Origin: a virus | Strand: one strand, 5' to 3' | Virus record (IMG/VR): IMGVR_UViG_3300050120_000138 | Span: 1 to 34,323 of that record | DNA length: 34,323 nt | In this document: positions 1 to 34,323 of the stretch, piece after piece | How positions within the stretch are numbered: the first letter of the stretch is position 1 | Layout: each line of letters opens with the position of its first letter | Program-made: the position numbers and the translations under genes | The notes under the pieces: model-generated | What the model was told of the DNA's origin: nothing | What the model saw: the letters and a program-made list of their open reading frames with translations, nothing else | Databases searched by the model: none

Positions 1-274
1 CGGCGACTTCATCACCGAGCTTCTGTAGCATGCCGTGAGCAGCGAACTTTGCGAAGAGGGGCTTGTTCGCTGCGAGCTTCAGAGTGCGCGTTTCGCCATT
101 CACGAAGTCCAAGCGGATCGCCACGTCAAAACCGTCATCCGAGATGTCAGCAGTCTTCAGCAACCGGCGCTTGCCAGCGAATTCCACTTCACGACCATCC
201 GACATCACCACGGTCTTCACTTCCCGCACTGCCTTGGCCTTTGCCGCCGTGCCCACTTCAGTTGCTTCCGTCAT
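1..274 (-). CDS. Hypothetical phage protein, C-terminus beyond window (paralogue of the 221-aa protein at 2160-2825)
   Basis: Reading leftward from the ATG at 274-272, this frame stays open for 91 codons to the window edge, so the gene is cut. It is preceded by CTGGAGTAACAAGAG, a good ribosome site, and by a near-consensus sigma-70 promoter at 320-348. After a Lys/Ala-rich first 25 residues and a short strand-like part (MSDGREVEFAGKRRLL), the segment RLDFVNGETRTLKL...AAHGMLQKLGDEVA resembles LTLTFINGKEIVI...LLHGLKQKLVDAAA near the N-terminus of the 221-aa protein at 2160-2825. I therefore read it as a diverged paralogue. The function is unknown; it has the look of a phage early cytosolic protein with no membrane segment. 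That it is a real gene is well supported by start site, promoter and the paralogue. Confidence 0.72.
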   Translation of the reverse strand, partial: MTEATEVGTAAKAKAVREVKTVVMSDGREVEFAGKRRLLKTADISDDGFDVAIRLDFVNGETRTLKLAANKPLFAKFAAHGMLQKLGDEVA

Positions 275-319
275 CTCTTGTTACTCCAGTTGGGTTGGGT
301 TGTTCCGTATTGAGACTCC

Positions 320-348
320 ACTATAGAGGAAGTGCTAGCGAGTGTCAA
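320..348 (-). promoter_or_regulatory. Sigma-70-type promoter for the gene at 1-274
   Basis: On the minus strand the -35 box is TTGACA (348-343), a perfect match. A 17-bp spacer follows, then TATAGT (325-320), a five-of-six match to TATAAT. Transcription would start near 313 and give a leader of about 40 nt before the ATG at 274. It sits in the gap between the HNH gene (ending at 360) and the gene at 1-274, so the downstream genes can be expressed independently of the HNH insertion. Recognition by the host RNA polymerase is inferred. Confidence 0.85.
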
Positions 349-359
349 CCGGGCTGTTG

Positions 360-1061
360 TTAGGTCTTCGGTTGCCGGAGTTGTCGTAACAATTCACGAT
401 TGTTATCCAATGTCGAGGGGGCCTCTATCGGCATTAAATGCTCCATACCGAGGGCCTCCCGTAGTGCCAACGTGGCCTTTTCCTCTCCCTTCCTATATAG
501 ATGGAGAGTTTTCCCCTCAACCCGCATTCCAATCCCCTCAGCCAGGAGAGTTAGATCCAACCTTTCTGGCGAATTTCGAAGGGCTTTGAAATAAGCATAC
601 ATTCGACACTTTATATTTTCTGCTACCTTCTGTTCTACAAATTCTAATTCCATCTCAGGGTTCCCTTCTCTAATCTTCCTGTCCGCCCTGACCAGCAGAG
701 CTTCAAACTCAGGCCCAAAGGATTTTAAATCATTACGCCTTGGCATTCTTCTAGCTCCGTTCCAGACAATCAAGCGCTCTCGCCGGTCATCCGAGTTATC
801 CATATGATCCCCTACCTCTAGATGAGAGGGGCGTACACATCCCGGATTATCGCATCTATGGCGGACGAGCAATCCGTCAGGAATATCCCCGCAAAAGAGT
901 ATGTAGGAGATTCTGTGTGCAGCCTGTGGCCGGCCTCCAATACTTATTTTACCGTAGCCTCCAACATTCTTCCCTTTCAGCCATTCCCAACAGCTATCCT
1001 CATCGAATGTTTTCAATACCCCTGCCATAAAGCGACGAGCATCCTTATCTGTAATCAGCAT
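360..1061 (-). CDS. HNH homing-type endonuclease
   Basis: A 233-aa protein of the HNH_3 type often found as free-standing homing endonucleases in phages. The N-terminal half carries CWEWLKGKNVGGYGKISIGG, then AHRISYILF and the core HRCDNPGCVRPSHLEVG (about residues 68-85), with the metal-binding Cys pair and HNH histidines intact. The C-terminal 120 residues are charged, have no motif I recognise, and may be for DNA recognition. Its stop lies just upstream of the promoter at 320-348, so the neighbouring gene is not disrupted. The start is the first ATG (1061), with only a weak GGGA upstream. By eye the gene looks more AT-rich than the structural genes, as expected for a mobile gene. A second, shorter member lies at 32797-33228. 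Confidence 0.88.
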   Translation of the reverse strand: MLITDKDARRFMAGVLKTFDEDSCWEWLKGKNVGGYGKISIGGRPQAAHRISYILFCGDIPDGLLVRHRCDNPGCVRPSHLEVGDHMDNSDDRRERLIVWNGARRMPRRNDLKSFGPEFEALLVRADRKIREGNPEMELEFVEQKVAENIKCRMYAYFKALRNSPERLDLTLLAEGIGMRVEGKTLHLYRKGEEKATLALREALGMEHLMPIEAPSTLDNNRELLRQLRQPKT

Positions 1062-1160
1062 AACAAAATCCCAAAAAACCAGAGTTACCCCAATATCCCC
1101 TAATTCCCCAGAAATTGCCTAAGTTTGCTAGTCGGAAAAACTATAGGAAACCATAAAGGA

Positions 1161-1181
1161 AACCGGCCTCTAGGACCGGTT
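1161..1181. terminator. Possible intrinsic terminator between the HNH gene and the 83-aa gene
   Basis: AACCGG (1161-1166) pairs with CCGGTT (1176-1181), with an inner CC/GG pair around TCTA. On the plus strand a GATTTTT tract follows; on the minus strand the tail is weaker (TCCTTT). The position, just after the stop of the minus-strand 83-aa gene and before the HNH gene, suits a minus-strand terminator, but the better U-tract is on the other strand. Direction is therefore unsettled. Confidence 0.42.
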
Positions 1182-1203
1182 GATTTTTGCACAACACTCG
1201 GAA

Positions 1204-1455
1204 CTAGCGCGGGTGTTTGATAGAGGCGGCTGCCCGTTGCGGAGTGCCGTCATCGATGTATTCCAACACGAGACGCATGGCCTCATAGAACCCCGCGCAC
1301 CAAGCTGTGGGGGCGTCATCCTCTACACCAATGTCCGGATAGTGGTTCATGGCATCCGCCAATCGAACTAGATCCTTCAGTGACTTGTGGCGTTCTGTGT
1401 GCTCCGCGCATGTTGCCGCGAGTTGTAGAGTTAGTGCTGATGGTTCACGTGGCAT
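1204..1455 (-). CDS. Hypothetical small early protein, 83 aa
   Basis: An ATG at 1455-1453 follows the block TAGAGGCTCAGC, the ribosome-site motif that also precedes the genes starting at 1724 and 2825. The 83-aa product is soluble and mostly helical by composition, with a Leu/Ala-rich first half and an acidic middle (DIGVEDD). It contains CAGFYEAMRLVLEYIDDGTP, which looks like an amphipathic helix. There is no signal peptide or membrane segment, and I recognise no family. A copy of the dispersed palindrome (1475-1502) lies 20 bp before its start codon. Confidence 0.62.
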   Translation of the reverse strand: MPREPSALTLQLAATCAEHTERHKSLKDLVRLADAMNHYPDIGVEDDAPTAWCAGFYEAMRLVLEYIDDGTPQRAAASIKHPR

Positions 1456-1474
1456 GCTGAGCCTCTAGTAAATG

Positions 1475-1502
1475 ACCGGGATTACTAAATGTTAATCCCG
1501 GT
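1475..1502. repeat. Dispersed palindrome copy 1 (both arms conserved)
   Basis: The core is ACCGGGATTA, spacer CTAAATGT, then TAATCCCGGT: a perfect 10-bp inverted repeat with an 8-bp spacer. It is the only copy in the window in which both arms are of the conserved type. It lies between the stop of the gene at 1512 and the start of the gene at 1455. The right flank TGAAAAT matches the outer flank of several other copies. Confidence 0.93.
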
Positions 1503-1511
1503 TGAAAATCA

Positions 1512-1724
1512 TCAATTCCCGCTGGATCCGCTCACCACGAAATCACCCCATTCCTCGGCAGTGATATCGAGCACCCTATGGGAAACCCCGATTCGGTAAG
1601 TCGGCTCCTCAAACCTAGATGCTATTAGGAGAACCAGAGCCACAGCACTATCATGCCCGGTTACCCATTCGGTAGCGAAGAGTCGCTTGTCTTTCGTTTC
1701 TACAGTCACTTGATATTGATGCAT
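1512..1724 (-). CDS. Hypothetical small early protein, 70 aa
   Basis: The frame is open further upstream, but the ATG at 1724-1722 is chosen because TAGAGGCTCATATC lies directly before it, the same block that marks other early starts. The 70-aa product begins MHQYQVTVETKDKRLFATEW and continues with a helix-like AVALVLLIASRF and a C-terminal ITAEEWGDFVV. It reads like a small alpha/beta domain. No family is recognised and no catalytic motif is seen. It lies in a run of short minus-strand genes. Confidence 0.62.
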   Translation of the reverse strand: MHQYQVTVETKDKRLFATEWVTGHDSAVALVLLIASRFEEPTYRIGVSHRVLDITAEEWGDFVVSGSSGN

Positions 1725-1855
1725 GATATGAGCCTCTATGAAGGTTAGAACTACGGGAAGTACAAAGTCTCGTATTGTTCGGGCCTGGATAGTGTGATAG
1801 GCGAGTATCACGACATCCGTGCTGCTATTTAGTTAGTGGTGAGGGTGGAACGTTG

Positions 1856-1936
1856 TTAAAAATAGCCATGCTGGAGCATCCACAAAAGACCAGAGAAAAA
1901 CATTATTAGAGCTACTACGAATCGGATTAGGAACAT
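1856..1936 (-). CDS. Possible 26-aa single-TM peptide
   Basis: An ATG at 1936-1934 follows the stop of the 43-aa frame by 4 nt and opens 26 codons, beginning MFLIRFVVALIMFFSGLLWM. Almost the whole peptide is one hydrophobic stretch ending in a short polar tail. No strong ribosome site is visible, so it would depend on coupling to the upstream frame. Small membrane peptides are common in phage early regions, but a frame this short could be chance. Confidence 0.32.
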   Translation of the reverse strand: MFLIRFVVALIMFFSGLLWMLQHGYF

Positions 1937-1940
1937 AGAG

Positions 1941-2072
1941 CTACCACGGACGTTCATCGGATATCCCACGCAACCATAACCAAGTGCGGTAGCTGACAGG
2001 ATAGGTAGCCTCAACTCCACAATGCCGTTTGTAGGTCATGTAGAGGAGGAATATTTCGGTTGTATGGTTCAC
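1941..2072 (-). CDS. Possible 43-aa protein with GTG start
   Basis: The sequence GGGAGGAGCAACCCC places a strong Shine-Dalgarno site 9 nt before a GTG at 2072-2070. The frame runs 43 codons to a TAG at 1943-1941. The product starts MNHTTEIFLLYMTYKRHCGV and is rich in Tyr, Trp and Arg. It fills an otherwise empty stretch between the genes at 2160 and 1724, and its stop is 4 nt from the next candidate start. No family is recognised. Confidence 0.45.
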   Translation of the reverse strand: MNHTTEIFLLYMTYKRHCGVEATYPVSYRTWLWLRGISDERPW

Positions 2073-2159
2073 GGGGTTGCTCCTCCCGGTACGGCAGGTT
2101 TATTTTAATGGATTGCGGACGGCTCGGATAGTCAGAGGTTGCCGCAATCCACTAGTTCT

Positions 2160-2825
2160 TTACTCGCCGGACGTGACGAGCCGCTTCTTGCTGGTGCGGG
2201 TGTTGGGTGTTTTCACAGCAACGGGCACGGGCAGGTCAGCCTCGATTCCCGAACCATCCCCCGCGTCGGCAGCTTCGGGCAGGTCCATGCCGAGTTCACT
2301 CAGTAACTCGTCCGTGTTGACGCCATTGACCACCGTGGCAGCCGACAACTCAGCCATAATCTGCACCACACGCGGATTCTTACGGAGCGCGGCACGTTGC
2401 TCCTTTGTTTTGTTCCCCAGATAGGCTTTGACATACTCCATATCACGCCCGGTCATTTTCATGAGTGCACGGAGGAGGATGTTGTTCACGCCAGCCGTGG
2501 GTGACGGTTCGCTACCTGCGGCGCGGCCCTCGTTCCACTTCGCACCATCGGCGGTCAACCGGTCGGCGATTTTGCGAACCGCATTGTATTTGTCATCGAC
2601 AGAGGCCGATGCGCCGGTATCGAGATTGCGGGAGATTGCAGCCGCGTCAACCAACTTTTGCTTCAGCCCGTGGAGGAGGGCCTGATTGCGTATTTCCTCC
2701 GACAACGTGTTGGCGTCGATGACAATCTCTTTCCCGTTGATGAAGGTCAGAGTGAGCTGCATTTTCGGCAGGAACACGTCAGCCATGATGGTGGATTTCT
2801 TGCTGGTGCGGATTACGTTAGACAT
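2160..2825 (-). CDS. Hypothetical phage early protein, 221 aa
   Basis: The ATG at 2825-2823 follows TAGAGGCTCGCA, and a plausible promoter lies at 2903-2931. The N-terminal 70 residues carry LTLTFINGKEIVIDANTLSE and LLHGLKQKLVDAAAISRNLD, a domain shared with the truncated gene at 1-274. The middle (residues about 75-130) is helical and charged. The C-terminal 50 residues are low-complexity and acidic, then end TRTSKKRLVTSGE, repeating the TSKK seen near the N-terminus. I have the impression that such FxNG...HGLKQKL proteins occur in many phages as conserved hypotheticals, but I cannot name a function. The protein is soluble with no signal peptide. Confidence 0.8.
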   Translation of the reverse strand: MSNVIRTSKKSTIMADVFLPKMQLTLTFINGKEIVIDANTLSEEIRNQALLHGLKQKLVDAAAISRNLDTGASASVDDKYNAVRKIADRLTADGAKWNEGRAAGSEPSPTAGVNNILLRALMKMTGRDMEYVKAYLGNKTKEQRAALRKNPRVVQIMAELSAATVVNGVNTDELLSELGMDLPEAADAGDGSGIEADLPVPVAVKTPNTRTSKKRLVTSGE

Positions 2826-2902
2826 TGCGAGCCTCTATTAAGAGAATGATGGTATCGGACCATCTACCGTTTGCGAGGTACATTATCCCGTCGCATGTAG
2901 AC

Positions 2903-2931
2903 ACAATAGCAAACAAACTGAGAAACGACAA
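2903..2931 (-). promoter_or_regulatory. Candidate sigma-70 promoter for the 221-aa gene
   Basis: On the minus strand TTGTCG (2931-2926), a 17-bp spacer and TATTGT (2908-2903) match four of six bases in each box with ideal spacing. The start would fall near 2896, leaving about 70 nt before the ATG at 2825. It is weaker than the promoters at 320-348 and 4283-4311. Confidence 0.45.
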
Positions 2932-2948
2932 GCACTACCTGCAACTAA

Positions 2949-3098
2949 TTACCAATTTTTATGGATGGAGTTGATTGCTAGAACAACCAGCCCGATGACA
3001 ACTACATGACACGCCGCGAGTGCGAAAAGCTGTTTGGCGAGGGACGTACCCATGTCGTTCGCAACACGCCAACCTATTGCATGATCATGATGTTTCAT
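2949..3098 (-). CDS. Small single-TM membrane protein, 49 aa
   Basis: The ATG at 3098-3096 is preceded by GGAGGCTGCTGTA and overlaps the stop of the upstream gene as TAATG, so the two are almost certainly co-translated. The 49-aa product starts MKHHDHAIGWRVANDMGTSL and has one hydrophobic segment (LFALAACHVVVIGLVVLAI) near its C-terminus, with a short basic tail. An upstream in-frame ATG exists, but the coupled start is better supported. Function unknown; it is probably an inner-membrane early protein. Confidence 0.6.
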   Translation of the reverse strand: MKHHDHAIGWRVANDMGTSLAKQLFALAACHVVVIGLVVLAINSIHKNW

Positions 3099-3256
3099 TA
3101 CAGCAGCCTCCAGAAAAATCCTACAACCGAAATGAATACACACACCATTGCAAGCATGCTAACAATGGCGAACCCGTTGGTGACTCTCTCAATCACGTCC
3201 GCCCATATTTCCCGTTCCCGCTTGGTCATTACGTTCTTTCTATCTACTACGATCAT
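3098..3256 (-). CDS. Small single-TM membrane protein, 52 aa
   Basis: The frame begins at the ATG 3256-3254 behind GTGGAGGCTGAA, a clear ribosome site, and stops at TAA 3100-3098, overlapping the next ATG. The first 25 residues are charged and helical (MTKREREIWADVIERV). The rest is one membrane span (GFAIVSMLAMVCVFISVVGF) ending WRLL. With the 49-aa partner downstream it forms a coupled pair of membrane peptides. No family is recognised. Palindrome copy 2 lies 25 bp upstream of the start. Confidence 0.6.
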   Translation of the reverse strand: MIVVDRKNVMTKREREIWADVIERVTNGFAIVSMLAMVCVFISVVGFFWRLL

Positions 3257-3280
3257 TTCAGCCTCCACAATGAGTTTTCA

Positions 3281-3308
3281 ACCGCTATTACTAAATGTTA
3301 ATCCCGGT
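3281..3308. repeat. Dispersed palindrome copy 2
   Basis: The core is ACCGCTATTA, spacer CTAAATGT (identical to copy 1), then TAATCCCGGT. The left flank TTTTCA extends the imperfect outer arms. A further partial arm, TAATATCCCGGTC, follows directly at 3309-3321, so this site carries an extra half-site. It sits between the genes starting at 3256 and ending at 3331. Confidence 0.92.
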
Positions 3309-3330
3309 TAATATCCCGGTCAATCAGTTT

Positions 3331-3471
3331 CTAGCACCACACAACATGGTCATAGCTAACCCGCCGGACAAACCGGACCTTGTTCCATTGCTCATAGCAC
3401 CGTAAGAGCGGGGTGATATGGTGCGAGGCACGTGCGGGAGTTAGATAGACCCCGAATTCAGAATAGAACAT
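3331..3471 (-). CDS. Hypothetical small protein, 46 aa
   Basis: The ATG at 3471-3469 lies 5 nt after the stop of the secreted-protein gene, whose last codons supply the ribosome site AAGGAG. The 46-aa product begins MFYSEFGVYLTPARASHHIT and ends YDHVVWC. It is basic and rich in aromatic residues, with no membrane segment. Spacing and ribosome site support it; no family is recognised. Confidence 0.55.
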   Translation of the reverse strand: MFYSEFGVYLTPARASHHITPLLRCYEQWNKVRFVRRVSYDHVVWC

Positions 3472-3476
3472 GGCCG

Positions 3477-3734
3477 CTACTCCTTATAACAAATCGAGTA
3501 GTGCGCCACATCGCAATAGCCGAGCACCACGCTGCCATTGCCGCCGGATTGCCCCGCGCCGCCACTACTAGCCGATGCGTTAGAGGTTCCCGCTTTAGCC
3601 GCTTGCCCCGCTGCAGCCTGCCCACCAGCCGGGCCTAGCCCCGCACCGCTATGGTTGCCATGGGATGCGCCGACTACGGAGGCATGAGCGGACGTGGCTG
3701 CGAGTAGTGCGACGATTGCTATGAGTTGTTTCAT
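3477..3734 (-). CDS. Small secreted Gly/Ser/Ala-rich protein with signal peptide, 85 aa
   Basis: The start ATG (3734-3732) follows GGGGAGCAATAACC. The first residues, MKQLIAIVALLAATSAHA, form a typical Sec signal peptide with a likely cut after AHA. The mature part, about 65 residues, is a low-complexity Gly/Ala/Ser/Gln chain (GNHSGAGLGPAGGQAAAGQA) closing with a two-Cys tail (LGYCDVAHYSICYKE) that could form a disulfide. The frame is open further upstream, but only this start gives the signal peptide. An exported early protein could act at the envelope, for example in superinfection exclusion, but nothing in the sequence shows that. Confidence 0.68.
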   Translation of the reverse strand: MKQLIAIVALLAATSAHASVVGASHGNHSGAGLGPAGGQAAAGQAAKAGTSNASASSGGAGQSGGNGSVVLGYCDVAHYSICYKE

Positions 3735-3736
3735 GG

Positions 3737-3937
3737 TTATTGCTCCCCGTAGGCTTCGAAATACGACACGGCGGCTTCGGTTGCCGTGTTGCCGTTGAGA
3801 AAATGATAGGTCGGTGACGCCCATTCGATGTTGCCGTGCGGATAGGCAGCCGATCGCGCCTCACATACCTTTTGCAATTCGCGCTCAAACGCTTGCATCC
3901 ACAAAGAGCGACGTTGTTCTTTCACTGATTGTTTCAT
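3737..3937 (-). CDS. Hypothetical small early protein, 66 aa
   Basis: The ATG at 3937-3935 follows GGAGAACCTAAC, and the stop lies 2 nt from the next start, as expected in an operon. The product begins MKQSVKEQRRSLWMQAFERE, a basic helix. It continues with a Cys/Ala segment and ends TATEAAVSYFEAYGEQ. It is soluble, and I recognise no family. Confidence 0.62.
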   Translation of the reverse strand: MKQSVKEQRRSLWMQAFERELQKVCEARSAAYPHGNIEWASPTYHFLNGNTATEAAVSYFEAYGEQ

Positions 3938-4007
3938 GTTAGGTTCTCCATTGGTCTCATCAGGGTACGCGTTACGTACCGACCGCACGAATGCGGTTTC
4001 GACCTAG

Positions 4008-4238
4008 TTATTCGATTGCATCGAATTGCCACCGCCACGTTGAGGGGGCAACCTTGACAATGCGATGGGGAGAGCCCGATTGAGCCTTTTGAATGATCCC
4101 CCAATGACTACCGGTCGGAATACCTTCCGCACGTAGAATATCGTACACGTTAAACGTTGAGGTTTCATCGGCAGGGGTGCTGTCACATATAGCTGACCAT
4201 GCCGCCATGTAACGAGGATTCCAATAGTGTCCGCTCAC
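4008..4238 (-). CDS. Hypothetical early protein, 76 aa, first gene after the early promoter
   Basis: A GTG at 4238-4236 follows AGGAGTAACGAAC, and the promoter at 4283-4311 lies directly upstream, so this is the first gene of the leftward early operon seen here. The 76-aa product starts MSGHYWNPRYMAAWSAICDS. It contains TFNVYDILRAEGIPTGSHWG, which could be a short winged or helix-turn-helix-like fold, and ends RWQFDAIE. No family is recognised with certainty. An overlapping 60-aa frame in another register is less well supported. Confidence 0.7.
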   Translation of the reverse strand: MSGHYWNPRYMAAWSAICDSTPADETSTFNVYDILRAEGIPTGSHWGIIQKAQSGSPHRIVKVAPSTWRWQFDAIE

Positions 4239-4282
4239 GTTCGTTACTCCTAGTTGGTTGTCATTCGCTAACCCATGACTAG

Positions 4283-4311
4283 ATATTAGTCTACCCAGTT
4301 ACTCATGTCAA
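4283..4311 (-). promoter_or_regulatory. Strong sigma-70-type early promoter
   Basis: On the minus strand TTGACA (4311-4306), a 17-bp spacer and TAATAT (4288-4283) form a near-consensus host-type promoter. The leader of about 40 nt ends in CAACTAGGAGTAACGAAC before the GTG at 4238. It lies at the left edge of the gene-free divergent region, pointing into the early genes. Confidence 0.86.
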
Positions 4312-4688
4312 CACCTTTCTATCAACTATCTCAAACTATTTACATCACTCTACCATGCTACGTTGAGAACGAAACTGGCTCGCGGGTAAGAGGGATAGGA
4401 ACCGACTACTAACACGCAGCCTGATACATATATGTAGTAGAGAGAGCGGATGAGATAGGGAGCGAGCTATGGCATGCGTGACTACTCACTACCCACTCTC
4501 CTCATCTGCTCCTCGTTAGCATAGCTCATGCATAGGTGAGTAGCGGCTCATTAACTAGCATGGTGCGCGCTCGGCGAAGGATGGTTAGCGCTCTAACTAT
4601 CCCTGGCGCAATGGTTGATAATTGGACGTTATGTCAAATTGCAAATTGGGGCGGGTGGAGGGGGAAATTGTTGGCAGTGAGTGAAAAT

Positions 4689-4717
4689 TTGCAAGGCACC
4701 ATCCTATTTTTTATAAA
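4689..4717 (+). promoter_or_regulatory. Possible rightward sigma-70 promoter
   Basis: TTGCAA (4689-4694), a 17-bp spacer and TATAAA (4712-4717) give four-of-six and five-of-six matches. It points toward the terminase genes, but it lies in an AT-rich tract where chance matches are frequent. A hairpin with a T-rich tail follows within 70 bp. Confidence 0.35.
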
Positions 4718-4737
4718 TTTTTCCACTTTCCTCCCTT

Positions 4738-4804
4738 ACTGGCACCTCTATGCACCATGCTACTTAGTTGGTGTCCAGTTATTTTATTTTTTATTATTTT
4801 TCTC
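4738..4804 (+). terminator. Hairpin with T-rich tail
   Basis: ACTGGCACC (4738-4746) pairs with GGTGTCCAGT (4770-4779) with one bulged base and a 23-nt loop. A T-rich run (4780-4802, broken by A) follows. It resembles an intrinsic terminator with a long loop. It could end a short transcript from the candidate promoter at 4689-4717, or simply be part of the AT-rich element. Confidence 0.33.
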
Positions 4805-4876
4805 CTTACCCGCGAGCCAGTTTCCGAGAAATAGTAGTCTCCTACACGGCTGTCGGAGCCTGCAGATGAATTTCTC

Positions 4877-4904
4877 ACCGGGATTACTTTTTATTAATTT
4901 ATGT
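4877..4904. repeat. Dispersed palindrome copy 3 (inverted orientation)
   Basis: The core is ACCGGGATTA, spacer CTTTTTAT, then TAATTTATGT, whose reverse (ACATAAATTA) belongs to the variant arm class seen at 23863 and 25643. The conserved arm is on the left here, so relative to most late-region copies this one points leftward. It lies 117 bp before the first late gene. Confidence 0.85.
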
Positions 4905-5021
4905 CGATAACTAGCTGATTCTGATCCGACCCTACCTGATTGCTGACTGACCAACGCGGTGCTTCACGTGTGGCGCGCGAATATGTTATCTTCACGTTAA
5001 ATTAGCCACGGAGCAGCCCCC

Positions 5022-5348
5022 ATGAAACTTAAATACACGCACGAAGCCATGATTGACTTGATCTTGGCAGAGCCGACCGTCACGAATAAAGAGCTGGCGA
5101 TGATCTTCGAGTATTCCGAAGCGTGGATCTCGCACATTCGCTGCTCCGACAGTTTCCAGTCTCGGATTGCGGAGCGGAAGTCCCTGCTCGTGGATCCAGC
5201 TATCAGGCGGTCGATTGAAGACCGACTGGCTGGGGTCACGACCTCTGCAATCAACCGGCTCCAGGAAGTTCTCGATGGTCCTGATGCTTCGGCACAGTTC
5301 GCGCTGGATGCTCTTGGTGTGGCCACTACTGGTTTGAAGGGGTTGTAA
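5022..5348 (+). CDS. TerS-like HTH protein, first of two tandem paralogues
   Basis: A 108-aa protein starting behind CGGAGCAGCCCCC. The N-terminal part YTHEAMIDLILAEPTVTNKE followed by LAMIFEYSEAWISHI is a helix-turn-helix. It lines up with YSPELMVDLIINNPDYSSKQ and LGEIFGKPQSWVAQV in the next gene, and the later segments (SFQSRIA/NFQSALD, SIEDRLAGVTTSAINRLQEVL/TLEERFRGLTIRSLNILQEKM) also align. The HTH and the position before TerL suggest a small terminase subunit or pac-site recognition protein. It lacks the C-terminal extension of its neighbour, and the genes overlap as TAATG. A separate regulatory role is possible. Confidence 0.72.
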   Translation: MKLKYTHEAMIDLILAEPTVTNKELAMIFEYSEAWISHIRCSDSFQSRIAERKSLLVDPAIRRSIEDRLAGVTTSAINRLQEVLDGPDASAQFALDALGVATTGLKGL

Positions 5349-5938
5349 TGGATGACGATGCATTCCATGCCATTGCTCAGGGCATTGCTGATGGGGTAGA
5401 GATAGCTATCATGCCCGCAGTGCCGGAGAAGCCAAAGATACTTGCCCCTTCACCTTCTTCAGGGCTTCGATATTCCCCGGAACTGATGGTCGATCTCATC
5501 ATCAATAACCCCGATTACAGCTCTAAGCAACTCGGAGAGATCTTCGGCAAGCCCCAGTCATGGGTAGCTCAAGTCCTCGCATCGGCTAATTTCCAGTCTG
5601 CCCTCGACCCTCGACGTGCCGAAGTCCTGAATCCAGAGTATGCAATGACTCTAGAGGAGAGGTTCCGAGGGCTGACTATCCGGTCCCTCAACATCCTCCA
5701 AGAGAAGATGGAGACCGGGAAGGCCCTCCCTGACATGACTGTGCTGAAGATAGCCGAACTAGGTATCAAGGCTCTGGGCATGGGGCAGAAGGCTGCAGAG
5801 AAAGCAGCTCCAGAGGAAGCTCCGAAGAACTCCAGCGAGATGGTGGCTGACCGTATCATGGCAGCTATGGCTAAGCGGAAGGAAGCACAGCAAGGTGATG
5901 CTGTGGATGTCGTAGCTGTGGAAGTACCGAATGGCTAA
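5348..5938 (+). CDS. terS: Terminase small subunit (probable)
   Basis: A 196-aa protein with AAGGGG before its ATG. After a 40-residue N-terminal stretch it carries the HTH domain shared with the upstream gene (about residues 41-75) and a helical middle. Its C-terminal tail (PEEAPKNSSEMVADRIMAAM and on) is not present in the first paralogue and might contact TerL. Size, HTH and direct overlap with the large-subunit gene fit TerS, which binds the packaging site and presents DNA to TerL. Which of the two paralogues is the working TerS, or whether they form a mixed ring, cannot be told from sequence. Confidence 0.78.
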   Translation: MDDDAFHAIAQGIADGVEIAIMPAVPEKPKILAPSPSSGLRYSPELMVDLIINNPDYSSKQLGEIFGKPQSWVAQVLASANFQSALDPRRAEVLNPEYAMTLEERFRGLTIRSLNILQEKMETGKALPDMTVLKIAELGIKALGMGQKAAEKAAPEEAPKNSSEMVADRIMAAMAKRKEAQQGDAVDVVAVEVPNG

Positions 5939-7427
5939 TGCCCTGCAAACTTCGCTGAAGAAAACAGTTCTCAATGCCGAATTGATTGAGGGCTTTGCCG
6001 TCACCTATCTCTATTCCGGCTTTGACGAAGCCAAGCCCACTCCGCAGTTCCATAGGGAAGGTTGGGAGTTGTATAGTGGCCCCTCCTTGCAAGCCTGCGT
6101 GATCGCCCCGCGGGGTCATGCTAAATCCTCAGCCCTGACCCACGTATTCATTCTCGCCACGGTACTATTCCGGGTTGAGTCCTACGTAATCCTAATCTCC
6201 ACTAATGAAGAACTCGCCATTGAGCATTTGGGCGACATCTCACGGGAACTTACAGAAAATGAAGACCTCATTGCCGACTTCGGAATCAAGTCATTCGTTA
6301 CCAACAGCAAGACTGAAATTATCGTCGAGTTTAATGATGGCCATCAGTTTCGTATACTTGCTCGGGGGTCCGGACAGAAGCTCCGAGGTCGTAAATGGCG
6401 TGGCATGCGGCCGGGCCTTATTGTGTGCGACGATCTTGAAGATGATGAACAGGTGGAGAATAAAGAACGAAGAGAAAAGTTTAGGAAGTGGTTTAACCGT
6501 GCAGCAATGCCTGCTCTTAGACGTGGAGGTAAGATCCGCGTGCACGGAACAATCCTTCATGAAGATTCTCTTTTGGCTCGATTCCATAAGCAAACAAGAG
6601 AGAAAAAGTCCTGGGTAGTCCTCTTCTACAAGGCTCACAAAGCCTATGACGACTTCACCGAGATCCTCTGGCCAGAGCAGTTCACCTGCACTGACCTCCA
6701 GGCCATTCGTCAGCGCTACATCGATGACAACGACTCCTCTGGATACTCTCAAGAATACCTCAACGACCCTTACGACAACACTGATGGCTACCTCAAGAAA
6801 GAATACTTCCAGCAAATGGAGGATGATGATTTCGACGCTGATGTGCAGATCTGCGCTGGAGTTGATTTCGCTATCAGCAAAGCTGCCAAGGCCAATCGTA
6901 GTTCTTTTACTTTTGCTGGTCGTACTATTAACAACACTCTGAATTTCTTTCAGCAGGATAAAGGTCGCTGGGGGACTGATGAGATTATTGAAAAGATGAT
7001 TGAGTACGAGAAGCAGATCCATCCTGATGTATGGTTCGTTGAAGACGGCGTGATCTGGAAGGCAATCGAACCGATTCTCTTAGCTGACATGCGCGCAGCC
7101 AATGTCTTTCTCAACATCGTCCCGCTTTCTTCTGTAAAGGACAAAGCCACCCGTGGCCGATCCTGGCAGAAGCGTATGAAATCTCTAACGTGCAAATTCG
7201 ATAAGCAAGCCGAATGGTACGCCGACTACGAGCACGAATGCCTGCGGTTTACTGGCTACTCCGACTCTATCCTTGATGACCAATTCGACAGCTCTGCTAT
7301 CTTGTCTCGTGGATTCGACACCCTGCCGATGATGACTGAAGAAGACTTCATGTCGGAGGAAGAGATCGAATCCCTGCGCACTGACGCTCCGAATCATCTC
7401 GGCCGCAACGCAACTACAGGATATTGA
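5931..7427 (+). CDS. terL: Terminase large subunit (ATPase-nuclease packaging motor)
   Basis: A 498-aa protein. The ATPase half shows a variant Walker A, APRGHAKSS (59-67), and Walker B LIVCDDLE (163-170). The ILISTNEELA strand (88-97) and a GTILHEDSL segment (206-214) lie where terminase coupling motifs are expected. The nuclease half starts with CAGVDFAISK (Asp312), followed by WFVEDGVIWK (Glu371/Asp372) and ILDDQFDSSAIL near the C-terminus, giving the expected acidic residues of the RNase H-like nuclease. It packages DNA into the prohead and makes the packaging cuts. The start overlaps the end of terS by 8 bp. The length is usual for the family. Confidence 0.95.
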   Translation: MANALQTSLKKTVLNAELIEGFAVTYLYSGFDEAKPTPQFHREGWELYSGPSLQACVIAPRGHAKSSALTHVFILATVLFRVESYVILISTNEELAIEHLGDISRELTENEDLIADFGIKSFVTNSKTEIIVEFNDGHQFRILARGSGQKLRGRKWRGMRPGLIVCDDLEDDEQVENKERREKFRKWFNRAAMPALRRGGKIRVHGTILHEDSLLARFHKQTREKKSWVVLFYKAHKAYDDFTEILWPEQFTCTDLQAIRQRYIDDNDSSGYSQEYLNDPYDNTDGYLKKEYFQQMEDDDFDADVQICAGVDFAISKAAKANRSSFTFAGRTINNTLNFFQQDKGRWGTDEIIEKMIEYEKQIHPDVWFVEDGVIWKAIEPILLADMRAANVFLNIVPLSSVKDKATRGRSWQKRMKSLTCKFDKQAEWYADYEHECLRFTGYSDSILDDQFDSSAILSRGFDTLPMMTEEDFMSEEEIESLRTDAPNHLGRNATTGY

Positions 7428-7432
7428 AAATT

Positions 7433-9724
7433 ATGGCAGCCTACATCTCACAGCAGGATTCGGTCAGTGCGCCACCAGAGCCCGAAATTAAAAAGAAATT
7501 CGACCTGGATAAGATCCTGAATAGCCCGAACCTGGCTGAAGATCTCGATCCGGACCTGCGCAATGCCATTGGCAAGTGGGTTGTTGGTGGCTATGTGAAA
7601 GACATGTCCAGCCGCACGCAATGGGCTGAACGACATGCGGCAGCTATGAAGCTGGCTCTGCAGGTGAAGGAAGCAAAGACCTTTCCGTGGACCGGGGCGA
7701 GCAATGTGAAGTTTCCGCTGATTACGGTAGGAGCCCTCCAGTTCCTGGCTCGGATTTCTATCCTGACTAAAGGCAACCATCTGGCCAGCTTCCGAATTCA
7801 AGGAGCCGACCCAGAAGGAAAGAAAATCGCCAAGGCCAAACGGGTCAGCACGCACATCAACATGCAGCTAGTCGATGATGACCCAGGCTGGGCGGATATG
7901 GATGAGAGTTGCAAATTTGCCGCAAGCTTGCTCGGGTCATCCTTTAAGAAGACCAGCTATGATGCTGTCTCCGGGATCAACTGCAGTGAGTTCGTCCCTG
8001 CGCAGCATTTTATTGTTGATTACAACTGCAAGAATCTGGCTACGGCGTCTCGCTATACTCATGTAATCAGCATGGATGAGAACAAGATCACGGAACGAGT
8101 AAAGCGGAAGATCTTCATTAAAGAAGAGCAATCCGCCAACTCCAGCCTGGATCAGGTACTGACCAACCTGCTGGAGCGCGCTGCTGTTGAAGTGGCTGGC
8201 CTCTCCCCGAATTCTGAAAGCGAAGATAAACGAATCCTGGAGCAGTACTGCTGGCTGGATCTGGATGGAGATGGCTATAAAGAGCCCTATGTGGCGTCGG
8301 TACGGGAAGGCACTGGGCATCTGTATCGAATTGTAGCTCGGTTCTATGATGATGGCAGTGTCCATCGCCGCTTTGATGCGAGACAGCGGCAATTCGAGAA
8401 TCTGGCCAACCTCACTACAGATCCAAAACAGAAGAGCTTGTTTGAGCAGCGGGCTATGGCTACTCGTAATGCCAAGGACAACTCAATCGTCCGTATCGAC
8501 CCGGTGAATTTCTTCACTAAGTACACATTCGTACCGTCGCCGGATGGTGGATTCTACGGGCTGGGGCTTGGCTCCCTTCTCGGCCCTGTCAACGAGGCCG
8601 TCTCTACTCTCATCAACCAGCTAATCGATGCTGGTACGATGCAGACTACCGCAGGTGGCTGGATGGCGCGCGGTGCTCGGATGAAAGCCGGGAAAACCAG
8701 CTTCGACCCGTTTGAATGGAAGCATGTGGACTCGACTGGGGATGATCTGCGGAAGTCGATCATGCCTCTGCCGGTGAATGCCCCGAGTGACGTCCTTTTT
8801 CAGTTGTTGGGCGTGCTCATACAATATGGGGAGAAGATCAGCTCCGCCACCGATATCATGACTGGTATCTCTCCGGGTCAGAACACTCCAGCAACTACCT
8901 CTCAGGTGACCGTCGAGCAGGGCATGATGCTCTTCTCTGGCATCTACAACCGGATGTATCGCTCATTCCGGCATGAACTGACCATTCACTATCAGCTCAA
9001 TCGGACATTCTTTCAGCATTCACCTCGTTATTGGGAACTCACGCAAGGCCCTGATGCGATCCTGCAGGAGGATGACTACCAGCAAAGCAGCTTCCGGGTA
9101 TTTCCCTCAGCCGATCCATCTGTCTTGAGCATGTCGCAGAGGAAAGAAAAGGCCAGCCAACTCGTACAGGCATCTCTTACTCCAATTGGAGCGCAGTGGG
9201 ACAAAGCTGTTGTGTCTCGCAAGTGGCTTGAAGCTAACGAATGGGACGTTGAAGAGATCTTCCCTGATCCCGCAGGTCCCCGTGCTATCAAACCGCCGGT
9301 CGATCCGAAGTCTGCTATTGCCCAGGCCAAGCTCCAGCAAGAACAGCAGGAACATCATGACGACATGATGCTGAAGGTTGCTGAATTGAAGGGCAAGTTG
9401 CAACTCAACAATGCTGAAATTGAGAAGCTGAAAGCAGAAGCGGAGAAGCTGAGTGCGCAAGCGGATTCGGAGCCAGTGAAGACTCAGATTGCTGCTATAG
9501 ACGCACAAATTGGAGCGCGCAAAGCCCACAACGACACCATTCTGCAGGCCGCTGACATGATGGCAAAGGCCCACAAGACCCACAACGATATCGAGCAGGG
9601 CCATCACAAGATGCTGATGGATGTGCAGGATCGGATACTTGAGAAGGAGTCGTCTGCGAGGGAAAATCTGGCTGCAGGTCAGGGCGGTGCAGGGCAAACT
9701 ACCCCTTCCCCAACTAATTCCTAA
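7433..9724 (+). CDS. Portal protein (large, podovirus type)
   Basis: A protein of about 763 aa. The in-frame TTG at 7424 is only 2 nt from AGGA, so the ATG at 7433 is preferred. Size, position after TerL and content fit the large portals of P22-like and related podoviruses. The body contains [14 protein letters not shown] and a long stem/wing-like stretch, then [20 protein letters not shown] and [20 protein letters not shown]. The segment [20 protein letters not shown] is a typical portal element. From about residue 620 the chain becomes a Gln/Lys/Ala-rich coiled coil ([20 protein letters not shown] and on), probably the barrel that projects into the capsid. It forms the dodecameric DNA gate. 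It ends in a TAATG junction with the next gene. Confidence 0.93.
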
Positions 9725-9735
9725 TGGAGAATCAA

Positions 9736-9960
9736 ATGGATAATCAGCACAAGCAGATCAAGGGCTATCGGGACCTTTCGCAGCATGAGATCGATCTTAT
9801 GAATCATGTTAAGAACGAGGCTGCTGCAGTGGGAATTCTCTTTGATGGCCTTGAAGGAGTTGAAGGGATTGACCAGCGTTGGCTTGCCATCGCCAAAACA
9901 GATCTTCAAAAGGGTTTTATGGCTCTGGTTCGTAGCATCGCACAACCCACTTCTTTCTAA
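9736..9960 (+). CDS. acb2: Probable Acb2-family cyclic-nucleotide sponge (anti-CBASS)
   Basis: The ATG at 9736 is chosen over 9724 because GGAGA sits 5 nt before it; this gives 74 aa. The sequence [18 protein letters not shown] and the tail [20 protein letters not shown] then IAQPTSF match my memory of the Acb2/T4 Vs.4 family (Acb2-Tad1 hairpin domain). In phage PaMx33, as I recall, Acb2 is a small hexamer that traps the cyclic di- and trinucleotides used by CBASS. With this start the Tyr and Lys fall at positions 11 and 26, which I recall as ligand-contacting residues in the described protein. It lies between portal and co-chaperonin, so it would be a late-block gene unless transcribed separately. 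The assignment rests on motif memory, not a search. Confidence 0.75.
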
Positions 9961-9971
9961 GGACCTAACCC

Positions 9972-10247
9972 GTGCAACTCCCCCAAGACTACGGCCCAGA
10001 GGATTTCCTGAGCTGGTTTCACAATCCAATCACCGAGAGTTTTCTGCATAGCCTGCTAGAGGACAAGCAGGAGATAATGGAAGCGTGGGCGCGACGTGCC
10101 TACACGGGTGAAAATGAGGGGCAGACTCTGCAGCTGAATGCTGTGGGGCTTGCTCAGATCAAGACTATTAACGAGTTGCTGCAGAATCTGGAAGATAGTG
10201 CTGAGTCGGCACGAGTCCAGATCGCAGAAAAGAATAGGAGTAAGTGA
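9972..10247 (+). CDS. Hypothetical protein, 91 aa, between Acb2-like and co-chaperonin
   Basis: A GTG start at 9972 follows AAGGACCTAACCC. The product begins MQLPQDYGPEDFLSWFHNPI and is helical throughout. Its second half resembles a short coiled coil (QIKTINELLQNLEDSAESAR) with a basic end. The stop overlaps the start of the co-chaperonin gene. I recognise no family. The position between portal and scaffold is compatible with a head-assembly accessory, but nothing in the sequence demands that. Confidence 0.75.
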   Translation: MQLPQDYGPEDFLSWFHNPITESFLHSLLEDKQEIMEAWARRAYTGENEGQTLQLNAVGLAQIKTINELLQNLEDSAESARVQIAEKNRSK

Positions 10248-10666
10248 TGGATGAGAATGATTCGCAAACTTGGGAATTGAAAATTATGCCGAAAACAGGC
10301 TACCTTCAACCAGGCTGGCGTTCTGAGAACAAAGGCCCCAATCCAGCCAACAACTCCGGCTTCCGCGCCACTGGCCACCGCATCCTGCTCATCACAGAGG
10401 AAGTGGAAGAAGTAACTTCCGGTGGGATCGTGCTGGTAGCGAAGACAGTTGTGGCTGAAGCGAACCGCGCACAGGTTTGCACTGTCCTGGAGATTGGCCC
10501 CGATGCGTGGGCGGATAAATCCACAGACTACTGCGAGCTTGGGGATAGGGTGCTCATTGGGCAGTATGTGGGCAAGATGCATGAATCCCCGGTGGATGGA
10601 AAGACCTATCGGTTTGTTAGTGATCTGGACATCATCTCTCCACTGCCCCCGAAGGATGTGAAATGA
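10247..10666 (+). CDS. GroES-like co-chaperonin
   Basis: The ATG at 10247 is 6 nt after AGGAG; a GTG at 10244 is too close. The 139-aa product has a 40-residue N-terminal extension and then a Cpn10 fold: ATGHRILLITEEVEEVTSGG then IVLVAKTVV (mobile loop about 53-69), AQVCTVLEIGP, GDRVLIGQYVGK and a C-terminal strand KTYRFVSDLDIIS. The SGGIVL tripeptide region is the same GroEL-contacting sequence found in E. coli GroES. It likely caps host GroEL during capsid protein folding, the role known for T4 gp31. Its place just before scaffold and capsid genes supports this. The family call is strong; the exact client is inferred. Confidence 0.87.
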   Translation: MDENDSQTWELKIMPKTGYLQPGWRSENKGPNPANNSGFRATGHRILLITEEVEEVTSGGIVLVAKTVVAEANRAQVCTVLEIGPDAWADKSTDYCELGDRVLIGQYVGKMHESPVDGKTYRFVSDLDIISPLPPKDVK

Positions 10667-11010
10667 CTGTGAACTGGAGAATTCTCGACAGTTTCTTGAA
10701 AGATAAGTCACAATCTTTTGGGCACTGCACAAATCGAGTAGTTGCTGATGATGGACAGGTTCATAGATTCACAACGATTTGTTCCGGGGGAGTGAAACCG
10801 GAGGGGTTTGGGACACCTCTGTATGCTTCCTTAGAATTAGCTGTTTCTGATTATGTGGAATCGCTGAAATCTTTCATTGCTCCTGACATCGATCGCCCTG
10901 ACGCTGTCATTTACTGGAGGCAGCAACCTACGGTCGAAGGGGATGGTGAAATGTTTTTTGTTTACTCTCGCCTTCTGGTAGGCCCTCCAGGTTTGAAAGA
11001 TCCTGTATGA
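10663..11010 (+). CDS. Hypothetical protein, 115 aa
   Basis: The start overlaps the co-chaperonin stop as ATGA. The protein begins MTVNWRILDSFLKDKSQSFG. A beta-rich middle (VVADDGQVHRFTTICSGG) is followed by YASLELAVSDYVESLKSF and a C-terminal strand pair (VIYWRQQPTVEGDGEMFFVY). It reads as a compact alpha/beta protein without export signal. No family is recognised. It belongs to the portal-to-scaffold gene string by tight coupling on both sides. Confidence 0.75.
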   Translation: MTVNWRILDSFLKDKSQSFGHCTNRVVADDGQVHRFTTICSGGVKPEGFGTPLYASLELAVSDYVESLKSFIAPDIDRPDAVIYWRQQPTVEGDGEMFFVYSRLLVGPPGLKDPV

Positions 11011-11189
11011 GCACTCAAGCCAACTTCGATGTGCGAATTTTCGATGTAGAGCCGGGCATCGAAGAGGAAGTCTGGGAGCGGGTGAGTGCTGCTCTGGTAA
11101 AAGCCGTCCGGGAGGCACTGGAGGCTGAAGATATCTCCTCTGTGTCGATTGTGCTCCGAGGGCCGGAGGTTGTCAGTTTGTTTAACTAG
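11007..11189 (+). CDS. Hypothetical acidic small protein, 60 aa
   Basis: It is coupled to the gene before by an ATGA overlap. The product, beginning MSTQANFDVRIFDVEPGIEE, is acidic. It has a strand-helix-strand look: FDVRIFDVE, an Ala/Glu-rich helix VWERVSAALVKAVREALEAE, then VSIVLRGPEVVSLF. No family is recognised. It is the last gene before palindrome copy 4, which may mark a transcription boundary. Confidence 0.7.
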   Translation: MSTQANFDVRIFDVEPGIEEEVWERVSAALVKAVREALEAEDISSVSIVLRGPEVVSLFN

Positions 11190-11195
11190 TTTTCA

Positions 11196-11223
11196 ACCGT
11201 TATTACTATTTAGTAATCCCGGT
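11196..11223. repeat. Dispersed palindrome copy 4
   Basis: The core is ACCGTTATTA, spacer CTATTTAG, then TAATCCCGGT, with TTTTCA on the left flank. It lies in the 68-bp gap before the scaffold gene. It is identical over the 28-bp core to copy 5 at 14592-14619. Confidence 0.93.
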
Positions 11224-11257
11224 AAATAACCGTAGTTCCATAACTGGAGTTATAGCA

Positions 11258-12190
11258 ATGCCAATTTTGATGCAGCGATTACTGAACCGAGTGTTCCTCC
11301 AAGAGCAATCAGGTGAAGGTGGTGAAGGTGGCGGGGGCCATGATGAAAACATCCAACGGGAGCAGGAACTCGAAGCCTCTCGTCGGGGCTGGATTCCCAA
11401 GCACAAGTACACTGGCGAGGAAGGCAAGTGGAAGGATGCAGCCACCTTCCTAGCGGATGGAGCCAAGTACAATCGCAACCTGCAGACAGAGCTGGCAACA
11501 GTCAAAAAGCAGCTTGCTGAGTTCGAAGGTACGGCTAAGGAATTCGCAGCCTTCCAGCAGCGGCAGATCGAGGCTAGGGACTCCCAAATCGGTGAGTTGG
11601 TACGGGACCTCAAGCGCCAGCAGCGCGAAGCCATTCGTGACGGCAACGACGACATGGCGGATTCGATCGAGGACCGCCTGGACATCCTGAATGATGAGCG
11701 CGCGAACGTCAAACAGCAGATTGAAAAGCAAAAGCAAACTCCTGAGGGCAAGTCTCCCTCCGCTGTCATTGATGAAGACGGCAACACCAACGATCCTGTC
11801 GTGCGTGCGTGGATCAACAATGGCAACCAGTGGTTCAACGAGAGCAAGCCGATGCGGGATTACTGCTTCGCCTTGGCTAACGAAGCCATCGCTGCAGGTG
11901 AAACCAAACGCGGACTACCCTTCCTGAACCTGATGCGAGAGAAGATGGAAGAAGCCTTCCCGATGAAGTTCAAGAAGTCCGGTGATCCGACTGCTAGGGG
12001 CAGCATGACTGAAGCTGGTGGCGGTGGTGGCGGGGATGGACGTAGCCATTCGGTCAATGACCTCCCTGAAGCGGATCGTGAGTTGATGCGCACTGGCATC
12101 CGGCAAGGTTGGACCTCCGAAGCGACCTTCCTGAAAAACTACTTCTCGGACGAGCCCCACATCCACCGCACTGCTCCGAAGAAGAAGTAA
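11258..12190 (+). CDS. Scaffolding-type protein
   Basis: A 310-aa protein behind GGAGTTATAGCA. It has a Gly/Glu/His-rich N-terminus and RRGWIPKHKYTGEEGKWKDA, an opening I associate with phage scaffold-like proteins. A long charged coiled coil (about 75-165; QTELATVKKQLAEFEGTAKE, LVRDLKRQQREAIRDGNDDM) follows. The C-terminal region has a Gly run and then a basic end (APKKK). Position just before head genes, coiled-coil content and high charge support a capsid scaffold that is lost on maturation. No protease gene is visible nearby, so scaffold release rather than cleavage would be expected. It is followed by a 153-bp gap without a gene. Confidence 0.78.
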   Translation: MPILMQRLLNRVFLQEQSGEGGEGGGGHDENIQREQELEASRRGWIPKHKYTGEEGKWKDAATFLADGAKYNRNLQTELATVKKQLAEFEGTAKEFAAFQQRQIEARDSQIGELVRDLKRQQREAIRDGNDDMADSIEDRLDILNDERANVKQQIEKQKQTPEGKSPSAVIDEDGNTNDPVVRAWINNGNQWFNESKPMRDYCFALANEAIAAGETKRGLPFLNLMREKMEEAFPMKFKKSGDPTARGSMTEAGGGGGGDGRSHSVNDLPEADRELMRTGIRQGWTSEATFLKNYFSDEPHIHRTAPKKK

Positions 12191-12343
12191 TCATGAAACC
12201 GCACATAACACGTGTACGCATGGGGAATGGTTGATATTGGTACTGCAGAGGATCTGTAGGACTTACCCCAAAAGCAGCTTTTGACGGTTACAAAAGCAAC
12301 CCATCCGCCAGTAAATTTTCTTTCCCGTCCTTAAGGTATTCTC

Positions 12344-12946
12344 ATGGCTAACGAATCAAAGACCGCCGCCGCCGGGTTCCAACGCGCTCCCGACGCCGAT
12401 ACCAACCGTCTCTTATCTGCTCGTCGCCAAGGACGCGCCCTTCGTGAAGCACGCGAAGATGGCACAGCCCCACGCGAACGAGAAAATGATTTAGGAGGTT
12501 TGTCCCTCCAGCTCGACGTCCACGGCGAGATCCCAGACCACAAGCTGTCCTGGGCTAACGACGAGAACGGTGCAATCGAAGGCAAGCTGCAACAGGGCTT
12601 TGACTTCGTCACCCAGGACGAGTTATATGCAAAACAGGCCAAGATTGTTCCTGACGAAGAGATTAGCAACGTGATCTCGCGATTCGTTAAGGGCACTCGT
12701 TCGGATGGCCAAGCGCTCCGCGCATACTTATTGAAGTGCCCCAACGACGTTTGGGCTGAAATCGAATCGCGCCGGTATCGGGCTGCAGACAAATGGGACG
12801 CGGACATCCGTAGGCAAGCAGAATCCCCGGAGCAAGGTTCCGGAATGCGCAGCCTCCGTAATATGCGAACCGAAATCGACACTGGCTACAAGAAGGAATA
12901 CCAGCTAGGAGAAGGCGCAAAGCAACGCGGCAACTCTGGCGAGTAA
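12344..12946 (+). CDS. Hypothetical head-region protein, 200 aa
   Basis: Starts after AAGGTATTCTC. The product is hydrophilic and Arg/Glu-rich: an N-terminal disordered part (MANESKTAAAGFQRAPDADT) and LSARRQGRALREAREDGTAP come first. A folded middle (LSLQLDVHGEIPDHKLSWAN, ISNVISRFVKGTRSDGQALR) follows, and the C-terminus ends in a charged tail. Its place between scaffold and capsid genes suggests a minor head or assembly protein. I have the impression of similar proteins in other podoviruses but cannot name a role. Confidence 0.75.
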   Translation: MANESKTAAAGFQRAPDADTNRLLSARRQGRALREAREDGTAPRERENDLGGLSLQLDVHGEIPDHKLSWANDENGAIEGKLQQGFDFVTQDELYAKQAKIVPDEEISNVISRFVKGTRSDGQALRAYLLKCPNDVWAEIESRRYRAADKWDADIRRQAESPEQGSGMRSLRNMRTEIDTGYKKEYQLGEGAKQRGNSGE

Positions 12947-12956
12947 TCTGCAACTT

Positions 12957-12973
12957 GGGGCTGGGTCGGCCCC
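12957..12973 (+). other. Intergenic hairpin upstream of the 205-aa head protein
   Basis: GGGGC (12957-12961) pairs with GCCCC (12969-12973) around a 7-nt loop. No U-tract follows, so it is more likely an mRNA processing or stability hairpin than a terminator. Confidence 0.45.
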
Positions 12974-13006
12974 TCTCAACAAACCCTTACTTCAGGGAGA
13001 CCCACA

Positions 13007-13624
13007 ATGGCGAATTTCGTACAACCCCGTGGCTTCGTTCCCGCTCGCTACCTTAACGGTGCAGCGTGGAGCGGAGGCGCGAATATGTATCACATCCCAG
13101 CAGCAGACACGAACCAGTACAATCCTGGTGATGTAGTGCTGTCGGCCGCAACAGGCGCAGATGCTAACGGCATTCCGAACGTCGCGAAGAACACCACAGG
13201 TACGGGTGTTGTGCGTGGTGTGGTGATCGGTTGCCTCGTAGCGACTCCGAACCTCCCGTCACTGGTCGGCACCAACCTGGACCTCACGGTACAGAACATC
13301 CCGGCGACCAAGACCAAGGACTACTACGTCTTGGTAGTTGACGATCCCAAGGTGATCTTCCAGATCCAGGACGACGGTATCACCGGTGCCAACTTGGTAG
13401 CGGCAAGTGTGGGCCTCAACGCCAGCTTCACCGTGACCAATCCGACCGCCCCCGCGCAGAACTCAGCCACCGTCCTGCTCTCGTCCTCGTTCGCTGTGAC
13501 TGCTGGCCTGACCGTCAAGCTCTTCGGCCTGTCCCAGATTCCGAACAACGCGTTCGGTGCGAACGCAACCTGGGATGTTATTTTCAACCAACACGAATTC
13601 CAGGGCAATACCGCCGGGGTTTAA
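13007..13624 (+). CDS. Probable capsid decoration/cement protein
   Basis: A 205-aa protein starting after AGGGAGACCCACA. It is beta-rich, low in charge and high in Thr/Val/Ala/Asn: MANFVQPRGFVPARYLNGAA, PGDVVLSAATGADANGIPNV, then a C-terminal beta stretch ending VIFNQHEFQGNTAGV. Small soluble beta proteins immediately before the major capsid gene are typically decoration or cement proteins that bind the capsid surface and stabilise it. Strong hairpins lie on both sides of the gene. The role is inferred from place and composition. Confidence 0.65.
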   Translation: MANFVQPRGFVPARYLNGAAWSGGANMYHIPAADTNQYNPGDVVLSAATGADANGIPNVAKNTTGTGVVRGVVIGCLVATPNLPSLVGTNLDLTVQNIPATKTKDYYVLVVDDPKVIFQIQDDGITGANLVAASVGLNASFTVTNPTAPAQNSATVLLSSSFAVTAGLTVKLFGLSQIPNNAFGANATWDVIFNQHEFQGNTAGV

Positions 13625-13630
13625 TAATTT

Positions 13631-13642
13631 GGGCTTCGGCCC
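13631..13642 (+). other. UUCG-tetraloop hairpin between head genes
   Basis: GGGC-TTCG-GCCC is a classic, very stable C(UUCG)G tetraloop hairpin in the 34-bp gap before the major capsid gene. No U-run follows. It may protect the abundant capsid mRNA or act as a partial attenuator. Confidence 0.6.
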
Positions 13643-13658
13643 TTAGAGGAGAATTACC

Positions 13659-14573
13659 ATGCCAGGTATTGTCAATACAGGCTCCTACCCCAAGGGACTA
13701 TGGGAAGGGGTGAAGAGCTGGTGGGATTCGGCAGCTCCGGGTGCGCCCGAGTTCGCGCCGATGATGTTTAAGAAGTACGATTCGGAGAAGAACTACGAAG
13801 AGTACGTTCAGTCGGTTGGTCTGGGGCTGGCAGTGTTCAAGCCGGAAGCTCAGCCGATCAGCTACGACACGATGCAACAGGGTTTCATCACCCGTGGCAC
13901 CAACGTGGCGTATGGCCTGGGGATCATTGTCACCCACGAAGAGCTGAAGGATAACCTCTACGTGAAGCTGACCCAGGGCCGTGTCGAACGCCTCCGTCGC
14001 GCCTTCCGCGAAACGAAGAACATCAACGCAACGAACGTTTTCAACCGGGCCTTCAACGCCACGTATGCTGGTGGTGATGGAGTTGCTCTGTTGAACACCG
14101 CTCATCCGAACTTTTCTTCGGGCACGTGGCAGAACAAGATGGCGATTGATGCTGCCTTGTCTCAGGCTGCGGTCGAAGACATGCTGATCCTGATGATGCA
14201 AGCCAAGGATGACCGTGGCTATATCGAACCGTTGACGGGGGACAAGCTGATCGTCCATCCGAACAACATCATGAATGCCGACCGCATCTTGAAGACTGGG
14301 AAGGCCGTTGGGAACAACAACAACGACATCAACCCGATTGAGACGGAAGGGTACTTGATGGGTGGTCGCGTTAGTAACCCCTACCTCACGGCGGCCGATC
14401 CCTGGTTCATTACCACCGGTATTCAAGATGGTATGATCTGGCAGGAACGTGAACCATTGGAGATTTGGGAAGACAATGACGCCGACACGAGGAACTACAA
14501 AGTTGGCGCTTACGAACGCTACACATTCTTGTGGGCTAACCCCCGCGGCTTGTACGGTTCGAACGCAGCGTAA
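13659..14573 (+). CDS. Major capsid protein, HK97 fold, Mu gpT-like
   Basis: A 304-aa protein starting behind AGAGGAGAATTACC. It contains GLGIIVTHEELKDNLYVKLT, an N-arm/spine-helix-like region ERLRRAFRETKNINATNVFN, and GVALLNTAHPNFSSGTWQNK. The last is the SxHPN element I know from Mu gpT-type capsid proteins. The segment LTGDKLIVHPNNIMNADRIL and a final YKVGAYERYTFLWANPRGLY also fit the P-domain/A-domain order of the HK97 fold. It has no long delta domain, in keeping with a separate scaffold gene. It would make the icosahedral shell. Confidence 0.88.
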   Translation: MPGIVNTGSYPKGLWEGVKSWWDSAAPGAPEFAPMMFKKYDSEKNYEEYVQSVGLGLAVFKPEAQPISYDTMQQGFITRGTNVAYGLGIIVTHEELKDNLYVKLTQGRVERLRRAFRETKNINATNVFNRAFNATYAGGDGVALLNTAHPNFSSGTWQNKMAIDAALSQAAVEDMLILMMQAKDDRGYIEPLTGDKLIVHPNNIMNADRILKTGKAVGNNNNDINPIETEGYLMGGRVSNPYLTAADPWFITTGIQDGMIWQEREPLEIWEDNDADTRNYKVGAYERYTFLWANPRGLYGSNAA

Positions 14574-14591
14574 TCTGTCAGTGAGTAATTA

Positions 14592-14619
14592 ACCGTTATT
14601 ACTATTTAGTAATCCCGGT
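14592..14619. repeat. Dispersed palindrome copy 5
   Basis: The core matches copy 4 exactly: ACCGTTATTA, CTATTTAG, TAATCCCGGT. The flanks are GTAATTA on the left and TGAAAACC on the right. It lies in the 141-bp gap after the major capsid gene. Confidence 0.93.
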
Positions 14620-14714
14620 TGAAAACCTCCCTATCAAGGGGCGAGTTATAGAAGGGTGGTCATGTACACTCTTTTTAACCCGCCTCTTTCTTCATCTAAT
14701 TCAGGAGCAGTAAA

Positions 14715-15506
14715 ATGCCAGCCAAGCTTTCCCGGACCAGCCGGATGCCTTATGGTTTGACCAATGCAGCCCCCCGCCAGACGATGGGTAATTCGGGCGT
14801 ACCGGACCCGACCTGGGCGCGGATGATTGCCCTAGAATATATTAACAACAATGATCTGACGGCGCTCACAGCCAACGGTGCGGCAGCTATGGCTACCGTA
14901 GCTGGTGTAGGCGGTTCAGCTACTCTGACCACTGGGGCAGCGGCCAACACCCTCGGGGCAGAGGCTACGGCTCAGGCAATCTTCCAAGTTCCAACTGCAG
15001 CAAACAACCTCGGACGGATGTTCTTCAAGTGGCAAGGGTCGATCGACTCGCTACTGGGCACCTTGCAGGTTGGCTTCGTAGCCTCCGCAGCCGCAGCCCC
15101 GCAAGGCATCTTCATCCAGTCAACTGTCACCACTGGCGCGCTCAGCTTGATCGTTCGTAACGGCACGGGTACTTCAACCTTCCCCTTCCCTTCGACGCAA
15201 GCTCTCGTAGCTGGCACTACTGTCGAACTCGGTATCGAAGTCGACACCATCGGCAACGTATTCGCCTATTTCAATCCGACGACTGGCGCAGAGCCGATCA
15301 CCGGCACGGTCCCGTCAACCCCTATCGGCACGGTTGCTAACGGCCCTGTCGTTGCTGCTTACAACCAGCTCAATGGCTCCCTGCAAGGTCTCTTCTTGCC
15401 GACCGGTGCCCTCTTCACCTCCCAAGGTGCCATCCCCACGACCGCCGTGGCTCGCGTCCTGACAGTCAATTTCTTCGTGGCTGTGCAAGAAGTGACTCCC
15501 AACTAA
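14715..15506 (+). CDS. Virion structural protein, 263 aa (head decoration or fibre-like)
   Basis: Starts after AGGAGCAGTAAA. The first 45 residues are basic (MPAKLSRTSRMPYGLTNAAP). The rest is a low-charge Ala/Thr/Gly-rich beta protein with regular strands (GRMFFKWQGSIDSLLGTLQV, VELGIEVDTIGNVFAYFNPT), suggesting a jelly-roll or lectin-like sandwich. It sits between the capsid protein and the 146-aa beta protein. A surface decoration or head fibre is likely; no specific family is recognised. Confidence 0.65.
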   Translation: MPAKLSRTSRMPYGLTNAAPRQTMGNSGVPDPTWARMIALEYINNNDLTALTANGAAAMATVAGVGGSATLTTGAAANTLGAEATAQAIFQVPTAANNLGRMFFKWQGSIDSLLGTLQVGFVASAAAAPQGIFIQSTVTTGALSLIVRNGTGTSTFPFPSTQALVAGTTVELGIEVDTIGNVFAYFNPTTGAEPITGTVPSTPIGTVANGPVVAAYNQLNGSLQGLFLPTGALFTSQGAIPTTAVARVLTVNFFVAVQEVTPN

Positions 15507-15519
15507 ATAAGGGGCCATC

Positions 15520-15960
15520 ATGGCAAATGCAGTAACTATTCAAACTATCATCGATGGCCCTCGTAATGCTGTTGTGAAGGTCACGGGGATTCTCGATACG
15601 TCAGATGTGGCTCCAGTACAGGTGGCTATTCCGGCAACCATGTTCCACGTGTCGCAGACCTTGCCCTTTCCGTTGCTGAAGCTCGACTATATCGACTATT
15701 CGATGGGAGGTAATCTAGAGGTTATCTTGTCCTGGGGACTGGCTGGTGGTGCTGGCCCAGGTGCTCCGATCTTGCCTATCGCTGCTCGCGGTCGGATGGC
15801 TTTTGACTGCTTCGGTGGACTGACCAATAACCAAGCCGGATCTGACGGCAGCATCTGGCTGCAAACAACTGGCTGGGCGGCGACTCCTGATGCAGTGACC
15901 GTCTTCACGGTTGTGCTGGAATTGATCAAAACTGGTGGAATTGGGGTAGGAGTACGATAA
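15520..15960 (+). CDS. Conserved phage structural protein, 146 aa
   Basis: Starts after AAGGGGCCATC. The opening ITIIDGPRNAVVKVTG-like strand (VTIQTIIDGPRNAVVKVTGI) is one I associate with conserved phage head-region proteins of unknown exact role. The rest is beta-rich with LDYIDYSMGGNLEVILSWGL and a C-terminal TVFTVVLELIKTGGIGVGVR. It is possibly a head decoration or stabilisation protein. It is coupled to the next small gene through TAATG. Confidence 0.68.
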   Translation: MANAVTIQTIIDGPRNAVVKVTGILDTSDVAPVQVAIPATMFHVSQTLPFPLLKLDYIDYSMGGNLEVILSWGLAGGAGPGAPILPIAARGRMAFDCFGGLTNNQAGSDGSIWLQTTGWAATPDAVTVFTVVLELIKTGGIGVGVR

Positions 15961-16106
15961 TGGAAAAGAAAAAAATTGGCCGCGCGAAGGGGCATACAGT
16001 CACGCGCTCTGAGGTCAAAAAGGGTGTAGCTGCCATGTCCCAAGCCATGACCACGCGGGTAGCAGCTAAGCCCAAAACAGCCCCCCGTATGAAGATGAAA
16101 GCGTAA
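15960..16106 (+). CDS. Very basic small protein, 48 aa
   Basis: The ATG at 15960 overlaps the preceding stop as TAATG. The 48-aa product has 12 Lys and Arg residues (MEKKKIGRAKGHTVTRSEVK at the start; KPKTAPRMKMKA at the end) and only two acidic residues. A short Ala/Met helix lies between. Such a peptide may be a DNA-binding head component or an assembly factor. It is supported by coupling, codon continuity and a stop 15 nt before the next start. No family is recognised. Confidence 0.62.
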   Translation: MEKKKIGRAKGHTVTRSEVKKGVAAMSQAMTTRVAAKPKTAPRMKMKA

Positions 16107-16121
16107 CTCCCTGGAGCAGCC

Positions 16122-16829
16122 ATGCCAACCTACAGCGGCACATATAATTTCGCCCTAACTGCTCAGCAACTGGTCACAGAGGCTCTCGTAAACACGGGGG
16201 CTTTTGACCAGTATCAAACTATCCCTGCAGCGGATCTTGCTAGTGTTTTGCTTTCTCTGGAGATCATGTGCAAGGAGATGGCGCTGAATGGAATGCCGCT
16301 GTGGGCGATTCAGGATGTTAGCTTTCCGACAGTGGCGGGGCAGGCAGTTTACAACCTGTCCACGATTACAGGTTCGACTCTCCCCCTCCGGGTGCTTGAC
16401 CAATACATTGTCGATAGCCAGGGCAATTCTGTCACTATGCAGATGACCTCTCGGTACGACTGGGACACCTTGGGGCAAAAGGGGCAGCAATCCGTCCCGA
16501 ATCAGGTCTGGTACGATCCACAGCTAAATGCCGGCAACCTGACCCTCTACAACGTGCCTAGTGACAGCACCCACACTATCCATGTGGTGTTGCAGTTGCA
16601 AATGCAGGACATTGGGGCGCTTACCAACAACATCGCATTCCCGCAGGAAGCCTACCGCATGCTGCTCTGGAATCTGACAGATGAGATTTCCCTGAAGTAC
16701 CGCATGCCTTCTGATGAGCGACTGGAAGTCAACCAGCGTGCGACTGCTTTCCGGGATAAATTCTTCAATGCGGAGTTTGGGCAGGAACAAGCTTCCATCT
16801 TCCTCACCCCTTCTGAGCGGAGAATGTAA
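16122..16829 (+). CDS. Head-tail adaptor, P22 gp4-like tail accessory factor
   Basis: A 235-aa protein behind CTGGAGCAGCC. The N-terminal helices (LTAQQLVTEALVNTGAFDQY, LSLEIMCKEMALNGMPLWAI) and the strand region GQAVYNLSTITGSTLPLRVL fit P22 gp4-like proteins. So do MQMTSRYDWDTLGQKGQQSV, VWYDPQLNAGNLTLYNVPSD and the late helix YRMLLWNLTDEISLKYRMPS. These bind under the portal and start tail assembly. The gene order terminase, portal, capsid, this gene, then a gp10-like gene matches P22-type tails. Confidence 0.83.
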   Translation: MPTYSGTYNFALTAQQLVTEALVNTGAFDQYQTIPAADLASVLLSLEIMCKEMALNGMPLWAIQDVSFPTVAGQAVYNLSTITGSTLPLRVLDQYIVDSQGNSVTMQMTSRYDWDTLGQKGQQSVPNQVWYDPQLNAGNLTLYNVPSDSTHTIHVVLQLQMQDIGALTNNIAFPQEAYRMLLWNLTDEISLKYRMPSDERLEVNQRATAFRDKFFNAEFGQEQASIFLTPSERRM

Positions 16830-18286
16830 TGGCAGTACCAGATAAGGACGTAACCATCTCCTGGGCGCATCCGATTGGAACTCGGGATGGCACACTGACC
16901 AAAGATGCGAAGATGGTCAACTGCTTTATGGAGAAGACAGAAAACGGGATGGCTATTGTCAAAAGGCCCGGGACTAGCTACGCATCTTCTGGTAATACTG
17001 GCACGCCGCAGGGGCAGTTCGCTTACTTCGGTACGCAGTATTTCATTATTAATAACCAAGCCTACTTGTCGGGGTCAGCTGGAGTAGGTGGTGGGATTGC
17101 AATTCCTGCCCCAAGTGGGGGTGCCCTTGCCTATTGGTCGATCAGTGCTGAAGAGGCCGGTGCTCCGAGCACGGTCATTCAAGACGAAGGCGGGCAGCTG
17201 TGGACTTTCAACGGGTCAGTATTTACAAAAGTCACTGATGCGAACTACATCAGCACTCCGGTTGCTCCAGGGATTGTTTACCTGGATGGGGTTTACTATG
17301 CGATGCGTATTGATGGGCAGGTGATTGGGAGTGCCATCAACGACCCTACGACGTGGCCAGCGCTGGATTTCGCTCAAGCTGACGTGACGTATCTGGCGGG
17401 GATTACCCTGCTACGGCATCTGAATTATATCATTGCGTTCTACGATCAAGGTACTCAGGTCTTTTGGGATGCCAACGCGGCTCCCAATACGCAAGGGATT
17501 GCGCTGCTCCCGGTACTCAATGCCTCTTTTACTACGGGCTGTTTCAATGCTCGGACAGTCGTAGAACTGAACGATGTGTCAGTTTGGGTAGCCCATTCAG
17601 CTCTGTATGGTCGGACGGTGCAGAGCTTCCAAGGTCTCCAGATGGTGCAGATCTCCGACCCGTTCATTGAGAAGATCCTGAGCCAGCCAGCTCTCACACA
17701 GAACAGTAACCAGATGTGGGCGTTTGGGGTGAAGATCTGCGGGCATCAGTTTTATGTGTTGACTCTCGCTCAACTGAACGTGACCTTGGTCTATGACTTC
17801 ACAGCGCAAAGCTGGTCTACGTGGTCCACGATTGTTAACGGAGTAGAGCAATTCTTCAATGGTCGGTTCTACTTCCGATCAGAAGGATTCGATGGTGTAT
17901 TCGGTGATACCTTGCAGGACACGACAACTGGCCGTCAGATCGTGCTATCGGAAGCTGTCTTCACCGATGCAGCTTTTGCCCTGCCAGCCGTGAACATCCC
18001 CGTCACTTGCGTCACACCTAACTACGACTGGGGTACACTAAACTATAAGCGGTTTACTGCTATGTTTCAGCAGGCTGATACTGTCACGACCTCAATCGGA
18101 ATTGCATTTTCTGACGACGACTACCAGACCTTCAGCACGCCTCGGATGATGAGTCTGCAGTTGGCCCTGAAACAGCTGCGCAATTGTGGCAGCTCTCGGA
18201 GGCGAGCCTGGAAGATGACTCATAGTGATGCGACCAGTCTGCGACTGTATGATGTGAAGGCTCCGGTTACGTTAGCAAATAGGTAG
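16829..18286 (+). CDS. P22 gp10-like packaged-DNA stabilisation/tail protein
   Basis: A 485-aa protein joined to the adaptor gene by TAATG. Near the start it has the element DAKMVNCFMEKTENGMAIVK followed by RPGTSY, typical of gp10-like proteins, in which a gene product name and RPG motif open a beta-propeller-like domain. Repeated strand blocks follow (LWTFNGSVFTKVTDANYIST, IVYLDGVYYAMRIDGQVIGS, AHSALYGRTVQSFQGLQMVQ, WSTWSTIVNGVEQFFNGRFY). The C-terminal 80 residues form another beta unit. In P22, gp10 follows gp4 and closes the portal channel; the same order here supports the call. Confidence 0.82.
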   Translation: MAVPDKDVTISWAHPIGTRDGTLTKDAKMVNCFMEKTENGMAIVKRPGTSYASSGNTGTPQGQFAYFGTQYFIINNQAYLSGSAGVGGGIAIPAPSGGALAYWSISAEEAGAPSTVIQDEGGQLWTFNGSVFTKVTDANYISTPVAPGIVYLDGVYYAMRIDGQVIGSAINDPTTWPALDFAQADVTYLAGITLLRHLNYIIAFYDQGTQVFWDANAAPNTQGIALLPVLNASFTTGCFNARTVVELNDVSVWVAHSALYGRTVQSFQGLQMVQISDPFIEKILSQPALTQNSNQMWAFGVKICGHQFYVLTLAQLNVTLVYDFTAQSWSTWSTIVNGVEQFFNGRFYFRSEGFDGVFGDTLQDTTTGRQIVLSEAVFTDAAFALPAVNIPVTCVTPNYDWGTLNYKRFTAMFQQADTVTTSIGIAFSDDDYQTFSTPRMMSLQLALKQLRNCGSSRRRAWKMTHSDATSLRLYDVKAPVTLANR

Positions 18287-18292
18287 TTTTTC

Positions 18293-18320
18293 GCATACAT
18301 TACTTTTTATTAATCCCGGT
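18293..18320. repeat. Dispersed palindrome copy 6
   Basis: The core is GCATACATTA, spacer CTTTTTAT, then TAATCCCGGT, with TTTTTC and TAAAAACC on the flanks. The start codon of the acetyltransferase gene (18332) lies 12 nt after the core, with no Shine-Dalgarno sequence between. Confidence 0.92.
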
Positions 18321-18331
18321 TAAAAACCCCC

Positions 18332-18835
18332 ATGAAAATCGCCATTGAGCCATTCACTCTCGAACTCGCGGCAGAAATCACCCCGCTCGGGCAGGAATGC
18401 TGGGATGAATGCTCTGAAATAAAGAAAGATACCTGCGCCTACCATGGGCAGCGAGGTCTCCCGATTGACCCAAACAACGATGTTTATCTGGCATTAGAAT
18501 CGCAAAAGCAGATGCTTGCCATGACCTTGCGGAGCGAAACGGGTAGCTTGCACGGCTATGCCCTGGCAATCACTTATTTCAGCCTCCATCTCCGCACAGA
18601 ACTCTGTGGGAATGTGGACACTTTCTACATCCAACCTGAGTATCGCCAGAGCATGCCCCGCTTTATGTCAGCTATTGAAGACGAACTACGTTCTCGCGGG
18701 GTCAGCATTATCGGGTGGCCAGTTACTTTAGCAGGGCTGCTCTACAAAATTCTTGAAAAGCGTGGCTACATTGCTGATGATGTGGTGATGGAATTGAAAC
18801 TGAAAGATCTTCCTGGGAGCGAATCATGTGTGTAG
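18332..18835 (+). CDS. GNAT-type acetyltransferase
   Basis: A 167-aa protein. The C-terminal half carries GYALAITYFSLHLRTELCGN, then VDTFYIQPEYRQSMPRFMSA (the beta4-beta5 and acetyl-CoA binding part of GNAT folds). IEDELRSRGVSIIGWPVT and a closing LYKILEKRGYIADDVVMELK follow. It would transfer an acetyl group from acetyl-CoA, but the target is unknown. It starts 12 nt after palindrome copy 6 without a ribosome site and overlaps the next gene by 10 bp. GNAT genes recur in podovirus structural blocks; a role in modifying a virion protein or a host protein is inference. Confidence 0.77.
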   Translation: MKIAIEPFTLELAAEITPLGQECWDECSEIKKDTCAYHGQRGLPIDPNNDVYLALESQKQMLAMTLRSETGSLHGYALAITYFSLHLRTELCGNVDTFYIQPEYRQSMPRFMSAIEDELRSRGVSIIGWPVTLAGLLYKILEKRGYIADDVVMELKLKDLPGSESCV

Positions 18836-19440
18836 CCGCTGGAGCCATCGGAGCCGCAGTTGCGGGATCAGTAGTTAGCAGTGTGTTGGCCCCCCGTCCT
18901 AGCTCATCGAGCAACAGCGGCGCACAAGCTGCTGCAAATGCCGCCGATCCTTTTGCTTCTCAGCGAGAGCAGTATCAACAACAGCTATTTCAGTTGATGA
19001 GCAACCCATCTTCGATCACTTCTACCCCAGGCTATCAATTTGGCCTGACACAAAGCCAGAATGCTGTGGAAGGCAGTGCGGCCGCCAACGGGATGGTGAA
19101 TAGCGGCAACGTGCTAAATGCCCTTTCGACTAATGCGCAAGGCTACGCAGCCACCCAGTTAAATAATCAGGAATTGCTACTTGCCCAGCTGTCTGGGGCC
19201 AACGTAGGCTCTCCCGGAACCGCAGGGCAGATTCTTCAGAACCAGAATCAATCCAATCAGCAGTCCTTAGGCACCCTCGGCAACGCTGTCACTTCCGGCA
19301 TCAATCAGGGTATTAACAGTGGTGGATTCTCCAATGCCTGGAATTCCTTCACAGGTAGCAATTCCACAACCGGCAGCGAGAACCTCGGAGCCTCCTCCAC
19401 GAGCACTCCAGATGACCTCATCTCTGGCTACACCGGCTAA
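18826..19440 (+). CDS. DNA ejection-type internal virion protein (P22 gp7-like)
   Basis: A 204-aa protein with an N-terminal hydrophobic, small-residue helix (MCVAAGAIGAAVAGSVVSSV). A Gln/Asn/Ser-rich body then contains PGYQFGLTQSQNAVEGSAAA and NSGNVLNALSTNAQGYAATQ. I know that middle motif from phage internal or DNA-transfer proteins released into the cell at infection. The Cys at position 2 is notable, but there is no signal peptide. It is the first of three ejection-type genes in a row; the P22 order gp7, gp20, gp16 is a fair parallel. Confidence 0.72.
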   Translation: MCVAAGAIGAAVAGSVVSSVLAPRPSSSSNSGAQAAANAADPFASQREQYQQQLFQLMSNPSSITSTPGYQFGLTQSQNAVEGSAAANGMVNSGNVLNALSTNAQGYAATQLNNQELLLAQLSGANVGSPGTAGQILQNQNQSNQQSLGTLGNAVTSGINQGINSGGFSNAWNSFTGSNSTTGSENLGASSTSTPDDLISGYTG

Positions 19441-19451
19441 GGAGAACTAAA

Positions 19452-20984
19452 ATGGCAGGATTCGGTGGGTTTATCCAGGGCTTGGGACTGGCTATCGGCA
19501 ACGATATGATCCAGGGGCAAGCTTTTGAAATGAAGCAGGCGCAGACGCAGCTGCTGCAGACGGAAGCTGCCAGAGCCAAAATGCAGCAGCAGCAGATGCA
19601 GCAGAAGATGAAAACCGATAAGGATATCGGGGCGTTTATACAGTCGCAAACTCAGCTGGAGGGGGCTGATGCCTCCTTGCCACTTAATCAGGCAAAGATG
19701 TATAGTAAGGCTGCTGGGCTGGCGGCGTCTCTTGGGGATCTCGCGTCTGCAAAAGAAATGACAGATCTGAGCAAGCAGGCTACTCAGGAAGGAATCGAGC
19801 AGACCAAGCAGTTGGTAGTGCAGCAAGCGCAAAAGAAAGAAGCCCTTGCAACTATTGCCGACAACACCCCGGAGCAGCCTACCCGCGAGCAATCTAATAA
19901 CCTCGTGCGTGCGGCTGTGGAAGCTGGTCAAGATCCTACGACCATCCCTATGCCGGGTACTCCCGCTTTTCTTGCCTGGAAAAATCAGCAGAAACTGGCT
20001 GGCATGGACTCGACAAAGAAAGCTGAATTCGTGCAGAAAGCCGCTGACACGCAACAGCGTCGGCAGCAGCAATGGGCTGAACATGAAGACAATGTCAGCT
20101 TGCGTAGAGCTACCCTTCAACAAACTGCAGCCTTCCGCGAGGATAGCCTTGCCCTGCGTAAGGATGAGTTCTTGGTACGTCAACAAGATCGTCAGGACAA
20201 GGTGAAGAACCCACAGATTGTCGATATCGGCGGGGTGAAATACGAGCGTGATCCTGAGATGAAGCTGAAAGGAGACCGGAATCCCACCGATCCTACACTT
20301 GTCAAACTCGGGGACAGAGCACGCACCGCAACCCAAGAGAACAACATCGTGTCAATTGGTGGTGCGGGTTCGGAAGTCGTGCGTAACTTGAAATCTATGT
20401 CTCTGTTCCCAACTGGAACCACCAACAGCCCATTCGCTCATATCACGGATCACGGGTTTGTGGAGTCGATTGAAAAGACTGGCAGCAACGCACTCACACC
20501 GGAGCAGATACAAATGTTCCAGACGTCCTCTTCGGGCCTCTCTACGGAGTTGTCCCGGATTATGACACTCGGTGGTGGGAGAGGGGCTAACCAATCGGTT
20601 ATCAATGAGGTGAAGTCACAGACAACTCCGAATGCTGGGGATACGAATATGACCGCAGCTTATAAAATAGCCACTGCGGCGCAGATCGCCCTGACCCGAT
20701 TGAAGTCGACTCCTGACCCAGCAGACCCGAAGGTTCGCGCAAACTGGGATGAGACGGTGAAGGAACTGGAAGCCTACCCGAAACCTGATGATATTCTTGC
20801 TGCAGCCTCTGGCAAGCAGAAGAAGCAACTACAGGGAATGGAAGGGAATTACAGGAAGCTGCTCAACACAGTCAGGGATAGTGCGGATAGCGATTCCGCT
20901 GCCCCGTTGCCTGGTGGGGGCGATCCGGGCAAAGGCACTTCCGCACCCCCGTTGCCAGCTGGTTGGACTGTTACCGCACATTGA
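19452..20984 (+). CDS. Ejection/internal virion protein, coiled-coil (P22 gp20-like position)
   Basis: A 510-aa protein after AAGGAGAACTAAA. It opens MAGFGGFIQGLGLAIGNDMI, a Gly-rich helix, then a Gln-rich coiled coil (MKQAQTQLLQTEAARAKMQQ). Long helical stretches carry many Gln/Lys/Glu, with RQDKVKNPQIVDIGGVKYER as the only clear beta element. The C-terminal end is Pro/Gly-rich. Such proteins leave the virion with the DNA and help build the channel through the envelope. No sequence family is recognised beyond this pattern. Confidence 0.7.
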   Translation: MAGFGGFIQGLGLAIGNDMIQGQAFEMKQAQTQLLQTEAARAKMQQQQMQQKMKTDKDIGAFIQSQTQLEGADASLPLNQAKMYSKAAGLAASLGDLASAKEMTDLSKQATQEGIEQTKQLVVQQAQKKEALATIADNTPEQPTREQSNNLVRAAVEAGQDPTTIPMPGTPAFLAWKNQQKLAGMDSTKKAEFVQKAADTQQRRQQQWAEHEDNVSLRRATLQQTAAFREDSLALRKDEFLVRQQDRQDKVKNPQIVDIGGVKYERDPEMKLKGDRNPTDPTLVKLGDRARTATQENNIVSIGGAGSEVVRNLKSMSLFPTGTTNSPFAHITDHGFVESIEKTGSNALTPEQIQMFQTSSSGLSTELSRIMTLGGGRGANQSVINEVKSQTTPNAGDTNMTAAYKIATAAQIALTRLKSTPDPADPKVRANWDETVKELEAYPKPDDILAAASGKQKKQLQGMEGNYRKLLNTVRDSADSDSAAPLPGGGDPGKGTSAPPLPAGWTVTAH

Positions 20985-20990
20985 GGATTT

Positions 20991-23372
20991 ATGCCCGATT
21001 TCACTCTGACATCACCGGAAGGTAAGAGCTACACTGTTAGTGGGCCTGAGGGGGCTACGAAAGAACAAGCCTTTCAGGTGCTGCAACAGCAGCTTTCTGC
21101 GGGCACTGCGAAGGAAGCGGCCCCTTCCACAGCTGGCAGCCGAGCGAAGCAAGCCATTGCCGACCTCAAGCCTGACCTCAAGATGGACGAGGCTGGCAAA
21201 CCAGTCCCCACCCCCACAGTCAAATCGGCTCTGGAGGCTATCGGCACTTCCACAGCCTTCGGCGGGGCTCTCGGAGCAGCATCTCCCGAAATCCTCACTG
21301 GAGCTGGCTATGCGCTTAGCTTTATCCCTGATGTTGGACCGACGATCGGTGCGGCTCTCATGGAGGCGGGCACGGCAGCTAGAGCTTCCAGGCTTGCCTA
21401 TGCCGGGTCCGGGGCTCTGTCAGGACTCGTTGGGGAAGCTGGAGGGCAGACAGCAGAAGCCGCAGGAGCCTCTAAGGGAACCGCAGATGCAGCTAGATTG
21501 GTTGGAGGGATGGCAGCAGGTCCAGGGTTAGCACTGGTGAGTAAGGCCAAGGGGCTCTTTGGGGCAGTCGCTGAGAAGCTCGGACTGATGGCTGCCACGG
21601 ATGCGAATGTGGGGAAGGCTGCGGCCGCTCTCAGAGGGATTGAAGATGCTGGAGTTCCCGCGAATGCTCTGCATCAGACCCTGCAGCAAGGAGCCGACGC
21701 ACATATCCAGGATGCGCAGAAAGCCGGTGAGAAGGTGATGGCTGATGCACGGCAGAGAGCGGCTGATGTAGGTTCGCAAGATGCAAAAGCAGCCCAGAAG
21801 GTGCTGGACGATGGGAAGTCTCGCGCGGATCAGATCGTTGCTGAGGCGAAGAAACGGGCAGCGGATTTGAATAAGGCATCTGGCAATCGGATGGCTACCG
21901 CAGGAAAGGTGCTGGCACAAGCAGAGCCGTCTCTGCGAGTTGTCGGGCAGCCTAGAGAGATCTCGGATATCGGTAAGGAACTGCAAACGGCAGTCTCGCA
22001 GGAGCATCAGGCCGCTCTGGATGCCCGGACGAAAGCCTACAACAATCTGAAGGACCAGCGGGATTCGATAGTAAAGAGCAAGGAGCAGGCTGGGCAGACC
22101 GTTGAGCAGACTGAAGGGATGAAGGATCTGAAGAGCTATATCAAGGGGAAGACAGATGCCAACGCATCCCCACGGCAGACTACGGATCAAGGCACTCTGC
22201 GGGTGTACGGACAGGTGAATGAAGCCCTGCAGAATCCGTCTTTCGAGGCACTGGATCAGGTGCGGAGGAAGCTGGGGGATGTGCTCGGAGGTAGGGATGT
22301 GGAAGGGTATTCGGCGGTAGGGAAGGATGTAGCCGGGAAGTTGTACGCGAAGATCAGCGACATCCAGAAGGAATTTGTTGGCAAGGATGCCGCTGGAACC
22401 AACCTTCAGCAAATGATGCAGGAGCAATATCATGATGCTTCGCTGGGACTTAGGAAGTTTGGCACGGGCGCAGGAGGCAAAGCAGCGGCGATTGACAGAG
22501 TTGACCCAGAAAGGTTTGCAGCAGACCCAGCTGGAGTGCCCAAGCAGTTCTTCTCTAGCCAGCAGTCAGTACGTGATCTCAAGGAACTCACCGGAGACTC
22601 GGGACTGGTGCAACGGGCAGGGAGTAGTTACGTCAGCAGTCAATTACGAGGAATGTCAGCCAAACAGGTCGAGGGGTTTGCTCAGAAGAATTCGGACTGG
22701 ATTCGGGAAGTGCCTGGATTATCTAAATCGGTAGCTGACTATGCAACGAGACTTGCGAAAATCGAGAGTACGGCGTCTAAAGTTCAAGCGAATTCAGAGA
22801 ACCTTGCTAAAAGAGGCGCTGCCATCCCTGTGGAAGCTGAGGCAGCAGCAACGCGAGAACGGTCGGAAACGATTAGCAGAGCAGGGAAGATAGGGGAGGG
22901 GTCAGTAGATACCCAGAGCAGGGTGCTGCAGGAAGGTGGGAAAGCGGCAGGGGAGGCTGCGAAAGCGGCAGCGGCTCCAGCGGCAAATCTGAAAGCTATC
23001 CTGAACGGAGGGGAAAGGCCAGAAGCAGTCCGCGACCTCTTACTTAATGGTAAGCCAGAGCAGACCCGGCTGGCAGCTAGGATCAGCTCGCAGACTCCTG
23101 AAGGAAGAAAGGCTCTGGAAGGGAGTGTGCGGCAGATCACGGCTGATATGAAAGAGGGGACGCTGCAGAAGCAGTGGAATGAAAGGCTGAAACCGATGCT
23201 GACCGACGGGAAGATGCTGACCCCAGATCGGATGAAGGCTCTGACTAAGGATGTGGAAGGGCTGTTAAAATCCTACTCGGGGAAGCCCCCTGTCGGGTTG
23301 ATGCAGAGAATGATTATGGGAGCGGTATATTCGGCGGGGGGTAATTATGTGGGACAGGATCCGAGGGAGTAA
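20991..23372 (+). CDS. Large internal virion / DNA transfer protein (gp16-like position)
   Basis: A 793-aa protein starting after GAGGATTT. The N-terminus MPDFTLTSPEGKSYTVSGPE then GATKEQAFQVLQQQ is a short domain I know from phage injection proteins. Residues about 80-200 hold hydrophobic Ala/Gly-rich segments (STAFGGALGAASPEILTGAG; VGGMAAGPGLALVSKAKGLF) able to enter a membrane. The remainder is almost all helical with Ala/Lys/Gln repeats (AQKAGEKVMADARQRAADVG) and ends YSAGGNYVGQDPRE. It is the last and largest of the three ejection-type genes. No lytic transglycosylase motif is visible. Palindrome copy 7 begins 4 bp after its stop. Confidence 0.75.
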   Translation: MPDFTLTSPEGKSYTVSGPEGATKEQAFQVLQQQLSAGTAKEAAPSTAGSRAKQAIADLKPDLKMDEAGKPVPTPTVKSALEAIGTSTAFGGALGAASPEILTGAGYALSFIPDVGPTIGAALMEAGTAARASRLAYAGSGALSGLVGEAGGQTAEAAGASKGTADAARLVGGMAAGPGLALVSKAKGLFGAVAEKLGLMAATDANVGKAAAALRGIEDAGVPANALHQTLQQGADAHIQDAQKAGEKVMADARQRAADVGSQDAKAAQKVLDDGKSRADQIVAEAKKRAADLNKASGNRMATAGKVLAQAEPSLRVVGQPREISDIGKELQTAVSQEHQAALDARTKAYNNLKDQRDSIVKSKEQAGQTVEQTEGMKDLKSYIKGKTDANASPRQTTDQGTLRVYGQVNEALQNPSFEALDQVRRKLGDVLGGRDVEGYSAVGKDVAGKLYAKISDIQKEFVGKDAAGTNLQQMMQEQYHDASLGLRKFGTGAGGKAAAIDRVDPERFAADPAGVPKQFFSSQQSVRDLKELTGDSGLVQRAGSSYVSSQLRGMSAKQVEGFAQKNSDWIREVPGLSKSVADYATRLAKIESTASKVQANSENLAKRGAAIPVEAEAAATRERSETISRAGKIGEGSVDTQSRVLQEGGKAAGEAAKAAAAPAANLKAILNGGERPEAVRDLLLNGKPEQTRLAARISSQTPEGRKALEGSVRQITADMKEGTLQKQWNERLKPMLTDGKMLTPDRMKALTKDVEGLLKSYSGKPPVGLMQRMIMGAVYSAGGNYVGQDPRE

Positions 23373-23375
23373 TTA

Positions 23376-23403
23376 ACCGCTATTACTATTTTGTAATCCC
23401 GGT
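23376..23403. repeat. Dispersed palindrome copy 7
   Basis: The core is ACCGCTATTA, spacer CTATTTTG, then TAATCCCGGT. It follows directly on the stop of the ejection protein gene and opens the gene-free region that ends at 24069. Confidence 0.92.
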
Positions 23404-23462
23404 CGATTAGTGGCTGATTGGAAAAGAAGAGATTTGGTGGGAAGTAGGACAACCGCAACAAC

Positions 23463-23538
23463 GGCTCGCGGGGCGGAGAGTACCTATCCGAGCGGGGCAT
23501 AGGCTCCGGGGGAGTGACGGTAGGTAGATTCGCGAGCC
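23463..23538 (+). other. Folded region upstream of the candidate RNA gene
   Basis: GGCTCGCG (23463-23470) is exactly complementary to CGCGAGCC (23531-23538), closing a 76-nt unit. Inside, CCTAT (23483-23487) pairs with ATAGG (23499-23503). No credible gene lies here on either strand. If transcribed from upstream it would form a branched structure just before the promoter at 23546. It might instead be a protein-binding site. Confidence 0.5.
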
Positions 23539-23545
23539 TCCCCTA

Positions 23546-23574
23546 TTGCAATCGTCAACGGAATCCGGCATAAT
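23546..23574 (+). promoter_or_regulatory. Sigma-70-type promoter inside the gene-free region
   Basis: TTGCAA (23546-23551), a 17-bp spacer and CATAAT (23569-23574) match four and five of six bases with ideal spacing. Transcription would start near 23581. No gene start follows for 490 bp, but a folded segment and a terminator do, so the natural product is a short RNA. Confidence 0.6.
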
Positions 23575-23580
23575 CATTAC

Positions 23581-23803
23581 ATGGTGAAGAGAGGGGGAAG
23601 GCTGATCCCCTTCCACGGAAAGGCCCTCTCCTCGCCCCCTCAACTTTCTTGTCTTACTGCACACTAGCTGCAGAGTGGAGTCCAACCCAGATACACCGCC
23701 TAATGCTCGACTGGTCTTGGCCAGCGAGGGACTATAAATAAATACCAGCTTCCTGTGTGCAGACAGAAAATTCCCGAAGGAGAGATCCTGGCGGGCTTTT
23801 TCT
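23581..23803 (+). ncRNA. Candidate structured non-coding RNA, about 220 nt
   Basis: The segment runs from a sigma-70 promoter to an intrinsic terminator without a credible reading frame. Seen pairings: a 5-prime hairpin closed by GAGAGGG/CCCTCTC with inner GGAAGG/CCTTCC (about 23587-23628); a domain closed by CTGCACAC (23657-23664) with GTGTGCAG (23755-23762). That domain encloses CTCG-a-CTGG (23706-23714) paired with CCAGCGAG (23721-23728); the terminator stem follows. Long-range complementarity of 7-8 bp at several nested levels is more than expected by chance in such a short stretch. It does not look like a tRNA or tmRNA, nor clearly like 6S RNA, whose ends would pair. Function unknown: packaging RNA, polymerase or defence decoy, and antisense regulator are all open. 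Confidence 0.58.
23773..23801 (+). terminator. Intrinsic terminator of the candidate RNA
   Basis: CCCG (23773-23776) pairs with CGGG (23792-23795), with an inner GGA/TCC pair around GAGA. CTTTTTCT follows immediately. The stem is interrupted, so moderate strength is expected. It would end transcription well before the ATP-grasp gene. Confidence 0.6.
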
Positions 23804-23862
23804 GCTGGCTTTCCGGTTTTCGGCTTGTTGGGCTAGGAAACAATACTGCTTTTTCGTTTTCG

Positions 23863-23890
23863 ACATACATTACTTTTTGTTAATCCCGGT
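23863..23890. repeat. Dispersed palindrome copy 8 (best outer arms)
   Basis: The core is ACATACATTA, spacer CTTTTTGT, then TAATCCCGGT. Here the outer arms are perfect: GTTTTCGAC (23856-23864) against GTCGAAAAC (23889-23897), giving a 42-bp symmetrical element. It lies between the terminator at 23801 and the folded leader of the ATP-grasp gene. Confidence 0.94.
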
Positions 23891-23907
23891 CGAAAACCCC
23901 GAGCGTT

Positions 23908-24069
23908 AGCGAGAGTCCCCCACCTCCCTATGCAATTCCCCTTCAGCGACCTGCTACCCCCTCCTTGCTGCTACAATCCTTCTCATCGCGCGCACGCAGC
24001 TACTCTTATAAGAAGTTGCGGTAGCAGCTTGCCACATTGTAGGGTCTCTCGCTCCGCTCGGGCTTACTA
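23908..24069 (+). promoter_or_regulatory. Folded 5-prime leader of the ATP-grasp gene (riboswitch- or attenuator-like)
   Basis: AGCGAGAG-T-CCC (23908-23919) pairs with GGG-T-CTCTCGCT (24042-24053), an 11-bp stem with one T-T mismatch that closes just before the start codon at 24070. Inside, GCTGCTAC (23967-23974) is exactly complementary to GTAGCAGC (24021-24028), and an inner hairpin forms around CTTATAAG with CGCA/TGCG. No Shine-Dalgarno sequence is seen next to the ATG. The nesting suggests control by RNA structure; the ligand, if any, is unknown. Confidence 0.52.
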
Positions 24070-25395
24070 ATGAAGATCTTGTTAATTGATAGCTCCGCAT
24101 TCTTTCTGGACTTCGCCATGCGCTGCGAGGCTCAGGGGCACGACGTCCGGGTGTGGATCGCCCCCGATGAGAAGACCTTCGAACGGGTTTCCATTGGCGA
24201 CGGGCTAGTCAGAAAGGTCCCGACCTGGGAAGGGTCAATGTCATGGGCAGACCTGATTTTGGTTTCCGACAATTGCCGCTATATGAAGCGGCTGGAAGGC
24301 TACCGACAACGCGGGTTTCCAATCTTCTCCGCCAACGTTGAAGGTACTTCCTGGGAAATGGATCGGCTGAAGGGGCAGGAAGTGCTGGAGCAAGCCGGGA
24401 TTGAGTGCCTCCCCTGCATTAAATTCTCTAATTGGGACGATGCAATCTCCCATCAGAAAGCTAATTTGGATGTCCGATATGTTTGCAAGCCCTGCTCCGA
24501 CGTGGACAAAGCTCTCAGCTACGTCAGCAAGTCAGCAAAAGACATGATCTTCATGCTGCAACATTGGAAGCGGACGATCAAAAAGCCATGCCCGTTTATC
24601 TTTCAGGAGTTTTGCCCAGGGATTGAGGTGGCGGTAGGTGGCTGGATGGGCCGGAATGGCTTCCTCGGGCACGTGCTGGAGAATTTCGAGCATAAAAAGC
24701 TCATGAATGATGAGAAAGGGCCGAACACAGGGGAGCAAGGAACGGTTATCAAATACGTTCCCATCGGCGAATCGAAGCTGGCTCGTGAGTTGCTCTTACC
24801 TGTAGAAGCGGAATTGATCCGGTCGGGCTACACTGGCTATATTGATGTGGCCGCGATGCTCGGAACAGAAGGCCCCCGTAAGGGTCTCCTAAACCCACTC
24901 GAATTCACCTCCCGGCATGGTTGGCCCTTGTTCCTAATTCAGCAGGTCCTGCATCATGATGTGGTCAGCTGGATGAAGGACGCGGCCGATGGGCGGGATA
25001 CCTTTCAGCCGTCCGATGAGATTGCTGTAGGCGTGTTCCTGTCGATGCCGGATTTCCCTTACCATCATCTTAAGGAAGACCAGCTGTCCGGCTTCCCTGT
25101 CTGGGGCATCACCAAGGAGAACCGTTATTTCTTCCATCCCTTCAATATGAAGCTTGGAGAGGGGATTGATGATAAGGGAGCGACGGTCCCTATGATGGTG
25201 ACGGCGGGGAATGCTATTGCGACCGTGACGGGGGTCGGTAGGACCGTGGAGGAGGCGAAAATCGATGCCTACGGCCATCTTTCGGAGTTGGAGATTCCCA
25301 ATTCTCCAATGTATCGAACCGACATCGGCGACCGCCTCCGCGATCAACTCCCCATCCTGCAGAAGTATGGCTACTGCACTAGCTGGAGCTACTAA
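24070..25395 (+). CDS. PurD-like ATP-grasp ligase
   Basis: A 441-aa protein with the layout of phosphoribosylamine-glycine ligase (GARS/PurD): a Rossmann-like N-domain (MKILLIDSSAFFLDFAMRCE; SWADLILVSDNCRYMKRLEG), a lid/B-domain (VRYVCKPCSDVDKALSYVSK) and the ATP-grasp core. The core carries PFIFQEFCPGIEVAVGGWMG, FEHKKLMNDEKGPNTGEQGT (GARS proper has GPNTGGMG) and LLNPLEFTSRHGWPLFLIQQ with metal-binding Glu/Asn-type residues. The C-terminal part resembles the GARS C-domain. It should join a carboxylate and an amine with ATP; the substrate is unknown. Its place among tail genes is odd for purine synthesis and suggests modification of a virion or host component. It has no visible ribosome site and follows a folded leader. 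Confidence 0.8.
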   Translation: MKILLIDSSAFFLDFAMRCEAQGHDVRVWIAPDEKTFERVSIGDGLVRKVPTWEGSMSWADLILVSDNCRYMKRLEGYRQRGFPIFSANVEGTSWEMDRLKGQEVLEQAGIECLPCIKFSNWDDAISHQKANLDVRYVCKPCSDVDKALSYVSKSAKDMIFMLQHWKRTIKKPCPFIFQEFCPGIEVAVGGWMGRNGFLGHVLENFEHKKLMNDEKGPNTGEQGTVIKYVPIGESKLARELLLPVEAELIRSGYTGYIDVAAMLGTEGPRKGLLNPLEFTSRHGWPLFLIQQVLHHDVVSWMKDAADGRDTFQPSDEIAVGVFLSMPDFPYHHLKEDQLSGFPVWGITKENRYFFHPFNMKLGEGIDDKGATVPMMVTAGNAIATVTGVGRTVEEAKIDAYGHLSELEIPNSPMYRTDIGDRLRDQLPILQKYGYCTSWSY

Positions 25396-25634
25396 TGTCA
25401 GTTCGGAATAACCTGGTTCTCCCCCCAGTACCCCCTGCAGGAGCGGACACCAAATGGTTTCAACAGCTGCAGGCTACAGTTAGCTGGAATTTCAATGCTG
25501 CGGCCCCTACAGCAAAACGCCCTAACAATGCGTTGATTGGCCAGCACATGCTAGATACGACGCTTAACAAGCCCATCTGGTGTACTGCCGTGAATCCTCC
25601 GGTGTGGAGAGATGCCACGGGCACTGTCGTATAG
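25395..25634 (+). CDS. Small tail-region protein, 79 aa (paralogue of the 90-aa protein at 27838)
   Basis: It is coupled to the ATP-grasp gene as TAATG. It begins MSVRNNLVLPPVPPAGADTK and ends GQHMLDTTLNKPIWCTAVNP then PVWRDATGTVV. The closing pattern, DTTLxKPIW...W-DATG-VV, recurs in the 90-aa protein at 27838 (FDTTLGFMVW...WVDAAGVVV) and is a small module common next to phage fibre genes. The role is unknown; probably a tail-tip or fibre-attachment component. Confidence 0.68.
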   Translation: MSVRNNLVLPPVPPAGADTKWFQQLQATVSWNFNAAAPTAKRPNNALIGQHMLDTTLNKPIWCTAVNPPVWRDATGTVV

Positions 25635-25642
25635 GGTTTTCG

Positions 25643-25670
25643 ACATACATTAACTTTTTGTAATCCCGGT
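25643..25670. repeat. Dispersed palindrome copy 9
   Basis: The core is ACATACATTA, spacer ACTTTTTG, then TAATCCCGGT, with GGTTTTCG on the left. As with copy 6, the next start codon (25682) lies 12 nt after the core with no clear Shine-Dalgarno site. Confidence 0.93.
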
Positions 25671-25681
25671 GAGAAACGAAA

Positions 25682-26200
25682 ATGTCAGGGAAAGGTGAGG
25701 CAGACTACTACAAAAGCGGAGAGTGGAATTTCGTCTGCGACCTTTGTGGCCGGAAGAACAAGTCTGGAATGGCCATGTTCACGTGGCAAGGCCTGTATGT
25801 CTGCCGACATCATAAAGAGGTGCGCAATCCTCAAGATTTCTTGCGTGGCGTTAAGGATGACCAGAGCGTGCCTTGGTCCCGCCCCTATCATCCACCTCGC
25901 TGTGACACCACCGAATTCCCCTATGTTGAATTCTGCACCTTGCAGGGAGAGAACGCGATCCCCGGATTCGCCATCCCTGGCTGTTCCGTCCCTGCTTTCG
26001 TCAACACTGCTTTCTACCCGTCCATCATCCAGTATCGTGGCTGGGCTATCCAGGACACGTATGGCTGTGATATTCTCGACACTAACGGCCAGATGATCTT
26101 CCCCCCAGGCACTCCATCCGCAACCAACCCGCCCGGACCAAACGGACCTCAGTACCGTTTGGACATCAATTTCATTTTGGACTCCAGCACACTGTCATGA
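25682..26200 (+). CDS. Cys-rich zinc-ribbon-like tail-region protein, 172 aa
   Basis: The N-terminal half has CDLCGR (about 19-24) and later CRHHKEVRNPQDFLRG (about 41-56), a CxxC...CxxH set that could bind zinc, with KSGEWNFV before it and VPWSRP after it. I know this combination from conserved proteins of podovirus tail regions, not from a defined enzyme. The C-terminal half is beta-like (FPYVEFCTLQGENAIPGFAI, YPSIIQYRGWAIQDTYGCDI). It is coupled to the fibre gene by an ATGA overlap. Fibre attachment or assembly is a guess. Confidence 0.7.
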   Translation: MSGKGEADYYKSGEWNFVCDLCGRKNKSGMAMFTWQGLYVCRHHKEVRNPQDFLRGVKDDQSVPWSRPYHPPRCDTTEFPYVEFCTLQGENAIPGFAIPGCSVPAFVNTAFYPSIIQYRGWAIQDTYGCDILDTNGQMIFPPGTPSATNPPGPNGPQYRLDINFILDSSTLS

Positions 26201-27810
26201 AAAAAATCCTTTTACTTGTGGTGGCTCTTTGGGTGGTGGTCGCTCAAGCTCAGTTTACTCCGGGGCAGATACTCACAGCGGCAGAACTGAACAGCCAGTT
26301 CGCTCTCTATGCACCTCTCGGCGGGGCTACCTTCACAGGGCCTGTGACTATCCCCACACTGGCCTCCACGACAGTCAACGCCACCACTGTTAACGCAACA
26401 AACTTGTCCGTCAGCGGCACCTTCACCATTCCAGCTTCCACTGTCCTGCCGAATGGGGTCACTGCTACTACTCAGGGTTTCCTCGACAACTCGACGAAGG
26501 TCGGCACTACTGCCTTCACGAAGCAATCCCTTCTAGCAGCTACTGCCGAGATCCCCATTGCCAGCTTCACTGGAGGTACTTACAACTTCCAGACTGCTGG
26601 TAGTGGGGCATCTTTTGTAATTTTCGCTCTGTCCGGTCCTATCACCTCCATCCTCTCTATTGTGAATCCGGGCACCGGGTATCAGGTAGGGGACTGCCTT
26701 ATTGTTGTTGGTGGCAATGGGGATGCGATTGTTAGGGTGAATTCCGTCTCGGGAGGGGGTATCACGTCACTCTCTCCGCTCTACGGCGGTACGGGCTACA
26801 CGTCCGGGGCGACTTTGCAGGGTTCTGCCCTCCCCCCAGGCAGCCGCACAGCCAACCTCAATGGGGTTCTCGCCAGCAACGCCACCATTATCATCCCCGC
26901 CGGGACAGTCCTTCAGGGTGCCCGACGCGTCGGCTTCCAGAACAACACCACAGGAGCCTTCACCACCACAGTCAAACTCTCCAACGGAGTCGGGGGTTCC
27001 ACAGGCACTGGGGTTGTCCTCCCCCAGGGAACTGCCAACTCGACCTCAGTTCTCCTCTATACTGATGGAGTGACGGACGTCTGGCCAGAAGCTGGTTTTG
27101 GTCTCTACGCGCCAATCGCTTCCCCAACCTTCACTGGAACTGTCACCATTCCCGGCGGGGCAAGTATAGCAGGGTACGCGTTGCTCGCCAGTCCAACCTT
27201 CACAGGAATCCCGGCAGCTCCTACCGCTGCCGCAGGGACCAACACTACCCAACTCGCTACTACCGCCAATGTGGTGGCTAACTTCGCAACTCCCCCGACA
27301 GCTGGTTACGGCAGTACAACTCCAGAGCCTGTTGCTGCCACTACCATCAGTGCTACCGGGGCGATAACCCCCTCACAGACCGCTGGGATTGTCGGGACCA
27401 ACGCGGCAAATAGCGCGAACGCAGGAAGTGTCGGGGAATATGTAGCGAATCAAACAGCAACTACACCAGCAACTTCTAATGTCGCACTCAATGCGGCAAG
27501 TATTAGCTTGACAGCTGGAGATTGGGATGTGAGTGGTATTGCCACCTACCTTCCGGCTGGAACTACCACTCTGTCAGGTTACGCTGAAGGTATCAGCATA
27601 ACTTCAGCCACTTTCGGGGCGGTCAATTCAGGGTCGTATAATCAGGTGGTCGGTCTTACATTTCAGGCCGGTTCAGGAGCTGTCCAATCTACTCCTGTGT
27701 ACCGTATAAGCCTGGCGTCTCCGGCAACAGTTTATCTTGTAGCACAAGCTACTTTTTCCGTAAGCACACTGACAGTTAGTGGTGTTATCCGAGCGCGCCG
27801 AGTCCGATAA
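26197..27810 (+). CDS. Tail fibre protein with N-terminal signal-peptide-like segment
   Basis: A 537-aa protein. It starts MKKILLLVVALWVVVAQAQF, a textbook Sec signal with a likely AQA cut, which is odd for a virion fibre. Then comes FTPGQILTAAELNSQFALYA, a typical fibre attachment element. Thr/Ala/Val-rich repeats follow (PLGGATFTGPVTIPTLASTT; ASPTFTGTVTIPGGASIAGY; ASPTFTGIPAAPTAAAGTNT), as in trimeric phage fibres. The C-terminal about 140 residues (LTAGDWDVSGIATYLPAGTT) are a knob-like domain that probably binds the receptor. No reading-frame problem is seen. The fibre call is strong; the reason for the signal is unknown. Confidence 0.8.
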   Translation: MKKILLLVVALWVVVAQAQFTPGQILTAAELNSQFALYAPLGGATFTGPVTIPTLASTTVNATTVNATNLSVSGTFTIPASTVLPNGVTATTQGFLDNSTKVGTTAFTKQSLLAATAEIPIASFTGGTYNFQTAGSGASFVIFALSGPITSILSIVNPGTGYQVGDCLIVVGGNGDAIVRVNSVSGGGITSLSPLYGGTGYTSGATLQGSALPPGSRTANLNGVLASNATIIIPAGTVLQGARRVGFQNNTTGAFTTTVKLSNGVGGSTGTGVVLPQGTANSTSVLLYTDGVTDVWPEAGFGLYAPIASPTFTGTVTIPGGASIAGYALLASPTFTGIPAAPTAAAGTNTTQLATTANVVANFATPPTAGYGSTTPEPVAATTISATGAITPSQTAGIVGTNAANSANAGSVGEYVANQTATTPATSNVALNAASISLTAGDWDVSGIATYLPAGTTTLSGYAEGISITSATFGAVNSGSYNQVVGLTFQAGSGAVQSTPVYRISLASPATVYLVAQATFSVSTLTVSGVIRARRVR

Positions 27811-27837
27811 TGAGAGCAAACCCCACAAGGAACAGCT

Positions 27838-28110
27838 ATGGCTGAGCAAGGGTCATACCCACTAAATGGCAGAGTTTTAGGCCCGAATGACACTGTCACT
27901 GGGGTAGTGACTGGACAAACGGCTGACATCCCTCTGAGTTTGCTGCAAGCTTTCATTGGGGCAGGGTCTCCTCTGGCAGGACCGACTTTGGGGCGGCCTA
28001 TCCCTGTTTTCATAGGGCAGCCTTATTTCGATACCACACTCGGCTTTATGGTGTGGTGTTCTCAGATTCTTCCAGCCCTCTGGGTTGATGCCGCTGGAGT
28101 TGTCGTATGA
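27838..28110 (+). CDS. Small tail-region protein, 90 aa (paralogue of the 79-aa protein)
   Basis: Starts after AAGGAACAGCT. It begins MAEQGSYPLNGRVLGPNDTV and ends GQPYFDTTLGFMVWCSQILP then ALWVDAAGVVV, sharing the FDTTLG...W-DA-G-VV module with 25395-25634. It overlaps the tailspike start as ATGA, so fibre and spike each have one such partner upstream. The function is unknown; it may be a small adhesin-assembly or adaptor protein. Confidence 0.66.
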   Translation: MAEQGSYPLNGRVLGPNDTVTGVVTGQTADIPLSLLQAFIGAGSPLAGPTLGRPIPVFIGQPYFDTTLGFMVWCSQILPALWVDAAGVVV

Positions 28111-29888
28111 GCACATTTCCTGTAAATAATCTGACTGTTAGTGGGACTGCTTCGATCAGTGGGGCGACAACTGTCGGAGCCTTGGATGCCGAAGGGGCTG
28201 TAACCGGGGCGGGTTTTGTCGCTTTGGTGGCTCCGTTTGCACCAAAAGTCGCGCCTACGCTGACAAGCCCAGTGGTAATCAATGGAGATGGTGTCCACAT
28301 AACACTGACTCTCAGTGACCCCACCAATGCGAACGGGGTGCTGATTGCACTGACTGGTAATGGTGGCACGACACCAGCGAAATATATCCAAGCAGGGGCC
28401 GGATTCTTTGCGCTGCTCAACAATGCGCTGCAGGACATCGTGAATATCAGCGATTCCGGCGTGATGACCTTTCCGCAGAGTGGCGCGGGAGTCGGAACAG
28501 TAGTCGGCTCAATTTCAGCCCTCCGGTCGGTCCTAAAAACCGGCAATCAATCTTGTTATGTCACGGGCTACTACGCTCCAGGCGATGGCGGGGGGGGACA
28601 GTATTTCTTTGCTCCTGGGGATACAACAAGCGCTGACAACGGCGGGACGATCATCGTCGCCCCAGATGGTGGGCGCTGGTATCTGGATTTTGTCGATTTC
28701 GTTACTACCAAGCAATTCGGCTGCAAGGCAGATGGGTCGACGGATGATACTTCGGCATTGCAGAAGGCGTTCACGGCTGTCAGCAACTTGCATATCTCCA
28801 TCGGCAAGCACCTTGTGTCGAGTAATGTTGGGATAGCCAAAAGCAACTTCACTCTCACAGGTGCAGGGCAAGATTCTCAGATCTTAACGAATAGCTCAAC
28901 CGCCAATATACTGAGTTTTGGGGACGGTACAAACGAGTACCAGAACGTTGTATTGCGGGATTTCTCTATCGATTCGACTGTCAGCAAAACTGCCGGTGTC
29001 GCGATTACGATGGCGAAATGCACGCGCAGTCGCATCAAAACCGTATTCATGTCGCCTCCCGAAACTGCGACAAACCCCCCGCGTCTGTTCTGGGGGATTT
29101 ACTGCAATCAGTTCGATTACACAGTTATCGAGAGCTGCACAATCATTGTCAAGGGTGTCGGCATCGCAGCAGCCGGTAATTCTAGCGGCACCTATGGCGC
29201 AGGTTTCTACATTACCGGTGGCACTAAGGTTAACACGGATAACGTATCTAACTCTATCGGCGTCCTGATAGGGGGTGGCTGCGGTGGGGTGGTATTTGGT
29301 GAATGCGATATCATCGCCTGCGAGCAGAATGTTGTGTTTAATAACACGCTCGCGTCAGCTCCAAATCGGGAACAATTCTTCACCGCAGGATGCACATTAG
29401 ACAGCGCTGGCGATAACAACATCTGGGTGCAGAACAATGGTGCAGCAGTTATCGACATGACTGGCACATGGTGTTCTTCGGCGGGACAAACGAATGCTTC
29501 TGGGAATGGAATTTTAGTCAACTCCACCCAGCAATCTGGGATGTTCGTGAAATGCAATGGTGTGCGAATGTTTAATAATCTAGGTGGGGCTATTGTTTCC
29601 AATGGTGGGGGGCTTATTTTCGTAGGGGGGCTAATGATCAGTAATGGTCTTGGGGCTTCAGGAGGCCATGGAATTTGGTTCCCGACAGCAAACACGAGCG
29701 AAAAGACGATCACTGGCTCGACGATTATTAATAACGGTAATGCGACCACTGGCACGGGTATTTTGATCGCTGCCGGCGTGACAAATTGCCAGATCCAATG
29801 CAATACGATCCATGGCAACGCCCAGGCGCAGCTGACTGATAACAGCGGAGCTGTTAATAAGCTCATTGCGAATAACCTGCTTACTTAA
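28107..29888 (+). CDS. Tailspike with pectate-lyase-type beta-helix (probable depolymerase)
   Basis: A 593-aa protein. Residues 1-130 are a virion-anchoring, beta-rich region (NNLTVSGTASISGATTVGAL). The module SISALRSVLKTGNQSCYVTG and then GYYAPGDGGGGQYFFAPGDT follows. VTTKQFGCKADGSTDDTSAL opens a pectate_lyase_3 domain. The rest is Asn/Gly/Thr-rich right-handed beta-helix repeats (SNSIGVLIGGGCGGVVFGEC, GGGLIFVGGLMISNGLGASG, TGTGILIAAGVTNCQIQCNT). Such spikes bind and often cut capsule or O-antigen sugars. Catalytic residues cannot be assigned by eye. Confidence 0.85.
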   Translation: MSTFPVNNLTVSGTASISGATTVGALDAEGAVTGAGFVALVAPFAPKVAPTLTSPVVINGDGVHITLTLSDPTNANGVLIALTGNGGTTPAKYIQAGAGFFALLNNALQDIVNISDSGVMTFPQSGAGVGTVVGSISALRSVLKTGNQSCYVTGYYAPGDGGGGQYFFAPGDTTSADNGGTIIVAPDGGRWYLDFVDFVTTKQFGCKADGSTDDTSALQKAFTAVSNLHISIGKHLVSSNVGIAKSNFTLTGAGQDSQILTNSSTANILSFGDGTNEYQNVVLRDFSIDSTVSKTAGVAITMAKCTRSRIKTVFMSPPETATNPPRLFWGIYCNQFDYTVIESCTIIVKGVGIAAAGNSSGTYGAGFYITGGTKVNTDNVSNSIGVLIGGGCGGVVFGECDIIACEQNVVFNNTLASAPNREQFFTAGCTLDSAGDNNIWVQNNGAAVIDMTGTWCSSAGQTNASGNGILVNSTQQSGMFVKCNGVRMFNNLGGAIVSNGGGLIFVGGLMISNGLGASGGHGIWFPTANTSEKTITGSTIINNGNATTGTGILIAAGVTNCQIQCNTIHGNAQAQLTDNSGAVNKLIANNLLT

Positions 29889-29897
29889 GGAGTTGCT

Positions 29898-30299
29898 GTG
29901 GCTAGTACAACTTTCCAGGATTACAACCAGAACAATCCGGTGGTGTCGAGTTGGCTGAATGATGTTAACTCGATTGCCTACACACCAGCGGGTACTCATA
30001 GGGTGGCCATACAGACGGCGGCTGCCTGGGTGAGGTTTTCTGTTACTGGTGGCGTGGTTGCCATTCAACAATCCACAAACATCTCGACGGTGGGGAGAAC
30101 TGGCGTTGGGGTGTATGTGATCACTTACGGCGCGCCCCTGAGCAATGCCGCAAACTCTTATGGAATTACCATGAGTCAGGCCGGTTTTGCCTTCCAAGCT
30201 GCAGAAGCTCTTGGCAGTGTAACGATCAACACGCACGACACTACGAACACAGCAGTTGATCCGGCATCAGTTAGTGTGCAGATCTTCGGGGCAAACTGA
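29898..30299 (+). CDS. Small tail/fibre protein, 133 aa
   Basis: A GTG start at 29898 follows AAGGAGTTGCT. It opens MASTTFQDYNQNNPVVSSWL and NDVNSIAYTPAGTHRVAIQT, the short attachment helix found at the N-termini of many phage tail proteins. A beta region (WVRFSVTGGVVAIQQSTNIS) and a C-terminal strand VSVQIFGAN follow. It is probably a small virion protein bound to the spike or tail tip. No enzymatic motif is present. Confidence 0.65.
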   Translation: MASTTFQDYNQNNPVVSSWLNDVNSIAYTPAGTHRVAIQTAAAWVRFSVTGGVVAIQQSTNISTVGRTGVGVYVITYGAPLSNAANSYGITMSQAGFAFQAAEALGSVTINTHDTTNTAVDPASVSVQIFGAN

Positions 30300-30314
30300 T
30301 TAGTAGGGTTTTCG

Positions 30315-30342
30315 GCATACATTAACAAAAAGTAATCGCGGT
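30315..30342. repeat. Dispersed palindrome copy 10
   Basis: The core is GCATACATTA, spacer ACAAAAAG, then TAATCGCGGT, with one substitution in the conserved arm. It sits in the 64-bp gap before the holin gene and so opens the lysis cassette. Confidence 0.88.
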
Positions 30343-30363
30343 TAATTACGGGGAAATTCAGGG

Positions 30364-30630
30364 ATGCCTATCGTGGATGACACTACGAAAGATGTTGTTG
30401 CGAGTGCGATAAAGGCAGCACCGCCAGTGTCGATGGTGGGGATGCATTTTCTCGGGTATGGGATAGCGGATTGGTTGCTGGCGGTCACGCTCGTCTACAC
30501 CATACTGCAATTGGTGGTACTGCTCCGGGATAAGGTCTTCTACTCAGAATTGAAGAGGCAGGAAGAGAAGCAGCATAAGCAAAGAGTGAAGCGAAGAATC
30601 GCTGCGGAGAGACATGATGAATCCAACTAA
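30364..30630 (+). CDS. Holin-like membrane protein (one clear TM)
   Basis: An 88-aa protein. Residues 1-24 are polar, the segment GMHFLGYGIADWLLAVTLVY then TILQLVVLL (about 26-54) is one long hydrophobic helix, and the tail (KRQEEKQHKQRVKRRIAAER) is strongly charged. Order and sequence match the small holins of T7-like and other podoviruses that open the inner membrane at lysis. The lysozyme gene starts inside its last codons. Another topology (a short amphipathic helix before the TM) is possible. Confidence 0.75.
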   Translation: MPIVDDTTKDVVASAIKAAPPVSMVGMHFLGYGIADWLLAVTLVYTILQLVVLLRDKVFYSELKRQEEKQHKQRVKRRIAAERHDESN

Positions 30631-31087
30631 TTTGGCCCTGCTGATTGCGGAGCTGCGGTTTGACGAGGGGGTTAGATATACCCCTTATAACGACACTCTG
30701 GGGATTAGGACTGTAGGAGTTGGTCACAATTTACAAGTCTCCCCACTGCCGATTGGCTGGTCGTATCCGCTAACTGACGATCAGGTCAATCAGCTACTCA
30801 CAGCAGACCTGCAGAATGTTTTCACTCGTTTGGGAGTTCGGCTGCCCTGGTGGACGTCCCTAGACGATGTTCGTCAGAGAATTATCTGCAACATGTGTTT
30901 CCAGCTAGGGGTGAATGGCCTGATGGAATTTGTCAATACACTTAATTTTGTGGAGCAAGGTCAGTACCAGCAAGCCTCTGCGGGAATGCTCGTCTCCGCA
31001 TGGGCGCAACAAACCCCCGCACGTGCGCACCGATTAGCTACTATGATGTCCACAGGAGTTTCAACTTACCCAGGAGAGCAGTCATGA
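30614..31087 (+). CDS. Endolysin, T4-type lysozyme (GH24)
   Basis: A 157-aa protein whose ATG-ATG start follows GGAGAGAC. It has the catalytic spacing E-8-D-5-T of GH24 lysozymes at Glu18, Asp27 and Thr33 (FDEGVRYTPYNDTLGIRTVG), followed by VGHNLQVSPLP. The long helical domain holds ICNMCFQLGVNGLMEFVNTL. It cleaves the glycan between MurNAc and GlcNAc. It has no signal or SAR segment, so it needs the holin for release. It overlaps the holin gene and the next gene. Confidence 0.92.
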   Translation: MMNPTNLALLIAELRFDEGVRYTPYNDTLGIRTVGVGHNLQVSPLPIGWSYPLTDDQVNQLLTADLQNVFTRLGVRLPWWTSLDDVRQRIICNMCFQLGVNGLMEFVNTLNFVEQGQYQQASAGMLVSAWAQQTPARAHRLATMMSTGVSTYPGEQS

Positions 31088-31422
31088 ACACCTTGCAATT
31101 CGGATTAGCGGTACTGGACTGGCTGCAAGCGGACCCCAGCCATATTGTTGTTGCAGCTTCAGTTGTTGCTGCAGTCACCCCCACACCCACTCCGGGGACG
31201 ATCTACGCCCGGCTGTATAAAATCGTGGATCTGTTCGCGGCAAATGTCTTCCGGGCGAAGGATACCGGAGTGACCGCAGCACAAGTGGCGGAGCAAGTGG
31301 CAGTGCTGCTTGCGAACAAGACAGTTGCGGCTGCACCTTCCCTCCCACCGGCTGCACCTGTAGTATCCGCAGTTCCTGTGGCGGCTCCTGCCGCTGCATC
31401 AACAATCATCACCCACTCGTAA
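31084..31422 (+). CDS. Hypothetical lysis-cassette protein, 112 aa
   Basis: The ATG at 31084 overlaps the lysozyme stop as ATGA; a longer upstream frame is ignored because it would lie inside the lysozyme gene. The product starts MNTLQFGLAVLDWLQADPSH with a mild hydrophobic stretch (IVVAASVVAAV). A conserved-looking TIYARLYKIVDLFAANVFRA and a Pro/Ala/Val-rich C-terminal 40 residues follow. It is not an Rz-type coiled-coil spanin. The role is unknown, though the position suggests lysis or an inner-membrane function. Confidence 0.68.
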   Translation: MNTLQFGLAVLDWLQADPSHIVVAASVVAAVTPTPTPGTIYARLYKIVDLFAANVFRAKDTGVTAAQVAEQVAVLLANKTVAAAPSLPPAAPVVSAVPVAAPAAASTIITHS

Positions 31423-31432
31423 GGAGTATGTC

Positions 31433-31888
31433 GTGAAAAAAATCTCTCTTTTAGTAGTAGCTGCAGTTGCGGGTCTTGCTGCTCTCGCTGGTTGTGCCAA
31501 TGCCCCGGCACTGCCGACCCTGCAGCAGCAATTCGTGCAGATGTGTCCCGTAGTCAATGCGGATCTGGCTGTGCTGGCTGCATCCCCATCGTTGACAGTT
31601 GCCCAGCAAGACACGCTGAAGACCCAGATCATCCCGGCTAACCAGCTGATCTGCTCGACAGGCGCGGCATTGAATGTGACCAGCTTGAAGGCCTTCCACG
31701 ACAGTCTGCTGCCCGTGGCAATTGGAATTGTGCAAGCTACTCCGGCAATTCCGAATCAGCCTCTGGTACTGCTTGCTCTGCAACTCTTCGGCCCAGTTGT
31801 GCAAGGGCTGATCGATCAGGCTATTACGACTGTCGCACCGGCTGCTCCCGCAGTTCCGGCATCTGCTCCGGTTGCCACGAGCATCTAA
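31433..31888 (+). CDS. Lipoprotein (lipobox LAGC), 151 aa
   Basis: A GTG start follows AAGGAGTATGTC. The first 20 residues MKKISLLVVAAVAGLAALAG end in a lipobox with Cys21. The mature part is Ala/Leu/Val-rich, with IIPANQLICSTGAALNVTSL and VLLALQLFGPVVQGLIDQAI, and ends in a Pro/Ala tail. It should be an outer-membrane or periplasmic lipoprotein, as o-spanins are, but it is longer than usual Rz1 proteins and lacks their Pro-rich short form. Spanin substitute or superinfection-exclusion lipoprotein are both possible. Confidence 0.72.
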   Translation: MKKISLLVVAAVAGLAALAGCANAPALPTLQQQFVQMCPVVNADLAVLAASPSLTVAQQDTLKTQIIPANQLICSTGAALNVTSLKAFHDSLLPVAIGIVQATPAIPNQPLVLLALQLFGPVVQGLIDQAITTVAPAAPAVPASAPVATSI

Positions 31889-32478
31889 TGACCCCGAAGG
31901 ATTTTGCCCTGCTCGCACAGGAAGCCTACACCGCAACTCCAGATATTGGGGTTGTGAATAGCGCTTCTCGGGCCATCGTGCGACATACGGATGCCGGGTT
32001 GGTTGTGGCATTCCCCGGCACTAACAACGCAGCCTGCTTCTCGGCTGATTTCGACATTGAACCTTTCGAAGTGGCTGGGGTCGGGGAAGTCTATAAGGGG
32101 TTTTGGAAGGCGTGGGATGCGATATCTCTGCCTGTGCTGGCTGCGGTGGATGGTTGCCCGGTGATTCTGGTAGGGCATAGCCTGGGGGCTGCAATGGCCC
32201 TCTGTGCGGCAGCTTATATGGCCGTAGGTGGCAATCCCCCGGAGGCGGTGTATGCATTCGAGCCTCCTAGAGTAGGGGTTGACATGGGGATTCGCACGGC
32301 CCTGGCTAGTGTGCCGTTGTATTTGTTTAGGAATGGGAATGACATGGTGACGGATCTGCCGCCAGAGGGGCATCATCCTGCGATGTTGACTTCGATTGGA
32401 AGTGCCTCGTTCCCGTTTCCTAACTTAGCCGATCATGCCATAGCAAGGGTTGTTGCGGCTCTCGGGGCGTCAGGTTGA
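31888..32478 (+). CDS. Class 3 lipase/esterase
   Basis: A 196-aa alpha/beta hydrolase coupled to the lipoprotein gene by TAATG. It has LVVAFPGTNN (oxyanion strand), the nucleophile elbow VILVGHSLGAAMAL (Ser98), GNDMVTDLP (Asp152) and LADHAI (His183), the full Ser-Asp-His set of lipase_3. There is no signal peptide, so like the endolysin it would need the holin or cell lysis to reach the envelope. Last in the lysis cassette, it could cut membrane lipids and help open the outer membrane. That role is inferred. Confidence 0.82.
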   Translation: MTPKDFALLAQEAYTATPDIGVVNSASRAIVRHTDAGLVVAFPGTNNAACFSADFDIEPFEVAGVGEVYKGFWKAWDAISLPVLAAVDGCPVILVGHSLGAAMALCAAAYMAVGGNPPEAVYAFEPPRVGVDMGIRTALASVPLYLFRNGNDMVTDLPPEGHHPAMLTSIGSASFPFPNLADHAIARVVAALGASG

Positions 32479-32492
32479 TGCAGGAGTAATTG

Positions 32493-32520
32493 ACCGGGAT
32501 TAATGAAAAGTAATAGCGGT
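32493..32520. repeat. Dispersed palindrome copy 11 (inverted orientation)
   Basis: The core is ACCGGGATTA, spacer ATGAAAAG, then TAATAGCGGT, whose reverse is the variant arm ACCGCTATTA. The conserved arm is on the left, as in copy 3. It lies directly before the late terminator, between the converging early and late blocks. Confidence 0.9.
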
Positions 32521-32528
32521 GAGAAACT

Positions 32529-32554
32529 AGCCCCCGTAACTGGGGGCTTTTCTT
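32529..32554 (+). terminator. Intrinsic terminator at the end of the late block
   Basis: AGCCCCC (32529-32535) pairs with GGGGGCT (32542-32548) around GTAACT, and TTTTCTT follows. It is strong and rightward, closing the late transcript after the lipase gene before the converging minus-strand genes. Leftward there is no good U-tract. Confidence 0.87.
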
Positions 32555-32795
32555 ATTGTGCTAGAGGGTGGGGGATAACCACCGACATCTCATCGCTATG
32601 GCAGACTGCCTTCCAACCTCCTGTGCATCCATTTACATAAGTGTCCGGGGTCGTGCCATACCCCTTCCGGAGGCCAGGGCGCTGCGGACTCACCAGCTCA
32701 TACACCACCCCATCATCCCCCAAGCCATAGATCTGGCTGCCGATTGTACCGGGGGATTCCCCGTCGATTGCTGCTAGTAACTGAATGATTTTCAT
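32553..32795 (-). CDS. Hypothetical small protein, 80 aa
   Basis: An ATG at 32795-32793 follows AAGGGGTATTGAT and overlaps no other gene of this strand. The product begins MKIIQLLAAIDGESPGTIGS and contains QIYGLGDDGVVYELVSPQRP, a beta-hairpin-like phrase found in small phage proteins of unknown function. A Gly/Cys-containing C-terminus follows. It sits 1 nt after the stop of the HNH gene in the same operon. No family is named. Confidence 0.62.
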   Translation of the reverse strand: MKIIQLLAAIDGESPGTIGSQIYGLGDDGVVYELVSPQRPGLRKGYGTTPDTYVNGCTGGWKAVCHSDEMSVVIPHPLAQ

Positions 32796-32796
32796 A

Positions 32797-33228
32797 TCAA
32801 TACCCCTTATTTAAGATGCGCTTAACGGTAACATGAGGTAATCCGTACTCCCTGCCCAGAGCTCTTAAAGATAGGCCCCCTGCCCTAAATTTCGCTGCTA
32901 TTTCTATCGCAAGTTCATGCGGGATTTGGTTTGCTCCTCTCCCTTTCGCCGACATGTCTTTCATATTCTCAGCCTGTGTACCTAAAGTCAGATGCCTGGG
33001 GTTCACGCATGAGGTGTTGTCGCAGGTATGTAGCACGGACAAGTGCCCTGGGTAGGGGCCATACGCTATATAGTACGCCAGCCTATGCGCCCTGAAAGCA
33101 ACTCTATCAATGTAGAAATGCCCGTACCCTTTTGGTGTCTTTCCAGCAATCCAGGGATGGCAGTCCTCGTCACCCCTTACATCAACTTTGGAAAAGAAAT
33201 TTACAGTATCAACGACTAGATTATCCAC
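32797..33228 (-). CDS. HNH endonuclease with C-terminal HTH (homing type)
   Basis: The open frame reaches far into the polymerase gene, but the GTG at 33228-33226 behind GGGGG is chosen because it gives a full HNH protein of 143 aa and overlaps the polymerase stop by only 8 bp. It has HPWIAGKTPKGYGHFYIDRV, AHRLAYYIAY, and the core HTCDNTSCVNPRHLTLGTQA with the HNH ligands. Then comes a helix-turn-helix SLRALGREYGLPHVTVKRIL. It is likely a free-standing homing endonuclease that targets the polymerase locus of related phages. The HNH core aligns with the gene at 360-1061. Confidence 0.8.
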   Translation of the reverse strand: MDNLVVDTVNFFSKVDVRGDEDCHPWIAGKTPKGYGHFYIDRVAFRAHRLAYYIAYGPYPGHLSVLHTCDNTSCVNPRHLTLGTQAENMKDMSAKGRGANQIPHELAIEIAAKFRAGGLSLRALGREYGLPHVTVKRILNKGY

Positions 33229-34323
33229 AGTGCCCCCATGAAGTTTCACTACTAACGATCCCAATTGGAATATACAATGGATCGTCATAGGGGATGGGAA
33301 GTGATGCACATTCTTTAATAGCCCTAAGGGCCTCTTCTTTTCGGCTCGTGGGGAACTGCCCCGCCAGGCTGTCGTGGACTTGGAGTAGTATCTCAATCCA
33401 ATCCCCATGGGCATCATCCAGCGTCACGTATGCCCTGTTGATTAGACACGCCACAGAACTCTGAGGAATCCACGCCACTGCTTGGTTGAAGATAGTTCCT
33501 TCAATCTTATCGAAGAAGTAGTTCCTATAACCAAAGGCATTCTCGACGTATCTACGCCCCGACACCTGTTTCTTAATATCCTCTTGCCATTTTCTAATCT
33601 CCGGCGCCAAGGAAAAATACCATTTTTGTATCTTCTCTGTCTCGTGGACAATTAGACCAATTCTCGGGGCGATGCCTTCGGCAGTCCCAAGATAATTCGT
33701 CCCGTGGCAGAGGCTCTTAAACATCCCATATTCCCTGGGGTGGGAGTTTTTCGTCATAGTCTGGTCGTGGTAGTACTCACGCATAACCTCGACGTAAGGC
33801 TTACGCCCATTCTTAAAGTGATCCTTCATCCAGGTACAATCGGATTCCCACGTCACAATTCGTAAATCCGCTGAGTCCAAATCTATATCAAAAAAGGTGT
33901 TTCCCTGGTCTGGTATAAACAGCTTTCTAACGTTAGGTAGTTCTAGCCCACCATCCTCAGTTTCTCCCCCTTTCGGGATATTCTGGAGGTTCATTCCACT
34001 GCCGAAGGCATTCTTGGAACTACTAAAGCGATAGGTTTCCGTACCAGCAATGTTGAAGGAGCAACGCATTCTGCGATCGTTGTCGAGGGGAGCGAGAACG
34101 AAAGTGGAATGGAACACCCCGAGAGAACGGAGTTCAGATATCTTTCTAATAACCGGCCAGAGGATAGGTTCCTTGGCCCCCAAGGATTGTAAGGCTGCGT
34201 CATTGGTGGTTATCCCTCCGGTACGGCTAGTGATAGGCTTGAGGCCCATTTGCCGGTAGAAAAAATCCTGCATCTGCTTCGGTGAGCGGTAGTTGATCTC
34301 CCCGCCAAGGACTTCCCGCATCC
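33221..34323 (-). CDS. DNA polymerase I family (family A), C-terminal part; gene continues past window
   Basis: About 367 residues of the polymerase domain, cut at the right edge. Seen: RMRCSFNIAGTETYRFSSSK and NLQNIP (template/primer strand region), motif A FFDIDLDSADLRIVTWES, motif B REYGMFKSLCHGTNYLG, and motif C LLQVHDSLAGQFP, ending PLYIPIGIVSSETSWGHCG. It replicates the phage genome. Departures from E. coli Pol I are visible: motif A has Asp where Glu710 is usual, motif B has His at the Phe762 position, and motif C reads HDS rather than HDE. The catalytic Asp residues of motifs A and C are present, so it should be active. The frame starting with Met at 34321 is probably internal. Confidence 0.93.
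   Translation of the reverse strand, partial: MREVLGGEINYRSPKQMQDFFYRQMGLKPITSRTGGITTNDAALQSLGAKEPILWPVIRKISELRSLGVFHSTFVLAPLDNDRRMRCSFNIAGTETYRFSSSKNAFGSGMNLQNIPKGGETEDGGLELPNVRKLFIPDQGNTFFDIDLDSADLRIVTWESDCTWMKDHFKNGRKPYVEVMREYYHDQTMTKNSHPREYGMFKSLCHGTNYLGTAEGIAPRIGLIVHETEKIQKWYFSLAPEIRKWQEDIKKQVSGRRYVENAFGYRNYFFDKIEGTIFNQAVAWIPQSSVACLINRAYVTLDDAHGDWIEILLQVHDSLAGQFPTSRKEEALRAIKECASLPIPYDDPLYIPIGIVSSETSWGHCG

Follow-up and report, generated by a model that had tools for sequence, protein, structure and literature searches.

The closest described counterparts of the locus analysed here are the Acb2 sponges of phages PaP2 and T4. The protein in PDB entry 8H2J is Acb2 of Pseudomonas phage PaP2 (PMC11722364). 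It is encoded by gene p26, which is found at the matched place in the PaP2 genome, and the p26 structures comprise 8h2j, 8h2x, 8h39, 8ixz and others. The p26 protein has 93 aa and a hairpin fold, and its gene neighbours DNA polymerase I and faces the capsid genes. Phage T4 encodes Vs.4/Acb2 (7uq2), a helix pair with the ligand Tyr (Y8) in an IKGY motif. In this protein the substitution Y8A abolishes cyclic-dinucleotide binding (PMC12657218), T68M lowers the affinity (PMC12657230) and F82 is a base-stacking ligand residue (PMC12657218); the T4 residue numbers are inferred, the 7uq2 chain being shifted by one. Tad1 shares the name of the Pfam hairpin domain and, according to the literature, the function of a hexameric sponge, and contains an N-terminal antiparallel beta-sheet (PMC12043709).

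The window, that is, the whole stretch of 34,323 nucleotides of the IMG/VR virus record IMGVR_UViG_3300050120_000138, carries a short gene of this family among its head and packaging genes (Table 1). The product is very probably an Acb2-type cyclic-oligonucleotide sponge, encoded by an optional accessory (moron-like) gene of the late head operon.

Table 1. Features of the head region of the window, with the evidence for each assignment.
Feature	Coordinates	Strand	Evidence or description
Terminase large subunit, start of head and packaging genes	5931..7427	+	phrog_38, E 9e-67
Portal, upstream border of the optional slot	7424..9724	+	phrog_1216 portal, E 5.9e-17; SU10_portal (Pfam) just below cut-off
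Shine-Dalgarno GGAG for the acb2 start at 9736	9725..9728	+	Sequence; near relatives with matching upstream sequence
acb2-family gene	9736..9960	+	74 aa, short-loop form; predicted helices at residues 16-39 and 47-69
91-aa gene, downstream border of the slot	9972..10247	+	Found in acb2-bearing and acb2-less relatives alike
GroES-like (Cpn10) gene	10244-10666	+	35.5 bits, cut-off 21.1
Major capsid protein, same direction as acb2	13659..14573	+	Phage_capsid_4, 36.6 bits, cut-off 27

The portal stop codon occupies positions 9722-9724 and is overlapped by an in-frame ATG at 9724, which would give a product of 78 aa. This alternative start is rejected, as the relatives give it no support. The start at 9736 is taken as the right one because the GGAG is well spaced (7 nt from the ATG) and most relatives on viral contigs have MDNQHK as their first residues at the corresponding position, the codons upstream being unrelated. 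The choice of start made in the earlier note, and with it the numbering of Tyr11 and Lys26, is thus retained. The resulting length of 74 aa is the commonest among the collected relatives, which were selected by similarity to the 74-aa query. Around acb2 no sigma-70 promoter or terminator could be convincingly placed, and the stretch from 7200 to 11300 yielded no terminator-like site.

The only Pfam family that matches the product, permissive E-values included, is Acb2_Tad1_hairpin (PF24729). The match reaches 66.6 bits (E 2.2e-18), far above the curated cut-off of 27 bits, and aligns residues 10-70 of the query with the entire profile (1-58 of 58). Comparison with the solved p26 (8h2j and others) gives E 2.4e-19 for the single sequence and, with a profile built from 60 relatives, 2.6e-32; the corresponding values for T4 Vs.4 are 5.6e-4 and 2.3e-8. 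The homology spans the full length of both of these biochemically proven proteins. Matches (E up to 1) occur in 719 phage records, which together with the PF24729 and solved Acb2 E-values excludes a chance match. Judged from its sequence, the 74-aa product is a genuine Acb2, belonging to a family that is already known and populous. The Acb2/Vs.4-type identity that the earlier note had read from the letters is therefore borne out, including by the profile search against the hairpin family that it had proposed as a check.

The fold agrees with this assignment. The AlphaFold2 monomer is a two-helix hairpin (pLDDT 89), in keeping with the two long antiparallel helices found in each Acb2 protomer. 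In Foldseek, Acb2 chains are the sole matches with E < 0.001 (8h2j, E 6.7e-6), followed by Vs.4, and all others have E > 1. VIA-align also ranks Acb2 and Vs.4 first, with a Z of 7.8 that is weak for helix pairs, so that weight is given only to the margin and to the sequence identity. The best matches of both programs are 8h2j, 8h2x and 7uq2, and the helical hairpin anticipated in the earlier note is what the predicted monomer displays. CsoR, Esx and Rop in the VIA-align list are unrelated helical pairs that share a common arrangement. The model lacks the short helix that the solved Acb2 has at its N-terminus. The N-terminal tail has a pLDDT of about 52, yet it is highly conserved, and it may become ordered only with the ligand or with neighbouring protomers.

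The likeness to p26 includes the 22-letter N-terminal block, the C-terminal blocks (RWLAI-KTD-Q-G-MA--R-IAQP-SF), the hairpin fold and Tyr11 at the same position. The two differ in the inter-helix loop, which is about 19 aa longer in p26, and in the setting of the gene. T4 Vs.4 is a remote relative (about 30% identity in the structural alignment) that shares the IKGY motif with the ligand Tyr, the helix pair, the IAKT-L motif and the R and QP near the end, whereas its F82 is replaced by Ala here. Homologues of equal length (74 aa) with 68-69% identity are encoded by giant phages (Cronobacter GAP32 and the Erwinia pEa_SNUABM phages), where they are annotated only as hypothetical proteins; the genomes of those phages have about 355-360 kb, whereas the phage of the window is small. 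An identity with Tad1 is rejected: the 74-aa protein lacks the room for an N-terminal beta-sheet, and the AlphaFold2 model contains no strands.

Among the 60 relatives, Y11, L14, N23, R66 and P71 are invariant. Q4, H5, I8, G10, R12, E18, K26, D46, R48, W49, T55, L57, Q58, G60, M62 and A69 are conserved in at least 90%, and the inter-helix loop differs among the relatives in both length and sequence. The ligand pocket described in PMC12043709 lies where this conservation is found. As judged by alignment, the conserved positions belong to the ligand-pocket regions in the N- and C-terminal blocks. In the profile alignment Y11 corresponds to T4 Y8, and this, along with its invariance, substantiates the earlier proposal that Tyr11 is a ligand-contact position. 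T55 aligns with T4 T68, and A69 with T4 F82. The p26 protein also has Ala at the latter position and binds cGAMP nonetheless. Lys26 may contact the ligand phosphate; a text search of the available papers found none naming K26.

Comparison with the nearest distinct relative (L004) reveals 18 nucleotide differences, of which about 15.5 are synonymous and about 2.5 nonsynonymous, a pattern that points to strong purifying selection on the acb2 ORF. Across 55 sequences, the use of synonymous codons for conserved residues matches expectation along the gene. The synonymous excess and the unconstrained synonymous sites across the family together indicate that selection acts on the protein only, and a second layer of information in the acb2 DNA is rejected. 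The first 90 bases of acb2 match the DNA of PaP2 and VP882 at 80%, which, given the expected codon use, reflects the conserved protein.

The head operon runs rightward in the order terminase large subunit, portal, acb2, 91-aa gene, GroES-like gene and major capsid protein. The terminase, portal and capsid matches confirm the location inside the head operon that had been suggested before. A portal-based search recovered 15 viral loci, and acb2 is the slot content common to the window and five others. In two loci with nearly the same portal (L086, 98% identical; L092, 97%) the 91-aa gene directly follows the portal, and the slot also lacks acb2 in L087, L088, L090, L091 and L094. The gene order is shared by the related MW202796 (terminase, connector, small gene, chaperonin, capsid), which has a GroES-like gene at the same place and carries no acb2. 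Thus, acb2 is an optional cassette in the slot downstream of the portal and not part of the head; what is unusual here is its presence as a removable gene within a head-assembly operon. In L093 the slot is filled by an unrelated 92-aa ORF (1414-1692) with no Pfam match, which may encode a further small protein with an accessory or counter-defence role. In L086 (6580-7353) and L092 (1715-2488), both without acb2, the GroES-like gene seems N-terminally extended to 257 aa. By eye, the extension resembles the product of a separate gene at window positions 10663-11010, a possible gene fusion.

Relatives of acb2 elsewhere adjoin helicase, DNA polymerase, ribonucleotide reductase, terminase, portal or tail genes. 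In PaP2 the gene is on the replication side, and in VP882 it closes the tail module. When 6.1 kb of the head operon (5900-12000) were searched, only acb2 matched the DNA of cultured phages, which fits a horizontal spread of the gene. One viral contig (L037) has a portal (phrog_1216), one gene and then acb2. Its portal has no detectable BLASTP relation to that of the window, and an inherited portal-acb2 linkage is rejected: the neighbourhood recurs, and sequence comparison does not support a shared descent. In 34 viral contigs, limited to those with a terminase detected by three profiles (a fourth found none), acb2 is closer to the large terminase than a random position (KS p about 0.001, uncorrected for the relatedness of these contigs, which are fragments). 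In 16 of them it lies within the nearest 17% of positions. A bias of acb2 towards the terminase in this clade is taken as a lead only. The gap between the two genes is sometimes only 9-54 bp among these IMG/VR contigs. The SMODS cyclase profile, a narrow one used to look for CBASS, scores above its cut-off in 2 of the few (11) genomes with a prophage acb2.

By analogy with the characterised Acb2 proteins, six copies of the product would form a hexamer with three sites for dinucleotides and two for trinucleotides. The hexamer would sequester cyclic di- and trinucleotides but not degrade them, and through this sequestering the CBASS effectors would stay inactive. The gene order suggests that translation from the late head transcript would let the sponge accumulate during the production of capsid proteins. 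A very improbable reading of the same gene order, in which acb2 sits between the portal and the GroES-like gene, is that of a head or connector accessory protein with a structural or assembly role that merely shares the hairpin fold. Against such a role, the gene is missing from relatives in which the portal is 98% identical and the downstream gene the same, and also from the head operon of MW202796. The optional slot and the diverse neighbours of the relatives, which include helicase, DNA polymerase, ribonucleotide reductase and terminase genes, likewise argue against a function in the virion, and the conserved residues fall in the ligand-pocket regions.

A sponge with a shifted ligand preference, for instance for a signal other than the CBASS dinucleotides, would counter another cyclic-nucleotide system. 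The short loop and the Ala at the position of T4 F82 could be read in this way, and Acb2 homologues are reported to vary in their binding spectrum (PMC12043709). Such a shift is nevertheless unlikely, as Y11 and K26, and the N- and C-terminal blocks in their entirety, are close to those of p26. That the gene is a decayed or non-functional passenger is scarcely credible: its frame is intact, it has a ribosome site of its own and the synonymous excess against L004 is strong. Its absence from close relatives would fit decay, as would the loss or mutation of the family in several phages, such as T4-like phages resistant to Panoptes (PMC12657218, PMC12657230). In Panoptes hosts the same kind of sponge triggers the defence (PMC12657218, PMC12657230), and the loss of acb2 in close relatives is plausibly explained by this triggering.

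If the product is an anti-CBASS sponge, as the evidence favours, its place in the operon may bear on its timing. Phages that lack acb2 but escape CBASS were noted to have a capsid mutation (PMC10419184), and one may speculate that the expression of acb2 together with the capsid is advantageous. In a more far-reaching and rather doubtful proposal, small counter-defence genes are exchanged at a slot downstream of the portal, with acb2 under late control and CBASS responding near the time of capsid accumulation. Trigger and antidote would then appear together, and the bias towards the terminase region would represent selection on timing. An uncultured phage lineage appears to carry a putative anti-CBASS sponge gene of the Acb2 family. 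The clean presence and absence of the gene at one slot provides ready pairs for weighing the cost and benefit of a sponge, namely CBASS evasion versus Panoptes triggering, and the 74-aa short-loop form could serve as a minimal Acb2 for structural work.

Two further genes of the window lie outside the head region. Downstream of the genes for tail fibre and lysozyme, positions 31888-32478 (+) encode a Class 3 lipase domain (48.6 bits, cut-off 22), an unusual phage cargo. Near the left end, positions 360-1061 (-) encode an HNH endonuclease (HNH_3, 40.6 bits).

Follow-up and report, generated by a model that had tools for sequence, protein, structure and literature searches.

A predicted small-RNA gene exchanged as a cassette in an accessory slot among phage virion genes

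The 697-nt non-coding gap at positions 23373-24069 of the viral contig analysed here (34,323 bases, the whole of which is referred to as the window) holds what, judging by its conservation in relatives, is a genuine small-RNA gene of the phage, equipped with a promoter and a terminator of its own (Table 1). In our view the structured RNA gene is very likely real. Comparison with related phages shows it to be an exchangeable accessory gene, moved between phages as one cassette, and we place it in a new family of narrow distribution within a known kind, the phage sRNAs. The setting is unusual, an accessory slot among virion genes being occupied by an RNA gene. The contig encodes terminase, portal, capsid, tail fibre and lysozyme, with DNA polymerase genes on the opposite strand, and the annotated phages closest to it are MW202796 and Alcaligenes phage vB_Af_QDWS535. 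From the sample numbers, we take the habitat of the source metagenomes to be bog.

Table 1. Features of the predicted RNA gene, its slot and its neighbours, in window coordinates.
Feature	Position	Strand	Details
Upstream neighbour	20991-23372		793-aa virion-region gene
Hairpin element A	23462..23540	+	GGCTCGCG...CGCGAGCC; left slot border, outside the RNA
Sigma-70-type promoter	23546..23574	+	TTGCAA (23546-23551), 17 nt, CATAAT (23569-23574); read directly
Small RNA, ~220 nt	23581..23803	+	Predicted from conserved structure in 4 distinct sequences; ends placed by the -10 box (5') and the terminator (3')
5' hairpin	23583..23636	+	GAGAGGG (23589-23595) / CCCTCTC (23624-23630), inner GGAAGG/CCTTCC
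Rod domain	23657..23762	+	Four helices, P1-P4
Rod helix P1	23657-23664/23755-23762		CTGCACAC / GTGTGCAG
Rod helix P2	23666-23670/23746-23750		
Rod helix P3	23679-23683/23729-23733		
Rod helix P4	23706-23714/23721-23728		CTCGaCTGG / CCAGCGAG
Conserved internal loops of the rod			CAGAGTGG, AGATACACCG, TATAAA; bulge TTCC
Intrinsic terminator	23773..23802	+	CCCGaAGGA (23773-23781)-gaga-TCCTggCGGG (23786-23795)-cTTTTT (to 23801)
Palindromic dispersed repeat	23860..23893	.	Right slot border; one of ~11 intergenic copies in the window
Downstream neighbour	24070-25395		441-aa gene, same direction as the RNA

Direct reading of the sequence found the promoter, the three named stems and the terminator of the first-pass annotation where it had placed them; helices P2 and P3 of the rod are additions to that account. 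Taken by itself, the promoter motif is at chance level (one found against 0.7 expected) and the folding energy is modestly unusual (z of -2.7 in the window; two homologues gave -2.5 and -4.9). The terminator contains an internal loop and escaped a strict terminator scan, and P3 is thermodynamically weak in the window, with a probability of 0.16 compared with 0.98 for the other types. The promoter match and fold energy alone would be compatible with a chance fold, the region being no gene and at most an operon terminator beside promoter-like sequence, but compensatory changes and conserved unpaired loops extend across ~200 nt and the promoter spacing is conserved; this reading is highly improbable. 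What places the RNA gene above chance is conservation, namely the same promoter hexamers and spacing in every homologue, and compensatory substitutions in hairpin, rod and terminator.

The same gap was collected from many viral contigs by searching with the neighbouring proteins, and five of them have a homologue of the RNA in the corresponding position, down to ~73% identity. The RNA, described at first as an orphan, therefore belongs to a small family, with three sequence types besides that of the window (L006 = L010/L064; L011 = L012/L065/L066; L086 = L096). Promoter hexamers and their 17-nt spacing are identical in all types, with differing spacer letters. The two-part shape of the 5' hairpin is retained with other letters, GGAGGGGG/CCCCCTCC and CTGGG/CCCAG in L012, and CAGAGAGGGG/CCCCTCTCTG with inner CCGGTC/GACCGG in L086; its inner helix is wholly different in letters among the window, L012 and L086, and for L012 the energy model favours another inner pairing. 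Across the types, P2 and most internal-loop letters are invariant and the letters of hairpin and linker vary freely, and the invariant positions would fit a surface for binding or for a tertiary fold. No peptide or reading frame is common to the types, in agreement with the initial view that the region lacks a credible frame; a shared peptide was rejected as the open frame of one type is broken in the others.

Folding three sequences together with RNAalifold gave 64 pairs, 10 of them with double-sided compensatory change. After L086 was added, three pairs of the terminator carried such changes and 97.1% of cells in the rod and terminator were paired, with a covariation score of 0.270 against 0.126 in shuffled alignments, a value reached by none of 500 shuffles, although the three truly divergent types limit statistical power. 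Sliding the partners by 1-3 columns reduced the paired cells to 28-46%. Two further measures, pairs with a change on both sides and further pair types, were reached by 14 and 349 of the 500 shuffles, respectively, which leaves the paired cells and the covariation score, on few sequences, as the support. P3 has three unpaired cells, which reflect a one-base misalignment of L086, where AGTCC/GGACT is intact by eye. The covariation check with homologous intergenic regions that the first-pass annotation proposed yielded compensatory changes in hairpin, rod and terminator, and a conserved protein frame, which would have counted against it, did not appear; both outcomes support its structured RNA gene with a dedicated promoter and terminator.

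A covariance model of rod and terminator scored 143-171 bits on the homologues and found nothing else above chance in the loci compared. Motif scans of viral contigs and prokaryote genomes, checked with this model, detected no homologue outside the lineage, these scans requiring exact motifs that distant homologues could escape, and BLAST of the intergenic region against phage and plasmid records returned no matches or chance matches only. The suggested Rfam search matched no family at gathering score anywhere in the window, and permissive E-values (up to 5 or 3) brought only chance-level matches for the window and for two homologues. These searches bear on a 6S-like function, in which the RNA would mimic an open promoter and occupy host RNA polymerase. 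The long rod with internal loops, the roughly right length (~200 nt for the likeness to 6S RNA) and the apparent dependence of the phage on the host polymerase would suit this role, but none of three types matched an Rfam 6S model, permissive E-values included, and the RNA differs from 6S RNA in its asymmetric loops, its additional 5' hairpin and its carriage on an exchangeable phage cassette. A 6S-like RNA is very unlikely.

Exchange is visible between the two borders of the slot. Element A occurs in nearly all relatives and the cargo 3' of it differs. Over 269 nt, the cassettes of the window and L006 share 98.9% identity; because their flanks are only 80-88% identical (85, 82, 80 and 88%), the cassette has moved as a unit. 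Immediately to the right of the slot, the window matches L007 and L009 at 98.6-99.5% identity; both of these lack the RNA and carry an ORF in the slot instead, of 102 aa in L007 and 131 aa in L009. Elsewhere the slot holds a 130-aa ORF (L004), a 142-aa ORF related to those of L009 and L004 (L092), an 80-aa ORF (L005) or an HNH-endonuclease-like 91-aa ORF (L003:4369-4644).

Several further observations concern the slot. The HNH-like ORF of L003 suggests that homing could drive exchange at this slot. Element A, in which 5 of 21 consensus pairs show double-sided change, is kept even where an ORF has been inserted before it (L007), and L086 has lost the 3' strand of the element's closing stem. A different element, D, which some sister phages carry in the slot, consists of a near-perfect TTGACA-N17-TATAAT promoter followed by ~110 nt (at L004:4634, L005:4619, L009:4637 and L092:3609), and was not found in contigs carrying the RNA. 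Its ~110 nt contain a conserved GCTAGGG...GTTTTG hairpin...CAGTCTAGTTTT and may be a second RNA gene.

The patchy occurrence of the RNA also weighs on two functions tied to its location. A packaging RNA of the phi29 pRNA type was among the original candidates, and phi29 packaging RNA resembles ours in being a structured RNA adjoining virion genes. The packaging machinery differs, however, as the terminase is an ordinary large subunit (phrog_38, E 9e-67) with no phi29-type packaging motor, and many sister phages with the same neighbouring genes do without the RNA; on these grounds the probability of a packaging role is close to nil.

The second such function is that of a leader attenuator or riboswitch for the downstream gene, the rod sensing a ligand and the terminator acting as the switch. 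The product of that gene matches, weakly and below threshold, the C-terminal domain of the ATP-grasp enzyme GAR synthetase; a homologue 45% identical to it, L101:42140-43444 (MW202796.1), has no annotated feature in the public record. Conserved internal loops that lead straight into a terminator, with a gene following in the same direction, would suit an attenuator, and the fold of L086 pairs the linker with the terminator arm. Against this, thermodynamic folding gave no anti-terminator helix common to three types, L007 and L009 keep the same leader and gene without the RNA, and in L006 and L012 extra sequence with a short frame lies between RNA and gene. Since a conserved anti-terminator is lacking and the downstream gene with the same leader exists without the RNA, we regard attenuation as distinctly unlikely. 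The leader itself, 23893-24069, is long and C-rich, and its complementary ends CCCGAGCG...CGCTCGGG co-change in some relatives.

Regulation in trans by base-pairing was considered as well, an unpaired loop of the RNA pairing with host (or phage) mRNAs. Most phage sRNAs of known function act by base-pairing (PMC12197685), and two conserved loops, AGATACACCG and CAGAGTGG, are largely unpaired. On 40 phage start regions, however, the conserved loops did no better than shuffled ones (fractions 0.17-0.985), the best pairing for L1, which involves the leader of the 24070 gene, is by inspection broken in L012 and uncompensated, and the linker is not conserved. The antisense regulator of the first-pass annotation therefore found no significant target among phage start regions, and we regard such an RNA as possible but rather unlikely.

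We instead favour a stand-alone phage gene that would produce a folded non-coding RNA of ~220 nt, acting in trans through its rod. Action through the fold is proposed because the internal loops are invariant, linker and hairpin change freely and no antisense target was found among the 40 phage start regions; the rod would most likely serve as a decoy or scaffold by binding a protein of the host or the phage, a decoy being among the original candidates. Promoters of the sigma-70 type imply transcription by the host polymerase. From these hexamers, and from the lack of an annotated RNA polymerase gene in the two nearest phage records, the RNA is probably transcribed by host RNA polymerase, and would be transcribed alone, requiring no phage activator. 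It would be an accessory trait that aids the phage in particular hosts and not an essential virion part. The chances that this whole explanation is right, mechanism included, seem to us evenly balanced.

The records of MW202796 and vB_Af_QDWS535 have neither an RNA polymerase nor an integrase annotated. A search with the RNA polymerase model PF00940 gave no match, but carries no weight since its control gave none either, and an integrase search with a working control found none in the window or four relatives, records that may be fragments; the absence of integrase from these possibly fragmentary records suggests a lytic life style. The dispersed repeat at the right border of the slot is a ACCGGGATTACTAAATAGTAATCCCGGT-like palindrome with copies at window positions 1475, 3281, 4877, 11196, 14592, 18299, 23376, 23869, 25649, 30315 and 32493, in either orientation and usually with one half well conserved. 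It looks like an operator for a dimeric regulator, and one relative (G001) encodes two HTH_3 proteins. A reading of the repeat as a T7-type promoter was dropped, given that it is palindromic and occurs in either orientation.

Small non-coding RNAs encoded by phages are a known kind, including lambda OOP and PreS, DicF, IpeX, AgvB and misc_4 of phiR1-37, and the length of our RNA is near those of misc_4 (296 nt) and ipeX (167 nt) (PMC12197685). The known examples are mostly from prophages or temperate phages and base-pairing (PMC12197685), whereas the present RNA comes from a lineage in which no integrase was found and has a conserved structured rod and no detected Rfam relation. GOLLD and ROOL are likewise structured RNAs that are often phage-borne, but they are far larger (PMC12286853), and our RNA has no Rfam match.

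Small proteins acting on the host are sought in phage accessory slots, and here such a slot is occupied by a predicted RNA gene exchanged as a cassette. Its strong structural conservation makes the RNA directly testable, and the covariance model is a ready means of finding more members. One bolder reading, which we consider unlikely as it stands, is that a new RNA family is traded like a protein-coding accessory gene and uses its folded shape to capture a host protein or to neutralise a host defence, element D being a second, unrelated RNA doing the same job. Should the RNA indeed act on host defence or transcription, RNA genes would belong in searches of phage accessory slots.
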